DNA of 64,000 bases, from the NCBI RefSeq assembly GCF_030067705.1, contig NZ_JASJEX010000003.1, positions 1-64,000 on the forward strand, given 5' to 3'. The notes beneath the pieces are model-generated. The model was not told where the DNA came from, ran no database searches, and worked only from the letters and a program-made list of their open reading frames with translations. A program made the position numbers and the translations under genes. This document shows, piece after piece, positions 1 to 64,000 of this stretch. This DNA comes from Kribbibacterium absianum. Lineage in GTDB: Bacteria; Actinomycetota; Coriobacteriia; Coriobacteriales; Atopobiaceae. How positions within the stretch are numbered: the stretch's first letter is position 1; each line of letters begins with the position of its first letter.

Positions 1-100
1 GGCGGGGGTGGCACACCCGGTCCCATGCCGAACCCGGAAGTTAAGGCCCCGAGCGCCGATGGTACTGCAGCGTCAGGCTGTGGGAGAGCAGGGCGCCGCC
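1..100 (+). rRNA. rrf: 5S ribosomal RNA, 5'-truncated by the window edge
   Basis: The stretch from the first base carries the conserved 5S core, with CCGAACCCGGAAGTTAAG at about 28-45 and the GGTACTGC and GGGAGAGCAGG segments of the 3' half. The 3' end at about 100 would pair with a 5' strand lying just before the window, so only the first few bases are missing. A strong terminator follows, so this is probably the distal end of an rRNA operon. Confidence 0.93.
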
Positions 101-120
101 GGCCCGCGAGGGACGCTTCG

Positions 121-151
121 AAGGACCTCAATCTTCGGATTGGGGTCCTTT
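121..151 (+). terminator. Terminator of the rRNA operon
   Basis: AAGGACCTCAAT and ATTGGGGTCCTT form a 12-bp stem with one G-U pair around a CTTCGG tetraloop-type loop, ending in a short T run. It lies 20 bases after the 5S gene and fits the end of rRNA transcription. Confidence 0.85.
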
Positions 152-224
152 GCTATGTATCGAGGGGTTCTGTCCGATGCCGAGTGCGAGCTGCGCATCG
201 CGAGGTTCAACGGGGTGGTGCTTA

Positions 225-307
225 AGTGACACCCAAAACGACCGCATCTCTCGTGATCCCGGGTTCTGCGCTCTAAGAGCTGCTGGGGTGTCACTGGATT
301 GACACCC
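225..307. repeat. Short inverted repeats in the gap between 5S rRNA and metA
   Basis: AGTGACACCC (225-234) is inverted as GGGTGTCACT (286-295), and GGGTGTCA (286-293) forms a hairpin with TGACACCC (300-307). No plausible gene is present from 152 to 551; apart from these repeats and the metA terminator the stretch appears non-coding. Confidence 0.5.
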
Positions 308-463
308 AAAGCGCACGTGGGGCTCCGTCTCCCGGGGTTTGCACGCCTGCGGCTTCTGGGGTGGCGCTCGGTCGACACCCTAGCGCTTCTCGCTCGCACC
401 GACGCGAGCGCTGCCCTGGTGCGCCGGGTGCACCTGAATCTGATTGCCTCGGGGGCTCACAAG

Positions 464-514
464 AAGCCTCCCGAATCCGGGCTGCCAGTGAGCAGGCGAG
501 GGTTCGGGAGGCTT
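464..514 (-). terminator. Probable terminator of metA
   Basis: A perfect 12-bp inverted repeat, AAGCCTCCCGAA (464-475) and TTCGGGAGGCTT (503-514), lies 38 bases past the metA stop. Reading the minus strand the stem is followed by TTCTTG. The loop is long (27 bases), so it may also be one of the palindromic elements common in this genome. Confidence 0.6.
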
Positions 515-551
515 TCGGCCCAGGGGTCTTCTTTTGGACCTATCTCGGCGT

Positions 552-1523
552 CTAGAACTTGCCGGGGACGCCGTTGTCGGCCGCCTCGGCGGCGAGTCGC
601 GCCTTGGTTTCCGGGATGTCCTCAAGGCTGTAGGGCGTCATCTGGTAGACGTAGTTGAGCCAGTTGCGCCAGAGCAGGTTCGCGTGGGAACGCCAGGTGA
701 AGATCGGCTGTTCCTCTGGGTTGTTGTGGGGGAAGTAGTTCTCCGGCAGCTGGATGGGGAGCCCTGCGTGGAAGTCGCGCCAGTACTCTTGCGCGAGCGT
801 GTCCCTGCCGTACTCGAAGTGCCCGAGCACATAGACCTCCGAGAAGTCCCTCGTGGCAACGAGCGCCGGTCCGGAGCTTAGCCCTTCGGAGAGGACCTGG
901 AGCGTCGGGTCCCGTGCGATGGCGTGTGGGTCCGGTGTGGCGTGGCGCGAGTGCGGCATGTTGTGGACTTCGTCGAAGCCGTTGGTGAGGAAACTGTACT
1001 CGTCGCAGAGGCGCTGGGGGAAGACGCCGAAGAGCTTGGAGCCCAGGAGCTTCTTCTGGACGCCGTGAAGGTGGTAGAGCCCCGCCATCGCGCCCCAGCA
1101 GAGGTACACGGTGCTGAAGACGTGCGTCTGTGCCCAGTCCATGATGCGCACGAGCTCGTCCCAGTAATCGACCTCTTCGAAGGGCATCTCCTCGACCGGG
1201 GCGCCCGTGATGACCAGGCCGTCGTAGTAGCCGGGCTCGTAGGCGGAGAAGGGCTCGTAGAAGGTCTCCAGGTGGGTCTTGGAGGTGTGCTTCGACTCAT
1301 GGCTGGTCACGCGCATGAAGTCGACCTCCACCTGGAGCGGGCTCTTGGAGATGAGGCGCAGGATCTGGGTCTCCGTCTCCACCTTGGTGGGCATCAGATT
1401 GAGGACCACCACCTTGAGCGGGCGGATGTCCTGGCGGGTGGCCACCTCTTCCTCAAGGGCGAAGATGCGCTCCTGGCGGAGGGTCTCTTTGGCCGGAAGG
1501 CCGTCGGCGACTTTGATGGGCAT
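552..1523 (-). CDS. metA: Homoserine O-acetyltransferase (MetA family)
   Basis: Acylates the hydroxyl of L-homoserine, the committed step of methionine synthesis, in the cytoplasm. The 323-residue protein has full family length. Catalytic Cys142 sits in YLCWGAMAGLY, and His235 and Glu237 in GHFEYG complete the catalytic set at the same numbers as in E. coli MetA. Residue 111, which sets acyl-CoA choice in this family (Gly for succinyl-CoA, Glu for acetyl-CoA), is Glu in GAPVEEMPFEEV, so acetyl-CoA is the likely donor despite the common name homoserine O-succinyltransferase. The start is preceded by AGGAGC. A clear promoter lies upstream. The product matches the substrate of MetY at 8101-9372. 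The gene stands alone between terminators. Confidence 0.96.
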   Translation of the reverse strand: MPIKVADGLPAKETLRQERIFALEEEVATRQDIRPLKVVVLNLMPTKVETETQILRLISKSPLQVEVDFMRVTSHESKHTSKTHLETFYEPFSAYEPGYYDGLVITGAPVEEMPFEEVDYWDELVRIMDWAQTHVFSTVYLCWGAMAGLYHLHGVQKKLLGSKLFGVFPQRLCDEYSFLTNGFDEVHNMPHSRHATPDPHAIARDPTLQVLSEGLSSGPALVATRDFSEVYVLGHFEYGRDTLAQEYWRDFHAGLPIQLPENYFPHNNPEEQPIFTWRSHANLLWRNWLNYVYQMTPYSLEDIPETKARLAAEAADNGVPGKF

Positions 1524-1555
1524 AGAGGGCTCCTGTCAAAAACAGCTGAATGCCC

Positions 1556-1590
1556 ATTGTAGGGAGATGCGGCCCGTCGGCCAAACGGGC
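1556..1590 (-). promoter_or_regulatory. Promoter of metA
   Basis: On the minus strand TTGGCC (1579-1584) and TACAAT (1556-1561) are separated by 17 bases and lie about 35 bases upstream of the metA start. The -35 box is embedded in an inverted repeat, GCCCGT and ACGGGC, which could be a repressor site. No SAM riboswitch fold was recognised. Confidence 0.6.
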
Positions 1591-1649
1591 GGTCGCCGAA
1601 TGAGCGGACCCGAACGAGGCTGGCACCTCGCACGGACGGGCATGAAGAA

Positions 1650-1678
1650 CGCCCCGGGGCTCGGTGAGCCTCGGGGCG
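1650..1678 (-). terminator. Terminator of the membrane protein gene
   Basis: CGCCCCGAGGCTC and GAGCCCCGGGGCG pair almost perfectly around a 3-base loop, and on the minus strand the stem is followed by TTCTTC. It lies 27 bases after the stop of the gene ending at 1705. Confidence 0.75.
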
Positions 1679-1704
1679 CAGATGGCACGGCGATGGGGCG
1701 GGGG

Positions 1705-2472
1705 CTACTGCTTGTCCTCCAGGTCCGCCGCGCTCTCCTCCACGATCTCGTCGAACGCGACCTCGGTAGCGCTTTCGGAGCCGGCCTTTTTGTCGGTGGC
1801 CTCCTGTGCAGCCTGCTTGGCGGTGTCGGCGGCGTCCTGCTCCTCGACGACCGTCTCGACCTCGGTCACGGCTGCGCACACGGGGGCTGCGGGCTCGGCT
1901 GCCTCTTTCGCGGTGTCGGCCTTCGCGGCCGCAGCGGCGGCGTCAAGCTCGTCCTCCTGGGCAGAAGCGACGCTCGCGGCGGGGGAGGGCTGCTCCGGCG
2001 CCTTCTCGTAGTCCTCGTTGTCGGCCTTGTCGACGAGCGCCGTCACGACCTGGTCGCGGTTGTCGGCGATCTTCTGGGCGCGCTCCTCGGCGGCTTCCTC
2101 GCAGGGGAGCTCGGCCGCCTTCTCGCGCTTGCGCATCACGAAGAACGCCGCAAAGGACAGGACGCACGGCACGATCAGGAAGAACCAGTAGGCCGGGAAG
2201 AAGCAGATGCCGAGGATGTAGACAAAGGCGGCGCCGAGGTTCCACCAGCTGACGCCGAGGAAGAGCGCCAGGGCGGTCAGCACGCAGCCGACGGCGGTGG
2301 CGATGAAGTGCGGCGTCAGGATGTAGATGGCGAGCAGCGCCATCGGCTCTTCGGACGCCAACGCGCCGCCCCAATAAATGAGGCAGTAGAACACATAGGC
2401 GAGGGCGAAAATGAACGCCACGATGGTAATCACCCTCTGGTTGATGGTCTGGTTGTCGAATCTCTTCGCCAT
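1705..2472 (-). CDS. Membrane protein with acidic alanine-rich tail, function unknown
   Basis: A 255-residue protein not recognised as a named family. The N-terminal 130 residues hold about four hydrophobic segments, for example around VITIVAFIFALAYVFYCLIY, followed by a basic patch (MRKREK). A long cytoplasmic-type tail rich in Ala, Glu and Asp has low complexity and coiled-coil or disordered character. The start at 2472 (MAKRFDNQ) is chosen because GGAGA precedes it; an upstream in-frame extension to 2628 has no Shine-Dalgarno and an unlikely composition. The gene is divergent from asnS across a 158-base gap and ends in a strong terminator, so it is monocistronic. Confidence 0.75.
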   Translation of the reverse strand: MAKRFDNQTINQRVITIVAFIFALAYVFYCLIYWGGALASEEPMALLAIYILTPHFIATAVGCVLTALALFLGVSWWNLGAAFVYILGICFFPAYWFFLIVPCVLSFAAFFVMRKREKAAELPCEEAAEERAQKIADNRDQVVTALVDKADNEDYEKAPEQPSPAASVASAQEDELDAAAAAAKADTAKEAAEPAAPVCAAVTEVETVVEEQDAADTAKQAAQEATDKKAGSESATEVAFDEIVEESAADLEDKQ

Positions 2473-2630
2473 GGCGGTCTCCGTCGGATCGATGATTCTT
2501 GTAGGACGTAAAAGCGGGTACCCATGGAGCGGTTCAGCTAGTTTGCACAAGGGGCTAGACTGGGGCAGTCCTACGCACAAACCGGAGCCGGCGCGGTGAG
2601 ACGGGCCGGCTCGCAGAGAAAGGCCCACCC

Positions 2631-4034
<1,404 letters not shown>

Positions 4035-4050
4035 GCGCCGGGCTCCCGGT

Positions 4051-4130
4051 GAGACAAAGCCAAGAGACGAAAACGTCCCATCCCTCTGTGAACTGCGGGG
4101 TGGGACGTTTTCGTCTCTCAAGACTGTCTC
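4051..4130. repeat. Nested palindromic element, probably also terminating asnS
   Basis: Inner arms AGAGACGAAAACGTCCCA (4063-4080) and TGGGACGTTTTCGTCTCT (4101-4118) are an 18-bp perfect inverted repeat with a 20-base loop. Outer arms GAGACA (4051-4056) and TGTCTC (4125-4130) add a second stem. The TTTT inside the arms could support termination. Nested two-stem architecture recurs at 7869-8090 and 62402-62465. Confidence 0.8.
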
Positions 4131-4316
4131 ACGCGCGCTCAGTCCTGTAGTCTTAAAACTGGTGTATCAGACAGATGAAGACGTCCGGAGTGGCTGCGCT
4201 TTCTGCGAGCTGCCAGGTGCCGGAAGCAAACCTGAGATCTCCTACACTTGAAACCGTGTCGATTCGCGTCGGGGCGAGAGGGCGCCGGCGCCGTGAATGA
4301 GAAGAAAGGAGTCAGC

Positions 4317-6137
4317 ATGGCCCGCTTGCACGTCATGGAGCGGAGCGAGGCACAAGCCGTGATGGACGGCCTGCACACCGCGCTGGAGCACCGGCTCAGC
4401 GTCAGCTCGCTCGCCCCATGCCCGGTGGAGTTCACCGCCGCGTACATCGCCATGTGCGCCACCCAGAGCTGCGGCAAATGCACGCCCTGCCGCGTGGGTC
4501 TCAACACCCTGCACGACCTCTTTGACGAGGTGCTCGAGAACCGCGCCACCCCTGCCACGCTCGACCTCATCGAGCGCACGGCCCGCTCCATCTACCTGTC
4601 CGCGGACTGCGCCATCGGCTACGAGGCGGCGGACATGGCGCTCACGGCGATCCGGGGCTTCCGCGACGATTTCGAGAGCCATGTGCACAACCACGCCTGC
4701 GGCTTCAAGCAGAGCGAGCTCGTGCCCTGCGTGTCGGGCTGCCCGGCGGGCGTGGACATCCCCGGTTACATCAGCCTCGTGGAGGCGGGCCGCTACACCG
4801 ACGCCGTCAAGCTCATCCGCAAGGACAACCCGCTGCCGCTCGTCTGTGGCTACGTGTGCGAGCATCCCTGCGAGATGCACTGCCGCCGCGGCATGGTGGA
4901 CGACCCGATGAACATCCGCGGCCTCAAGCGCTACGCCGTGGACCACATGGACCAGGACTACGTGCCCGAGACCTGCGAGGCCACGGGCAAGCGCGTCGCC
5001 GTCGTGGGCGGCGGCCCGGCCGGGCTCTCGGCCGCCCACTACCTCAGCGGCATGGGCCACGACGTCACGATCTTCGAGGCGCGCAAGCACCTCGGCGGCA
5101 TGCTCCGCTACGGCATCCCCAACTACCGGCTGCCGCACGACCTGCTCGAGCAGGAGATCGGCTGGATCCTCTCCTCGGGCATCGACGTGGAGCTGGAGCA
5201 CCCGATCGACGACCTTGCCGAGCTCAAGGACTTCGACGCCGTGTACCTGGCCATCGGCGCCCATGGCGACAACCGCCTCGGGCTGCCGGGCGAGGACGCG
5301 CAGGGTGTGATCAGCGCCGTCGAGATGCTCCGCGCCGTGGGCGACGAGATGCCCCCCGACTTCACGGGCAAGCGCGTGTGCGTGGTGGGCGGCGGCAACG
5401 TGGCCATGGACGTGGCCCGCTCCGCCGTGCGCTGCGGCGCCGAGAAGGTGACGATCGTCTACCGCCGTCGCGTCGCGGACATGACGGCCCAGGACGAGGA
5501 GATCGCCGGCGCCGAGGCCGAGGGCTGCGAGCTGCTCGAGCTCCACGCCCCGGTGTCCATCGAGGCCAACGAGGACGGCGTCGTCACGGGGCTCCGCGTC
5601 CAGCCGCAGATCATCGGCGGCCTCAAGCGCGGGCGCCCGGCGCCGCGCGACGCCGCCGCCGAGGAGGTCGTGATCCCCTGCGACATCGTCGCGGTGGCCA
5701 TCGGCCAGAAGATCCTCTCGGACGACTTCGCGAGCCAGGGCATCCCCACCAAGTGGGGGCGCATCCAGGCAGCCGAGGACGGGTCGGTGGCCGAGGTGGA
5801 GGGCGTGTTCGCCGGCGGCGACTGCCAGTCGGGGCCTGCGACGGTGATCCGCGCCGTCAACGCCGGCAAGGTGGCCGCAGGCAACATCGACAACTACCTG
5901 GGCTTCAACCACGAGGTGTCCTGCGACGTGGAGCTGCCGCCGGTGCAGTTCAAGGGCAAGACCAGCTGCGCCCGTTGCGAGATGACCGAGCGCGAGGCGT
6001 CTGACCGTACCTGCGACTTCGACCTGGTGGAGCACGGCCTCACGGAGGAAGAGGCCCATCAGGAGGCGAGCCGCTGCCTGCGCTGCGACCACTTTGGCTT
6101 CGGCGCGTTCCGCGGAGGGAGGATCCACCAATGGTGA
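4317..6137 (+). CDS. FAD/NAD(P)-binding glutamate-synthase-like subunit with NuoF-type iron-sulfur domain (hydrogenase partner)
   Basis: A 606-residue electron-transfer flavoprotein. Residues about 40-120 resemble the C-terminal [4Fe-4S] domain of NuoF/HydB (C52, C55 and C58 in SCGKCTPCRVG, then C98), without the FMN/NADH domain that normally precedes it. From about 135 it is GltD/NfnB-like: a Cys-rich iron-sulfur region (C138, C142, C177, C181, C185, C189), an FAD GxGxxG at about 230, a second nucleotide-binding motif (CVVGGGNVAMDVA) and a final FAD segment (GVFAGGDCQSGP). A further Cys-rich tail follows. The start at 4317 has AAGGAG ahead of it. It overlaps hydA by 7 bases, so the products are probably translationally coupled and form a complex. 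It likely shuttles electrons between NAD(P)H and HydA; the physiological direction is not visible. Confidence 0.88.
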   Translation: MARLHVMERSEAQAVMDGLHTALEHRLSVSSLAPCPVEFTAAYIAMCATQSCGKCTPCRVGLNTLHDLFDEVLENRATPATLDLIERTARSIYLSADCAIGYEAADMALTAIRGFRDDFESHVHNHACGFKQSELVPCVSGCPAGVDIPGYISLVEAGRYTDAVKLIRKDNPLPLVCGYVCEHPCEMHCRRGMVDDPMNIRGLKRYAVDHMDQDYVPETCEATGKRVAVVGGGPAGLSAAHYLSGMGHDVTIFEARKHLGGMLRYGIPNYRLPHDLLEQEIGWILSSGIDVELEHPIDDLAELKDFDAVYLAIGAHGDNRLGLPGEDAQGVISAVEMLRAVGDEMPPDFTGKRVCVVGGGNVAMDVARSAVRCGAEKVTIVYRRRVADMTAQDEEIAGAEAEGCELLELHAPVSIEANEDGVVTGLRVQPQIIGGLKRGRPAPRDAAAEEVVIPCDIVAVAIGQKILSDDFASQGIPTKWGRIQAAEDGSVAEVEGVFAGGDCQSGPATVIRAVNAGKVAAGNIDNYLGFNHEVSCDVELPPVQFKGKTSCARCEMTEREASDRTCDFDLVEHGLTEEEAHQEASRCLRCDHFGFGAFRGGRIHQW

Positions 6138-7861
6138 CGTTGACCATCGACGGGCGCGAGGTCACGGTGCCCGAGCACACCAGCATTCTGGAGGCGTGCC
6201 GCACGGCCGGCGTCAAGGTGCCGACCCTCTGCTACCTCAAAGGCCTGAACGAGATCGGCGCGTGCCGCGTGTGTCTCGTCGAGGTGGAGGGCATCGACCA
6301 GCTGGTGGCCTCCTGCAACAACGAGGCGCTCGACGGCATGGTGGTCAAGACCACGTCGCCGCGCGTGCGCCAGGCCCGCAAGGCGAACGTCGAGTTCCTG
6401 CTCTCGCGCCACGACACCGCGTGCACCAGCTGCGTGCGGTCCGGCAACTGCAGCCTGCAGACCGTGGCCAACGACCTCGGCGTCACGAGCCTGCCCTACA
6501 AGGTGGACCTCACGCACCGCGAGTGGGACATGGACTTCCCGCTCATCCGCGACGCCGACAAGTGCATCCACTGCCTGCGCTGCATCCAGGTGTGCGACAG
6601 GATGCAGAACACCGGGGTGTGGGACCTCATCAACCGCTCGAGCCACACGGCCGTGGGCGTGACCGGCGGCGCGCCGATCTCTGAGACCGACTGCGCCCTC
6701 TGCGGCCAGTGCATCACCCACTGCCCGGTGGGCGCGCTGCGCGAGCGCGACGACACCGAGCGCGTCTTCGACGCCATCGCCGACCCCGATACCACCGTCG
6801 TCGTGCAGATCGCGCCGGCCGTCCGTGCCGCGTGGGGGGAGCCGCTCGGCCTGTCCCACGACGAGGCCACGGTGGAGCTGCTCGCCGCGTGCCTCAAGCA
6901 GCTCGGCGTGGACTATGTGTTCGACACGAGCTTCTCGGCCGACCTCACCATCATGGAGGAGGGCAGCGAGCTGCTGAGGAACGTGGCCGAGCACCCGGGC
7001 GAGCTGCCGATGTTCACGAGCTGCTGCCCCGGCTGGGTCCGCTACTGCAAGGCGCACCACCCGGAGATGGTGGACCACCTGTCCACCTCCAAGAGCCCGG
7101 GCCAGATGTTCGGCGCCGTGACCAAGAGCTACTTCGCCGAGCAGGCCGGCATCGACCCGCACAAGATCTTCTCGGTGGAGATCATGCCCTGCCTGGCCAA
7201 GAAATCCGAGGTGGACATCCCGGCGATGAGCGACGCGTGCGGCGACCCGGACGTGGACGTGTCCCTGACCGTCCGCGAGCTGGACCGTATGATCAAGGCC
7301 GGCATGGTGGTGCCGCAGCAGCTCGAGGAGGTGGAGCTGGACGACCCGCTCGGCACGTACACCGGCGCCGGCGTGATCTTCGGCGCCACCGGCGGCGTGA
7401 TGGAGGCGGCGCTGCGCACCGCGCACGCGATTGCCACCGGCCGCGAGGCCGACGCCGACGCGTTCAAGGACGTCCGCGGCCAGGACGGATGGAAGGAGGC
7501 CGCGTTCGACCTCGGCGGCACGCCGGTCCGCGTGGCCGTGGCCCACGGGCTCGGCAATGCGGAGAAGCTCATCCAGGCCGTGAACAACGGTGACGCCACC
7601 TATGACTTCATCGAGGTCATGGCCTGTCCCGGCGGCTGCGTGGGTGGCGGTGGCCAGCCCATCCACGACGGCGAGGAGCGCGCCGAGGAGCGCGGCGAGG
7701 TGCTGTGGGAGCTCGACCGCGAGATGCCCCTGCGCCGGAGCCACGAGAACCCGCAGATCAAGGCCGTGTACGACGAGTTCTTCGGCGAGCCGCTGTCCGA
7801 GAAGGCCGAGGAGCTGCTGCACACCGACCATCACGCGTGGAAGATGCCGACGGAGGCCTAA
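6131..7861 (+). CDS. hydA: [FeFe]-hydrogenase, group A type
   Basis: Catalyses reversible proton reduction to hydrogen. The 576-residue protein has the full modular layout: N-terminal [2Fe-2S] domain (1-80), a His-Cys3 cluster domain (HDTACTSCVRSGNC), two [4Fe-4S] clusters (CIHCLRCIQVC, CALCGQCITHC), then the H-cluster domain. All three H-cluster signatures are intact: FTSCCPGW (C298, C299), MPCLAKKSE (C354) and ACPGGCVGGGGQ (C499, C503), almost the same numbering as Clostridium CpI. It should therefore be catalytic once matured, though no hydE, hydF or hydG lies here. Association with a glutamate-synthase-like subunit matches what has been called group A2 in hydrogenase classification; that assignment is from memory and is inference. 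Confidence 0.95.
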   Translation: MVTLTIDGREVTVPEHTSILEACRTAGVKVPTLCYLKGLNEIGACRVCLVEVEGIDQLVASCNNEALDGMVVKTTSPRVRQARKANVEFLLSRHDTACTSCVRSGNCSLQTVANDLGVTSLPYKVDLTHREWDMDFPLIRDADKCIHCLRCIQVCDRMQNTGVWDLINRSSHTAVGVTGGAPISETDCALCGQCITHCPVGALRERDDTERVFDAIADPDTTVVVQIAPAVRAAWGEPLGLSHDEATVELLAACLKQLGVDYVFDTSFSADLTIMEEGSELLRNVAEHPGELPMFTSCCPGWVRYCKAHHPEMVDHLSTSKSPGQMFGAVTKSYFAEQAGIDPHKIFSVEIMPCLAKKSEVDIPAMSDACGDPDVDVSLTVRELDRMIKAGMVVPQQLEEVELDDPLGTYTGAGVIFGATGGVMEAALRTAHAIATGREADADAFKDVRGQDGWKEAAFDLGGTPVRVAVAHGLGNAEKLIQAVNNGDATYDFIEVMACPGGCVGGGGQPIHDGEERAEERGEVLWELDREMPLRRSHENPQIKAVYDEFFGEPLSEKAEELLHTDHHAWKMPTEA

Positions 7862-7868
7862 CGTCTCC

Positions 7869-7974
7869 GGACGCTTCGGTCAAAGCCGTTTGTCCACGCC
7901 TGGACGCTTCGGAGAGAGCCATTTGTCCACGCTCCACTCGGCTGGAGCGTGGACATTTTGCTTTGACCGAAGCG
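7869..7974. repeat. Palindromic repeat family A, copy 1
   Basis: Two tandem units begin GGACGCTTCGG (7869, 7902). The second has inner arms GTCCACGCTCC (7925-7935) and GGAGCGTGGAC (7944-7954) and outer arms CGCTTCGG (7905-7912) and CCGAAGCG (7967-7974), with asymmetric internal loops AGAGA and TTTGA. Bases 7901-7931 recur identically twice at 62360-62390 and 62403-62433. It lies between convergent hydA and metY. Confidence 0.85.
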
Positions 7975-7981
7975 GTTTGGC

Positions 7982-8090
7982 TCGCGCTGCACTTTTCCAC
8001 CAGAGAGGCCCCGGGAACTACAGCCCAAGTGTTTCGGACTGTAGTTCCCGGGGCTTTTGTCGCGCGGACGCGCCCAGAAGTGCAGCGCGA
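7982..8090. repeat. Nested palindrome and bidirectional terminator between hydA and metY
   Basis: Inner arms CCCCGGGAACTACAG (8009-8023) and CTGTAGTTCCCGGGG (8039-8053) are a perfect 15-bp stem followed by TTTT on the plus strand. Outer arms TCGCGCTGCACTT (7982-7994) and AAGTGCAGCGCGA (8078-8090) are a perfect 13-bp stem. The sequence differs from family A although the two-stem design is the same. Confidence 0.8.
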
Positions 8091-8100
8091 AACGGCCCTG

Positions 8101-9372
8101 TTAGGCGACCGCCTCAAGCGCCTGACCCAGGTCCGCGATGATGTCGTCCGCGGACTCCAGGCCGCAGGACAGGCGCACGAGGCCCGGCTCCACGCCGGCG
8201 GCCGCCAGCTGCTCGTCGGTGAGCTGGCGGTGGGTCGAGCTGGCGGGATGCAGCACGCAGGTCTGGGAGTCGGCCACGTGCACCTCGATGCGCGCGAGCT
8301 TCAGGTGGTCGAGCAGCGCCGCTGCCTTCTCGCGGCCGCCCTCCATCTCAAAGGAGATGACGCCGCAGCAACCGTTCGGCAGGTACTTCTCGGCCAGCCC
8401 GTGGTCGGGGTCGCTCTCCAACTCGGGGGAGTGCACCGCGGCGATGCCCGGCTGCCCTTGCAGCCACGCGGCCACGGCGCGGGCGTTCTTCACATGCTGG
8501 GCCATGCGCAGCGGCAGCGTCTCCAGCGACTCGTTGAGCAAAAACGCGTTGGTGGCCGGCGGATACGCCCCGAGGTCGCGCATCAGCTGCACGCGGGCCT
8601 TCACGATATAGGCCGCAGCCCCGAAGTCGCGGGTGTACACGACGCCGTGGTAGCTCTCGTCCGGCTCGGTGAGCTCGGGGTACCTGCCGCTCGCCGCCCA
8701 ATCGAACCTTCCCGAGTCCACGATCGCGCCGCCCACGATGCGCGCCTGCCCGTCCATGTACTTGGTGGTGGAGTGCGTGACGATGTCCGCGCCCCACTCG
8801 AAGGGCCGGCAGAGCACGGGCGTCGGGAACGTGTTGTCGACGATCAGCGGCACGCCGGCGGCATGGGCCGCTGCGGCGAACTTCTCGATGTCGAGCACGG
8901 CGAGCGCGGGGTTGGCGACCGTCTCGCCAAAGAACGCGCGGGTGGTGGGCCGCACGGCGGCGGCCAGCTCCTCCGGCGTGGAGCGCGGGGACACGTAGGT
9001 GACGTCGATGCCGAAGCGCTTGAGCGTGACCGAGAACAGATTGACCGTCCCGCCATAAATCGTGGACGACGCCACGATGTGGTCGCCGGCGGACGCGATG
9101 TTGAGCACCGCGATGAGGTTCGCGGCCTGGCCGGAGCTGGTGAGCAGCGCGCCCACGCCGCCCTCGAGCGCGGCGATCTTCTTCTCGCAGGCGTCGCAGG
9201 TGGGGTTGGCGATGCGGCTGTAGAAGAAGCCGTCCTCGGTGAGGTCGAAGAGCCGGGCCACCTCTTCGGTCGAGTCGTAGGGGAAGGTCGTCGATAGCGC
9301 GATGGGCAGGTTGCGGGGCTCGCCGTTGCCGGCCTGGTAGCCGGCGTGGATGCAGGCGGTGTTCATATCCAT
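8101..9372 (-). CDS. metY: O-acetylhomoserine aminocarboxypropyltransferase (O-acetylhomoserine sulfhydrylase)
   Basis: A PLP enzyme of the Cys/Met metabolism family that replaces the acetyl group of O-acetylhomoserine with sulfide (or methanethiol), giving homocysteine (or methionine). The 423-residue length fits MetY. The PLP lysine lies in THSTTKYMDGQ, and FFYSRIANPTCDACEKKIAALEG is the conserved substrate and PLP phosphate region. The start at 9372 is chosen for the AGGAGG six bases upstream; a longer in-frame start at 9402 lacks one. MetA at the start of the window supplies its substrate. Cystathionine gamma-synthase is less likely given the length and the GxVxD-type active-site segment (GGAIVDSG). 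Divergent from the AlbA_2 gene. Confidence 0.93.
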   Translation of the reverse strand: MDMNTACIHAGYQAGNGEPRNLPIALSTTFPYDSTEEVARLFDLTEDGFFYSRIANPTCDACEKKIAALEGGVGALLTSSGQAANLIAVLNIASAGDHIVASSTIYGGTVNLFSVTLKRFGIDVTYVSPRSTPEELAAAVRPTTRAFFGETVANPALAVLDIEKFAAAAHAAGVPLIVDNTFPTPVLCRPFEWGADIVTHSTTKYMDGQARIVGGAIVDSGRFDWAASGRYPELTEPDESYHGVVYTRDFGAAAYIVKARVQLMRDLGAYPPATNAFLLNESLETLPLRMAQHVKNARAVAAWLQGQPGIAAVHSPELESDPDHGLAEKYLPNGCCGVISFEMEGGREKAAALLDHLKLARIEVHVADSQTCVLHPASSTHRQLTDEQLAAAGVEPGLVRLSCGLESADDIIADLGQALEAVA

Positions 9373-9572
9373 GGGTGTCCTCCTGAAACGTTGGTAAAAC
9401 ACAGGGTAGCGCTGGTGGGGACTGGCCGGCCGTGCGGTAACAGGGTCGATAAGGCGCGCTGCGGGCCGGTGGCCGTGCTGAAAGGTGGCCGTCGGCGATA
9501 CAAGACGGGCTCGATTGCGGGCAGGCCGTTCAGCCCCCTCGATGCTCTCGAGATAGGGGGCCGTGGACTATT

Positions 9573-9631
9573 CGATTGGAGTCCAATCGTAGAATCAATC
9601 GAAAGCGTTTTCGATTGTTCTTACGATTGGA
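9573..9631 (+). promoter_or_regulatory. Four-half-site CGATTG operator
   Basis: CGATTGGAGTCCAATCG (9573-9589) is a 17-base palindrome. Its right arm starts a second, larger palindrome: TCCAATCG (9582-9589) and CAATCGAAA (9596-9604) mirror TTTTCGATTG (9608-9617) and CGATTGGA (9624-9631). CGATTG or its complement occurs four times within 60 bases, ending 6 bases before the start codon. A repressor bound here would block translation or transcription of the following gene, suggesting autoregulation. Confidence 0.75.
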
Positions 9632-9637
9632 GCGTCC

Positions 9638-10891
9638 GTGAAAGAGGCCAGGAACCTGGAGTTCAAGGAGCGTGTGTCGGACTCATTCCTCAAGACCGTG
9701 AGCGCATTTGCCAACTACGACGGGGGCAAGATCCTTTTCGGAGTTCGGGACGACGGAACGACGATGCCTCTGGCAGACCCTGCGGGCGCCTGTCTGGCCA
9801 TCGAAAACAAGGTCAACGATTCGATTCATCCACAGCCGGACTACGCCTTGGACATCGGCTCGGACGGCGTCGTCGTGCTTACGGTCTCTCCTGGCGCCTC
9901 AAAGCCGTATTACTACAGGTCTCGTGCGTATCGGCGGGCCGATACGTCCACTGTGGAAGCCGACGCCTTGGCTCTCAGCCGCCTCGTCTTGGAAGGCCGG
10001 CGTCTTTCTTTCGAGCGGCTGCCCAGCGCCGACCAGAATCTGCGCTTCTCGGTTCTAGAGGAATGGGCAAAGGACCGAATCGGTCTGGAGCGTTTTGACG
10101 AGGACACGCTCAAAACGCTCAACCTCCTCTCTCCCGACGGCGTTTACAACAACGCCGGCGCGCTCTTGGCCGACGGCAATCAGTTTCCCGGCATCGACAT
10201 GGCCTATTTCGGCGAGACGGTCAGCATCATCCTTGACCGGGCGGCCTTTGCCGGCCAGTCCCTCTTGTCGCAGTATGAGTCGGCCGTTCGCATCTTCCAC
10301 ACCCATTACGTCTACGAACAGGTCGAGGGTTCGAGTCGTGTTGCGCACGAGCGGATCCCCGAGACTGCGTTCCGTGAGGCAGTGGCCAACGCGCTCGTGC
10401 ATCGCACATGGGACATGCCGGCCAACGTGCGCGTGGCCATGGATGACACGGGAATCGAGGTGACGTCGCCAGGGGGATTGCCCGCGGGCATCACTGAGAG
10501 CCAGTACCTTCGGGATGAGCTGTCCGTGCCGCGAAACCCAATCCTGGCGGGAGTGTTCTTCCGGCTCCGTCTCATCGAGGCCTTTGGCACGGGCGTGCGA
10601 AGGATCCTCCAGGCCTACGAGGGCAGTGCCGCGCAGCCGTCCTTCTCGGTGCGGGAGAACTCGATCGTGGTCACGCTGCCCGTGCTGTCCGAGAGGCTCG
10701 ACCTCTCGGAGGACGAGCGCCGCATCTACGACCTGTTGCGCGTCACGAGGCCTCGTCCCCTCAGCGAGCTTGGCGCCGAGACGGGCTATTCCAAGTCCAA
10801 GGTCAACGTGCTGGTGAAGCGGCTCATCGACAGAGGGCTGGTGGCAAAAACCGGCGCGGGTCGCGCGACCAAGTATCGGAGGCTGAGGTAA
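9638..10891 (+). CDS. AlbA_2 (Schlafen-like) domain ATP-binding transcriptional regulator
   Basis: A 417-residue protein. Residues 1-120 form the AlbA_2 domain (EFKERVSDSFLKTVSAFANYDGG, FGVRDDG), about 235-340 a GHKL-type ATP-binding region (EAVANALVHRTW, EVTSPGGLP, GTGVRRI) and about 350-417 a winged helix (LSELGAETGYSKSKVNVLVKRL). Proteins of this design are annotated as ATP-dependent DNA helicase-like or transcriptional regulators, with poorly known targets. The GTG start at 9638 has GGAG five bases upstream. The CGATTG array directly before the gene implies self-control. No toxin or partner gene is adjacent. Family assignment is from domain pattern; the biological target is unknown. Confidence 0.85.
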   Translation: MKEARNLEFKERVSDSFLKTVSAFANYDGGKILFGVRDDGTTMPLADPAGACLAIENKVNDSIHPQPDYALDIGSDGVVVLTVSPGASKPYYYRSRAYRRADTSTVEADALALSRLVLEGRRLSFERLPSADQNLRFSVLEEWAKDRIGLERFDEDTLKTLNLLSPDGVYNNAGALLADGNQFPGIDMAYFGETVSIILDRAAFAGQSLLSQYESAVRIFHTHYVYEQVEGSSRVAHERIPETAFREAVANALVHRTWDMPANVRVAMDDTGIEVTSPGGLPAGITESQYLRDELSVPRNPILAGVFFRLRLIEAFGTGVRRILQAYEGSAAQPSFSVRENSIVVTLPVLSERLDLSEDERRIYDLLRVTRPRPLSELGAETGYSKSKVNVLVKRLIDRGLVAKTGAGRATKYRRLR

Positions 10892-10921
10892 GGCTCCTGG
10901 GCGCCCCCCGCTCCGCCACAC

Positions 10922-10949
10922 GAAAAAGGCCCCCATCGCTGGGGGCCTT
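10922..10949 (-). terminator. Terminator of the ferredoxin gene
   Basis: AAGGCCCCC (10926-10934) and GGGGGCCTT (10941-10949) form a perfect stem. On the minus strand it is followed by TTTTTC, 29 bases after the ferredoxin stop. It may also limit read-through from the convergent regulator gene. Confidence 0.88.
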
Positions 10950-10977
10950 CATGCAACGCTTGGATGCCGATGAGGGA

Positions 10978-11166
10978 CTAGTCCTCGACGATCTCGGTGA
11001 TGGCGCCGGTCGGGCAGGCCTCAAGGCAGGCGCCGCAGGCGATGCAGTTCTCCTCGTTCGCAACGACGGCGGAGTCGTCGCCAAGCTCAAGGGTGTCGGT
11101 CGGGCACGCGTCAACGCACACTCCGCAGCAGATGCACTCGTCAGCGTCGATTACGGGATGGGCCAT
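10978..11166 (-). CDS. Ferredoxin, 2[4Fe-4S] type
   Basis: A 62-residue electron carrier. Two cluster-binding motifs are complete: CICCGVCVDACP in the first half and CIACGACLEACP in the second, matching clostridial-type 8Fe ferredoxins. The start at 11166 (MAHPVIDADEC) is set by AGGAG upstream; a longer in-frame extension to 11253 is basic and unlike ferredoxins. The length is typical for the family. It is monocistronic with its own terminator and is a plausible redox partner of the hydrogenase 3 kb away, though nothing in the sequence proves that pairing. Confidence 0.95.
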   Translation of the reverse strand: MAHPVIDADECICCGVCVDACPTDTLELGDDSAVVANEENCIACGACLEACPTGAITEIVED

Positions 11167-11368
11167 GATGATCTCCTCGTGCTGGTAGGGTCGGCGCCTC
11201 CTCCAGGGGCGCCCCGATGGATGTGAATGTACCATCCCGGGTCCTGTTTGCAAGGATCATCCGCAGCGCTTTCGCGGAACCCCGGCCCAACCATCGCAGC
11301 AGCTAGATGGCAATACTCCCACAAGTAAGCCGGTATTAACTCTAAACTGTCCGCCCCGCTGCGAGCCA

Positions 11369-11546
11369 GGGGTTCTGTCATTGACTTGTGTAAATGCAGG
11401 ACGCGCCCCTTGACAAAACCCCAGCTCCGGGACGTCGGACAACCTTACGTTGTGGAGATGAGGAAATCTATCACGAAGTGACTTAGATAATGTGTAGGAT
11501 GTTCCGTAAAGGATATAAGCCCATCCGTGTAGGGTCGCACCGACCC
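11369..11546 (+). promoter_or_regulatory. Upstream regulatory region of dnaK
   Basis: The 469-base gap from 11167 to 11635 holds no gene but several ordered elements. GGGGTTCTGTCA (11369-11380) and TGACAAAACCCC (11411-11422) are inverted with one mismatch. ATCTATCAC (11466-11474) and GTGACTTAGAT (11478-11488) form a palindrome whose right arm runs into TAGATAAT, a possible -10 box. GGGTCG and CGACCC (11532-11546) form a small hairpin. The canonical HspR site (CTTGAGT-N7-ACTCAAG) was not found. ACTTAGAT (11481-11488) reappears inverted before clpB at 15827-15834. Confidence 0.45.
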
Positions 11547-11635
11547 GGTGGCTTGCAGGGGGCTCTACCCTGAGGGCGTCCCCCTCAACGTGCTCACGAA
11601 GCCTGCACGAATGGCGAGAACGAAAGGAAGCAAAG

Positions 11636-13534
<1,899 letters not shown>

Positions 13535-13571
13535 CCCCCTGCGTCTCTGACAGCAGTAACGCGATCTGACG

Positions 13572-13603
13572 AGCCTTGGGGGAGGTGACTTCCCCAAGGC
13601 TTT
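13572..13603 (+). terminator. Attenuating hairpin between dnaK and grpE
   Basis: AGCCTTGGGG (13572-13581) and CCCCAAGGCT (13592-13601) form a perfect 10-bp stem followed by TTT only. Placed 38 bases after dnaK and 17 before grpE, it probably lowers transcription of the distal genes or stabilises the dnaK transcript rather than ending the operon. Confidence 0.65.
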
Positions 13604-13620
13604 GCCTGTGAGGAGGCTCG

Positions 13621-14280
13621 ATGGACAACCAGAACCACGGCGACCTGGACCCCCAGATGGTCGAGGCGGCCATCAAGGCGGGGGAGCAAGCCGCCGCCGA
13701 GGACATCAAGGCCGAGGCCGAGAAGACCAAGGCCGAGCGCGACGACCTGCTCGCGCAGCTGTCGGACGCCCAGGCGGCCTATGAGAAGGCGCAGGTGGAG
13801 GCGGACGAGGCCAAGGCCCGCACTGCCCGGCTCCAGGCCGATTGGGACAACTTCCGCAAGCGCACGGCGAACGAGCGCGAGGCCGAGAAGGCCCGCGCCA
13901 CCGAGAAGATGGTGGAGCAGCTGCTCCCCGCCGTCGACGACCTCGAGCGCGCCATCGACCACGCGAAGACGATCGACGACGCGCAGGTCACCGAGATGGC
14001 CATGGGCGTCGAAGCCGTGTACCACAAGATCCTCGAGGTCTTCGAGCGTCAGGGCGTCGAGGTCATCGACCCGGCCGGCGAGGCGTTCGACCCGCTCGAG
14101 GACCAGGCCGTCGGCCGTGTGGAGGACGCGCAGGCCTACGACGACTCCGTGGCGCAGGTGCTGCGGCGCGGGTATCGCATGGGCGGCAAGGTCATCCGCT
14201 CCGCGATGGTGACGGTCACGTTCGGCGGCCCGAAGCGCCCGGTCGAGGCGCCCGACGACGGCGAGCCGAGCGACAAGTAA
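13621..14280 (+). CDS. grpE: Nucleotide exchange factor GrpE
   Basis: Releases ADP from DnaK. The 219-residue protein has the typical layout: an acidic, Ala/Glu/Lys-rich coiled-coil N-terminal half (about 30-90, ending LQADWDNFRKRTANERE), then the four-helix and beta-wing region with LLPAVDDLERAID, HKILEVFERQGVEVID and the C-terminal GYRMGGKVIRSAMVTV signature. GAGGAGG lies 5 bases before the ATG. It follows dnaK across an 86-base gap with a hairpin and precedes dnaJ by 69 bases, so co-transcription is likely. Confidence 0.97.
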   Translation: MDNQNHGDLDPQMVEAAIKAGEQAAAEDIKAEAEKTKAERDDLLAQLSDAQAAYEKAQVEADEAKARTARLQADWDNFRKRTANEREAEKARATEKMVEQLLPAVDDLERAIDHAKTIDDAQVTEMAMGVEAVYHKILEVFERQGVEVIDPAGEAFDPLEDQAVGRVEDAQAYDDSVAQVLRRGYRMGGKVIRSAMVTVTFGGPKRPVEAPDDGEPSDK

Positions 14281-14349
14281 ACCACGAGCGCCGGGCCGGC
14301 CACCTGGGTCTGCCCGGCGCATCACTCTCTTAAGGAAGGAGGTGCCCCT

Positions 14350-15309
14350 ATGGCGAAGAAGAACTTTTACGACGTGCTCGGCGTGGGCCGCGACGCGACC
14401 CAGGACGAGATCAAGAAGGCGTTCCGCAAGCTGGCCCAGAAGTACCATCCGGACACCGGCGGCGACGAGGCCAAGTTCAAGGAGATCTCCGAGGCCTACG
14501 ACACGCTCTCCGATCCCGAGAAGCGCAAGGAGTACGACCAGGTGCTCATGTTCGGCGGCATTCCCGGAGCCGACTTCGGCGGCGACGGCGGCCGCGGGCG
14601 CGCCTACACCTACAACGACATGGGCGGCTTCGACTTCTCGGACATCTTCGGGGGCGGGGACGACGGCGGCTTCGGCGGTTTCGACTTCTCGTCCATCTTC
14701 GGGGGCGCCGGTGGCGCCCGCGCGTCGCGTCCCGCCAAGGGCTCCGACCTCACGATGTCCATCGACGTCACCTTCGCCGAGTCGCTGGAGGGCGCCGAGC
14801 GCAAGGTGACCTACCGGGTGCCGTCCACCGGCGAGGAGCAGACCCTGACGGTCAAGATCCCGGCCGGCGCCATCAACGGCGGCAAGCTGCGGTACCGCAA
14901 GCGCGGCGAGTTCGGCACCAACGGCGGCGAGCGCGGCGACCTCGTGATCACCACCAAGGTGGCCGAGCACCCGGTCTTCAAGCGCGACGGCGCCAACGTG
15001 CGCATGGACCTGCCCGTCTCCATCTACGAGGCGACGCTCGGCGCGACGATCGAGGTGCCGACGCCCGAGGGCAAGACCGTGCGCCTCAAGGTGCCCAAGG
15101 GCACGCAGGACGGCAAGGTCTTCCGCTTCAAGGAGCTGGGAGCCCCGGACGTCAAGAAGAAGGGCGCCAAGGGCGCGCTCTACGTGACGATCAAGGTGGA
15201 CGTGCCCACGCGCCTCTCGAAAGAGGAGCGCGCGGCCCTCGAGGAGGCCCAGGCGGCCGACCATCACGACTGCCGCAAGGACCTGATGAAGGAAGCAAAG
15301 AAGCGCTAA
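14350..15309 (+). CDS. dnaJ: DnaJ-family co-chaperone without zinc-finger domain (type II, CbpA-like)
   Basis: Stimulates DnaK ATPase activity and delivers substrates. The 319-residue protein has an N-terminal J domain with the HPD motif ([23 protein letters not shown]), a Gly/Phe-rich linker (about 75-130, with repeated [10 protein letters not shown]-type segments) and C-terminal substrate-binding domains I and II ([29 protein letters not shown]). The four CxxCxGxG zinc repeats of canonical DnaJ are absent, making it CbpA-like. Actinobacterial clusters often carry a DnaJ1 at this spot; a second zinc-finger DnaJ may lie elsewhere. AAGGAGG precedes the ATG. Confidence 0.95.
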
Positions 15310-15336
15310 CGGCGCAGAGCAGGGGAGGGGGTCTCC

Positions 15337-15765
15337 ATGGCAGGGCACGACAAGGGCGACAGGAACAAGCCGCTGTACATGATCAGCGTGGCCGCCGAGC
15401 TGTGCGGCATGCACCCGCAGACCCTGCGCGTCTACGAGCAGAAGGGGCTCGTGAACCCCGGGCGTTCCCGCGGCAACACGCGGCTCTACTCCCAGGCGGA
15501 CATCGAGCGGCTCAACCTGATCGGCCAGCTCACCGACGAGGGCATCAACCTCGCGGGCGTGGTCCGCATCCTCGACATGCGCGAGCGCGCCGAGGAGCGG
15601 GACGCCGAGATCGACGAGCTCCGCGCCCGCGTCCGCGAGCTGCAGGACGAGGTCCACGAGCTCAAGACCAGGGTGCGCATCACCGAGCTGGCGCCCTACG
15701 AGGGGAACGACCGCACGAGCCTCTATGGCCTTTTGGCGGGTCCCAAGAGCCAAGACCGCTCGTGA
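15337..15765 (+). CDS. hspR: Heat-shock repressor HspR (MerR family)
   Basis: A 142-residue MerR-type repressor of dnaK and clpB operons in actinobacteria, thought to use DnaK as co-repressor. The winged helix is at about 14-80: MISVAAELCGMHPQTLRVYEQKGLV then SRGNTRLYSQADIERL. A coiled coil (about 85-120, rich in Arg and Glu) follows for dimerisation. Its location between dnaJ and clpB is the standard actinobacterial order. It begins 28 bases after dnaJ with a GGGGAGGGGG Shine-Dalgarno region. The HspR consensus operator was not seen in the window, so its local binding sequence may differ. Confidence 0.95.
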   Translation: MAGHDKGDRNKPLYMISVAAELCGMHPQTLRVYEQKGLVNPGRSRGNTRLYSQADIERLNLIGQLTDEGINLAGVVRILDMRERAEERDAEIDELRARVRELQDEVHELKTRVRITELAPYEGNDRTSLYGLLAGPKSQDRS

Positions 15766-15826
15766 CCTGCACGGCGGGCATAGACCCAGTCGGATCGCTG
15801 TCCCCTCATATCGGAAATTGGTCTGA

Positions 15827-15834
15827 ATCTAAGT
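15827..15834 (+). promoter_or_regulatory. Candidate heat-shock motif upstream of clpB
   Basis: ATCTAAGT, 20 bases ahead of the clpB start, is the inverse of ACTTAGAT found within the palindrome upstream of dnaK (11481-11488). Sharing of eight bases between two genes expected to be co-regulated makes it a candidate operator half, but eight bases can recur by chance. Confidence 0.25.
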
Positions 15835-15853
15835 GAAATCAAAGGAGGCACGC

Positions 15854-18499
15854 ATGAACGTTAACAAGCTCTCGGTGACGGCCGCAGAGGCGCTCCAAAC
15901 GGCGCTCGGCATCGCCAACGACGCGGACGCGGCCACCTGTGAGCCCGTGCACTTGCTCAAGGCCCTCGTGAGCTGCGGCGAGCGCAACCTGGACTCGATC
16001 ATCGAGAAGGTCGGCGCCAAGCCGCTCCTGGTCGAGGCCGAGGCGTCCGACGCCATCGCCAAGGAGCCCAAGGTCTCCGGCGCCGGCCTGTCCCAGGTGA
16101 GCATCTCGCGCTCGCTGGACAAGGTGTTCAACGAGGCCGAGAAGCTCGCCGCCAAGATGGGCGACGCCTACGTCACCACCGAGCACCTGCTCGTGGCCCT
16201 CTGCGAGGACAAGGGCGCGGCGGGCCAGATCCTCAAGAACAACGGCCTCACCGCCAAGCGCGTCGAGGAGACCTACGACCAGCTGCGCGGCGACGAGCGC
16301 GTCACGAGCCAGGACTCCAAGCCGGAGTTCGAGGCCCTCGAGCGCTACGGGCGCAACGTCACCGAGCTTGCCCGCATGGGCAAGCTGGACCCGGTGATCG
16401 GCCGCACCGAGGAGATCCGCCGCACCATCCAGGTGCTCTCCCGCCGCACCAAGAACAACCCCGTCCTTATCGGCGAGCCGGGCGTCGGCAAGACCGCCAT
16501 CGTCGAGGGCCTGGCCGAGCGCATCGTCGCCGGCGACGTGCCCTCCACGCTCAAGGACAAGGACATCGTCGAGCTGGACATGAGCGCCCTTGTGGCCGGC
16601 GCCAAGTACCGCGGCGAGTTCGAGGAGCGCCTGAAGTCCGTGGTCAAGGAGGTGCAGAAGTCCGACGGCCAGGTGATCCTGTTCATCGACGAGCTGCACA
16701 CCATCGTGGGCGCGGGCGCGAGCGAGGGCTCCATGGACGCCGGCAACATCCTGAAGCCGGCCCTGGCCCGCGGCGAGCTGCGCGCCATCGGCGCCACGAC
16801 GCTCGACGAGTACCGCAAGTACATCGAGAAGGACGCCGCCCTGGCCCGCCGTTTCCAGACGGTCTTCGTCTCCGAGCCCACGGTCGAGGACACCATCTCG
16901 ATCCTCCGTGGCCTCAAGGAGAAGTACGAGATGCACCACGGCGTGCGCATCACCGATGCGGCGCTGGTCTCGGCCGCCGACCTCTCGAACCGCTACATCT
17001 CCGACCGCTTCCTGCCGGACAAGGCCATCGACCTCGTGGACGAGGCCGCCAGCCGCCTGCGCATGGAGCTGGACTCCATGCCCACCGAGATCGACCAGCT
17101 CGACCGTCGCTACACGCGGATGCAGATCGAGGAGCAGGCGCTCATGAAGGAGGAGGACGCCGCCTCCAAGGACCGCCTGGAGCAGCTGCGAAAGGAGCTC
17201 GCCCTCACCCGCGAGAAGCTCGACGGCATGAAGGCCCAGTGGCAGAACGAGAAGAGCGTCATCGACCAGGTGCAGGACCTCAAGCGCCAGCTGGACGAGG
17301 CCCATCACGAGGAGGAGGTCGCGACCCGCTCGGGCGACCTCGCCAAGGCGTCCGAGATCCGCTACGCCACGATCCCCGACCTGCAGCGCCAGTACGACGA
17401 GGCCGAGAAGCTCCTGATGGACAAGCAGGACTCCGGCATGCTCAAGGAGGAGGTCACCACCGGCGAGATCGCCGAGGTGGTCTCCAGCTGGACCGGCGTG
17501 CCCGTGACCAAGATGATGCAGGGCGAGATGGACAAGCTCGCCAACCTCGAGGAGGAGCTGCACAAGCGGGTCATCGGCCAGGACGACGCCGTCAAGGCCG
17601 TGGCCGCCGCCGTGCGCCGCAGCCGCGCCGGGCTGTCCGACCCCGACCGCCCGATCGGCTCGTTCTTCTTCCTCGGCCCCACCGGTGTGGGCAAGACCGA
17701 GCTGGCCAAGGCGCTCGCCGACTATCTGTTCGACGACGAGCACGCCCTCGTGCGCATCGACATGTCCGAGTACATGGAGAAGTTCTCGGTCCAGCGCCTC
17801 ATCGGCGCGCCCCCGGGATACGTGGGCTACGACGAGGGCGGCCAGCTGACCGAGGCCGTGCGCCGCAGGCCCTACTCCGTGATCCTGCTCGACGAGATGG
17901 AGAAGGCCAACCCGGACGTCTTCAACATCCTTTTGCAGGTGCTCGACGACGGTCGCCTGACCGACGGCCAGGGCCGCGTCGTGTCCTTCAAGAACACGAT
18001 CATCATCATGACGTCGAACGTGGGCTCGCAGTACATCGCGAGCGCCAACGCGATCGCGCATCCGGAGGAGGTCACCGAGCAGGTGAACGAGGCCCTGCGC
18101 GCCACGTTCAAGCCGGAGTTCCTGAACCGCATCGACGACGTGGTGGTGTTCCACGCGCTGATGCTCGACGACATCGAGAAGATCGTCGACATCCAGCTCA
18201 AGGACGTGCGCGAGCGTCTCGAGAAGCAGCGCATCAAGCTGCGCCTGTCGCCCTCTGCGGTGCAGGCCCTGGCGCTCGAGGGCCTCGACCCGGTCTACGG
18301 CGCGCGCCCGCTTAAGCGCCTGATTCAGCGCCAGGTGGTGGACAACGTGGCCACCCTCGTGATCAACGGCAAGGTGCGCGAGGGCGACACCGTGCTCGTG
18401 GACGTGAACGAGGCCGACGAGTTCTACGCGCGCCTTGACGGCGAGGACGTGAGCGACGACGCCGAGGACGTCCCGGTGGAGCCGGAGATCGTGGACTAA
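15854..18499 (+). CDS. clpB: ATP-dependent disaggregase ClpB
   Basis: Hexameric AAA+ chaperone that rescues aggregated proteins with DnaK. The 881-residue protein has an N-terminal Clp repeat domain (about 1-145), D1 AAA domain with Walker [14 protein letters not shown] and Walker [10 protein letters not shown], a long middle-domain coiled coil (about 405-525, which separates ClpB from ClpC/ClpA) and D2 with [16 protein letters not shown], Walker [10 protein letters not shown] and the GYVGYDEGG pore loop. AAAGGAGG is 5 bases before the ATG at 15854; upstream in-frame codons lack such a site. It ends the heat-shock cluster and has its own terminator. Confidence 0.98.
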
Positions 18500-18533
18500 C
18501 GAGAACGCGACCCATCGATATATTGTGAGCTGC

Positions 18534-18568
18534 AAGGCCGGTCTTCCCGCAGGAAGGCCGGCCTTTCT
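18534..18568 (+). terminator. Terminator of the heat-shock cluster
   Basis: AGGCCGGTCTTCC (18535-18547) and GGAAGGCCGGCCT (18552-18564) form a 13-bp stem with one G-U pair and a 4-base loop, followed by TTTCT, 35 bases after the clpB stop. Confidence 0.9.
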
Positions 18569-18643
18569 CATTGGGCGCGCCGGCCTAGGTTAGGATTGCT
18601 CTGGGAATCAGCCCAGTGGAAGAGCGGGCCCGAGGAGGTGCCG

Positions 18644-20344
18644 ATGCACTGCGAGCGGTGCGGCAAAGAGCTGCCGGACGACGCCAAGTTCTGCGTGGAG
18701 TGCGGCGCGCCCGTGCCCCGCGTCGAGGACGGGGGCGCCGTGGCCGCCCCTGCCGACGAGGCGCCCGAGGGTGCAGCCGATTGTGCGGAGCCCCAAGCGC
18801 CGAGCGGGGACGAGGAGCCTGCGGCGCCGACCGCGCGGCTCGCTTCCTCGGCCACGCCCACTGTGGTCCCGGGGGAGACCACCGAGCTGGCATCCGACGA
18901 CGGTCGTGAGGAGGCCATCGCGTCCCTTGGCCCCGTGCACGACGGCGAGACCCAGGAGACCGCGCGCCCCGCGCTGGATGGCCTCGAGGACACCGGCATG
19001 TGGGACAGCACGGGGCCGGTCGGTCGTGCGCCGCGCCCCACCGTGGAGGGCGACGCCCACACCAAACGTCTCGGCCTCATCGCCGCCATCGTCGTCTTCG
19101 TGACCGCCCTCGGGCTGCTCATCGGCTTCGTGACCTGGCGCATGGAGCTGTGGGGCGGCGTGACGGTCCCGGACGTCGTGGGCGAGCCCGTGGTCGAGGC
19201 CACGGCGGCGTTGCAGGACGCGGGCTTCTCGGTGGAGACCAAAGACGTGGTCAGCGATGACTCGGTGGGCAAGGTCGTCTCGCAGGACCCGGCCGGTTCC
19301 CGGCGCGTGGACCGCGGGACGGCGGTGGCCATCGCGGTGGGCGTCGAGCGGACGGTGCCGGACGTCGAGGGCATGACGCTCGACGACGCGCGCTCCGCGC
19401 TGTCCGAGAGGTCCATCGACCACCTGCGCCTCGAGTACCAGAACTCCAACGAGGACGAGGGCACGGTGATCTCGGTGTCGCCCGCGGCCGGCTCCGTGGT
19501 GGGCAAGGACGACCTGGTCACGCTGGTGGTCGCACAGCCGTACACGGTCCCGGACGTGGTGGGCCTCACCCAGCGGGACGCCGAGGAGGCCGTGCAGCGC
19601 GCAGGGCTGACGCCCGAGTCCTCGTACGTGGCGTCGGACCAGAAGGCCGGCACCGTGGTGTCGAGCGACCCTTCGGGAGGCGCGTCGCTCAAGGAGGGCG
19701 AGAAGGTCAAGCTGTACGTCTCGTCGCTCTATCCCGCGAGCCCGTACGCGGTGGTCGACTATCTCGAGACGCGCCCGGCGGACCTCTCCGCCTACCTGCG
19801 CGAGCAGGGCTACCGGATCCTCTACGGCACGTCGGACAATGATGTCGCGAAGATGACCTGGGAGGGCGCCGAGGCCGATCCGGTGGTGGTCGTGGGGCCG
19901 AACCCGTTCGCCACCTACAGCGGCTTCCAGTTCTGGGCCACGGACGCACTGGCGGCCGGCGCGCAGGTGCAGGGCGTGCGCCTGGAGCTGAGCCAGACGA
20001 GCGCGCCCGACGGCGTGACGCTCAAGGTGGACCAGGCGACCGTCACGAGCCTCATGAACGCGTGCGGCCTCAAGGCCACCGGGGGCACCACGACGACCGC
20101 GAGCCCCTCGACGCTCGGCGTCTCGACGACGGACGCGAACTTTGTGTCCAAGGCCGGCACGCAGGACGACGTCTCGTGGGTGGTCTGCGTGTGGAAGGAC
20201 GCCCGCGGGAGCATCTCGGCGGCGGTGTGCGCCGCGCCGAGCGGCCAGTTGCAAGCGAACCTCGAGGCCGATGGCCTCAAACTGAGCGACTACGACAACA
20301 ACCTCGCGGCCCTCGCGGCCGACCAGCTCTGCGTGAAGGGATGA
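18644..20344 (+). CDS. Zinc-ribbon and PASTA-domain membrane protein
   Basis: A 566-residue protein with an unusual mix. A cytoplasmic zinc ribbon opens it (C3, C6, C17, C20), then a disordered Ala/Glu/Pro-rich linker to about 140, one transmembrane helix (about 143-165), and three extracellular PASTA repeats (about 173-233, 237-297, 301-360, each opening VPDVVG or similar). The 200-residue C-terminal domain is not recognised. PASTA repeats bind peptidoglycan fragments and normally sit on PknB-type kinases or class B PBPs; neither is present here. A cell-wall sensing or scaffold role is inference. GAGGAGG is 5 bases before the ATG at 18644. It shares an ATGA stop-start overlap with the next small gene. 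Confidence 0.85.
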   Translation: MHCERCGKELPDDAKFCVECGAPVPRVEDGGAVAAPADEAPEGAADCAEPQAPSGDEEPAAPTARLASSATPTVVPGETTELASDDGREEAIASLGPVHDGETQETARPALDGLEDTGMWDSTGPVGRAPRPTVEGDAHTKRLGLIAAIVVFVTALGLLIGFVTWRMELWGGVTVPDVVGEPVVEATAALQDAGFSVETKDVVSDDSVGKVVSQDPAGSRRVDRGTAVAIAVGVERTVPDVEGMTLDDARSALSERSIDHLRLEYQNSNEDEGTVISVSPAAGSVVGKDDLVTLVVAQPYTVPDVVGLTQRDAEEAVQRAGLTPESSYVASDQKAGTVVSSDPSGGASLKEGEKVKLYVSSLYPASPYAVVDYLETRPADLSAYLREQGYRILYGTSDNDVAKMTWEGAEADPVVVVGPNPFATYSGFQFWATDALAAGAQVQGVRLELSQTSAPDGVTLKVDQATVTSLMNACGLKATGGTTTTASPSTLGVSTTDANFVSKAGTQDDVSWVVCVWKDARGSISAAVCAAPSGQLQANLEADGLKLSDYDNNLAALAADQLCVKG

Positions 20345-20481
20345 CGGTGGCCGAGGACGAGAAGGCGACGGCGCGCGACGAGTTCGAGCGCCCGGAGAAC
20401 GAGGACGACGACGGCTACGACCCCTGGTCTGACCGGCCGGCCGTGCGCGAGCCGCTCTTCGAGGAGGACCCCTGGGGCTAG
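20341..20481 (+). CDS. Small acidic protein overlapping the PASTA gene stop
   Basis: A 46-residue frame starts at ATGA, overlapping the upstream stop by four bases, the classic arrangement for translational coupling. The product is hydrophilic and acidic (FERPENEDDDGYDPWSDRP, FEEDPWG) with no membrane segment and no recognised family. It ends 23 bases before a strong hairpin. It was accepted because of the ATGA overlap and position before the terminator; composition alone does not prove coding. Confidence 0.5.
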   Translation: MTVAEDEKATARDEFERPENEDDDGYDPWSDRPAVREPLFEEDPWG

Positions 20482-20504
20482 CCGTGGTGACCCGGCGCGG
20501 TGCG

Positions 20505-20548
20505 TGCCCCGCATCGACTCTCCCGCGCGAGAGGGCTGATGCGGGGCA
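20505..20548 (+). terminator. Terminator of the PASTA operon
   Basis: TGCCCCGCATC (20505-20515) and GATGCGGGGCA (20538-20548) pair perfectly, with CTCTC and GAGAG extending the stem inside. There is no clear T run. GATGCGGGGCAA recurs at 20620-20631 in the gap before the convergent gene. Confidence 0.6.
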
Positions 20549-20636
20549 AATGCTGCAACGGTTTACCCACTATCTACGCAGGGATGGCTGAGAGCAGGCG
20601 CCGGACCCCAAACGACCCGATGCGGGGCAACGGAGA

Positions 20637-21290
20637 CTATCCCGTCGCCAGCGCGACGATGAGCCACACCACGACCGCCACGGCCACTGCGGCGATGCAC
20701 GCAATCGCGACCCGGCGGTTGCGCTGCTGCTTCTTGGTCGCGAACAGGTCGCGGCGCCCCTTGGGAACCTCGAGGTACTGGCCGTACTTGAGTCCCTCTT
20801 TGAACCTGCGCTCGTCCGAGCGGCTGCGCCGGTAGCCGGCGCCGGAGAGCATCGAGCCGCGCCTCGTGGTGTAGTCGCTCTCATGGGTGTAGTCGATCGC
20901 GGAGGCCTCGTCGTCCTCGCTCATGAGGTCGACGGGCGGCTGTGTGCGATGGGGCGTGGGCTCGCGTGTCAGCGGCGCGCGCACCTCCGCCGGCATCGGG
21001 TTCTTGATGTGGCGGGGGGCCGGCGCGGGGTTTTCCTCGCGCTCTCGGTTGAGGCTCACGTCGAGCGCGGACTGGGCGCCCGGCTCGGTCACCCGTGCGT
21101 GGGCCGCAGGATCGCCGGACATCGTGACGACGTCGGCGCGCTGGCGGTTGCTCGGCAGGCTCCCCTCGAAATTGGGGTCCCAGGCCGCCGGATCGCGGCG
21201 GGGGAGCGGCGCCGAGACGGTCTCGGGCTCGTCGCCGTAGTCCACCGGGTCGAGTCCGGTGATGCGCTTGTTGCGTCCCAGGTCCTCCAT
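20637..21290 (-). CDS. Tail-anchored membrane protein of unknown function
   Basis: A 217-residue protein not recognised as a family. The first 190 residues are hydrophilic, charged and probably disordered, rich in Arg, Asp and Pro. A basic stretch (KKQQRNRRVA) leads into a single C-terminal transmembrane helix (about 195-214, IACIAAVAVAVVVWLIVALA), so the bulk should face the cytoplasm. The ATG at 21290 has GGAGGG upstream; a GTG two codons earlier would overlap that site. It is convergent with the PASTA operon and followed upstream by the MBL-fold gene on the same strand. Confidence 0.75.
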   Translation of the reverse strand: MEDLGRNKRITGLDPVDYGDEPETVSAPLPRRDPAAWDPNFEGSLPSNRQRADVVTMSGDPAAHARVTEPGAQSALDVSLNREREENPAPAPRHIKNPMPAEVRAPLTREPTPHRTQPPVDLMSEDDEASAIDYTHESDYTTRRGSMLSGAGYRRSRSDERRFKEGLKYGQYLEVPKGRRDLFATKKQQRNRRVAIACIAAVAVAVVVWLIVALATG

Positions 21291-21402
21291 GGGCACCCTC
21301 CGGTCACGGGCAGGATGGTTATATGGAAGCCATTCTAGGCGGTTGTATCGACGGGGCGCAGAGTGTAAGGCTCCTGTGACGGCTTCGCGGAAGACGAGAG
21401 GC

Positions 21403-22197
21403 CTACACCGTCATCGGGCGGTCCTGGCCGGCGGCCACCACGCGCACGCGGCCTGCGGTGAAGTCGCAACAGGCGGCCGGCGCCGTCGCGCCAAGGGCGC
21501 CCGCGAGAGCCGCCACCGCGAGCGACGGGCGGTTGTTCTTCTGCGAGATGTGCATCGCGACGACCGTCTCGGTCCTCTCGGTCACAAGGCGCGGCAGCGC
21601 CTCCGCCGCCTGGGCGTTTGACAGGTGCCCGTAGCGGCCGCCGACGCGTTCCTGCAGGTATCGAGGGTAGGGGCCGTTCTTGAGCATCGTCGTGTCATGG
21701 TTGCTCTCAAGGGCCAGCACGCGCACGCCGTGCAGCGCCTCCATCGCGGCGTCGGTCACCACGCCCGTGTCGGTGCAGATCCCGACGGCGTCGTCCCCGC
21801 AGGAGAAGACGAGGCCGAGCGGCTCCCGCACGTCATGGCTCGTGGGGAACGTGCGCACCGTCATGCCTCCGGCCGAGAAGCTCGTCCCCAGCTCCACGGG
21901 CTCGAACGGCAGCGACTCCATCGAGGGGCGAGCGTGCGCGGTGCCCCACGAGCCCAGCAGCTGCCCCGACCAGTGCTTGACCCAGACCGGCAGCCCCTTG
22001 GTGTGGTCCGTGTGCTCGTGCGTGACGATGCAACAGGCCGCCGCCTCGGCGTCCACTCCCAGCTCCGCGCTGCGGCGCAGCAGCTCGCGACGGGACAGCC
22101 CGTCGTCCACGAGCACGAGCCCCTCCGGGCCCTCCACCAGGTAGGCGTTGCCCTGGGAGCCCGAGGCGAGCACATGAAGTCTGAGAAGCGGGGACAC
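21403..22197 (-). CDS. MBL-fold metallo-hydrolase (YycJ/WalJ-like)
   Basis: A 264-residue single-domain metallo-beta-lactamase-fold enzyme. The opening VLASGSQGNAYLVEG and the metal-binding THEHTDHTKGL (HxHxDH) match the YycJ/WalJ family, whose members act in DNA or cell-wall-linked processes but are poorly defined. More ligands are visible in TSHDVREP and ALESNHD. The GTG start at 22197 is preferred for AGGAGGG just upstream; the frame extends to 22233 without one. No walK or walR gene is adjacent. The family call is firm; the physiological role is open. Confidence 0.88.
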   Translation of the reverse strand: MSPLLRLHVLASGSQGNAYLVEGPEGLVLVDDGLSRRELLRRSAELGVDAEAAACCIVTHEHTDHTKGLPVWVKHWSGQLLGSWGTAHARPSMESLPFEPVELGTSFSAGGMTVRTFPTSHDVREPLGLVFSCGDDAVGICTDTGVVTDAAMEALHGVRVLALESNHDTTMLKNGPYPRYLQERVGGRYGHLSNAQAAEALPRLVTERTETVVAMHISQKNNRPSLAVAALAGALGATAPAACCDFTAGRVRVVAAGQDRPMTV

Positions 22198-22341
22198 CGA
22201 CCCTCCTTTTCGCAGGTAGGCGCGCAGAATCACGGCCTGTCATTGTAGCCGTAGCCGTTTGGCCGGCGCGGGGCCGTCTAGACTACCTCCGTCACCGATT
22301 GGCGCCGGGCCCGCCCGGGCGCCTTCGAGAAGGGACGTGCC

Positions 22342-23835
22342 ATGACATCAGTCGCTCGGCGCTACGCCAAGGACCTCCGGACCACGCCGGCGCCGGACGC
22401 GCTCCGGGCGCCGGTGGTGCTCATGGTCTCTGGCGGCGCCGACTCCACGGCGCTCCTTCTTCTGGCGTGCACGTCGACGCTCGACATCGCCGACGGACGC
22501 GGCGAGGCCCACATCGCCCGGGAGCGCCTCCACGTGCTCCATGTGAACCACGGGCTGCGCGGCCTCGATGCCGAGGAGGACGAGGAGTTCGTCCGCGGCC
22601 TGGCCGAGCGCTGGGGCGTGCCGGTGACCGTGCGCTCGGTGGACGTGCCGGCACTGGCCGATGCGCGGCCGGGCGAGTCGTTCGAGCAGGTGGCCCGTGA
22701 GGTGCGCTATGCCGAGGCTGCGGCGCTCGCCGACCGGCTCTGCGAGGAGTGGGGCACGCCGCGTTCGGCCGCCCGCATCGTCACGGCCCACACGGCCGAC
22801 GACCGTGCCGAGACCTTCTTCATGAACGCGGTCCGCGGCACCGGCGCGCGAGGGCTCAGCTCGATCCCGCGGGTGCGCGGCCGCATCGTGCGCCCGTTGC
22901 TGGAGCTGCGGCACCGCGACCTCTGCGACCTGCTCCGCATGCACGGCATCGTCTGGCGCGAGGACGAGACCAACCAGGACGTCCGCTACCTGCGCAACCA
23001 TGTGCGCCACCGCCTCCTGCCGGTGGCCGCCGAGGAGAACCCCCGGGTGGTGGAGGCGGTCGCGTCGACGGTGGAGATCGTCTCGGACGAGGACGCCTAC
23101 CTCACCTCCGTCGCGATGCGGGCCTATCGCGAGGTCACCCGCACGAGCGAGGAGGGCCTGCGCGTGCTCGACGCCAACCGCCTGGCGGCCATGGACGTCG
23201 CCATCGCCCGGCGCGTGGCCCGCTCGGCGCTGCTCGACGTGGCGCCCACGATGCGCCTCGAGGCCCAGCACGTGAACGCGCTGCTCGAGCTTGTGGCGGC
23301 GGGGGAGGGCTCGTTCACGGCGCCGCTCGGCGTGGACGTGTCGGTGCAGTACGGCACGCTGCGCATCAAGGGGCGCGACGCCGAGAAGGCCTTCGCCGGC
23401 TGGCTCGAGGTGCCGGGCGCGCTGGACCTGGGCGACGGGCGCTCGCTCGTGGCGTCGCTCGTGCCGGTGGCGCCGGCCGACAACGCGCCGGCGCTGGCTC
23501 GCGCCCACGGCCTGGAGCATGAGGGCCTCTCCGTGATGCTGGATGCCGAGGCCTGCGGCGTGGCCCCCGAGGGCGGCCGGCTGTGGGTCGACGCGCCCAA
23601 GGCCGGCGACGTGCTCTGCCCCTTGGGCATGCACGGGCAGTCGAAGCGCGTGAGCGAGCTGCTCGCCGAAGCCCGCGTGCCCGCCCGTGAGCGCAGTCGG
23701 GTGCCGATGGTGCGCACGGGCCCCACCGGAGCCGCGGTGTGGGTGGTCGGCGTGCGCGCCGACGAACGGGCCAGGGTCACGCCCGGCACCCGCGCGGTCG
23801 CCCTGCTCACGCTCGTGGACGAGCGCGGCCGGTGA
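22342..23835 (+). CDS. tilS: tRNA(Ile)-lysidine synthetase
   Basis: Converts C34 of the CAU-anticodon tRNA-Ile to lysidine, so that it reads AUA. The 497-residue protein has the N-terminal PP-loop SGGADSTALLLLA, HVNHGLRGLDAEEDEEFV, and HTADDRAETFFMNAVRGTGARGL, all hallmarks of TilS, and a C-terminal TilS domain ending with the KRVSELLAEARVPARERSRVPM segment. GAAGGGACG precedes the ATG. It is followed by hpt and ftsH in the same direction, the widespread tilS-hpt-ftsH order, with 141 bases before hpt. Confidence 0.96.
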   Translation: MTSVARRYAKDLRTTPAPDALRAPVVLMVSGGADSTALLLLACTSTLDIADGRGEAHIARERLHVLHVNHGLRGLDAEEDEEFVRGLAERWGVPVTVRSVDVPALADARPGESFEQVAREVRYAEAAALADRLCEEWGTPRSAARIVTAHTADDRAETFFMNAVRGTGARGLSSIPRVRGRIVRPLLELRHRDLCDLLRMHGIVWREDETNQDVRYLRNHVRHRLLPVAAEENPRVVEAVASTVEIVSDEDAYLTSVAMRAYREVTRTSEEGLRVLDANRLAAMDVAIARRVARSALLDVAPTMRLEAQHVNALLELVAAGEGSFTAPLGVDVSVQYGTLRIKGRDAEKAFAGWLEVPGALDLGDGRSLVASLVPVAPADNAPALARAHGLEHEGLSVMLDAEACGVAPEGGRLWVDAPKAGDVLCPLGMHGQSKRVSELLAEARVPARERSRVPMVRTGPTGAAVWVVGVRADERARVTPGTRAVALLTLVDERGR

Positions 23836-23976
23836 TGCCGGCGGTCGCCGACGACGTCTCTTGTCGGATCGACAGGGTTGCCGGGGTTGCCTCTCAAGGT
23901 GTCTGAAGGCTGGTACCATGGGGCGTTATCGAAGGGAACGCGTGCGGCCCCTCGAGGGCCGAGAGGGGGCGCTATC

Positions 23977-24522
23977 GTGGAACTGCATCCCGACATCGAG
24001 AAGGTGGTTCTTTCCGAGGACCAGATCGCGGAGATCGTGGCCGGGCTCGGAGCACAGATCACCCGGGACTACGCCGACAAGAACCCGCTCGTCATTTGCG
24101 TCTTGAAGGGGGCCGCCATCGTGACGGCCGACCTCGTGCGCCAGATCAAGACGCCCATCACGATGGACTTCATGGCCGTCTCCAGCTACGGCGACGGCAC
24201 CACGAGCTCGGGCGTCGTGCGCATTCTGAAGGACCTCGACACGCGCATCGAGGGGCGCCACGTGATCATCGTCGAGGACATCCTGGACTCCGGGCTGACG
24301 CTCTCCTATCTGATCCGCCTGCTCAAGTCCCGGAACCCCGCTTCCGTCGCTGTGGCCGCCTTCCTCGTCAAGGATCTGGAAGATAGGGAATCTGCGGTGT
24401 CCCCCCATTATGTGGGCGCCCATGTGCCCAACGAGTTCCTCGTTGGGTACGGTCTGGACTATGCCGAGAGGTACCGTAATTTGCCCTACATCGGCGTGCT
24501 CAAGCCCGAATGCTATCTGTGA
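23977..24522 (+). CDS. hpt: Hypoxanthine phosphoribosyltransferase
   Basis: Salvages hypoxanthine and guanine to IMP and GMP using PRPP. The 181-residue length is typical. The PRPP-binding loop VIIVEDILDSGLTL and the N-terminal VCVLKGAAIVTADLVR are diagnostic; YVGAHVPNEFLVGYGLDYAERYRNLPYIGVLKP closes the protein. The GTG start at 23977 follows AGAGGGGG; the frame extends upstream to 23878 but the extra residues are not family-like. It sits between tilS and ftsH, an order conserved across many Gram-positive bacteria. Confidence 0.95.
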   Translation: MELHPDIEKVVLSEDQIAEIVAGLGAQITRDYADKNPLVICVLKGAAIVTADLVRQIKTPITMDFMAVSSYGDGTTSSGVVRILKDLDTRIEGRHVIIVEDILDSGLTLSYLIRLLKSRNPASVAVAAFLVKDLEDRESAVSPHYVGAHVPNEFLVGYGLDYAERYRNLPYIGVLKPECYL

Positions 24523-24557
24523 CCCGCGGGGGAGCTGGGTCCCAAGAGGAGTGAGAG

Positions 24558-26747
<2,190 letters not shown>

Positions 26748-26775
26748 GCCCGGCTCGGTCGTGAGAGGTCGGCAC

Positions 26776-26806
26776 AACGCCAGCGCGCCGCGCTGGCGTT
26801 TTTCTT
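26776..26806 (+). terminator. Terminator of tilS-hpt-ftsH
   Basis: AACGCCAGCG (26776-26785) and CGCTGGCGTT (26791-26800) form a perfect stem followed by TTTTCTTT. It separates ftsH from the convergent serine hydrolase. Confidence 0.93.
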
Positions 26807-26843
26807 TGGCGAGCGTCGATCAGGGCTCACGCCCGCCGGCGGT

Positions 26844-28010
26844 TCACGCCGCCTGTCGCTCTGCCACCATCTCGTCGTGCACGGCGTCGAGGGCGGAGAC
26901 CAGCGGCTTGATGGCGTCGAAGTCCTCATCGGCGTCGGTCATCACGACGAACACGTAGGAGCTGCCCGACTTGGTGACGATGCCCGCGTCGACGGTCGCG
27001 GGGCAATCGTAGGAGTCCGCCGGGTACCAGCCGGGCTTGCTCTGCACGGTGACCTCGTCGCTGCGGAGCAGGTCGCCGGCAACGGAGTGCTCGGTCTCGC
27101 CCAGATAGATCCCGAGGGTCTCGCTCGCGTCGGTGTCGGTCGCGAGGAACTGCTCGGCGGACGTCCATAGGGCGCCGAGCTCGGCCGGGCTTATCCAGGG
27201 GTAGTTGTCCTCCACTGCCGCCGCTGCGTCGGGGGCGCCGTTCTCGGTGAGCCACTGGGCCAGGTTTCCCCGCCCGTACGTGGAGACGATGCTCGCGTAG
27301 CTGGCGTTGTCGGAATAGACGAGGCAGTTGTAGACGGTGTCGGTGCCCACCGAGGAGCCCCCGTCCGTCTCCATGGCCATCGTGCTCGCGGCGACCTTGA
27401 TGGAGCTGGCCGGATAGAACGGACGGTCGGCGTTGAGCGTCAGGGTGTCCGGGGTCGAGAGGTCCTGAAGGTAGATGCCCACCGTGATGTCGTCGGCCTC
27501 AAGGGACTCGACCGCCGACTCCAAGGACTGGAAGGCCGCGGTGTCGGTGACGCCCTCCAGAGCGCCCACGGTGATGCCGGAGTCCGAGGTCGCGGTTGCG
27601 AAGACGGGCGCCTTGTCCTCCTCGGCCCCGGCTCCGCTGCCGGCCTCCTCGACGACCTCCCTGGCCTCGTTCCGGTTCGGGTTCACGAAGGCGGCCGTGA
27701 GGGCTGCGGCCATGAGCACCACGGCGAGCACGCCCACCCAAAGCCGGGGCGTCCGGCTCCAACGGGATCGCCGGCGCCCGTGGTAGCGGGGATTCCGTGG
27801 CATTGGCGTCGTTCGGCGAGGCGCACGGCCGGCGGGTTGCGAGGCCCCTCGACGTTGGGTGCGACCGCCGACCAGCGGCGTGGCGCCGTGGGGCGGTTGG
27901 CTGCGCTGCGGGGAGCTCGACGGCGCGGCGCGGCCACCGACCAGCGGTGTGGCGTTCGATGTGCGCCGCGGGCCGCGGCTGTTGGTGTTCGCACTGCCGC
28001 CGTGGGACAT
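26844..28010 (-). CDS. Beta-lactamase-fold serine hydrolase, membrane anchored
   Basis: A 388-residue protein. A cytoplasmic Arg/Pro/Ser-rich region of 85 residues repeats ATPLVGGR twice (20-27 and 43-50), then comes one transmembrane helix (about 90-109) and an extracellular domain. The domain has the three class A beta-lactamase/PBP signatures: SSIK (S202-K205), SDN (233-235) and KSG in IVTKSGSSY near 355. Such secreted proteins may act as transpeptidase-like or carboxypeptidase enzymes on peptidoglycan; an omega-loop glutamate typical of true beta-lactamases was not identified, so antibiotic hydrolysis is not assumed. The ATG at 28010 follows AGAAGGG; upstream in-frame extension lacks one. 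Confidence 0.87.
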   Translation of the reverse strand: MSHGGSANTNSRGPRRTSNATPLVGGRAAPSSSPQRSQPPHGATPLVGGRTQRRGASQPAGRAPRRTTPMPRNPRYHGRRRSRWSRTPRLWVGVLAVVLMAAALTAAFVNPNRNEAREVVEEAGSGAGAEEDKAPVFATATSDSGITVGALEGVTDTAAFQSLESAVESLEADDITVGIYLQDLSTPDTLTLNADRPFYPASSIKVAASTMAMETDGGSSVGTDTVYNCLVYSDNASYASIVSTYGRGNLAQWLTENGAPDAAAAVEDNYPWISPAELGALWTSAEQFLATDTDASETLGIYLGETEHSVAGDLLRSDEVTVQSKPGWYPADSYDCPATVDAGIVTKSGSSYVFVVMTDADEDFDAIKPLVSALDAVHDEMVAERQAA

Positions 28011-28249
28011 GGTGGGCCCTTCTGAAGGTCGGCTCGCTGCGCGGGGCGTGCTCGATCCGTGCGCTATGCAATAGGAGGACGAAACAATGCACACCGGCGC
28101 GGCGCACCTGCTCAAAGCCCAAGTATAGGCGCGAGCATGATTCGGCGCGAGTTGCTCGGGGTCCAACCAGTGACAATCCGTGGACTGCTGGTGGAGCGCG
28201 TCCCGCGTGAGGGTACGGTGGCCCCTACAGCCAATCGAAGGAGCGAGCG

Positions 28250-29431
28250 ATGAGCCTGAACCAGGTCATGTACGACTACGGCGCCCAGAAGTCCTCTATC
28301 CGCGAGATCGCCGCCTATGCGAGCGCTCGAAAGGCAGAGGTGGGCGCGGGGAACGTGTTCGACTTCTCGCTCGGCAACCCGAGCGTCCCCGCTCCGCAGC
28401 AAGTGACCGATGCGATCCGCCGCTGCCTGGCACTGCCGCCTCAGGAGCTTCACGGCTACACGCCCGCACCGGGGCTGCCGAGCTGTCGTCAGGCGGTGGC
28501 GGAGTCCCTCAACCGCCGCTTTGGCACCGCCTACTCGGGAGAGCACGTCTTCATGACGGTGGGGGCTGCCGCGTCGCTGAGCTGCACGTTCCGTGCGCTC
28601 GTGAACCCGGGCGACGAGGTCGTCGTCATCAGCCCCTACTTCCCCGAGTACAAGGTGTGGATCGAGTGCGCCGGGGCCACCTGCATCGAGGTGCCCGCCG
28701 CGCGTCCGAGCTTCCAGCCGGACCTCGACGCGCTGGCCGCGGCCGTCACGGAGCGCACCAAGGCCGTTGTGATCAACTCGCCCAACAACCCCGTGGGCGT
28801 GGTGTACACGGAGGAGTCGCTGCGCGGGCTGGCGCAGGTGCTCAAGGACGCCGAGGAGCGTCTCGGCACGGCCATCTACCTGGTGTCCGACGAGCCCTAC
28901 CGCGAGATCGTCTACGGCTGCGACGTGCCGTGGGTCCCGAGCATCTACGACCGCACCGTCGTCTGCTACTCCTACTCCAAGAGCCTGTCGCTGCCCGGCG
29001 AGCGCGTGGGCTGGGTGCTCGTGCCCCCCACGAACCCAGAGGGCGCCGAGGTCTTCACGGCGGTGGCCGGGGCGGCGCGTGCGCTGGGCTTCGTCTGCGC
29101 GCCGGCTCTGTTCCAGCGGGTGATCGAGGCCTGCGTGGACGTGCCGGCCGACGTGGCGGCCTATGCCGAGAACCGCGACCTCCTGACGAGCGGCCTGGCC
29201 GAGGCCGGTTACACCTATGTGGAGCCGGACGGTGCGTTCTACCTGTGGGTCCAGGCGCTGGAGTCGGACTGCGAGGCGTTCTTCCGGCGGGCGAGGGCCC
29301 TGGAGCTGCTGCCCGTGCCGTCGACGAGCTTTGGCTGCGACGGCTGGGTGCGCGTGGGCTACTGCGTGGCGCGCGAGACCATCGAGCGCTCGATGCCGGC
29401 CTGGCGCGCGCTGGCGCAGAGCTATCGGTAG
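28250..29431 (+). CDS. PLP-dependent class I aminotransferase
   Basis: A 393-residue fold-type I aminotransferase. Visible landmarks are the substrate region FDFSLGNPSVPAP, the GYTPAPGLPSCRQAVAESL segment, the PLP-binding NSPNNPVGVVYT, the DEPY motif (VSDEPYREI) and the PLP-lysine region SYSKSLSLPGERVGW. This is the aspartate/aromatic-type aminotransferase superfamily; the substrate cannot be told from sequence. GGAGCGAGCG precedes the ATG. It is divergent from the serine hydrolase gene across 239 bases and followed by palindromic repeats. Confidence 0.9.
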   Translation: MSLNQVMYDYGAQKSSIREIAAYASARKAEVGAGNVFDFSLGNPSVPAPQQVTDAIRRCLALPPQELHGYTPAPGLPSCRQAVAESLNRRFGTAYSGEHVFMTVGAAASLSCTFRALVNPGDEVVVISPYFPEYKVWIECAGATCIEVPAARPSFQPDLDALAAAVTERTKAVVINSPNNPVGVVYTEESLRGLAQVLKDAEERLGTAIYLVSDEPYREIVYGCDVPWVPSIYDRTVVCYSYSKSLSLPGERVGWVLVPPTNPEGAEVFTAVAGAARALGFVCAPALFQRVIEACVDVPADVAAYAENRDLLTSGLAEAGYTYVEPDGAFYLWVQALESDCEAFFRRARALELLPVPSTSFGCDGWVRVGYCVARETIERSMPAWRALAQSYR

Positions 29432-29464
29432 AGGACAGTTGGGCTTGTAGATGCCCCTGCAGTT

Positions 29465-29670
29465 GGTTTCATTACTTGCTGCCGAATCTCCGCCGGTGCT
29501 CTTCGGCAGCAACTAGTGAAACCATCCCGAGCAAAACCCGCCTCTCGCGCCTTGCAGATTGCCGCGACCTGCGGTTCTATGGGCCGAGAACCCCGGTTCC
29601 GCGCGGTTGGTTTCACAAGTTGCTGCCCAGTTTGCCGCCGGTATACTTCGGCAGCAAGTTGTTCAACCAA
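29465..29670. repeat. Tandem pair of large imperfect palindromes (family B)
   Basis: The 304-base gap 29432-29735 is filled mainly by two related palindromes. Copy 1 (29465-29523) has 22-base arms opening GGTTTCATTACTTGCTGCC and closing GGCAGCAACTAGTGAAACC, 20 of 22 pairs. Copy 2 (29607-29670) has 21-base arms opening TTGGTTTCACAAGTTGCTGC and closing GCAGCAAGTTGTTCAACCAA, 18 of 21 pairs. The loops share GCCGCCGGT-like centres. The copies lie as direct repeats 142 bases apart. No coding sequence is seen. Confidence 0.8.
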
Positions 29671-29735
29671 ATGCGGCTCGGGGCGCGTCATTTCGTCCGC
29701 TACACTGGGCACAACCTCGGCTGAAAGGCTCTTCG

Positions 29736-30551
29736 ATGCTCCAGAACCTCTGCGACACCCACGTCCACACGATTTTCTCTCGGCATGCCTATTCGACACT
29801 CGAGGAGGACGTGCGGGCGGCGGCGGACGCGGGGCTCGAGCTGCTGGGCGTGGCCGACCACTTCTCGGCCATGATCGCTCCCTGTGGAGACTTTCGCGCC
29901 CACCAGCATTTCGGCAACGAGGCCGTGTGGCCCAGGCGATGGCACGGCGTGACCCTGCTGCGGGCGGCCGAGGTGGACATCATGGACCTGTCGGGCCGGC
30001 TATTCGGCCAGGGCGAGACCGCCTGGGGCTTGGACGGCAATCCCTTGGAGGGGTCGGACTTCTTCGGTTTCTGTCTGCGCTCCTGTGATTACCTGGTGGC
30101 CTCGGTGCATGGGCGCCGGCTGCCGGACACCGCCACCCTTGCTCAGGGCACTGCGCTCTATGTGGCCGCGCTGGAGAACCCCAAGGTGCTGACCCTGGGA
30201 CACATCGGCCGCGCGGGCGTTCCGTTCGAGGTCGAGACAGTGGTGCGCGCCGCCAAGGAGTTGCACAAGCTCATCGAGGTCAACGAGCACAGCCTCGAGC
30301 TGGCGGCCAGCCCCTTCTTTAGCGACGACATTCCCGCGCTGTGCCGCACCATCGCCGAGCGCTGTGCCGAGGAGGGCGTTCCCATAGCTGTGAACACCGA
30401 CGCGCACATCAGCTATGACGTGGGAAAGGCCCCGCACGCGCTGGCGATGCTGGAGGAGATTCACTTCCCGCAGGAGCTGGTGGCGACGAGGAGCGCGGCG
30501 GCGTTCTTGGAGGCCGTCGAGCAGGGCGTGGGGCCGGTGGAAGGGCTGTAG
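29736..30551 (+). CDS. PHP-domain phosphoesterase
   Basis: A 271-residue metal-dependent phosphoesterase of the PHP family. The metal-binding signatures are DTHVHTIFSRHAYSTLEED at the N-terminus, GVADHFS, ASVHGRRLPD, LGHIGRAG, IEVNEHSLEL and NTDAHISYDVG, matching YcdX/histidinol-phosphatase-like members. The ATG at 29736 is preceded by TGAAAGGC; upstream in-frame sequence is the palindromic repeat and is not coding. TACACT at 29701-29706 could be a -10 box. The substrate is unknown. A bidirectional terminator follows. Confidence 0.88.
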   Translation: MLQNLCDTHVHTIFSRHAYSTLEEDVRAAADAGLELLGVADHFSAMIAPCGDFRAHQHFGNEAVWPRRWHGVTLLRAAEVDIMDLSGRLFGQGETAWGLDGNPLEGSDFFGFCLRSCDYLVASVHGRRLPDTATLAQGTALYVAALENPKVLTLGHIGRAGVPFEVETVVRAAKELHKLIEVNEHSLELAASPFFSDDIPALCRTIAERCAEEGVPIAVNTDAHISYDVGKAPHALAMLEEIHFPQELVATRSAAAFLEAVEQGVGPVEGL

Positions 30552-30629
30552 GTCACGCATCCAGGCGGGTGATTCGGCCTTGTGCGGGATTCGCCAGCGA
30601 CGTGGGCGCGCGAAGCGGGCCGGAGCAAA

Positions 30630-30664
30630 GAGGGCCCTGCGGGCGCAATGCTCGCAGGGCCCTC
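30630..30664. terminator. Bidirectional terminator between PHP gene and xth
   Basis: GAGGGCCCTGCG (30630-30641) and CGCAGGGCCCTC (30653-30664) are a perfect 12-bp inverted repeat between two convergent genes. No strong T run is present on either side. Confidence 0.7.
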
Positions 30665-30687
30665 TCGACTGGCGGCGTGCGAAGTCG

Positions 30688-31449
30688 CTAGATGGCGAGC
30701 TCCAGCGTGATCGGGGCGTGGTCGGACCCCATCACGTTGTCGAGGATGTTCGCCGCCTCGATGTCGCCCTTGAGCGCCTCGCTCACGAGGAAGTAGTCCA
30801 GACGCCAGCCGGAGTTGCTCTGGCGTCCGCGCTCGCGGTAGCTCCACCAGGTGTAGACGCCGCCTTTGTCCGGGTGCAGGTAGCGATAGGTGTCCACAAA
30901 GCCGGGGTCCAGAAGGCGGGTGAAGTCCTCGCGCTCGGCGTCGGTGAAGCCGGCATGGCCCTCGTTGTCCTCGGGGTGCGCGAGGTCGATGGGCTCGTGG
31001 GCCACGTTGAAGTCGCCGCAGAGGACGACGGGCTTGTCCTTGGCCAGGTCGTCCACCAGCTTGGTCAGGTGCGCGTCCCATTCCTCGCGGATCGGCAGCC
31101 GCTGCAGCTGGTCCTGGGAGTTGGGGGAGTACACGGAGATGAACCAGTACTTGTCGAACTCGCACCCGCAGATGCGGCCCTCCTTGTCGGCCACCTCGAG
31201 CCCGGTCTTGTGGATCACCTGGATGGGCTTCTCCTTCGAGAAGACCGCGGTGCCGGAGTAGCCTTTCTTTTCGGCATAGGACCAGGCCTGGTGGTAGCCG
31301 GGGAGCTCCAGCTCCACCTCGCCTTCCTGGCAACGGGTCTCCTGGACGCCGAAGACGTCGGCGTCCTGCTCGTTGAAGAACGACATGAAGTCCTTGCGCA
31401 GGATGGCGCGGATGCCGTTGACGTTCCACGAGACGAGCTTCTGGCTCAT
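30688..31449 (-). CDS. xth: Exodeoxyribonuclease III
   Basis: AP endonuclease and 3'-5' exonuclease for base excision repair. The 253-residue protein shows SWNVNGIRAILRKDF at the N-terminus, VQETRCQ (metal Glu), YSPNSQ (catalytic Tyr), CGDFNVAHEPIDL, and the terminal GSDHAPITLEL (catalytic Asp-His). The start at 31449 is set by GGGAGGCACCC; longer in-frame extensions are not family-like. It could act after glycosylases such as the AlkA-Vsr protein at 56 kb. The 243-base gap to the patatin gene upstream holds only imperfect palindromes (for example GTTTGTACC at 31530 and GGTGCCAAAC at 31549). Confidence 0.96.
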   Translation of the reverse strand: MSQKLVSWNVNGIRAILRKDFMSFFNEQDADVFGVQETRCQEGEVELELPGYHQAWSYAEKKGYSGTAVFSKEKPIQVIHKTGLEVADKEGRICGCEFDKYWFISVYSPNSQDQLQRLPIREEWDAHLTKLVDDLAKDKPVVLCGDFNVAHEPIDLAHPEDNEGHAGFTDAEREDFTRLLDPGFVDTYRYLHPDKGGVYTWWSYRERGRQSNSGWRLDYFLVSEALKGDIEAANILDNVMGSDHAPITLELAI

Positions 31450-31692
31450 GGGTGCCTCCCTCTCGCGGCGCCGGCGAGAAGGACGGCGCCCGATTCCACT
31501 GTGGCAGCAGGTATGGACAGTTCGACCGGGTTTGTACCGAAGGGACTTGGTGCCAAACGGGAGGCGGGGTCGGTGTGGGCAACCTGCGCAGGAAAACCGT
31601 GACGGCTGTTGGCCTGTCGGCAACGGGCCCTTCCGCCTGTGGGGTTCTCGGCGGGCGCTTGGGGCGCGAGTCACAACGTGCCGGATTCTGGC

Positions 31693-32565
31693 TCATCCGC
31701 AGAAGTCGATGATGCGGTCCAGCTCGCGGGCCGCCTGCTCCTCGCCCAGGGCCCAGGCCTGTTCCAGCTCCGCCACCTTGAGCGTGGAGTTCTTCACCGG
31801 CATCGCGTCGGGACGGATCACGAGCGCGCGGCCCTGGCGCTCCAGCTCCTCGAGCTGGTCCTGGGCCTCGTTGTAGCGCTCGTTGCGAGTGATGAGCGCC
31901 TCTCGCACGCGCGGCCACTCGTGGTACAGCCGGGAGAAGGCCCGCTTGGAGAACTCGGACGTGGGCTCTTTGCGATAGCCGGCCGGCCGCGTGGCGATGA
32001 GCACGAGGTGCTCCCAGCCGTCAGCGAGCGCGATCACGTGGGGGAGGCCGGCGCCCTCGCCGAGGCCGCCGTCGTACATAGGCTCGCCGGCGAGCGAGAT
32101 GGGGTTCATCATCACCGGCAGCGTGGAGCTGGCGCGGGCGTGGTCCGCCATGGAGACGGCGTCCGGCAGGTCCTCCTTGTGCCAGCGGTAGGAGCGGCCG
32201 CTCTTGGCGCCGAAGCTCTGGCTCGCCGCCTCGGCGGGGTTCGCGCAGAAGGTCGCCCAGTCGAACGCGACCGAGCCGTCCTCGATGCACCCCTCGTAGA
32301 GATAGTCGCTGTTGAAGTAGCCGTCGCCATGGAGCCAGTGGCCCACGCCGCCGAACTGGGGGTCCTCGGCCGATTCCACGAACTGCAGCCGGCTGCGCCG
32401 CCAGTCGCGCGCCACGTGGTTGTAGGTGAGGCTCGAGCCGGCGCTGATGCCGCACACGTAGGGGAACCGGAGCCCCGCCTCGAGGATCGCCTTGGAGAAC
32501 GCGCCGGTGTACGAGGCCCGCATCCCCCCACCCTCGAAGCAGAGGGCGACGTCGTCGATGGCCAC
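31693..32565 (-). CDS. Patatin-like phospholipase
   Basis: A 290-residue serine lipase of the patatin family. The oxyanion glycine run EGGGMRASYTG (11-21), the nucleophile elbow GISAGS (Ser41) and the catalytic Asp in YDGGLGEG form the Ser-Asp dyad. It probably hydrolyses phospholipid or other acyl esters in the cytoplasm; no signal peptide is seen. The GTG at 32565 follows AGAGGAGG at 5 bases and is preferred over ATG 32595, whose Shine-Dalgarno (GGAG) is weaker. No neighbours share an obvious pathway. Confidence 0.9.
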   Translation of the reverse strand: MAIDDVALCFEGGGMRASYTGAFSKAILEAGLRFPYVCGISAGSSLTYNHVARDWRRSRLQFVESAEDPQFGGVGHWLHGDGYFNSDYLYEGCIEDGSVAFDWATFCANPAEAASQSFGAKSGRSYRWHKEDLPDAVSMADHARASSTLPVMMNPISLAGEPMYDGGLGEGAGLPHVIALADGWEHLVLIATRPAGYRKEPTSEFSKRAFSRLYHEWPRVREALITRNERYNEAQDQLEELERQGRALVIRPDAMPVKNSTLKVAELEQAWALGEEQAARELDRIIDFCG

Positions 32566-32753
32566 GGGTACCTCCTCTTCGCCGAAAAAGCCCATGCTAG
32601 CAGCTCCGCCCGAGGGCGGGCGCTCGCGCCGTCCGCAGCGGGTGCCCTATACTGCGTGGTGCCTGTGCACCTGCGCAGCGATGTCCGGAACGGGGCATCA
32701 ACGATGCCCGGGTGGTTTTTCTCGTCCACGTCCCATGCCGGCTAGGGGGAACG

Positions 32754-34283
<1,530 letters not shown>

Positions 34284-34302
34284 CGGGCGAGGGGGCTTCT
34301 AG

Positions 34303-34824
34303 ATGAGCGAGCTGATCTGTGAGGTGCGGCCGAACGTCGCGATGGGGTTCCTGGACGCGATCGGGCCGTGCGCAGCGCTTGCGCTGGCGTCGATGCAGGA
34401 CGGGGCGCAGGTGCGCTGGCCGTCGGACGTCGTCTGGAGCGGTGAGGCCTTCGCTGTGCGTGCGGGCGCACGCTACGACGAGGGCGTCGTGGTGGACGTG
34501 CGGGCCGAGCTGCCGGAGGGCTGGCCTGTGGACGCGGCGCGTGACGCCGTCGCCGCAGCCATCGAGCGGTGGGCCCAGGCGATGCCGGACGGCGCGGCGG
34601 CGGGCCCCTGGGGGCCGTTCCTCTCGGACTATTTCGACGCGATGGAGCTGATGGGGCAGGGCGTGGACGCGATCGCCCCGAGCGGCGACACGATCGTGTC
34701 CGGGCGGCTGGCGGGCATTGACGGCTGGGGCCGCGTGACGATCCAGAGCCAACCGAGCGGGGACGTGCCCGTGGCCGAGACAGAGCTGGCGCCCGGCTCC
34801 GCGACGCTGGTGCCGGCGGAGTAG
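34303..34824 (+). CDS. Hypothetical protein, weakly BirA/biotin-ligase-like
   Basis: A 173-residue protein directly downstream of folP-folK, probably co-transcribed. It weakly recalls the biotin protein ligase catalytic core and C-terminal domain: AALALASMQDGAQVRWPSDVV resembles the KWPND region, and SGRLAGIDGWGRVTI followed by ETELAPGSATL resembles the C-terminal SH3-like part. The GRGRxxR biotinyl-AMP loop is missing, and ligase length is normally above 240, so it may be a degenerate or repurposed paralogue. It faces coaX, a gene often beside birA in other genomes. The start codon at 34303 follows GGGGGC. Function is unproven. Confidence 0.6.
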   Translation: MSELICEVRPNVAMGFLDAIGPCAALALASMQDGAQVRWPSDVVWSGEAFAVRAGARYDEGVVVDVRAELPEGWPVDAARDAVAAAIERWAQAMPDGAAAGPWGPFLSDYFDAMELMGQGVDAIAPSGDTIVSGRLAGIDGWGRVTIQSQPSGDVPVAETELAPGSATLVPAE

Positions 34825-34859
34825 GGACAGCCGCACGACCGGGCACGCCGGGGCGGCTC

Positions 34860-35627
34860 CTAGCGCTGGGCCCTCCAGAGCTGGTGGATGCCGCGGAGCG
34901 TGAGGTCGGCGTCCACGGACGTGAAGCAGCGGCACGCCATCGACACGGTGCGCGCGAGCCCGCCGGTGGCGATGACGGGGCACTCCTCGACGCCCAGCTC
35001 GTCCTTGATGCGCGCCACGAGCCCCTCCGCCATCGCGGCGGTGCCGATCACGATGCCGCTCTGGAGCGCGTGCTCCGACGAGTCGCCGATGGTGCGCTCC
35101 GGCATCTCGATGGGCACGCCCGAGAGCTTCGACGCCCGCGAGAACAGCGCGCTCGCCGAGAGCATGATGCCGGGCGCGATGACGCCGCCCACAAAGGCGC
35201 CGCGCGGGTCCACCACGTCGATGTTGGTCGCGGTCCCAAAGTCCACGACGATGGCCGGCGCCCCGTACAGCCGCCGCGCCTCGACGGCGTTGGCGATGCG
35301 GTCCGCGCCCACTGCCTCGGGGTGGGGGAGGGCGACGGGGATGGGCGCGCCGGCTCCGGACGACACCATGAGGGGCGCGCGGTCGAGGCGCGTGAGGCAG
35401 GTGCGCCAGGCGTGGAGCAGGTCCGGCACCACGCAGGCGACGGCCACGGCGTCCACGTCGTCGAAGTCCCGGCCGCTTGCGGTGAAGAGGCCGAGCAGCC
35501 GGGCAGTGATCTCGTCGGCCGTGTCGAGACGGTCGGTCTTGGTGCGCCAGTGGTGCACGACGCAGCCGTCCTCGTTCACGAGGCCGAGCGTGGTCTGGGT
35601 GTTGCCCACATCGACGGACAGGAACAT
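34860..35627 (-). CDS. coaX: Type III pantothenate kinase
   Basis: Phosphorylates pantothenate, first step of coenzyme A synthesis; CoaX enzymes need a monovalent cation and are not feedback inhibited by CoA. The 255-residue protein shows the ASKHA-fold motifs [34 protein letters not shown] and GGVIAPG. The start at 35627 ([11 protein letters not shown]) is placed after GGAGGAGCC; upstream in-frame residues are non-homologous. It is convergent with the BirA-like gene. The upstream gap to rpmE holds small hairpins and the L31 leader on the opposite strand. Confidence 0.95.
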
Positions 35628-35767
35628 GGCTCCTCCGGTGGGATCGAGAGTCTGCGAACTCAGCCCCTTTAGGGTGCCGCGAGCCGGCGTTCGGCGCCGC
35701 CACTTCATCACAGGACCACAGGAGTGCAGGGCGTTCGGGTCTTCTCGGCCCGACGGATGAGCCGTGC

Positions 35768-35836
35768 TATCATGCAAAGGCTGTTTCGTCTCGGTCGGAA
35801 ACCGAGGCGCCCCTTGCCCTGGTCGGAAACCAGGGC
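35768..35836 (+). promoter_or_regulatory. Tandem-hairpin leader of rpmE (L31-type)
   Basis: Two hairpins with the same loop core lie in the 5' region: CTCGGT-CGGAA-ACCGAG (35790-35806) and CCCTGGT-CGGAA-ACCAGGG (35817-35835). Each presents GGTCGGAAACC. TATCAT (35768-35773) is a likely -10 box, giving a leader of about 70 bases. Leader motifs of L31 genes, including a Coriobacteria variant, have been described as candidate autoregulatory RNAs; whether this matches that model needs a covariance search. Confidence 0.65.
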
Positions 35837-35854
35837 CTACAAGAGGAGTCCTGC

Positions 35855-36328
35855 ATGAAGAAGAACATCCATCCTGAGTACATGGAGTGCACGGTTCGCT
35901 GCTCCTGCGGCAACACCTGGACCACCCGCGCCACGGTCCCGACCATGACGCTCGACCTCTGCGACCAGTGCCACCCGTTCTACACCGGCACCCAGAAGCT
36001 CGTCGACACCGGCGGCCGTGTCCAGCGCTTCGCTGACAAGTTCGGTGGCGCCGCCCAGGCTCAGCTCGAGCGCGAGGCCAAGAAGAAGGAGGCGCGCGCC
36101 AAGAAGGACGCCGAGCAGCGGGCCGCCCACGAGGCCAAGGCCGCCGAGAAGGCCGCCAAGAAGGCCGCCAAGGCCGAGGCATACGCCAAGAAGGCCGCTG
36201 CTGAGGCTGCCAAGAAGGAGGCCGAGCTGGCCGCCGCCCAGGGCACCGCTGAGGCCGCCGAGGCGACCGCCGAGGTCTTGAACGCCGAGGCCGAGGAGGC
36301 CGCGGTGGAGGCCGCCGTCACCGAGTAG
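35855..36328 (+). CDS. rpmE: Ribosomal protein L31 with long Lys/Ala/Glu-rich tail
   Basis: The first 70 residues are a standard zinc-containing L31: [22 protein letters not shown], then [21 protein letters not shown] with both CxC/CxxC pairs. A further 85 residues form a highly charged, Ala-rich segment ([36 protein letters not shown]), ending acidic, very likely a long helix. L31 is normally 65-90 residues, so the tail doubles the protein; extended L31 variants occur in some actinobacteria. AGAGGAG precedes the ATG. The leader suggests feedback control. Confidence 0.95.
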
Positions 36329-36349
36329 CCGCTCTCTCAGGGCATGTGC

Positions 36350-36390
36350 CGACGCCCGGGTCGCGAGGTTTCGCGGCCCGGGCGTTCTCT
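36350..36390 (+). terminator. Terminator of rpmE
   Basis: ACGCCCGGGTCGCG (36352-36365) and CGCGGCCCGGGCGT (36372-36385) form a 14-bp stem with one G-U pair and a 6-base loop, followed by TCTCT. Confidence 0.82.
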
Positions 36391-36516
36391 ATGCGCGCTG
36401 GTCGTGCCCCGGTCCCGAATCGACAGGCATGGCAGTGGCCGTGTTCCGGGTTCGCGCCCTTTTCAACGGGCATAGACCTCTCCGTCAAACAGGGGGTCGC
36501 CACGAAGGGGGAGTCC

Positions 36517-37209
36517 GTGAACGAGCTCATGAAGGAGACCACGCGCGTCGCGCTCGACCGCGCCCACGCGGCGCAGCTCAAGGACACGATCCCGCCGGAG
36601 CTCCAGGTGCCCGCCCCTGCCGGCTCCTACAACCTGTTCGTGTTCTTCAACGAGCAGGCCGCCTACGACGAGGGCCATGCGGTGCTCGGCCTGGGGCCCG
36701 TGGGCGGCGACATCATGACCTACTCCTACTATCGCCACGGCAACGCGCTTAAGGGCCCAGGTCTTATGGCGTGCCTGGAGGCGCCGGAACCGTTCGAGCG
36801 CATCGTGCGGGACAGCGGCTGGATCGTCCACGGCAACCCGGGCAACTATTGGAACGAGCACATGGACGTGGCGCTCGCGATGTGGTGCGACCGGGCCGCC
36901 TACGAGCCCATCCGCGCGTTCGCCGAGGCCAAGAAGGCCGACCCGGGCGAGTACGACCTCATCACCTACAACTGCCTGAGCTTCTGTGAGCAGGCCTTGG
37001 GCGAGGGCGGCGTCGCGCTTCTGGACCGGGACGGACGTCCGAGCAGGACCTTTGTGCCGCGTGACGCGTTCGCGGACGTGCGCGACGTCTCGGGCGCCCA
37101 TCGGTGGGGCGCGTGGAAGTACTGGTTCCCGCAGACGCCGGCGCCGGAGAACGGCCTCAGGTTCATCAGCGACTTCGCGGCCGAGATACGGCCCGGCAGC
37201 AACGAGTGA
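36517..37209 (+). CDS. Probable permuted papain-like (NlpC/P60-superfamily) protein
   Basis: A 230-residue protein of no named family. The order His first, Cys later (EGHAVLGLGPVGG near 55, YNCLSFCEQALGEGG near 155) recalls circularly permuted papain-like folds such as LRAT or YaeF/DUF4105 relatives, where the Asn-Cys precedes a helix. This is pattern-based inference. No signal peptide or membrane helix is present. The GTG at 36517 follows GGGGGAG; an ATG at 36529 is the alternative. It is monocistronic between two strong terminators, which argues for an independent role. Confidence 0.65.
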   Translation: MNELMKETTRVALDRAHAAQLKDTIPPELQVPAPAGSYNLFVFFNEQAAYDEGHAVLGLGPVGGDIMTYSYYRHGNALKGPGLMACLEAPEPFERIVRDSGWIVHGNPGNYWNEHMDVALAMWCDRAAYEPIRAFAEAKKADPGEYDLITYNCLSFCEQALGEGGVALLDRDGRPSRTFVPRDAFADVRDVSGAHRWGAWKYWFPQTPAPENGLRFISDFAAEIRPGSNE

Positions 37210-37219
37210 CGGCATCGAA

Positions 37220-37276
37220 GGCCTGGGGGCCGGGACGGCGACGGTCTCGCCGCGTCCCGGCCCCCGAGGCCTTTTT
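37220..37276 (+). terminator. Strong terminator after the papain-like gene
   Basis: GGCCTGGGGGCCGGGACG (37220-37237) pairs with CGTCCCGGCCCCCGAGGCC (37253-37271), leaving one mismatch, and is followed by TTTTTG. It also sits 4 bases from the purL stop on the other strand. Confidence 0.93.
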
Positions 37277-37279
37277 GTG

Positions 37280-40200
37280 TCACGCGAAGTAGGCCACGCC
37301 GCCCTCGAAGATGGGCTGGTACCGGGCACCGGGCACGTTCTTGTACAGGCCCGCGCCCGAACGCTCGCTGTGGCCCATCTTGCCGAACACGCGGCCGTCC
37401 GGGCTGCAGATGCCCTCGATGGCCCAGGCGCTGCCGTTGGGGTTGACCGCCAGGTCCTGGGACGGGAGCCCGTCGGCGCCCACGTACTGCGTGCAGACCT
37501 GGCCGCGCTCGGCCATCTGTTGCAGCAACGGCTCCGGCGCAACGAACCGGCCCTCGCCGTGGCTGATCGCCACGGTGTGCACGTCGCCCACCTCGCACCG
37601 GGACAGCCACGGTGACAGGTTGGAGTCGACGCGCGTGCGCACGAGGCGGCTCTGGTGCCGGCCGATGTCGTTGTGCGTGAGCGTGGGGCACGTCTCGTCC
37701 ATCGGGCGAATGTCACCGTAGGGGACGAGCCCCAGCTTCACGAGCGCCTGGAACCCGTTGCAAATGCCGAGGATGAGGCCATCGCGCTCGTTGAGCAGGC
37801 GCCGAACGGCCTCGGTGACCTCGGGGGCGCGGAAGAACGCCGTGATGAACTTCGCAGAGCCGTCCGGCTCATCGCCTCCCGAGAAGCCCCCCGGCAGCAT
37901 GAGGATCTGGGAGCGGTCGATGAGGTCCACGAGGGCCTGTGCGCTGGCGGTCACGTCCGCGGCCGTCAGGTTGCGAATCACGAGCGTCTCGGCCACGGCG
38001 CCGGCCCGCTCGAAGGCCCGGGCGGAGTCCAGCTCGCAGTTGGTGCCCGGGAAGGCCGGAATGGCCACTCGGGGCTTGCCGCCGTTCTCGCCGAGCAGCG
38101 CGGGGCCATGATAGGTGGCGCCGACGCCGCCCGTGTACGTGACGAGCGGGTCGTCCGGCAGCGCCTCGTCTGCGGCGGTGCGGTAGGGGAACACGCCTTC
38201 GAGCGGCCGCTCCCAGGCCTCGCGGAGGGCGCCCAGCTCCACCTGGTCGTCGCCCAAGACGATGGCGGGGCGCTCGGTCGTGGTCGCAATGACGCCGGTC
38301 AAGACGCCGTCGGGCGCTTCGGGAAGCTCCGCGCCCGGTGCCAGCTCCACCATGAACGTGCCGTATGCGGGCGCGAACAGCGCGTCGATTCCGTGCGACG
38401 CGGCGAACTCCGGCGAGAACTCGATCCCGACGCCGTTGCCGAGGCACATCTTGAAGACCGCCTCGGCGGTGCCGCCATAGCCGGGGGTCGCGACGGCGAG
38501 CGCCGCGCCGTCGCCCACGAGCTGCTCCACGTACGCCATGGCCGCGATCTGGTCGGCCGGCTCGGCGATAAGCCCCTGCGAGCCAGCGCCCTCGTGATGC
38601 CGGGCCGGCGTCACGGAGAGCACCCGGTGACCGGCCCCCTTGAACTCGGGGGACGTCACACGCCCGATCGGCCCGAGCGCCGTCGCGAACGAGACGAGCG
38701 TCGGCGGCACGTCCAGCTCCTCGAAGGACCCGCTCATGGAGTCCTTGCCGCCGATGGCGCCCACGCCGAGGTCAACCTGTGCCATCAGCGCGCCGAGCAC
38801 CGCCGCCACCGGCTTGCCCCAGCGCTCGGGGACGTCGCGCAGCCGCTCGAAGTACTCCTGGAACGTGAGGTGCGCGTCCTCGCGGCGGAAGCCGGCGGCT
38901 ACGAGGCGTGCGAGCGACTCCACCACGGCGAGGTACGCGCCCGTGTAGGGGTCGGCCTCGGTCAGGAACGGGTTGAAGCCCCAGGCCATCGCCGAGCAGG
39001 TCTCGGTCTCGCCGTCCACCGGCAGCTTCGCCACCATGGCCATGGGCGGGGTGAGCTGCTCGGCGCCGCCGAAGGGCATCACGACGGTGCCGGCGCCGAT
39101 CGTGGAGTCGAACCGCTCGGCCAGCCCGCGGTTGCAGGCCACGTTGAGGTCGCTAACGAGCGCCGCCATGCGGTCCGGGAACCCCAGCGAGCGGTCGGCC
39201 CACGGCGCGTCCGGCTCGTAGGCCGAGCCGGCCTCCACGTGCGCCACCTGGTGCTTCGGCGCGCCGTTGGACGCGAGGAACGCGCGGGACAGCCGCACGA
39301 TGGGCTCGCCGCGCCAGGTCATCGTGACGTACGGGGCGCCGGCGTTCGCGGGCGAGTCGCCCGTGACGGTCGCGACGGGCGTGGCCTCGAGGTTCTCCTC
39401 GGCCGCCAGCGCGCAGAACGCGTCCACGTCCTCCGGCGCGAGCGCCACGGCCATCCGCTCCTGGCTCTCGGAGATGGCCAGCTCGGTGCCGTCGAGCCCC
39501 TCGTACTTCTTGGGCACGCGGTCGAGGTCGATCGCAAGGCCGTCGGCCAGCTCGCCGATCGCTACCGCGACGCCGCCGGCGCCGAAGTCGTTGCACCGCT
39601 TGATGAGGCGGCAGGCCTCGGGGCGCCGGAACAGCCGCTGCAGCTTGCGCTCCACCGGCGCGTTGCCCTTCTGCACCTCTGCGCCGCAGGTGTCGAGTGA
39701 CTCGTGGCTATGGGCCTTGGAGCTGCCGGTGGCGCCTCCGATGCCGTCGCGTCCCGTGCGCCCGCCCAGCAGCACGACGACGTCGCCGGGCGCGGGCTCC
39801 TCGCGGCGCACGTTCGCGGCGGGGGCGGCGCCCACCACGGCGCCGATCTCCATGCGCTTGGCCGCATAGCCGGGGTGGTACAGCTCCGACACCTGTCCCG
39901 TGGCCAACCCGATCTGGTTGCCGTAGCTGGAGTACCCCTCGGCCGCGCCGGTCACGAGCTTGCGCTGGGGCAGCTTGTCCGGAAGGGTCTCCGAGACGGG
40001 CACCGTTGGGTCCGCCGCGCCGGTCACGCGCATGGCCTGGTACACGTAGCTGCGACCCGAGAGCGGGTCGCGGATCGCGCCGCCGATGCAGGTGGCTGCG
40101 CCGCCGAAGGGCTCGATCTCCGTCGGGTGGTTGTGGGTCTCGTTCTTGAAGAGGTAGAGCCAGTCCTGGTCCTCGCCGTCCACGTCCACCGTGCAGCGGA

Positions 40201-41086
40201 TGGTGCAGGCGTTGATCTCGTCGGACTCGTCGAGGTCCGAGAGCCGTCCCGTCGCCTTGAGGTAGCGCGCGCCGAGCGTCCCGAGGTCCATGAGGGTCAC
40301 GGGCTTGTCCTCGCGGCCGAGCTCGCGGCGAAGCTGCAGGTAGCGGTCCCAGGCCTTCTGCAGGCCAGGGTCGTCGAAGGTCACCGCGTCCAGCTCGGTG
40401 CCAAAGGTGGTGTGGCGGCAGTGGTCGGACCAATAGGTGTCCGCGACGCGCACCTCGGTGATGGTGGGGTCGCGCCCCTCGTCACGGAAGTGCGCCTGGC
40501 AGAAGCGCAGGTCGTCGAGGTCCATCGCGAGCCCGCGGTCGGCAAGGAGCGCCGCCAGGCCTGCGTCGTCGAGGTCGCGGAAGCCCTCGAGCACCTCGAC
40601 CGCCTCGGGCTCGGGATAGTCGACGGCGAGTGTCTCGGGCTTCTCGAGCGACGCCTCGCGACACTCCACGGGGTTGATCACGTAGGCCTTGACGGTGTCG
40701 ACGTCCTGCTCGGAGAGGTCACCGTCCAAGGCGTACACCGTGGCCGTCAGGACGGTGGGCAGCTCGCCCTGGCTGATGAGCTGCACGCACTGTGCCGCTG
40801 AGTCCGCCCGCTGGTCGAACTGCCCGGGTAGCGGCTCCACAGCAAAGACGGCCGCGCCGCCCAGGTCGGGGAGCTCGGCCGTCGCGCGGTCGGTCTGCGG
40901 CTCGGCAAAGACGCAGGGGACGCACTCCGAGAAGAGCCCCTCGTCGATGCCCTCCACGTCGTAGCGGTTGAACACGCGCAGCGTTTCCAGCCCCGTGATG
41001 CCCACCACCTCGCGCAGCTCCTCGGCGAGCGCCCGAGCGTGCACGTCGTGGCCGGGCTTCTTCTCCACGTAGACCCTCTGGACCAT
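37280..41086 (-). CDS. purL: Phosphoribosylformylglycinamidine synthase, single chain (PurL-PurQ)
   Basis: ATP- and glutamine-dependent conversion of FGAR to FGAM, fourth step of purine synthesis. The 1268-residue protein is the large single-chain type with N-terminal PurS-like (1-170), linker (FCQAHFRDEGRDPTITEV), two AIRS-like synthetase halves (THNHPTEIEPFGGAATCIGG; GVGAIGGKDSMSG) and a C-terminal glutaminase (GICNGFQALVKLGLVPYG with Cys; AISHGEGRFV with His and Glu). This length is also found in proteobacteria and some anaerobes, while many Gram-positives split it into purS, purL and purQ. The start at 41086 is preceded by AGAAAGG. It is monocistronic. Confidence 0.97.
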   Translation of the reverse strand: MVQRVYVEKKPGHDVHARALAEELREVVGITGLETLRVFNRYDVEGIDEGLFSECVPCVFAEPQTDRATAELPDLGGAAVFAVEPLPGQFDQRADSAAQCVQLISQGELPTVLTATVYALDGDLSEQDVDTVKAYVINPVECREASLEKPETLAVDYPEPEAVEVLEGFRDLDDAGLAALLADRGLAMDLDDLRFCQAHFRDEGRDPTITEVRVADTYWSDHCRHTTFGTELDAVTFDDPGLQKAWDRYLQLRRELGREDKPVTLMDLGTLGARYLKATGRLSDLDESDEINACTIRCTVDVDGEDQDWLYLFKNETHNHPTEIEPFGGAATCIGGAIRDPLSGRSYVYQAMRVTGAADPTVPVSETLPDKLPQRKLVTGAAEGYSSYGNQIGLATGQVSELYHPGYAAKRMEIGAVVGAAPAANVRREEPAPGDVVVLLGGRTGRDGIGGATGSSKAHSHESLDTCGAEVQKGNAPVERKLQRLFRRPEACRLIKRCNDFGAGGVAVAIGELADGLAIDLDRVPKKYEGLDGTELAISESQERMAVALAPEDVDAFCALAAEENLEATPVATVTGDSPANAGAPYVTMTWRGEPIVRLSRAFLASNGAPKHQVAHVEAGSAYEPDAPWADRSLGFPDRMAALVSDLNVACNRGLAERFDSTIGAGTVVMPFGGAEQLTPPMAMVAKLPVDGETETCSAMAWGFNPFLTEADPYTGAYLAVVESLARLVAAGFRREDAHLTFQEYFERLRDVPERWGKPVAAVLGALMAQVDLGVGAIGGKDSMSGSFEELDVPPTLVSFATALGPIGRVTSPEFKGAGHRVLSVTPARHHEGAGSQGLIAEPADQIAAMAYVEQLVGDGAALAVATPGYGGTAEAVFKMCLGNGVGIEFSPEFAASHGIDALFAPAYGTFMVELAPGAELPEAPDGVLTGVIATTTERPAIVLGDDQVELGALREAWERPLEGVFPYRTAADEALPDDPLVTYTGGVGATYHGPALLGENGGKPRVAIPAFPGTNCELDSARAFERAGAVAETLVIRNLTAADVTASAQALVDLIDRSQILMLPGGFSGGDEPDGSAKFITAFFRAPEVTEAVRRLLNERDGLILGICNGFQALVKLGLVPYGDIRPMDETCPTLTHNDIGRHQSRLVRTRVDSNLSPWLSRCEVGDVHTVAISHGEGRFVAPEPLLQQMAERGQVCTQYVGADGLPSQDLAVNPNGSAWAIEGICSPDGRVFGKMGHSERSGAGLYKNVPGARYQPIFEGGVAYFA

Positions 41087-41124
41087 GAATGGGAGCCTTT
41101 CTCTTAGCGTCTTGGGGACTTCCT

Positions 41125-41154
41125 ATGATAGGGGTTCTTTTGACCGTGTCTGAA
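41125..41154 (-). promoter_or_regulatory. Probable promoter of purL
   Basis: On the minus strand TTCAGA (41149-41154) and TATCAT (41125-41130) are 18 bases apart, about 38 bases upstream of the purL start. No PurR box or guanine riboswitch was recognised. Confidence 0.4.
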
Positions 41155-41210
41155 AACCGTGGACGCGTGCGAGCGAGGGGCCAAAACGGAGCGACCTTGC
41201 GGGCGTCCAT

Positions 41211-41245
41211 AGAAAAGGCCCCGGACGCCGACTCGTCCGGGGCCT
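41211..41245 (-). terminator. Terminator of the 36-residue gene
   Basis: AGGCCCCGGACG and CGTCCGGGGCCT (41216-41227, 41234-41245) form a perfect 12-bp stem with a 6-base loop. On the minus strand TTTTCT follows. Confidence 0.9.
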
Positions 41246-41306
41246 CGGTGGGATGCAAGAACGGGGTCGCCGCGCGTCGTGAGGGCGCGGGACCGCATGG
41301 GGCGGG

Positions 41307-41417
41307 CTAGATCGCGCAGGCCTGCAGCAGGTGCTCGACCTTGTCGCGCAGCATGGGCGGGACCTCCTCGATGGAGATGAGGCCGGCGATGATGCCCTTG
41401 ACGTAAATGCTCAGCAT
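41307..41417 (-). CDS. Orphan 36-residue protein, CD1375-like
   Basis: A short frame with all signals of a real gene: GAGGAGG 7 bases before ATG 41417, a promoter upstream and an intrinsic terminator 62 bases past the stop. The product begins MLSIYVKGIIAGLI and continues SIEEVPPMLRDKVEHLLQA. The pattern of IY, then a hydrophobic run with G, then I-x-x-VP-x-x-L-(R/K)-x-x-V recalls the small CD1375 family found near phage tail genes. Resemblance is from memory and a profile search should test it. Here it is isolated, with no phage genes around. Amphipathic or peripheral-membrane character is possible. Function unknown. Confidence 0.72.
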   Translation of the reverse strand: MLSIYVKGIIAGLISIEEVPPMLRDKVEHLLQACAI

Positions 41418-41452
41418 GACGAAACCTCCTCGTTGTCGTGAGCTTACGGAGG

Positions 41453-41480
41453 AGTCTATACCGCGTCGGCGAATGGTCAA
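41453..41480 (-). promoter_or_regulatory. Promoter of the 36-residue gene
   Basis: On the minus strand TTGACC (41475-41480) and TAGACT (41453-41458) are 16 bases apart and 36 bases upstream of the start codon. The rest of the 382-base gap 41418-41799 shows no convincing gene. Confidence 0.7.
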
Positions 41481-41799
41481 AACACGTCCGTGAACGGTAA
41501 GAGCGAAAGTGTGGAGCCAGGCTGAATCGACTTGTGCCAATGCGTATTACCGTGTGATTCCCGGCGGGTGCCATCGATTTCAGGCCGGACCCATCACCCC
41601 AGTGTGGTTCGACGAAAGGAAGGGACGGTGCTTTTTCGTTCATAAAGTGAAACAATAGGGATCGAATCGTCGCGTTTTCAGCCTTATCGGACAGAAGTTG
41701 ATCGCGTGCGAAGTCCTCTTGAGGCCACGGCCGCTCATTACTAAGGAGTCCTTCTGGGCATAGACAGAAATCGAAGTGGCTCCGGAGGGAAGCGGCACC

Positions 41800-42597
41800 A
41801 TGGCGCATGCGGTTCAACAGGAAAACGTGGTCGCGCGGGCCTTGAGCTGGCTCGCCGACAAGGTCGACGCGGTTCTTCGCGTCTTTGCCGGGTGGGCGGC
41901 CCGGATCGACGCCATCCAGGAGCGCGAGGAGGCCCATGAGGCCGAGGAGGCCACCGAGCGCTCGCTCGGCATCCGGCCCCGCTGGCGATGGACGAACCTC
42001 CTTGTCCATGACAAGGAGGGGCGCATCTCGGTTCTCACCTGGGAGTTCTGGCGCTGCATGGTGGTGTGCTTCTGCGTCTGCGCCTGGATCGGCCATTGGC
42101 TCGAGATCCCCTACTGCACGTTCATGAGCCAGTTCGGCATCGTCGACCCGGACTACTCCGTCTGGCACGAGCCGTGGTTCACGCCCTACTGGGTCTACGG
42201 CATCGGCGCCGTGGCCATGACCTTCGTGCTGGAGCCGTTCAAGGACGCGATCGCGAGCCGGAGCAAGACCAAGGCCGGCGCGCTCGCCGAGGTGTTCGTG
42301 TACGCGACGGTCATCGCCGCCGTGCTCGAGACGGTCATCGGCCTCATCATCAACCAGCCCAACGAGCTGGGCGTCTACCCCTATTGGGACAACTCGGTGC
42401 TGCCGCTCAACATCCTTGGTCAGGGATGGCTCGTGAACGACCTGGTCATCGCCGTGGTCGCCGTCGTCTACCTCTACCTGATCTATCCGGCGGTCGATTG
42501 GGCGCTCGAGAAGATGCCCGCGTGGCTCTCGAACACGGTGTGCCTCGCACTGCTCGGTCTGGTCATTTGGGCCGGCGTGGCCACGTACCTGTTGTGA
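41800..42597 (+). CDS. Putative ABC-transporter type IV (CmpB-like) membrane protein
   Basis: A 265-residue integral membrane protein. After a cytoplasmic helical N-terminus with an acidic stretch (EREEAHEAEEATE), about five transmembrane helices follow. EFWRCMVVCFCVCAWIGHWLE, FTPYWVYGIGAVAMTFV and AVLETVIGLIIN resemble the ABC_trans_CmpB family, whose role is unclear. The ATG at 41800 follows GGAGGGA; an in-frame GTG at 41776 is less likely. A strong terminator follows. The upstream gap of 382 bases is otherwise empty. Confidence 0.75.
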   Translation: MAHAVQQENVVARALSWLADKVDAVLRVFAGWAARIDAIQEREEAHEAEEATERSLGIRPRWRWTNLLVHDKEGRISVLTWEFWRCMVVCFCVCAWIGHWLEIPYCTFMSQFGIVDPDYSVWHEPWFTPYWVYGIGAVAMTFVLEPFKDAIASRSKTKAGALAEVFVYATVIAAVLETVIGLIINQPNELGVYPYWDNSVLPLNILGQGWLVNDLVIAVVAVVYLYLIYPAVDWALEKMPAWLSNTVCLALLGLVIWAGVATYLL

Positions 42598-42616
42598 CGG
42601 GGGCGGGTCGCTCGAA

Positions 42617-42646
42617 GGCCGTCGGGGTTGCCCGGCGGCCTTTTTT
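42617..42646 (+). terminator. Terminator of the CmpB-like gene
   Basis: GGCCGTCGGG (42617-42626) and CCCGGCGGCC (42631-42640) form a 10-bp stem with one G-U pair and a 4-base loop followed by TTTTTT. Confidence 0.93.
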
Positions 42647-42780
42647 CGTGACGCGACGCGTCGGCCCCGGTCGTTCTGTGAGGGGATTATGAAACACTAG
42701 TTCTGCCTTTACCACGAGGGCAAAAGAACATGTGTTTGTGTATTCTAGGGACACAGGGCACACGACCGGAGGAGCACGGC

Positions 42781-43548
42781 ATGGAGGGGACGCTGGAGTA
42801 CGAGGCCACGACGTTCGAGCGGGAGTACCTGGAGGACCTGCAGGAACTGATGGAGGGCGCGCGCCCCGGCTTCTTGGCGCCGGCCGCCCCGCCGGTGTGG
42901 GGGCAGCGCCTCGCGCGGGTGTGGGCACCGGTGGAGCAAGGGGCCGAGAGGACCGTGCCCACGTGGGTGTACCAGTCTCCTCTGGGGCCACTGGGGATTC
43001 GGTGCACGGAGCGTGGGCTCGAGGCGCTCTGGTTCCTGGCCCGCGGCGAGCCGGGAGAAGACCCGTGGGAGGGCTGCGACCACTGGGGCGACGCACAGGC
43101 GGTGGATCCGGCCACGATTGAGGACCCGGTGCTGGCGGACGTGGTCGCATGGCTCGACGCCTATTGCGCAGGGGCCGATCCGGGCTTCACGCCGGCCCTT
43201 GACCTTGTGGGGACGCCGTTCCAGCAGGAGGTGTGGGAGGAGCTGCTCGCGATTCCTTACGGGGAGACGCGAACCTATGGGGACATCGCACGGACGCTCG
43301 CGGAGCGCCGGGGCATTCCGCGCATGGCAGCGCAGGCTGTGGGGCAAGCGCTGGGGAGGAACCCGGTCTGCATCGTGGTTCCCTGTCATCGCGTCCTGGG
43401 GTCCCACGGGGACATCACCGGCTACAGCGGCGGGCTGGCTCACAAGCGGGCGCTGTTGACGCTGGAGGGGACGGCCTTCCGAGAGGGGCGCTTGTGGCGG
43501 CCTCGTCGGGTGAGCGGCGCGGAGGCGCCGGAGGCGGTCGGTTCCTAG
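42781..43548 (+). CDS. ogt: Methylated-DNA-[protein]-cysteine S-methyltransferase
   Basis: Repairs O6-alkylguanine by irreversible transfer to its own cysteine. The 255-residue protein carries the C-terminal catalytic domain with GTPFQQEVWEELLAIPYGET, VGQALGRNP and the active-site PCHRVLGSHG, then GYSGGLAHKRALL. Before it lie a MGMT N-terminal domain (about 70-150) and a 65-residue Glu-rich N-terminus longer than usual. GGAGGAG precedes the ATG at 42781; a GTG-like upstream extension is not needed. TATTCT at 42738-42743 may be a -10 box. Confidence 0.95.
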   Translation: MEGTLEYEATTFEREYLEDLQELMEGARPGFLAPAAPPVWGQRLARVWAPVEQGAERTVPTWVYQSPLGPLGIRCTERGLEALWFLARGEPGEDPWEGCDHWGDAQAVDPATIEDPVLADVVAWLDAYCAGADPGFTPALDLVGTPFQQEVWEELLAIPYGETRTYGDIARTLAERRGIPRMAAQAVGQALGRNPVCIVVPCHRVLGSHGDITGYSGGLAHKRALLTLEGTAFREGRLWRPRRVSGAEAPEAVGS

Positions 43549-43567
43549 TTTTCGGCGTTGGGGGAGG

Positions 43568-44209
43568 TCAGTCCACGAACGGGTGGATACGGTGGCGGGC
43601 CCCGAGCTCGGCGCAGGGCTCGGCGCACCGGGCCTCCTCCTCGGCAGTGATCGTGGTGGCGACGGTGGTGAGGGTGGCCTCCATGCCGTTCTCGCGAGCG
43701 CGACGGACGAACTCGAGCAGTGCCGGGAAGGCCTCGTCGCCGAACGAGCTGCGGACGAGCTCTTGGTACCGGGCCGGGTCCGGATGGTTGAGGCTCACCG
43801 AGACCTCGTCGACGCAGGTCGCCAGCTCGGGTGTGATGTCCCGACCGTTGACGAGCGAGCCTTGGCCGTTCGTGTTCACGCGCACGCGCTTGTGCCAGCG
43901 TTCCTTCACGTGGGCGGCCGCCGCCAGGAGTGACGAAAGGTTCTCCGTGGGCTCTCCGAACCCACAGAAGACCACCTCGGAGGCGTCGGCCACCGTGAAG
44001 CCCTCGTCGTCAAAGGCGTCCAACGCCTGGACGGCCTCCTCGGCCGTCACGTCTCGCGTGAGCCACAGGCTGTCGGCCCGCCCCACCGCGTCGCAGGTCT
44101 GTCGGAGGCAGAAGGTGCACGCGCTTGGGCAGCGGTTGGTGAGGTTGACGTAGGCGCCGTCGCCCACGCGGTAGACGATCGTGCCGGGAACCCCGTGGGT
44201 CACGGACAT
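43568..44209 (-). CDS. TatD-linked radical SAM protein
   Basis: A 213-residue radical S-adenosylmethionine protein. The cluster motif CPSACTFCLR (CxxxCxxC) lies in VNLTNRCPSACTFC, preceded by IVYRVGDGAYVNLTN, which matches the TatD-associated radical SAM family. The GFGEPTENL segment and the RVNTNGQG region are SAM-binding elements. Its substrate is unknown. The start at 44209 follows GGAGGC. No tatD gene is in the window, so the usual partner is not adjacent. It is convergent with ogt, with the two stops 19 bases apart. Confidence 0.9.
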   Translation of the reverse strand: MSVTHGVPGTIVYRVGDGAYVNLTNRCPSACTFCLRQTCDAVGRADSLWLTRDVTAEEAVQALDAFDDEGFTVADASEVVFCGFGEPTENLSSLLAAAAHVKERWHKRVRVNTNGQGSLVNGRDITPELATCVDEVSVSLNHPDPARYQELVRSSFGDEAFPALLEFVRRARENGMEATLTTVATTITAEEEARCAEPCAELGARHRIHPFVD

Positions 44210-44336
44210 GGGATGCCTCCTTGGTCGCTGAGCGCGCACAGGATACGCCGGGCCCGCGTGCCCGTGCCCCTTCTCCTCGGCGATGACATCCCGTCCCGGC
44301 GACGACGCCCGGCCGGTGCGGGGGACGTCTCGCCCC

Positions 44337-44852
44337 CTACAGCCGTGTGACCAGCTCGCCCAGCGGACGGCTCTTCTCGTGCATCGGGCCGGGGTGGGCG
44401 TCCTCGGCCGGGTAACCGAGCGGCATCAGCGCTGCCACATGGTAGGACTCCGGCAGGTCGAACGCGACGCGCACCTCTTCCTGCGAGAACATCCCCACCC
44501 AGCAGCTGCCGAGGCCCTCGGCCCACGCGGCCAGCATGACCTGGTCCAGGCAGATGGAGGCGTCCATCTCGCCGAAATCGTAGCCAGGGTTGAGCTTAGA
44601 GTCGGAGGCCTCCGAGCGGTCGAAGCACATCATGAGCACCACCGGCGCGCCAAAGGTGCAGGGCGACAGCTCGGCGATCTTCGCGCGCGCCTCGTCGCTC
44701 TCCAGCACGTAGAGGCGCTGGGGCTGCTTGTTGCGGGCGGTGGGGGAGATGCCGGCGACCGAAAGCACACGGTCGAGCGTCTCCGGCTCGACGGGGCGGT
44801 CGGAGAACGCGCGCACGGAGTAGCGGTCGCGGAGGAGGGGGAGGAGGTCCAT
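44337..44852 (-). CDS. Nitroreductase-family protein
   Basis: A 171-residue FMN flavoprotein of the NADH-dependent nitroreductase family. The N-terminal RYSVRAFSDRPVEPE carries the R-(S/Y)-(V/I)-R phosphate-binding motif, and AGISPTARNKQPQRLYVL and GLGSCWVGMF are the FMN-contact regions. Small members of this type reduce nitro compounds, quinones or act in other flavin chemistry; substrate unknown. The start at 44852 follows GAAAGGAA. It is separated by 127 bases from the radical SAM gene and divergent from the ABC operon. Confidence 0.9.
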   Translation of the reverse strand: MDLLPLLRDRYSVRAFSDRPVEPETLDRVLSVAGISPTARNKQPQRLYVLESDEARAKIAELSPCTFGAPVVLMMCFDRSEASDSKLNPGYDFGEMDASICLDQVMLAAWAEGLGSCWVGMFSQEEVRVAFDLPESYHVAALMPLGYPAEDAHPGPMHEKSRPLGELVTRL

Positions 44853-45006
44853 GGGGTTCCTTTCGACGTTGGCGCAGCCGAGGGCTCGTTCGGGGGCCTC
44901 TCGCCGGGCACCGAGATTTCGTCCCCATAAAACAATCCTGCAACGGCCGAAAGCGGGTGCCTGCACACCCCACAATAGGAGACCGCAAGCGATTTAGCGC
45001 GCTAAA

Positions 45007-45039
45007 GTGCCCCGAACCGAGGAGAGCGGTCCGGGGCAC
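45007..45039 (+). promoter_or_regulatory. Hairpin in the leader of the amino-acid ABC operon
   Basis: GTGCCCCG (45007-45014) and CGGGGCAC (45032-45039) enclose a second stem CCG and CGG. The hairpin ends 13 bases before the Shine-Dalgarno GGGGGA, so it could influence translation or read-through. There is no T run, and no known riboswitch was recognised. Confidence 0.5.
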
Positions 45040-45058
45040 CCGACACAAAGGGGGAACC

Positions 45059-45919
45059 ATGCAGACCCGTCGTCAGTTCTTTGGTGCCACGTCCGCCTTC
45101 GCCCTGACCGCGTTGCTCGCCGGTTGCGGCGGCACCACCGGCGCCTCGACGGATGCCAAGACCACCGGCGCCAGTGACTCCGCGTCGAGCGACGGCGCGA
45201 CCGGCGCCGCCTCCACCGGGACGCTGATCGTGGGCTTCGACGCCGGCTACCCGCCCTACGGCTACGTGGGCGACGACGGCTCCTACACCGGCTTCGACCT
45301 GGATCTGGCTCAGGCCGTCTGCGACAAGAACGGATGGGAGGTCCAGCTGGAGCCCATCGACTGGGACGCCAAGGACGCGCTGCTCGGCTCCGGGCAGATC
45401 AACTGCATCTGGAACGGCTTCACGATGGAGGGCCGCGAGGACGACTACACTTTCTCGGAGCCCTACATGCTCAACGAGCAGGTCGTGGTCGTGAAGGCCG
45501 ACAGCGACATCAAGTCCATGGAGGACCTCGCCGGCAAGACGGTGCTCACCCAGGTGGACTCCGCCGCCCTCGACGTGCTGCAGGGCGACCAGGCGGACCT
45601 CGCCGGCACCTTCAAGGAGCTGCAGACCATCGGCGACTACAACAACGCGTTCATGCAGCTGGAGAGCGGCATGGTCGACGCCGTGGCCTGCGACCTCTCC
45701 ATCGCGGACTATCAGATGGCCGCCAAGCCGGACGAGTTCCGCACGCTCGGCGCCCTCTCCAGCGAGCACTACGCCGTGGGCTTCGCCAAGGGCGACACCG
45801 CGACCGCCGACGCCGTCAACGCCGCGCTCAAGGAGCTCGACCGCGACGGCACCGTCAAGGAGCTCTGCGAGAAGTACGCCGACCAGGGCATGTCCTACGA
45901 CAACTGGGTGCTCGAGTAG
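45059..45919 (+). CDS. Polar amino-acid ABC transporter, substrate-binding lipoprotein
   Basis: A 286-residue extracytoplasmic solute-binding protein of family 3. Its signal has RRQFFG, a twin-arginine-like motif, and a lipobox LLAGC with Cys23, so it may be exported by Tat and then lipidated. A Ser/Thr/Ala-rich linker follows, then the fold with GYPPYGYVGDDGSYTGFDLDLAQAV and KADSDIKSMEDLAGKTV. Specificity among polar amino acids cannot be read. GGGGGA precedes the ATG at 45059. It heads a three-gene operon with the permease (24 bases downstream) and the ATPase. Confidence 0.93.
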   Translation: MQTRRQFFGATSAFALTALLAGCGGTTGASTDAKTTGASDSASSDGATGAASTGTLIVGFDAGYPPYGYVGDDGSYTGFDLDLAQAVCDKNGWEVQLEPIDWDAKDALLGSGQINCIWNGFTMEGREDDYTFSEPYMLNEQVVVVKADSDIKSMEDLAGKTVLTQVDSAALDVLQGDQADLAGTFKELQTIGDYNNAFMQLESGMVDAVACDLSIADYQMAAKPDEFRTLGALSSEHYAVGFAKGDTATADAVNAALKELDRDGTVKELCEKYADQGMSYDNWVLE

Positions 45920-45943
45920 CGCGGCCTTAAGGAGGGCGATCCA

Positions 45944-46597
45944 GTGGAATTCTCCGTGATGCTCGAGCTCCTGTTCTCGGGCCTGCTCTTCACGCTCGAG
46001 ATCTTTGTCGTGACGCTGGTGGGCGCGCTGCCCCTCGGCGTCCCGGTGGCGCTCGCGCGCATGAGCAAGCACAAGTGGCTCGCCTGGATCGCCCGGATCT
46101 ACATCTCGGTCATGCGCGGCACGCCGCTCATGCTGCAGCTCATGGCCATCATGTTCGGGCCCTACTACCTGTTCCACCTCAACATGGGGCCGGACTGGAA
46201 GTACTGGGCCTGCGGCATCGGCTTCATCATCAACTATGCGGCGTACTTCGCGGAGATCTACCGCTCCGGCCTCCAGTCCATCGCGCGCGGCCAGCACGAG
46301 GCCGCCGAGGTGCTCGGCTACACCCGGGCCCAGGCCTTCACGCGCATCGTGCTGCCGCAGGTGGTCAAGCGCGTCCTGCCGGCCATCGGCAACGAGGTCA
46401 TCACGCTCGTGAAGGACACCTCCCTGGCGTTCGTCCTCGGCATCATGGAGATGTTCAGCCAGGCCAAGGCCCTTGCCGCGAGCCAGGTGTCGATGGTGCC
46501 CTACGCCATCGCCGCCCTCATCTACTGGGTGTTCAACTTCATCGTGGAGATGGCGCTCACCCGGGTGGAGAAGCAGCTGGCCTATTATCACGATTAG
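45944..46597 (+). CDS. Polar amino-acid ABC transporter, permease
   Basis: A 217-residue HisM/GlnP-type inner-membrane permease with about five transmembrane helices. The EAA loop that docks the ATPase is [20 protein letters not shown], and [15 protein letters not shown] is the typical amino-acid-permease segment. The GTG start at 45944 follows AAGGAGGG. It probably works as a homodimer since only one permease gene is present. It is followed by the ATPase across 55 bases. Confidence 0.93.
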
Positions 46598-46652
46598 AAC
46601 TTGCTCGGGGCGGGGGCACGGCGTCCCCGCCCCGTCCTGTCTGGAGGGACCC

Positions 46653-47426
46653 ATGGCCGAGAACCCCACGCTCCTCTCGCTCGGCAACGCGCGCAAGAGC
46701 TTCGGCGACAACGAGGTGCTGCGGGACATCTCGCTCGACGTGAAGAAGGGCGAGGTGGTTGCCGTCATCGGACCATCCGGTGGCGGCAAGTCCACCCTGC
46801 TGCGCTGCTGCACGCTGCTGGAACGTCTCGACGGGGGCTCTTTGGCCTTCGGGGACCTCGCCGTCGCCGAGCAGGACGAGCGGGGCGTCGCCGTGTACGC
46901 CGGCCCCTCGGTGCTGAAGGACGCCCGCTCCCGCTTCGGCCTCGTGTTCCAGAACTTCAACCTGTTCCCGCACTGGACGGTGCTGCGCAACGTGGCGGAC
47001 GCCCCCGTGGCCGTGCAGGGCCGCGACAAGACCGAGGCCGAGCAAGAGGCACGGGCGCTTCTTGCGAAGATGGGGCTGGCGGCCGAGGAGGGGAAGGTGC
47101 CCTGCGAGCTCTCCGGCGGCCAGCAGCAACGCGTGGCCATCGCCCGGGCCCTCGCGCTGCACCCGGACGTGCTCTTCTTCGACGAGCCCACGAGCGCCCT
47201 GGACCCGGAGCTCACGGCCGAGGTGCTCAAGGTCATCCGCGGCCTCGCTGCCGAGGACATGACGATGGTGATCGTGACCCACGAGATGGCGTTCGCCCGC
47301 GACGTGGCCGACCGCGTCGTCTTCATGGACGGCGGCGTCATCGTGGAGCAGGGCCCCGCTGACCAGGTCATCAACCACCCGCGCGAGGAGCGCACCCGCG
47401 CGTTCCTAGAGCGCGTGGGGGAGTAG
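46653..47426 (+). CDS. Polar amino-acid ABC transporter, ATP-binding protein
   Basis: A 257-residue ATPase with Walker [10 protein letters not shown], a Q-loop in [13 protein letters not shown], signature [15 protein letters not shown], Walker [15 protein letters not shown] and switch His in TVIVTHEM-like VIVTHEMAF, matching GlnQ/HisP-type proteins. An insertion between the first strand and the Q-loop (about 65-95) is larger than in GlnQ. The ATG at 46653 follows GGAGGG; the frame extends upstream without family similarity. No terminator was found before the convergent DUF4143 ATPase gene two bases away. Confidence 0.95.
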
Positions 47427-47428
47427 GG

Positions 47429-48778
47429 TCAGACGGCGTCCGTGCCGAGGCAAAAGGCGGCGTACAGCGGGAGCGACCGGAGCTCCATGCCGGTCTTCTC
47501 GTCGACGGAGCGTCCGAACTGCTTCGTCGAGAGCCGCACGGCGTAGGGAGAGCGCGCCTCTGTCATGAAGCGCTTCAGCGTCCGCGCGCCCACATTGCGC
47601 CCGGACTTGACCTCCACGGGCACAACGCGTGCGAGCCGGTCCTGATACACGAAATCCAGCTCTCCCGAACCGCCGGACTTTCCTGGGGTCCAGTAGAACG
47701 TTTCGATGCCGTTGGCCTCGAAGGCCTGCATGGTCGCATTCTCCGCCAGCCCCCCTCGGAAGTCCGCAGAGAGCAACGGGCGCACGTTGGGGTCCAGGTA
47801 GGTCTCGGCCCCGATCCCGAACTGGTGGAACATGATGCCCGTGTCCGCGACGAACACTTTGAAGAACGACCCGTCCTCATCGCCGGCCGGCGTGAGCGGC
47901 GCCGAGGTGTCATGTGTCAGGTTCTGCTGGCTCACGATGCCGGCGGCCTCGAGCCACTCCAGAGGCTCCAAGAGGCGGGAGCGACGTCCTCCCCGCTCCA
48001 CATCGGCGTACTTGAACTTCTTCGTGGAGGAGCGCACGAGTTGTTGGGGGGCACTCTTCCAGACCCGGAGCGCGGCGGCTCCGCTGATGCCGTTCTCGGG
48101 GTCCGTCATGTCCGAAACGTAGGTGTCGACGATTTCCCGTTGCTGTTCCCGCACGGGCTCAAAGCCTTGGTTGCTGAGGGAGGCGAGGACCGGGCGGGGC
48201 ATGCCCCCCACGACGGTCCAGCGGTCGAAGAGCTCCAGGGCTCGGTCATGGAGGACGTAGGGCTCGAGACTCCGGGCATGCTCGCGGATGGCCTCTGCCA
48301 TGGGGCACTGGTCGTAGGCCCAGAGGAACTCCTCGAAATCCAGAGGATGGAGCTCCTCTTGCTGCACACCGGAGGGGAACGGCAGCTCGCGCCTCTTGAG
48401 GGTCACGCCAAAGAGGCTGCCCGTGGCGATGATTGGCTGCCCGGTTCCGGAGAAGAACCGCAGCGAGTTGAGGGCGCGCTCCGACAGCTGGACCTCGTCG
48501 AAGATGAGGAGCGTCGCAGGGGTGACGGCGCGGCCGGCATAATCGCTGATTCTGCGCAGGATACCCTCGACGTCGCTGGTCGGACCAGCGAAAACGGCGT
48601 CCATCCGTGCGAGGTCCGTCTGGAAGTCCAGCTTGACCCAGTCGTCGTCGAAGAGGGAGCGCCCGGCCTCCTCGGCAAGGTAGGTCTTGCCGCAGCGGCG
48701 CACCCCTTTGATGAGCAGCGGGCGCGAGCAGCCCTCTTCCTTCCAGCGGCGCACCACGGTCATGAGTTTTCGTTTCAT
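47429..48778 (-). CDS. AAA_14/DUF4143-type ATPase
   Basis: A 449-residue ATPase with N-terminal P-loop LLIKGVRRCGKTYLAEE (Walker A GVRRCGKT, a variant), Walker B TLLIFDEVQ and sensor IIATGSLFG, then a C-terminal DUF4143 domain with ELDFVYQD and PVEVKSGRNVGA, an endonuclease-like (PD-(D/E)xK) signature. These proteins are common, often mobile, and of unknown function. ATG 48778 is chosen because GGGAGC lies 5 bases before it; two earlier in-frame ATGs (48790, 48802) lack that. A palindrome upstream suggests autoregulation. Convergent with the ABC operon. Confidence 0.88.
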   Translation of the reverse strand: MKRKLMTVVRRWKEEGCSRPLLIKGVRRCGKTYLAEEAGRSLFDDDWVKLDFQTDLARMDAVFAGPTSDVEGILRRISDYAGRAVTPATLLIFDEVQLSERALNSLRFFSGTGQPIIATGSLFGVTLKRRELPFPSGVQQEELHPLDFEEFLWAYDQCPMAEAIREHARSLEPYVLHDRALELFDRWTVVGGMPRPVLASLSNQGFEPVREQQREIVDTYVSDMTDPENGISGAAALRVWKSAPQQLVRSSTKKFKYADVERGGRRSRLLEPLEWLEAAGIVSQQNLTHDTSAPLTPAGDEDGSFFKVFVADTGIMFHQFGIGAETYLDPNVRPLLSADFRGGLAENATMQAFEANGIETFYWTPGKSGGSGELDFVYQDRLARVVPVEVKSGRNVGARTLKRFMTEARSPYAVRLSTKQFGRSVDEKTGMELRSLPLYAAFCLGTDAV

Positions 48779-48810
48779 GGGCGCTCCCATTGCTCGATTC
48801 ATGACGGAAG

Positions 48811-48838
48811 TGACACGATTCTACGATAATTCGTGTCA
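48811..48838 (-). promoter_or_regulatory. Palindromic operator upstream of the DUF4143 ATPase
   Basis: TGACACGA (48811-48818) and TCGTGTCA (48831-48838) are perfect 8-bp arms with ATT and AAT continuing the symmetry inside, 33 bases upstream of the start codon. It is a good size and place for a repressor site. Confidence 0.6.
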
Positions 48839-48868
48839 TCTGAGGCAAAAACCGAATTCCAAAACCGA

Positions 48869-50230
48869 CTACAGCAACCCGGCCTGCCCCAGCGTCGCGG
48901 CGGCTCTCCTCGTCTCGATGGACCCTCGCACCTCGGGCCAGCTGGGGCGCCGTGTCGCGCGGTCGCCGTCCGGCCAGTCGCGGCATTGCTGCCAGACCTG
49001 CTGGTGGAACGCCTCCACGGCCGGGTCGAAGCGCAGGTAGCTGGGCTGCAGCGGGCGCACGAGATGCAGGTCGCCCGCCTCGCGCACGCGCGAGAGCGCC
49101 ACGTAGAGCTGGCCGGTCTCGAAGCAGGCGGGGTCGAGGTTCATCTTGTCCAAGGTGAGCCCCTGGGCCTTGTGGATGGTCATGGCCCAGGCGAGCCGCA
49201 GCGGCAGCTGCTTGAACGTGCCGGCGACGCGCTCCTTGAGCTTGCCGGTGCCGGGCTCCTTCTCGTAGTCGATGGACTCCCAGGTGGCGACCTCCACGCG
49301 CACGGTCTCGCCGTCGTCCTTGTCCACGGTCACGGACTTCGGCCCCAGGTTTGCGACGGTCCCCAGCGTGCCGTTCACCCACCGGCCTTCGGGGTCGTTC
49401 TTGAGGAAGACCACGCGCGCGCCCACCTTGAGGGTCAGGACGTCCGCCGCGGGGCCCACCTTGCCCACCGAGCCCTTGCGCACGGCCTCGTAGGTGCGCT
49501 CGCGTCCGGGCAACCGTCGGAGTTCCGCCGCGTTCTTGGCGTCGACCACCTTGTTGTAGGCGGCGAGGTAGGGCGCGCCCTCCAGCTCGTCCGGCGACGA
49601 CTCCTGCGCGATCCACCCCAGGCCCAGCTCGTTGCCGTGGCGCACCTGGTTGAGCGCCCGGAGGAACCCGCCGTCGGACTGGCGGTGCTGTTCCCGCAGC
49701 ACGTGCGGGTGGAAGCCCCAGGCGTCCCAGTGAAGCCCCTGGAAGCAGTAGGGGCCGCGCCACAGGGCCTCGTAGGCGTCGAGGAGCGCGTCGCGGTCCG
49801 CGCCCGTCACCACCGGCGGCAGCTGGCAGAGGTCTCCCACCACCACGAGCTGTGGGGTTCGGCGCATCTTCTCAAGGCTCTCGCAGACGGCGTCGAACGC
49901 GTCCACGCGCAGCATCGACACCTCGTCGATGATGACGGCGTCGGCGTTCTCCAGCGTGGGCACCACGCGGGCGCGCCCCGGTTGGCGCACGCCGAGCCCC
50001 AGTTGGAACGCCCGGTGCACGGTGGAGCCGCGCACGTTCAGTGCGGCCACGCCGGTGGGGGCGCAGACCACGACGCTCTTGCCGTGGCGCTTGAGCTGCC
50101 GGCGCGCCTCGTCGATCACATGGGACTTGCCCGCGCCGGCGCCTCCCGTCAGAAAGACGTTCTCGCCGGAGAGAATGGAGTCCAGTGCAGCCTGTTGCGA
50201 CGGGTCCATGGGCGCGGGCTTGCTCGGCAC
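48869..50230 (-). CDS. Pif1-like DNA helicase
   Basis: A 453-residue superfamily 1B helicase. Motif I is TGGAGAGKSHVIDEA, followed by VVCAPTGVAALNVRGSTVHR (Ia), IIDEVSMLR (II), VVGDLCQLPPV (III) and AMTIHKAQGLTLDKM near the C-terminus, all matching Pif1/Dda-type 5'-3' helicases. The GTG at 50230 follows GAGGAGG by 4 bases; ATG 50209 is the alternative. The frame extends far upstream but those residues overlap the rph region and lack similarity. Role in replication or repair is inference. Confidence 0.92.
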   Translation of the reverse strand: MPSKPAPMDPSQQAALDSILSGENVFLTGGAGAGKSHVIDEARRQLKRHGKSVVVCAPTGVAALNVRGSTVHRAFQLGLGVRQPGRARVVPTLENADAVIIDEVSMLRVDAFDAVCESLEKMRRTPQLVVVGDLCQLPPVVTGADRDALLDAYEALWRGPYCFQGLHWDAWGFHPHVLREQHRQSDGGFLRALNQVRHGNELGLGWIAQESSPDELEGAPYLAAYNKVVDAKNAAELRRLPGRERTYEAVRKGSVGKVGPAADVLTLKVGARVVFLKNDPEGRWVNGTLGTVANLGPKSVTVDKDDGETVRVEVATWESIDYEKEPGTGKLKERVAGTFKQLPLRLAWAMTIHKAQGLTLDKMNLDPACFETGQLYVALSRVREAGDLHLVRPLQPSYLRFDPAVEAFHQQVWQQCRDWPDGDRATRRPSWPEVRGSIETRRAAATLGQAGLL

Positions 50231-50383
50231 GGGGCCTCCTCTCTCGCTCGGTCCGCCCAGTATAGGCGCTCGCCGCAAGGCTGGCATGTGCCGCACGGCG
50301 CTCTGCGGAGACGCATCGTCACCAAAAGCAGCCCCGTCTCCGGGCGTATCATGCGAGACCACACGCCATCGAGAGGAACCCCC

Positions 50384-51115
50384 ATGCCCTTCTCCGATCT
50401 TCGCCACGACGGCCGATCGCCGGACAAGCTCCGCCCCGTCACCCTCACCCGCCGGGTCATGAAGAACGCCCTCGGCAGTTGCATGGCCGAGTTCGGCGAC
50501 ACCAAGGTGCTCTGCGCCGCCACCATCGAGGAGGGAGTGCCCGGCTGGCGCAAGGCGTCGCACCTCGGGTGGGTCACCGCCGAGTACGCGATGCTGCCCG
50601 CCGCCACGGGGCGCCGCGAGAAGCGCGAGGGCCTGCGCCGCAAGGGGCGCTCCATGGAGATCGAGCGCCTTGTCGGCCGCTCGCTCCGCGCCGTCGTGGA
50701 CATGAAGTCGCTGGGCGAGGTCACGGTGACCGTGGACTGCGACGTGATCCAGGCCGACGGCGGCACGCGCACCGCCTCGATCACGGGCGCCTGGGTCGCT
50801 CTCTATGACGCGCTGGCCGCGTGGCGCGACGCCGGCCGCATCGACCGCATGCCCCTGACGGGCCAGGTGGCGGCCGTGTCCATCGGCATCGTGGACGGAC
50901 GGGCGCTCCTCGACCTGGACTACCCGGAGGACAGCCACGCGGAGGTGGACCTCAACCTCGTGGGCACGGCCGACGGGCGCATCGTCGAGGTGCAGGGGAC
51001 CGGCGAGCGGATCACGTTCGACCGCCAACAGCTCGACCGGCTGCTCGACCTCGGCCAGGGCGGCATCGAGACCCTCTGCGACCTCCAGCGGCAGGTGACC
51101 CATTTCCCCAAGTAG
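50384..51115 (+). CDS. rph: Ribonuclease PH
   Basis: Phosphorolytic 3' exoribonuclease that trims tRNA 3' ends. The 243-residue protein shows MPFSDLRHDGRSPDKLRPV, GWVTAEYAMLPAAT, RRKGRSMEIERLVGRSLRAVVD, VTVDCDVIQADGGTRTASITGA and LDLDYPEDSHAEVDLNLV, which are the family landmarks including phosphate-binding Arg residues. GAGAGGA precedes the ATG at 50384. It is followed by rdgB after 53 bases, the widespread rph-rdgB pair. Confidence 0.97.
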   Translation: MPFSDLRHDGRSPDKLRPVTLTRRVMKNALGSCMAEFGDTKVLCAATIEEGVPGWRKASHLGWVTAEYAMLPAATGRREKREGLRRKGRSMEIERLVGRSLRAVVDMKSLGEVTVTVDCDVIQADGGTRTASITGAWVALYDALAAWRDAGRIDRMPLTGQVAAVSIGIVDGRALLDLDYPEDSHAEVDLNLVGTADGRIVEVQGTGERITFDRQQLDRLLDLGQGGIETLCDLQRQVTHFPK

Positions 51116-51168
51116 CGGCACGACGCTGGAACCCCTTGCTGTCCCATTCCTCGTTTGATTGGATCTGT

Positions 51169-51807
51169 ATGTCTCAGAAGATCTCCGTCGAGACGCTCGA
51201 CCCCGAGTCCACCGTCGTCGTCGCCACCGGCAACGCCCACAAGGTCACCGAGATCGAGGCCATCCTCGGCCCTGTGATGGAGGACGTGACCTTTGTCGCG
51301 CTCGGCGACCTCGACCTGCCCGGCTACGAGGACCCCGAGGAGAACGGCGCCACGTTCTATGACAACGCGCTCATCAAAGCGGCGGCTGCCGCGGACGCGA
51401 CCGGCCTCACAGCGGTGGCCGACGACTCCGGCCTCGTGGTGGACGCGCTCGACGGCGCCCCCGGCGTGCTCTCGGCCCGATGGGCGGGCGTCCACGGCGA
51501 CGACGCGGCCAACAACGCCAAGCTCCTCGACCAGCTGCGGGACGTCCCTGCGGAGGGGCGCCGCGCTCGCTTCCACAGCTGTGTGGTGCTCGTGGACAAC
51601 GCGGGGCCCGTGCTCGCGGGCGAGGGCGACTGCGAGGGCTCCGTCGGCTTTGAGCCCCGGGGCACCGGCGGCTTTGGCTACGACCCGCTCTTCCTGCCCG
51701 ACGACGCGCCCGGCAAGACCATGGCCCAGCTCACACCCGGCGAGAAGAACGCCATCAGCCATCGCTTCCATGCGCTCGAGGCCCTGGCGGCACAGCTGGC
51801 AGACTAG
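51169..51807 (+). CDS. rdgB: XTP/dITP diphosphatase (RdgB/HAM1)
   Basis: House-cleaning pyrophosphatase that removes non-canonical purine nucleotides. The 212-residue protein has VVVATGNAHKVTEIEAIL, GATFYDNALIKAAAAA, VADDSGLVVDALDGAPGVLSARWAG, and GTGGFGYDPLFLP, then GEKNAISHR, all conserved. Only a weak GGAT precedes the ATG at 51169. Placement right after rph suggests an operon, as in many bacteria. Confidence 0.96.
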   Translation: MSQKISVETLDPESTVVVATGNAHKVTEIEAILGPVMEDVTFVALGDLDLPGYEDPEENGATFYDNALIKAAAAADATGLTAVADDSGLVVDALDGAPGVLSARWAGVHGDDAANNAKLLDQLRDVPAEGRRARFHSCVVLVDNAGPVLAGEGDCEGSVGFEPRGTGGFGYDPLFLPDDAPGKTMAQLTPGEKNAISHRFHALEALAAQLAD

Positions 51808-51972
51808 CGCTCCGGCCACAGAAACCACTGACTACCTGCGACTTTGGTATGTCTTTTGGCCGTTGTCCGTGGCTTTTCGGCGGCGGGGGCCACTCGTCGC
51901 CGTGCCGCGTCGCTGTCCGGGCCTACTGTGAACGAGACGGCACAACGGAACACGGCCACAGGAGAGGACGCC

Positions 51973-52707
51973 ATGAAGATCATCCACGCGAAGGACTACG
52001 ACGACATGAGCCGTAAGGTTGCCAACCTTATCTCTGCTCAGGTGATCTTGAAGCCCAAGAGCGTGCTGGGCCTCGCCACGGGCACCACGCCCATCGGCGC
52101 CTACAAGCAGCTCATCGACTGGTACCACAAGGGCGACGTGGACTTCGCCGAGGTCTCCACCTACAACCTGGACGAGTACCGCGGCCTCTCCGGGGACGAC
52201 CCCCAGAGCTACCGCTACTTCATGAACCACCAGTTCTTCGACCACATCGACATCGACAAGGACAACACCCATGTCCCCGACGGCACCGACCTGGACGTCG
52301 AGCACGCCTGCAAGAGCTACGACCAGCTGGTGAAGGACGCCGGCTACGTGGACCTGCAGCTGCTCGGCATCGGTCGCAACGGCCACATCGGCTTCAACGA
52401 GCCGGCCGACGCCTTCTCCAAGGGCACGCAGTGCGTGGACCTGACGCCCTCCACCATCGAGGCCAACAGCCGCCTGTTCGACAACCCGGACGACGTGCCG
52501 CGCCAGGCCTACACGATGGGCGTCCAGACGATCATGCAGGCCCGCATGATCGTGGTGGCGGCCACCGGCGCCGACAAGGCCCAGGCCGTCCATGACATGA
52601 TCGAGGGCGCCGTGACGCCGCAGTGCCCGGCGTCGATCCTGCAGCTGCACACCAACTGCTGGGTGGTGGCGGACGCCGAGGCCCTCTCCCTCTGCCAGGG
52701 GGAGTGA
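51973..52707 (+). CDS. nagB: Glucosamine-6-phosphate deaminase
   Basis: Converts glucosamine-6-phosphate to fructose-6-phosphate and ammonia in amino-sugar catabolism. The 244-residue protein has GLATGTTPIGAYKQLI, YNLDEYRGL and LGIGRNGHIGFNEP with the catalytic Asp, His and Glu. It is shorter than the E. coli enzyme (266) but normal for Gram-positive NagB. GGAGAGGA precedes the ATG. No nagA or transporter gene is adjacent. The 165-base upstream gap shows no clear regulator site. Confidence 0.96.
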   Translation: MKIIHAKDYDDMSRKVANLISAQVILKPKSVLGLATGTTPIGAYKQLIDWYHKGDVDFAEVSTYNLDEYRGLSGDDPQSYRYFMNHQFFDHIDIDKDNTHVPDGTDLDVEHACKSYDQLVKDAGYVDLQLLGIGRNGHIGFNEPADAFSKGTQCVDLTPSTIEANSRLFDNPDDVPRQAYTMGVQTIMQARMIVVAATGADKAQAVHDMIEGAVTPQCPASILQLHTNCWVVADAEALSLCQGE

Positions 52708-52756
52708 CGAGAGCGACGGCCCTCTCGGCCGTTTCTTCTCCCTGAGGTTGCACAAC

Positions 52757-52793
52757 GGAGCGGGGCGCTCGGAAAACCCGAGCGCCCCGCTCC
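52757..52793. terminator. Bidirectional terminator after nagB
   Basis: GGAGCGGGGCGCTCGG (52757-52772) and CCGAGCGCCCCGCTCC (52778-52793) form a long perfect stem. It separates nagB from the convergent membrane protein gene ending at 52802. Confidence 0.85.
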
Positions 52794-52801
52794 TTCACTG
52801 T

Positions 52802-53269
52802 CTAGCGCTGTTCGCGCGCGGCCATGCCGAGACTGACTCCGACCAGGACGAAGAGCCAGGGGAAGGCAAGGGGTATTCCCGTGGCCACCTGGATGACGGG
52901 GTCGCATCCGATTCCCCCTGCCCAGGCCAGGCCGACCACCACAAGCCAGGGCACGACCGACGCCGGAGCCAGGACTGCGGCCCATGGACGCCTGAGCGCC
53001 CCCCTGTGCAGGGCATTGCGCGCAAGACGCCCCGCCTCGTAACCAAAGAGCAGGGAGGAGAACGGGAGGACGAGGAGGACCAGGAGGGCGGCCCCCGATG
53101 TGGACAGCGACGCGTTTCCTGGAGAGAAGGCCGATGCGATGGGATTCGCAGCGCCCGCGCCGCCGATCCACGAGCCGAGGAGCCATGACCGCGCGAAGCT
53201 CAACGAGCCCATGACAACGAGGGCGCAGGCACCCGTGAGCGCCGACTTCCGTATCGCGTGATTCTCCAT
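52802..53269 (-). CDS. Four-helix membrane protein of unknown function
   Basis: A 155-residue hydrophobic protein not assigned to a family. Four transmembrane segments are visible (about 10-30, 55-80, 98-120 and 128-150), for example GALLVLLVLPFSSLLFGYEA-like and VVPWLVVVGLAWAGGI stretches. The ATG at 53269 has the weak GGTGGGTG upstream; a GTG at 53278 is possible. It is monocistronic. The 173-base upstream gap holds only a GCGCCGCTCGGCGC hairpin at about 53325. Confidence 0.72.
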   Translation of the reverse strand: MENHAIRKSALTGACALVVMGSLSFARSWLLGSWIGGAGAANPIASAFSPGNASLSTSGAALLVLLVLPFSSLLFGYEAGRLARNALHRGALRRPWAAVLAPASVVPWLVVVGLAWAGGIGCDPVIQVATGIPLAFPWLFVLVGVSLGMAAREQR

Positions 53270-53442
53270 TTCACCCACCAGGTCTCGTATGCACCGTTAC
53301 GGGCCGATACCGCCCAAGGTCGACGCGCCGCTCGGCGCGTCTCCGCACGGAGGCGCTAACCCACAGCAATGGGATGGCGTTCGAACCAGATGATGAAGTA
53401 TTTCTTACGGTACTGATTTCGATTGTTGGCAGGTGGTGCCAA

Positions 53443-54531
53443 TCAAGGGACCAATGGTTGGACGACCTGGAGCTCCTTGGGGTAGCGGTTGAGCACCTCG
53501 CAGCCGTCGTCCGTCACGAGCACGAGGTCCTCGATGCGCACGCCGAAGCGCCCCGGCAGGTATACGCCCGGCTCGATGGAGAAACACATGCCCGGCTCGC
53601 ACACGGCGTGGTTGTTCGACGACACGTCGCCCGGCTCGTGAACCTCGGCGCCGATGAAATGCCCGAGCCGGTGCGTGAAGTGCTCGCCGTAGCCGCCCCG
53701 CTCGATCACGTCGCGCGCGGCCCGGTCCAGCTTGGCCAGCTCCACGCCGGGGGCCACGAGGGCCTCGGCGGCCTCGTTGGCCTCGCGCACTAGCTCGTAC
53801 ACGCGGCGGAACTCCTCGTCCGGCTCGCCGAGGTGGAACGTGCGGGTCATGTCCGCGCAGTAGCCATCGGCGCGGCAGCCCACGTCGAAGAGCGCGCACA
53901 TGCCCGGCTCCAGCACCGTGTCGTCCGGCTCGTGGTGCGGGTCGGCCGCGTTGGCGCCAAAGCTCACGATGGGCGCGAAGGAGTTGCCCTCCGCGCCAAG
54001 CTCTTGGTACCGGCCTTCGAGTGCCGCCGCCACCTCGCGCTCGGTCACACCGGGGCGCACCTGCTCGCGCAGCCATGCCATCCCTTGGTCGTTGAGCGCG
54101 CTCGCGCGGCGCATCGCGTCCTGCTCCGCCGGCGACTTGAGCGCGCGGGCGTCGTCGACGGCGGAGGAGGCGAGCACGTACCCCGAGGCGGCCTGCGCGT
54201 CCATCAGGGGCAGCAGCCACTTGGCCGGCAGCGCCTTGTCCACGCCCAAGGGCGCGTCCGCGTCGCACAGCTTGGCGACCGGTGCCACCACGTCGTCGGT
54301 GTCCGCCAGCACTGTCACCGGATGCTCCCAGGCATTCGGGTCGGGGAACAGCCGGTTCAAGATCAGCGTGGGCTCGCCCTCGACGGGCACAAACAGCGCC
54401 TGGAACCGCTCCATCGGGTCGTTCTCGTATCCGGTCAGGTACATCACGGCGGCCGGGTCCACCACCAGCATCTGGGTCAGTCCCATCGCCTGCAGGTTCT
54501 TCCGCACGCGCGCCTGTCGTTCCTCGTGCAT
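53443..54531 (-). CDS. M24-family metallopeptidase, Xaa-Pro aminopeptidase/dipeptidase type
   Basis: A 362-residue cytoplasmic peptidase cleaving Xaa-Pro bonds. The N-terminal creatinase-like domain (1-125) is followed by the pita-bread domain with metal ligands: Asp in [18 protein letters not shown], His in [16 protein letters not shown], Glu in [11 protein letters not shown] and Glu in VRIEDLVLV. The start at 54531 (MHEERQARV) follows AGAGGAG at 5 bases; further in-frame residues to 54780 overlap the veg promoter and are not family-like. It is divergent from veg over 223 bases. Confidence 0.93.
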
Positions 54532-54754
54532 CTCGCTCCTCTCGTTCGCGTCCCTCGAATGGTGCCACGCGACCTCGCTGGGGTCACGGGACGCCGCGCC
54601 CGAGGCTCGCAGCCGTTGCTCTCGCGACCGCAGAGCCGCCGGGATCCCTCCGTCCTCCGCTCGGGGCTTTTCTTTCGGACAAAAAGGGTGTAACGTAGTG
54701 CGTTGCATATTCATCATTGGCCGGATTTTACGCCGGCGATGGGAGTTGAGGCAA

Positions 54755-55045
54755 TTGGAGAACGAGATCCCCTCCGTCAACCGCGTCGACCAGATTCACG
54801 AGGAGCTGCGGGGGCTCACGGGCTCTCGCGTGCGCGTCCGCGCCAACATGGGCCGCTCGCGCATCGTTGAGCGCACCGGCGTTGTGGTGAGCGCCCACCC
54901 GTCGCTCTTCATGGTCGAGGTGGAAGAGCGCCGTGGCCGCAAGGCGCGCCAGAGCTACCAGTACGTGGACGTGCTGACCGGCACCGTCGAGCTCTTCGAT
55001 ACCGAGTCCGGCGAGCCCCTCTTCGATTTCGCCACGGAAGAGTAG
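54755..55045 (+). CDS. veg: Veg family protein
   Basis: A 96-residue protein of the Veg family (beta-barrel, named from Bacillus, where it stimulates biofilm genes). LTGSRVRVRANMGRSRIVERTGVVVSAHPSLFMVEVE and QSYQYVDVLTGTVELF match the family. A TTG start at 54755 is inferred, giving MENEIPSVNRV; no in-frame ATG exists nearby and the ATG at 54738 is out of frame. GAGG and GGGAG lie just upstream. A terminator follows. Like Bacillus veg it precedes ispE, a conserved neighbour order. Confidence 0.88.
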   Translation: MENEIPSVNRVDQIHEELRGLTGSRVRVRANMGRSRIVERTGVVVSAHPSLFMVEVEERRGRKARQSYQYVDVLTGTVELFDTESGEPLFDFATEE

Positions 55046-55069
55046 CCCAGACCAGAGAGCGTCAGGGAC

Positions 55070-55100
55070 CGGCCCCGGGACTTGTCCCGGGGCCGTTTTC
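55070..55100 (+). terminator. Terminator of veg
   Basis: CGGCCCCGGGA (55070-55080) and TCCCGGGGCCG (55085-55095) form a perfect stem with a 4-base loop followed by TTTTC. Confidence 0.93.
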
Positions 55101-55154
55101 TGTGCGACGGGTATCGTTAGCCTCGGGAACCGTCCCATCCGAGAAGGAGCCGCC

Positions 55155-56012
55155 ATGGGCCGTTTGATCCGCGTCACTGCGCCGGCGAAAGTGAACCTCT
55201 ATTTGGGCGTCTCGCCGAGGACCGAGCGCGGCAAGCACCTGGCCACGTCGCTGATGGCGGGGCTCTCCCTCCATGACACGGTGACCATCCAGGAGACCAA
55301 GGAGCCGTCGCTGACCTGCACGCCGGACGCCCCGTGCCCCCAGGCGCAGAACCTCGCCTGGCGGGCCGCCGAGGCCATGGCGGAGACGTTCAGGCGCCGG
55401 CTCAAGGTGTCCATCGTGCTCGACAAGCGGATTCCCAGCGAGGCCGGGCTCGGCGGTGGCTCGAGCGATGCGGCAGCCGTGATTCGCGGGCTCTGCACAC
55501 TGTGGGGCAAGGACCCGCTGGGCCCGGATGCCCAAGAGGTGGCGCGAAGTCTCGGCGCCGACGTGCCGTTCTTCCTCACGGGAGGGGAGACGCTCCTGCT
55601 GGGAGGCTACGGCGACGTGCCCGAGCGGTCCTTCGAGTGCCCGGAGCTGGCCATGGCGCTCGTGCGCGCACCCGGGCCCGGGGCGCCCACCAAGGAGTGC
55701 TACCGCGCGTTCGACGAGGAGCCCCGCCAGGCCGCGCCCTTGGAGCCGCTCGTCTCGGCTTTGGAGGCGCTCGATGCGCCTGCGGTCATCGCGGCCACGG
55801 CCAACAACCTCACGGAGGCAGCCGAGCGGTGTTGTCCGGCGGTGGGGGAGGCGTTCGCGTGGCTCGCCACACAGCCGCGCGTGGTGAAGCCGCTGCTGTG
55901 CGGTTCTGGTAGCTGCGTGGCGGCCCTCTGCGCCTGCGACGAGGACGCGGCCGCCGTGGCCGCCGCCGCGCGGTCCCAGGGATGGTGGTCCGAGGCCGTC
56001 CGCACGTTGTAG
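55155..56012 (+). CDS. ispE: 4-diphosphocytidyl-2-C-methyl-D-erythritol kinase
   Basis: GHMP-family kinase of the non-mevalonate isoprenoid pathway. The 285-residue protein has the N-terminal TAPAKVNLYLGV and ATP-binding PSEAGLGGGSSDAAAVIRG, with SLGADVPFFLTGGE and a C-terminal GSGSCVAALC. GAGAAGGAG precedes the ATG. It follows veg as in many Gram-positives but with a terminator between, so it has its own promoter, not clearly seen. No other isp gene lies here. Confidence 0.96.
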   Translation: MGRLIRVTAPAKVNLYLGVSPRTERGKHLATSLMAGLSLHDTVTIQETKEPSLTCTPDAPCPQAQNLAWRAAEAMAETFRRRLKVSIVLDKRIPSEAGLGGGSSDAAAVIRGLCTLWGKDPLGPDAQEVARSLGADVPFFLTGGETLLLGGYGDVPERSFECPELAMALVRAPGPGAPTKECYRAFDEEPRQAAPLEPLVSALEALDAPAVIAATANNLTEAAERCCPAVGEAFAWLATQPRVVKPLLCGSGSCVAALCACDEDAAAVAAAARSQGWWSEAVRTL

Positions 56013-56115
56013 GGACGCAGGGGGGCGTCTCCGCTCCATCGCTTGGGGGCTTCGTGGACGGATTCCAAGTCGTCGCTTCCCATTCGCCGCAACCGTGCTA
56101 GAATTCCGCTCTGTC

Positions 56116-56192
<77 letters not shown>

Positions 56193-56202
56193 GGACTGTT
56201 CA

Positions 56203-56233
56203 GGGGCGCCGGCAACGGCGCCCCTTTCCTTTT
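56203..56233 (+). terminator. Terminator of tRNA-Pro
   Basis: GGGGCGCCG (56203-56211) and CGGCGCCCC (56216-56224) form a perfect stem with a GCAA loop followed by TTTCCTTTT. Confidence 0.92.
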
Positions 56234-56246
56234 CGCGGAGGTCGCC

Positions 56247-57368
56247 ATGTCCGTCACGTTCCGCACGTCGCCCGAGGCCATGGCCGCCCTCTCCGCATCC
56301 GACAAGCACCTGGCGCCGATCATCGAGCGCCTGGGCCCCCTCGAGCGCGAGATGGAGCCGGACCTCTTCCGCGGCATCGCGAGGAACATCACGGCCCAGC
56401 AGGTGTCCAATGCGGCGCTCGCCACTGTCTGGGGGCGCCTGCAGGAGGCCTGCGACGGTGCGGTCGCGCCTCGGACGGTGCTCGCGCTCGGCGAGGAGGG
56501 CCTTCGCGAAGTCGGCCTCTCGGGACGTAAGGCCTCGTACCTGCTCGGCGTCGCCGACGAGGTGGCGTCCGGACGGTTGGACCTCGATGCGCTCGCAGGG
56601 CTGTCGGACGAGGACGTGGTGGAGCGGCTCACCCAGCTCAAGGGCATCGGCCGCTGGACGGCGGAGATGCTCTTGCTCTTCTCGCTGGGGCGCCCGGACG
56701 TCCTCGCGTTCGACGACCTCGCCATCCAGCGCGGCATGCGCATGGTGCACCGGCACCGCACCATCACCCCGGAGCTCTTCCGCCGCTATGCCCGCAGGGA
56801 CAGCCCCTACGGGTCGACGGCGGCGCTCTATTACTGGGCCGTCGCCGGCGGGGCGCTCCCCGGGCTCACCGACCCCGGGGCGCCTCGAGCGCCCAAGCGG
56901 CGCGCCCCCGAGGCGTCGAGCGAGGCGGTGCGCCATTCGATGCAGGGCAACAAGGGCAAGGACACCAAGCCCGAGCTGCTCGTGCGGGAGCGGTTGCGCG
57001 CGTGCGGCCTCACGGGCTACCGGCTCCAATGGAAAAAGGCGCCGGGCCGCCCGGACATCGCATGGCCGGGCAAGAAGGTCGCGATCTTCGTCAACGGCTG
57101 CTTCTGGCACCGGTGCCCCCGCTGCAACCCGCGGATGCCCCGCACGCACACGGAGTACTGGGCCGAGAAGTTCGCCCGCAACCAAGAGCGCGACGCCCGC
57201 AACGTGGCGGCGCTCGAGGCGGAGGGCTGGACCGTGCACGTGGTCTGGGAGTGCGAGCTCAAGCGCGACCGGCGGGAGGAGACCTTCTCGACCCTGTTGC
57301 CGTCGTTGGCACAGGAGCTGGGGAGGGAGGAGCGCTTCCGAATCGGCGAGGACATCGAGCCGGAGTGA
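56247..57368 (+). CDS. AlkA-type DNA glycosylase fused to Vsr endonuclease
   Basis: A single 373-residue frame with two repair enzymes. Residues 1-205 are an HhH-GPD glycosylase: NITAQQVSNAALATVWGRL, hairpin LKGIGRWTAEML (131-142), and FDDLAIQRG with the catalytic Asp (about 157), as in AlkA/3-methyladenine glycosylase II. Residues 210-228 are a Pro/Arg/Ala-rich linker. Residues 229-355 match very-short-patch-repair endonuclease: KDTKPELLVRERL (metal Glu), APGRPDIAW (metal Asp), FVNGCFWHRCPRC (active-site and zinc region) and VHVVWECEL (zinc Cys). Vsr nicks at T:G mismatches; a lesion-coupled cut after base removal is conceivable but is inference. GGAGG precedes the ATG. It lies 54 bases after tRNA-Pro. 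No Dcm methylase is nearby. Confidence 0.88.
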   Translation: MSVTFRTSPEAMAALSASDKHLAPIIERLGPLEREMEPDLFRGIARNITAQQVSNAALATVWGRLQEACDGAVAPRTVLALGEEGLREVGLSGRKASYLLGVADEVASGRLDLDALAGLSDEDVVERLTQLKGIGRWTAEMLLLFSLGRPDVLAFDDLAIQRGMRMVHRHRTITPELFRRYARRDSPYGSTAALYYWAVAGGALPGLTDPGAPRAPKRRAPEASSEAVRHSMQGNKGKDTKPELLVRERLRACGLTGYRLQWKKAPGRPDIAWPGKKVAIFVNGCFWHRCPRCNPRMPRTHTEYWAEKFARNQERDARNVAALEAEGWTVHVVWECELKRDRREETFSTLLPSLAQELGREERFRIGEDIEPE

Positions 57369-57378
57369 GCGCGCGCCG

Positions 57379-58161
57379 TCAGCTCAGTATCTTCTGGAAG
57401 GACGACTTGCCGTCCTCGATGGTGACGAGGAGCCGGTTGAGGTCCCCGCGGCAGGTGATGATCGAGGTCTCCATCGTGCCGCCGTGCTGCTCGTAGGTGG
57501 TGCGCATGATGCGGATCGCGGCGGCCCCGCACGGCACCTGCAGCGCCATCGCCTCCTTCGCGTCCAGCGAGATCGCCTCGTACAGCTCCACGGCCTTCGC
57601 GGGCATCGCGCCCGACTGTCGCGCGATGGCCGCGTACAGGGACTGCTCGGCGTCCTTGCGCGTGAGGTCGGGGCAGTAGCGCACCGGCACGTAGGCCGTG
57701 GCGTACTGCATGGGGTCGTCGTTGGCGTAACGGATGCGCCGCACCTCCCACACCGGCTCGCCCATCGGCACGTTGAGCCGCTGCATCAGCGAGGGCTGGG
57801 CCAGGACCGTGCGGAACCCGAACACCTTGGAGCTGGGGGTCTTGCCCAGGGACTGGATCTCGGCCGTGTAGTTGAACGTGGCGTCCCTGCGGCGGTCCTG
57901 GCGCCCGTGGTTGATGTAGGTACCGTGCCCCCGGCGCCGCACGACCCAGCCCTCGCGCACCAGCTCCTCGAAGCACCGCCGCACGGTGCCGCGCGAGAGG
58001 TGCAGCGCGTCGGCGATGGCCACCTCGGTGGGCAGCGGCGTGCTCTCGTCCAGCGAGTGGCTGGCGATCACTTGGAGCAGGCGCCCGCGGAGCTGCTGGT
58101 ACAGCGGGAGGTCGGAGTCCGGGTCTATCGGTTCCTGCGAGATCATCGCGAGCACGTCCAT
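57379..58161 (-). CDS. GntR/HutC-family transcriptional regulator
   Basis: A 260-residue repressor with winged helix at about 20-85 (LPTEVAIADALHLSRGTVRRCFEELVREGWVVRRRGHGTY) and a C-terminal UTRA ligand-binding domain (about 110-245), typical of sugar- or amino-sugar-responsive regulators. The ATG at 58161 follows CGGAGGG. A palindrome overlaps the probable -10 upstream, suggesting autoregulation. No obvious catabolic operon is adjacent, so its effector cannot be deduced; nagB lies 5 kb away. Confidence 0.93.
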   Translation of the reverse strand: MDVLAMISQEPIDPDSDLPLYQQLRGRLLQVIASHSLDESTPLPTEVAIADALHLSRGTVRRCFEELVREGWVVRRRGHGTYINHGRQDRRRDATFNYTAEIQSLGKTPSSKVFGFRTVLAQPSLMQRLNVPMGEPVWEVRRIRYANDDPMQYATAYVPVRYCPDLTRKDAEQSLYAAIARQSGAMPAKAVELYEAISLDAKEAMALQVPCGAAAIRIMRTTYEQHGGTMETSIITCRGDLNRLLVTIEDGKSSFQKILS

Positions 58162-58201
58162 GGACCCTCCGGGCCTCCGGGATTCAGCGTTTCAGGTTAA
58201 G

Positions 58202-58222
58202 TATAGGACTCCTTGTCCTGTA
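58202..58222 (-). promoter_or_regulatory. Operator and -10 region of the GntR gene
   Basis: On the minus strand TACAGGAC (58215-58222) and GTCCTATA (58202-58209) mirror each other over a 5-base centre; TATACT of this palindrome is a probable -10 box. The site fits GntR self-repression. Confidence 0.55.
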
Positions 58223-58241
58223 GGTGCTGAACAAACAGGGC

Positions 58242-58706
58242 CTAGCCTGCGTAGCGTTCCAACAGTCCCTCGCATCCGGCCAGCACGTCGTCCCAGGTGT
58301 CGTCGAAGTTGCCGGTGTACCACGGGTCCGCCACCTCGTCGCGCCCACGGGCGTGCTCGGGGGCGAACGAGAGGAGCGGCACCACCTTGCCGTCCGGGTC
58401 TCCGCCCAGGATGCGACCCAGCCAGCGGCGGTTCTCGTCGTCCATGTACACGATGAGGTCCCAGTCGCCGTACTCGTCGCGACGGATCTGGCGGGCGCGA
58501 TGGGGCACCAGGGGCACGCCTTCCTCGGCCAGCTTGCGGCGCGTGCCCGGGTGCGGCCCCGCGCCCAGCTCCTCGGTGCTCGTGGCTGCAGAGTCGATCA
58601 CCCAGTCGTCGGCCACGCCCGCACGGTCCGCAAGGTCTCGCATCACCGACTGCGCCATCGTGGACCGGCAGATGTTGCCGTGGCAGACGAACAGGACGCG
58701 GGGCAT
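58242..58706 (-). CDS. Low-molecular-weight protein-tyrosine phosphatase
   Basis: A 154-residue phosphatase with the P-loop VCHGNICRS (Cys8, Arg14, CX5R) and the general-acid DPWYTG near the C-terminus. The fold is shared by arsenate reductase, but CxGNxCR(S) and DPW favour phosphotyrosine or related phosphoesters. It may act on tyrosine-phosphorylated cell-wall or signalling proteins; no kinase is adjacent. The ATG at 58706 follows GGAGGTCACC. Gap to the GntR gene is 80 bases in the same direction. Confidence 0.93.
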   Translation of the reverse strand: MPRVLFVCHGNICRSTMAQSVMRDLADRAGVADDWVIDSAATSTEELGAGPHPGTRRKLAEEGVPLVPHRARQIRRDEYGDWDLIVYMDDENRRWLGRILGGDPDGKVVPLLSFAPEHARGRDEVADPWYTGNFDDTWDDVLAGCEGLLERYAG

Positions 58707-58865
58707 GGTGACCTCCCATGAGAGAAGGGGCCGGGCGCTTTTTCTGCCAGGCCCCAGGCCAACGGACGACGCCGCGTGAGGGGACGTGCCGGTTTCGCTG
58801 CCTCACGCATCGATTCACTATGGCATGATGAGCCCCATCAAAGGCTTCTGAAAGAGGGGGTTCCC

Positions 58866-59675
58866 ATGGCGCACGAGCTGCCCCAGGCCGAGGTGGGCAT
58901 CTTCGGCGGGTCCGGCTTCTACGAGCTCTTTGAGGGCGAGTGCGAGGAGGTGCTCCTCGACACCGTGTACGGGCGCCCGAGCGACGTCTACACCATCGGC
59001 ACCATCGGCGGCCGCCGCGTCGCCTTCCTTCCGCGCCACGGTCGCAACCACTCCATCGGCCCCGCCGAGGTCAACTACCGCGCGAACGTCTACGGCATGA
59101 AGCTGCTCGGCGTCGACAAGATCATTGGCCCCTGCTCCGTGGGGTCGCTCCGCCTCGACATCCATCCCGGCGACTTTGTGATCTGCGACCAGTTCGTGGA
59201 CCGCACGAAGGACCGCCCGGACACCTATTTCACCCACGACCGGACCCTCGCGGTGCAGCACCTCTCGTCCGCCGAGCCCTACTGCGCCGAGATGGGCCGG
59301 ATCGCCGCGCAGTGCTGCCGCGACCTCGGCATCACCGTGCACGAGGGGGGCACCGTCGTGACCATCCAGGGCCCTCGTTTCTCCACCAAGGCCGAGAGCG
59401 AGTGGTTCCACGCGATGGGCTGGGACGTCGTGAACATGACCCAGTACCCGGAGTGTTGGCTCGCCCGCGAGCTCGGCATCCACTACTGCAACGTGAGCCT
59501 CGTCACCGACTACGACGCCGGCTGCGGCGAGCACGCGCCGGTGACCTGGGAGATGGTGCAGGAGACGTTCGCCGCGAACATCGAGCACGTGCGCGCGCTC
59601 GTCGGCGCGATGGTGCCGGCGCTGCCGAGCGCGATCGACGACGGGTGCACCGGCGCCGCCGGCCTCGTCGAGTAG
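58866..59675 (+). CDS. mtnP: S-methyl-5'-thioadenosine phosphorylase-family nucleoside phosphorylase
   Basis: A 269-residue PNP/MTAP enzyme that phosphorolyses methylthioadenosine or related purine nucleosides. Key segments are GIFGGSGFYELFEG, FLPRHGRNHSIGPAEVNYRAN, TIQGPRFSTKAES and VVNMTQYPECWLAREL, then LVTDYDAG. The Met-Thr pair and TDYD favour the MTAP/MTI-phosphorylase branch over ordinary PNP. Substrate choice between MTA and MTI is not certain. AGAGGGG precedes the ATG at 58866. It connects to methionine salvage, though no salvage genes lie nearby. Confidence 0.92.
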   Translation: MAHELPQAEVGIFGGSGFYELFEGECEEVLLDTVYGRPSDVYTIGTIGGRRVAFLPRHGRNHSIGPAEVNYRANVYGMKLLGVDKIIGPCSVGSLRLDIHPGDFVICDQFVDRTKDRPDTYFTHDRTLAVQHLSSAEPYCAEMGRIAAQCCRDLGITVHEGGTVVTIQGPRFSTKAESEWFHAMGWDVVNMTQYPECWLARELGIHYCNVSLVTDYDAGCGEHAPVTWEMVQETFAANIEHVRALVGAMVPALPSAIDDGCTGAAGLVE

Positions 59676-59684
59676 CCGGCGCAC

Positions 59685-59744
59685 CGGCGGGGGCCCTGCG
59701 TTCCGGACGACCAGTGCGTCGCACGGGGCGAGCGGCCCCCGCCG
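59685..59744 (+). terminator. Large inverted repeat after mtnP, probable terminator
   Basis: CGGCGGGGGCC (59685-59695) and GGCCCCCGCCG (59734-59744) are perfect 11-bp arms with a 38-base loop, directly after the stop. There is no T run, so termination may rely on the stem alone. The remaining gap to tatA has no gene. Confidence 0.5.
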
Positions 59745-59916
59745 AGCCGTCCGCAGGATTCGCAACGGGTTGCCAAAACCTCATAAAACCCTAGCTCGCG
59801 CCCAATGGAATTCTCAGGGTGCCCTCAGATTGTGCAGATTCATTTCAGCGGAGTGGAGGGGTTTGTGCTAGCGTGGGCAGCTCATTAGACTGTTCTCTCG
59901 GAAATCAAGCGGGCTG

Positions 59917-59934
59917 TGCCGGCATATGCCGGCA
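59917..59934 (+). promoter_or_regulatory. Perfect palindrome ahead of tatA
   Basis: TGCCGGCATATGCCGGCA is a perfect 18-base palindrome 22 bases before the tatA start and just upstream of the Shine-Dalgarno AGGAGG. It could be an operator or a hairpin that hides the start. No known regulator site was recognised. Confidence 0.55.
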
Positions 59935-59955
59935 ACCTGATACAGGAGGAACCAC

Positions 59956-60189
59956 ATGATTCTTGGACTGGGCATCCCCGAGCTGGTCGTCATCTTGGTC
60001 ATCGTGCTGGTGATCTTTGGCCCCAAGAACCTTCCGAAGCTCGGCGCCTCTCTCGGCAAGACCGTCAAGAACCTGCGCGAGGGCATGGAGTCCACGGACG
60101 ATTCCAAGGATTCCAAGGACTCCAAGCAGGTCGAGGCCGAGGATGTTACCGTGGTTGACGACTCCGACAGCGACAAGGACGACAAGTAG
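59956..60189 (+). CDS. tatA: Twin-arginine translocase subunit TatA
   Basis: Forms the pore component of the Tat export system for folded proteins. The 77-residue protein has one N-terminal transmembrane helix (about 5-22), the hinge [22 protein letters not shown] and an acidic, Asp/Ser/Lys-rich tail ([15 protein letters not shown]), matching TatA. AGGAGGAACCAC precedes the ATG. tatC is not in the window. The Tat-lipoprotein-like ABC binding protein at 45 kb would be a plausible cargo. Confidence 0.93.
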
Positions 60190-60240
60190 TCCCCGCCCTC
60201 GGACCATCTGTCACTCACGGCGAGGAAGGCTGCCCACCGC

Positions 60241-60714
60241 ATGCAAAGCTCTGAAATCATCCTGACCCCCGACGGCCGCGCGAAGCTCGAGGAAGAGCTT
60301 CTGTGGCGCGAGGGCGAGCATGCCAAAGAGATCACCGAGTCCATCAAGACCGCCAAGGACTTCGGCGACCTTTCCGAGAACGCCGAGTACGACGCCGCCA
60401 AGGAGGAGCAGGCCAGGAACGAGGCCCGCTGCAACGAGATCCGCAAGATCCTGGCCACGGCCAAGATCGTGGAGAACGCCGGAACGGGCACCGTGTCCAT
60501 CGGCTGCACGGTGACCATCAAGGACCAGACCACCGGCAAGGACATGGCCTTCACCATCGTCGGCACCACCGAGACCGACTCCCTCAAGCACCGGATCTCC
60601 AACGAGTCCCCGGTGGGCTCCGCGCTGATGGGTCGTCGCAAGGGCGACGAGGTCACCGTGACCGCTCCGAACGGCTCCGTGCGCACCTACACGATCGAGA
60701 AGATCGAGCGCTAG
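60241..60714 (+). CDS. greA: Transcription elongation factor GreA
   Basis: Rescues backtracked RNA polymerase by stimulating transcript cleavage. The 157-residue protein has the coiled-coil N-terminal domain with LTPDGRAKLEEEL, the tip acidic pair in GDLSENAEYDAAKEEQ and the C-terminal domain with ISNESPVGSALMGRRKGDEV. GAGGAAGG lies about 10 bases before the ATG. It follows tatA by 51 bases and is followed by a terminator before lysS. The greA-lysS order is common. Confidence 0.96.
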   Translation: MQSSEIILTPDGRAKLEEELLWREGEHAKEITESIKTAKDFGDLSENAEYDAAKEEQARNEARCNEIRKILATAKIVENAGTGTVSIGCTVTIKDQTTGKDMAFTIVGTTETDSLKHRISNESPVGSALMGRRKGDEVTVTAPNGSVRTYTIEKIER

Positions 60715-60738
60715 GCGCTCCTTTTCACCAGCGAGAAT

Positions 60739-60778
60739 CGAGCGCCCCGCCGTGAGTCATCGGCCGGGCGCTTTTCCG
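60739..60778 (+). terminator. Terminator of greA
   Basis: AGCGCCCCGCCG (60741-60752) and CGGCCGGGCGCT (60761-60772) form an 11- or 12-bp stem with one mismatch, followed by TTTT. Confidence 0.88.
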
Positions 60779-60835
60779 CTATTCACCCCAGCGACACCGA
60801 GGCCGCATGGCCCCAAGGGAACGGAGAGGCCCTCC

Positions 60836-62332
60836 ATGGCAGAGACCGAGACCATCATCGAGAACACCACCGACGAGCGCACGCTGCGCCGCGCCAAGCG
60901 GCAGGCCATGCTCGACGCGGGCGAGAGCCCCTATCCCTCCCATTTCGAGGCCACGGCCTTCTCGGCGGACCTGGAGGACCGCTACGCGGACCTGGCCGAT
61001 GGCGAGGACACCGGCGACGTCGTGACGGTGGCCGGGCGCGTGCGCTCGCTGCGCCGCCAGGGCAAGATCGCGTTCGTCGGCCTTCAGGACAAGCAGGGCA
61101 CGATCCAGCTCTTCTTCCGGATCAACAACCTCTCCGATCACGACTGGGAGCTGCTCAAGACCGTCGACCTGGGCGACATCATCGGCGTGACCGGCACGGT
61201 CATGCGCTCGCGCCGCGGCCAGCTCTCCGTGGCGCCGACCGAGCTCACGATGCTCGCCAAGGCGCTCCGGCCGCTGCCTGAGAAGTTCCACGGGCTCTCC
61301 GACAAGGAGACCCGCTACCGGCAGCGCTACGCCGACATGATCGTGAACCCCGAGGTGCTCGAGGTCTTCAAGAAGCGCAGCCGCATGATCGCGGCGATCC
61401 GCCGCTACATGGACGGCGAGGGCTACTACGAGGTCGAGACGCCGATCCTGCAGTACACCCTCGGCGGCGCCAACGCGCGCCCGTTCATCACGCACCACAA
61501 CGCGCTCGACATGGACTTCTACCTGCGCATCGCCACCGAGCTGCACCTGAAGCGCCTGATCGTGGGCGGCATGGACCGGGTCTACGAGCTGGGCCGGCAG
61601 TTCCGCAACGAGGGCATGGACCAGACCCACAACCCCGAGTTCACCACCATCGAGGCGTACCAGGCCTACGGCGACGTGGAGTCCATGAAGCGCCTGGCCG
61701 AGGGCATCTTCAAGGCCGCCTGCCACGAGATCTGCGACTCCGAGCGGATCGTGTACCAGGGCGTCGAGGTCGACCTCTCCGGCACCTGGCGCTCCGCGAC
61801 GATGGGCGAGCTCGTGAGCGAGGTCGTCGGCCGCGAGGTCTCCATCGACACGCCGGCGGACGAGCTCCGCGCGATCAACCGCGAGCACCATCTGGCGGTG
61901 GAGGACGCCTGGGGCGCCGGCAAGCTGCTCTTCAACCTCTATGACGAGCTGGTGGAGGAGACCATCGTGAACCCCACCTTTGTGTGCGACTACCCCGTCG
62001 AGGTGTCGCCGCTCGCCAAGCGCAAGCCGTCGGACGAGCGCCTGACCGACCGCTTCGAGCTCGTCATCTGCGGCCACGAGTACGCCAACGCGTTTACCGA
62101 GCTCAACGACCCGGTGGACCAAGAGGGGCGCTTCGCCGCGCAGGTGGCCGCCAAGGAGGCCGGCGACGAGGAGGCCATGGAGTACGACCACGACTACGTG
62201 CGCGCGCTCGAGTACGGCATGCCGCCGACCGGTGGCATCGGTATCGGCGTCGACCGCATGGCGATGCTGCTGTGCGACCAGGCCTCCATCCGCGACGTCC
62301 TGCCGTTCCCGCACATGCGTCCCGAGGCGTAA
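60836..62332 (+). CDS. lysS: Lysyl-tRNA synthetase, class II
   Basis: Charges tRNA-Lys. The 498-residue protein has the OB-fold anticodon-binding domain (VAGRVRSLRRQGKIAFVGLQDKQGTIQLF), motif 1 near ETPILQYTLGGANARPF, motif 2 (GRQFRNEGMDQTHNPEFTTIEAYQAY) and motif 3 (PPTGGIGIGVDRMAMLL). The ATG at 60836 follows GGAGAGG; the frame extends upstream to 60752 over the greA terminator. A palindromic repeat follows, and may act as its terminator. Confidence 0.97.
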   Translation: MAETETIIENTTDERTLRRAKRQAMLDAGESPYPSHFEATAFSADLEDRYADLADGEDTGDVVTVAGRVRSLRRQGKIAFVGLQDKQGTIQLFFRINNLSDHDWELLKTVDLGDIIGVTGTVMRSRRGQLSVAPTELTMLAKALRPLPEKFHGLSDKETRYRQRYADMIVNPEVLEVFKKRSRMIAAIRRYMDGEGYYEVETPILQYTLGGANARPFITHHNALDMDFYLRIATELHLKRLIVGGMDRVYELGRQFRNEGMDQTHNPEFTTIEAYQAYGDVESMKRLAEGIFKAACHEICDSERIVYQGVEVDLSGTWRSATMGELVSEVVGREVSIDTPADELRAINREHHLAVEDAWGAGKLLFNLYDELVEETIVNPTFVCDYPVEVSPLAKRKPSDERLTDRFELVICGHEYANAFTELNDPVDQEGRFAAQVAAKEAGDEEAMEYDHDYVRALEYGMPPTGGIGIGVDRMAMLLCDQASIRDVLPFPHMRPEA

Positions 62333-62358
62333 GCAAAAGCGGCACTCGGCGCTGGGCC

Positions 62359-62465
62359 GTGGACGCTTCGGAGAGAGCCATTTGTCCACGGTCGCGCTTC
62401 GGTGGACGCTTCGGAGAGAGCCATTTGTCCACGGTTGGACAAATGGCTTTGACCGAAGCGTCCAC
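62359..62465. repeat. Palindromic repeat family A, copies 2 and 3
   Basis: Two identical 33-base direct repeats begin at 62359 and 62402 (GTGGACGCTTCGG then a 20-base tail). The second is followed by its inverse, making a nested palindrome: outer arms GTGGACGCTTCGG (62402-62414) and CCGAAGCGTCCAC (62453-62465), inner arms GCCATTTGTCCA (62420-62431) and TGGACAAATGGC (62436-62447), and internal loops AGAGA and TTTGA. The 31-base core equals 7901-7931. It lies between lysS and clpC and may terminate lysS. Confidence 0.88.
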
Positions 62466-62489
62466 GTCGCGTTCAGAAAGCCGTAAGGC

Positions 62490-62505
62490 TACAATGTACT
62501 GTACA
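62490..62505 (+). promoter_or_regulatory. Probable -10 box and palindrome upstream of clpC
   Basis: TACAAT (62490-62495) is followed by TGTACTGTACA (62495-62505), an 11-base palindrome near the expected transcript start, so a repressor site is plausible. GGGAATCCCC and GGGGAGGG at about 62545-62570 form a short hairpin in the leader. No clear -35 or CtsR box was found. Confidence 0.4.
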
Positions 62506-62611
62506 AACTGAGCTGCGCCCAGAGCTGACGATGTGATGGCATCGGGGAATCCCCTTTTAGGGGAGGGTGTTCTGGGCACAGGTTCACCAACCCAAGAAGG
62601 AGGGTTGTTGT

Positions 62612-64000
62612 ATGGGAATGTTCGACAAGTTCACCGAGAAGGCCCGCAAGGTCATGAGCCTCGCCCAGGAAGAGGCCCGCTCCTTGGGGCAGATGTATGT
62701 GGGGACCGAGCACCTGCTGCTCGGCCTCATCAAGCAGAACGACGGCATCGCGGCGCAGGCCCTGGGCCAGCTCGAGGTCACCTACGAGGAGACCCTCGCC
62801 ATCGTGCGCGAGATCACCCGCCGCGAGGCCGAGCCCGTCCCGGGCGGCCACATCCCGTTCACGCCGCGCGCGAAGCGCGTGCTGGAGGGCTCGTACCGCG
62901 AGACCCTGTCGCGCGGTCAGACCTACATCTCCACCGAGCACCTGCTCCTCGGCATCGTGCGCGAGGGCAACGGCGTCGCGATGGAGGCCCTCTCCCGCAT
63001 GGGCGTCTCGGGTGACGCCGTGCGCAACGCCGTCAACGACCTCATCGCCAAGGACCCGGACTCCCGCCCGCGGCCGGCCATGGCCGAGGTGCGCATGGGC
63101 TCCGACATCGGCGGCGGCCAGTCCGGCGATGGGTCGACCCTGGAGGAGTACGGCCGCAACCTCACCAAGCTCGCCACCGAGGGCAAGCTGGACCCGGTCA
63201 TCGGGCGCGAGCGCGAGGTGGAGCGCGTGATGCAGGTGCTCGCGCGCCGCCAGAAGAACAACCCGCTCATCCTCGGCGACCCGGGGGTCGGCAAGACCGC
63301 CATCGCCGAAGGGCTCGCGCAGCTCATTGCCTCCGGCACGGTGCCCGAGGTGCTCCGCGGCAAGCAGGTCTGGACGCTCGACGTCGCCGCCCTCGTGGCC
63401 GGCTCCAAGTACCGCGGCGAGTTCGAGGAGCGCCTCAAGCGCGTGATCAACGAGGTGATGGAGTCCGACGACGCCATCCTCTTCATCGACGAGATCCACA
63501 CCCTGATCGGCGCCGGCTCCGCCGAGGGCTCCATCGACGCCGCCGCCATCCTCAAGCCGCCCCTGTCCCGCGGCGAGATCCAAGTGATCGGCGCCACCAC
63601 GGCGGAGGAGTACCGCAAGCACATCGAGAAGGACTCGGCGTTCGAGCGCCGCTTCCAGCCCATCTACATCGACGAGCCCACGATCCCCGACGCGATCTCC
63701 ATCCTCCACGGGCTCCGCGACCGCTACGAGGCGCACCACCACGTGCACTACACGGACGACGCCCTCGAGAGCGCCGTGGTGCTCGCCAACCGCTACGTCC
63801 AGGACCGCTTCCTGCCGGACAAGGCCATCGACGTGATCGACGAGGCCGGCGCCCGTACCCGTGTGCACAAGGTGGTCGTGCCCGACGCGATCGCCGAGTG
63901 CGACGCGGAGCTGGCTCGCATCCACGACGAGAAGGCCGAGGCGGCCGCCAAGCAGGAGTTCGAGGAGGCCGCGAAGCTCCGCGACCGCGAGAAGGAGCTG
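62612..64000 (+). CDS. clpC: ATP-dependent Clp protease ATP-binding subunit ClpC, 3'-truncated by the window
   Basis: AAA+ unfoldase that feeds ClpP. The visible 463 residues include the two Clp-N repeats ([39 protein letters not shown]), D1 Walker [14 protein letters not shown], Walker [21 protein letters not shown], and at the window edge a UVR-type segment ([14 protein letters not shown]) typical of ClpC. This and the lack of a long ClpB middle domain separate it from ClpB. AGAAGGAGGGT precedes the ATG at 62612. The D2 domain lies beyond 64000. Confidence 0.96.

Follow-up and report, generated by a model that had tools for sequence, protein, structure and literature searches.

An AlkA-like DNA glycosylase and a Vsr mismatch endonuclease joined in one gene of Kribbibacterium absianum, with a possible tie to cytosine methylation

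We analysed a window of 64,000 nt of Kribbibacterium absianum DNA (contig NZ_JASJEX010000003.1, positions 1 to 64,000 of the forward strand) and find that a single gene within it encodes both an AlkA-like DNA glycosylase and a Vsr endonuclease. That is, the 373-codon reading frame at 56247-57368 holds both domains complete and in one frame, as a sequence-only reading of this DNA had proposed. Each domain belongs to a known family; their joined architecture is a new variant, found in one genome. The same reading named no described system of this kind, which agrees with our search of the open-access literature: no description of a glycosylase-Vsr fusion was found, and neither was anything on point for AlkA in restriction-modification (R-M) operons. 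Given the evidence below, we consider it close to an even chance that the product is a single repair protein with two domains, whose halves would be independently active and delivered together against the collateral damage of 5-methylcytosine (5mC) methylation. The features of the gene and its upstream region are (window coordinates):

56116..56192, + strand: tRNA-Pro(CGG), directly upstream of the fusion gene
56202..56225, + strand: terminator-like hairpin with a 10 bp stem, between tRNA and fusion gene
56237..56241, + strand: Shine-Dalgarno motif GGAGG, 5 nt before the ATG, read from the sequence
56247..57368, + strand: AlkA-like glycosylase/Vsr fusion gene, 373 aa, ATG to TGA
56247..56849, + strand: N-terminal AlkA-type HhH-GPD glycosylase domain, residues 1-201 (Pfam, PDB match, model)
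56640..56669, + strand: HhH hairpin KGIGRWTAEM, residues 132-141, with invariant columns
56715..56717, + strand: glycosylase D157, the putative catalytic Asp, invariant across 41-42 homologues
56850..56918, + strand: Pro/Ala/Arg-rich linker, residues about 202-224, partly predicted to be disordered
56919..57293, + strand: C-terminal Vsr endonuclease domain, residues 225-349 (Pfam, NCBIfam, PDB, model)
56973..56975, + strand: Vsr acidic residue E243 (E. coli Glu25), invariant in the alignment
57054..57056, + strand: presumed metal-binding D270 of Vsr (E. coli Asp51), invariant in the alignment
57087..57116, + strand: FVNGCFWHRC, residues 281-290, with presumed zinc ligands Cys285/Cys290, wedge F286/W287 and catalytic H288
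57246..57260, + strand: WECEL, residues 334-338, holding the presumed fourth zinc ligand Cys336

AlkA-family enzymes excise alkylated bases, and the N-terminal half matches this family by sequence as well as by fold. Pfam's HhH-GPD model (PF00730) covers residues 48-182 (1.3e-13, 51.7 bits vs. a cut-off of 26.2), and the best phmmer match in the PDB for residues 7-201 is the AlkA-like structure 2h56 (1e-35). Both halves were modelled separately with AlphaFold, since a full-length MAFFT alignment of the fusion placed glycosylase rows on the Vsr half. The glycosylase model reaches a pLDDT of 96.5, and Foldseek again reports 2h56 as best PDB match (TM 0.83). The three top-ranking structures by sequence, 2h56, 2yg8 and 3s6i, also stand near the top by fold, i.e., they are closer than Nth, MutY or Ogg. 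Within the hairpin, G133, G135 and W137-M141 are invariant (41-42 homologues), while D157 is the residue that we take to be the equivalent of E. coli AlkA Asp238. The HhH-GPD core formerly placed at residues 131-157 is real, but this is the hairpin-plus-Asp part of a full domain that spans about residues 7-201. Fold, hairpin and catalytic Asp are shared with the Bacillus halodurans AlkA-like 3-methyladenine DNA glycosylase (2h56) and with Deinococcus radiodurans AlkA (2yg8; 1e-28 by sequence, TM 0.77). These two enzymes are stand-alone, whereas here the C-terminus continues into Vsr.

Vsr enzymes nick DNA at T:G mismatches that arise from 5-methylcytosine deamination. The Vsr half matches the Pfam Vsr model at residues 230-289 (1.9e-18, above the gathering score), NCBIfam TIGR00632 (vsr) at residues 225-337 (112.1 bits vs. 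a cut-off of 97.85) and E. coli Vsr (1cw0) by phmmer against the PDB for residues 232-349 (4e-21). Its AlphaFold core has pLDDT values of 93-97 with 1cw0 and 1vsr as best Foldseek matches; this confident predicted fold speaks against a lack of metal-binding geometry. Where the model begins, pLDDT falls below 50, in line with a partly disordered linker. The roles of individual residues are assumed from what we know of E. coli Vsr. On this basis, E243, D270 and H288 are the equivalents of Glu25, Asp51 and His69, and all three are present. The two acidic residues named in the earlier reading are invariant throughout our 47-row Vsr alignment, and its description of the domain as complete holds for residues 225-349, in which the catalytic and presumed zinc residues are intact. 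The predicted zinc site consists of four cysteines (285, 290, 293, 336) in place of C66/H71/C73/C117 of E. coli Vsr, and the aromatic wedge F286/W287/W305 is conserved. E. coli Vsr (1cw0, 1vsr) shares the fold, the E/D/H catalytic set, what is predicted here as a Cys-rich zinc site and the FW...W mismatch wedge. Differences are found at Val282 (Thr63 in E. coli) and at Asn283, which stands where E. coli has His64, a residue that is not defining for TIGR00632. Both letters are the consensus of the 47 rows, so Asn283 is no lesion of this copy and is treated as a putative subfamily difference. Unlike in E. coli, the Vsr domain lies C-terminal to a glycosylase and has no methylase adjoining it.

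We also evaluated whether the fusion is genuine. Codon-position G+C is coding-like over the whole gene, with third-position values of 0.84-1.00 at every step along its length. Around the junction, no stop is found for about 50 codons in any forward frame, i.e., frames +1 and +2 are open as well. A single missed indel can therefore not have hidden a nearby stop, which makes a simple frameshift artefact unlikely as judged from the sequence; the fusion may still stem from a base substitution at a stop codon or from a chimeric join. The source assembly comprises 7 contigs, is 99.78% complete and carries the fusion gene once, with the junction in the interior of a contig of 475 kb. Neither half has a second copy elsewhere in the genome; its other two HhH-GPD matches (C3:421928 and C2:41753) are not AlkA-like at the threshold used. 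That adjacent or distant genes were falsely joined by assembly or sequencing is thus very improbable in our view, even if the occurrence of the joined form in one genome only would fit such an error. The earlier reading had linked the two, in that a fusion found only here would point to an error; the first part agrees with all samples searched, while the sequence evidence speaks against the second.

Respective searches covered overlapping samples of the family (140 genomes), class (398) and phylum (396). In the family sample, 118/140 genomes match, but the halves are joined in the own genome alone, and no other joined form is found among the class and phylum genomes. Relatives carry glycosylase and Vsr as separate genes. 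A scan of 84,980 species gave at least 597 matches, and none of the 80 best is fused; it relied on exact 8-residue patterns such that distant fusions could escape it. Among plasmids and phages, no record has a single match over more than 80% of the query. For viral contigs, the only match spanning both halves (locus L158) does so as two genes, Vsr then glycosylase. Three apparent candidates were rejected: a Brachymonas locus (L099, match to residues 2-300) has no Vsr match, the extension of G593 (residues 10-296) crosses stops and leaves a glycosylase match only, and in L050 a stop separates two genes. In trees, both halves group with stand-alone Coriobacterial genes; no sister is resolved for either, and the terminal branch of the glycosylase half is long (0.68). 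With a single instance of the joined form, conservation gives no sign of selection for the fusion.

The gene begins 54 nt after tRNA-Pro(CGG). This tRNA lies beside ispE in 19/30 family loci (own included), while several others end at contig ends. The DNA that follows the tRNA varies among relatives, none of which has the fusion gene there, so the fusion occupies a variable tRNA-flanking site. The kept ispE-tRNA-Pro(CGG) part (56116-56225; loci L248-L276) with varying DNA behind it resembles a tRNA-flanking insertion hot spot. Within the portion of the window that was read, the fusion gene has no defence gene next to it. The remark that no cytosine methylase is adjacent holds for the same region; C5-methylases occur at three loci elsewhere in the genome.

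Next, we consider AlkA-like genes in R-M operons. AlkA-like, C5-methyltransferase (C5-MTase) and Vsr genes lie within a few kb at three unrelated loci, listed first; four further R-M loci hold an AlkA-like gene without Vsr:

L050, Nitrosospira Nl5: BanI-type restriction endonuclease (REase), C5-MTase, AlkA, Vsr
L043, Anaerosomatales MAG: AlkA, C5-MTase, Vsr, MutH/Sau3AI-like
L158, viral contig: C5-MTase, ORF of no known kind, Vsr, AlkA
L240, viral contig: AlkA-like, C5-MTase, Eco47II-type REase; without Vsr
L236, viral contig: AlkA-like, N4/N6-MTase, possible REase (no Pfam match); without Vsr
L229:5711-8474, Aeromonas caviae plasmid: AlkA-like right behind D12 MTase and SacI-family REase; without Vsr
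L230:2573-5336, Comamonas plasmid: AlkA-like right behind D12 MTase and SacI-family REase; without Vsr

The plasmid operons with adenine-type D12 methylases extend the R-M link beyond 5mC systems. R-M glycosylases included in the tree (L043, L158, L240) sit apart from one another, which suggests that AlkA-like glycosylases were recruited to R-M operons repeatedly. The query that retrieved L050 and L158 contained both halves, i.e., these two loci carry a selection effect, and no clear type II R-M neighbour is seen for the plasmid AlkA-like genes of Parabacteroides, Geminocystis, Nostoc, Sphaerospermopsis, Staphylococcus and Acidithiobacillus. We therefore regard the association as recurrent and not as a rule. 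SAM-methyltransferase genes lie near the AlkA-like gene on the Nostoc and Geminocystis plasmids, together with an HNH gene on the latter. In the close relatives examined, the AlkA-like gene is mostly without a methylase alongside. A Terrisporobacter phage gene was not counted, its two neighbouring DNA methyltransferase genes being 1.5 kb off on the opposite strand. Neither was G035 (L137:7711-10674), where the glycosylase is without an inner stretch, the C5-methylase is broken into frames and a NotI-like gene is the neighbour; the locus resembles a decaying R-M operon. The sequence-only reading had argued from the joining of the two activities in one chain; the co-location of their genes in R-M operons, which it overlooked, is the stronger functional clue.

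The C5-methylases of the genome lie at three loci (C3:273108, C2:149721, C2:598265), and one of them is solitary (G000:C2:598265-599497, contig 2). At eight loci, members of its family lie no more than about 6 kb from a Vsr gene. Two members have an AlkA-like gene nearby, namely those of L043 (53% identity to the solitary methylase) and of the relative G018 (68%). In the family sample, Vsr is present in 38/40 genomes with a methylase of this type compared to 77/100 without (p 0.013, kinship ignored). AlkA-like genes and the methylase co-occur weakly (8/15 vs. 32/125, p 0.03, kinship ignored), and no co-occurrence is observed for AlkA and Vsr within the family (13/15 vs. 102/125, p 1.0). Based on its linkage to Vsr and AlkA-like genes and its co-occurrence with Vsr, the C2:598265-599497 methylase is the best candidate partner, i.e., the likeliest client of the fusion as far as gene content can tell. 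Vsr is near-core in the family: 19/80 genomes that are at least 95% complete have Vsr and no detectable C5-methylase.

Since both gene kinds are neighbours in unrelated R-M operons, the fusion probably serves one job, and this is probably the clean-up after cytosine-methylating enzymes. In detail, the AlkA-type half would remove damaged bases and leave the abasic sites to the cell's own AP endonucleases, while the Vsr half would nick 5' of the T in T:G mismatches from 5-methylcytosine deamination. The flexible linker would let each half work independently, such that the fusion would mainly fix co-expression and bring both halves to the DNA that C5-methyltransferases modify. The common cause would be the side damage of C5-methylation, i.e., T:G mismatches plus N-methyl lesions such as 3-methylcytosine (3mC). 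Eukaryotic C5-methyltransferases (DNMTs) yield 3mC, and ALKB2 co-evolves with them for that reason (PMC9246332). The present genome shows no match to the AlkB family; AlkB is oxygen-dependent and the cultured members of Coriobacteriia are anaerobic, so a glycosylase is a plausible substitute. What we observe is the fusion with its intact residues and folds, AlkA-like genes that turn up repeatedly in R-M operons, and the linkage of the methylase family to Vsr; that the protein is active, what its substrates and partner are, and how the fusion is of benefit are inferred from these observations. Against this reading, some R-M systems combine an AlkA-like gene with an adenine or N4/N6 methylase, for which T:G is irrelevant. 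Further points are the singleton state, the mostly methylase-free AlkA-like genes of close relatives, the many plasmid ones without R-M, and the weak (AlkA-methylase) or missing (AlkA-Vsr) co-occurrence within the family.

Several of these observations would fit a recent chance fusion without a joint function, in which a housekeeping AlkA-type glycosylase and a Vsr were joined at a rearrangement-prone tRNA-flanking site and the fusion is tolerated while each half does its ordinary job. A singleton with both halves grouping among ordinary stand-alone Coriobacterial genes is what such an event would leave, as are the different genes behind ispE-tRNA-Pro in each relative and the AlkA/Vsr p of 1.0. 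Yet both halves are intact despite the long glycosylase branch (0.68), and AlkA-like and Vsr genes also adjoin each other in three R-M operons that are unrelated, so we rate this explanation as rather unlikely, albeit worth serious consideration. A coupled enzyme, as proposed in the sequence-only reading, would have the glycosylase make an abasic site at which the Vsr half nicks, replacing an AP endonuclease. A base remover and a nickase on one chain invite this idea, but nfo (257 bits, cut-off 130) and xth (298 bits, cut-off 99) are both present, so a bypass of AP endonucleases is not needed. Furthermore, the wedge F286, W287 and W305 points to mismatch recognition, the nearest solved Vsr relatives act at T:G, glycosylase and Vsr are separate genes in the R-M operons, and nothing in the sequence points to a sequential handover between the halves. 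The bypass is thus not borne out, and we regard the coupled enzyme as improbable. Less probable still, and in our view very improbable, is a defence role in which the fusion attacks foreign DNA, e.g., by excising modified phage bases and nicking there. PADLOC does list Vsr as a type II nicking endonuclease, and AlkA-like genes are found in R-M operons; on the other hand, the fusion gene has no defence neighbour in the part of the window read, and known Vsr proteins are repair enzymes whose residues are matched here.

A wider extension of the clean-up reading concerns R-M systems in general and anaerobes in particular. It is conceivable, if rather doubtful, that R-M systems repeatedly acquire a "methylation collateral damage" module of AlkA-like glycosylase and Vsr, present here on one chain. 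In it, the glycosylase would clear N-methyl lesions such as 3mC that the methylase leaves, Vsr would deal with the T:G mismatches from 5mC decay, and in anaerobes the glycosylase would replace oxygen-dependent AlkB. If the module exists, bacterial cytosine methylation would have a second cost beyond C-to-T mutation, namely lesions that need a dedicated glycosylase, and the bacterial case would mirror the DNMT/ALKB2 co-evolution. AlkA-like genes annotated merely as alkylation repair would gain a concrete role in R-M operons. The natural fusion is a handy one-protein test object for this methylation-damage question.

Among known systems, Mig.MthI is an enzyme that we take to be linked to a methylase, to be MutY-like and not AlkA-like, and not to be fused to a nuclease. 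This T/G-mismatch glycosylase represents an HhH enzyme for the same 5mC deamination problem (PMC2714593). The closest biological parallel to the setting of the fusion is Caulobacter crescentus, where the solitary VsrA and the unlinked solitary C5-methylase ScmA show the same unlinked arrangement (PMC12907096). The fusion differs in having a glycosylase, a word absent from the text of that paper. The two C5-methylases at L138:7531-8796 (C3) and L139:7668-9056 (C2) carry an N-terminal MerR-type HTH and are possibly self-regulating; one of them adjoins an Eco47II-type REase.
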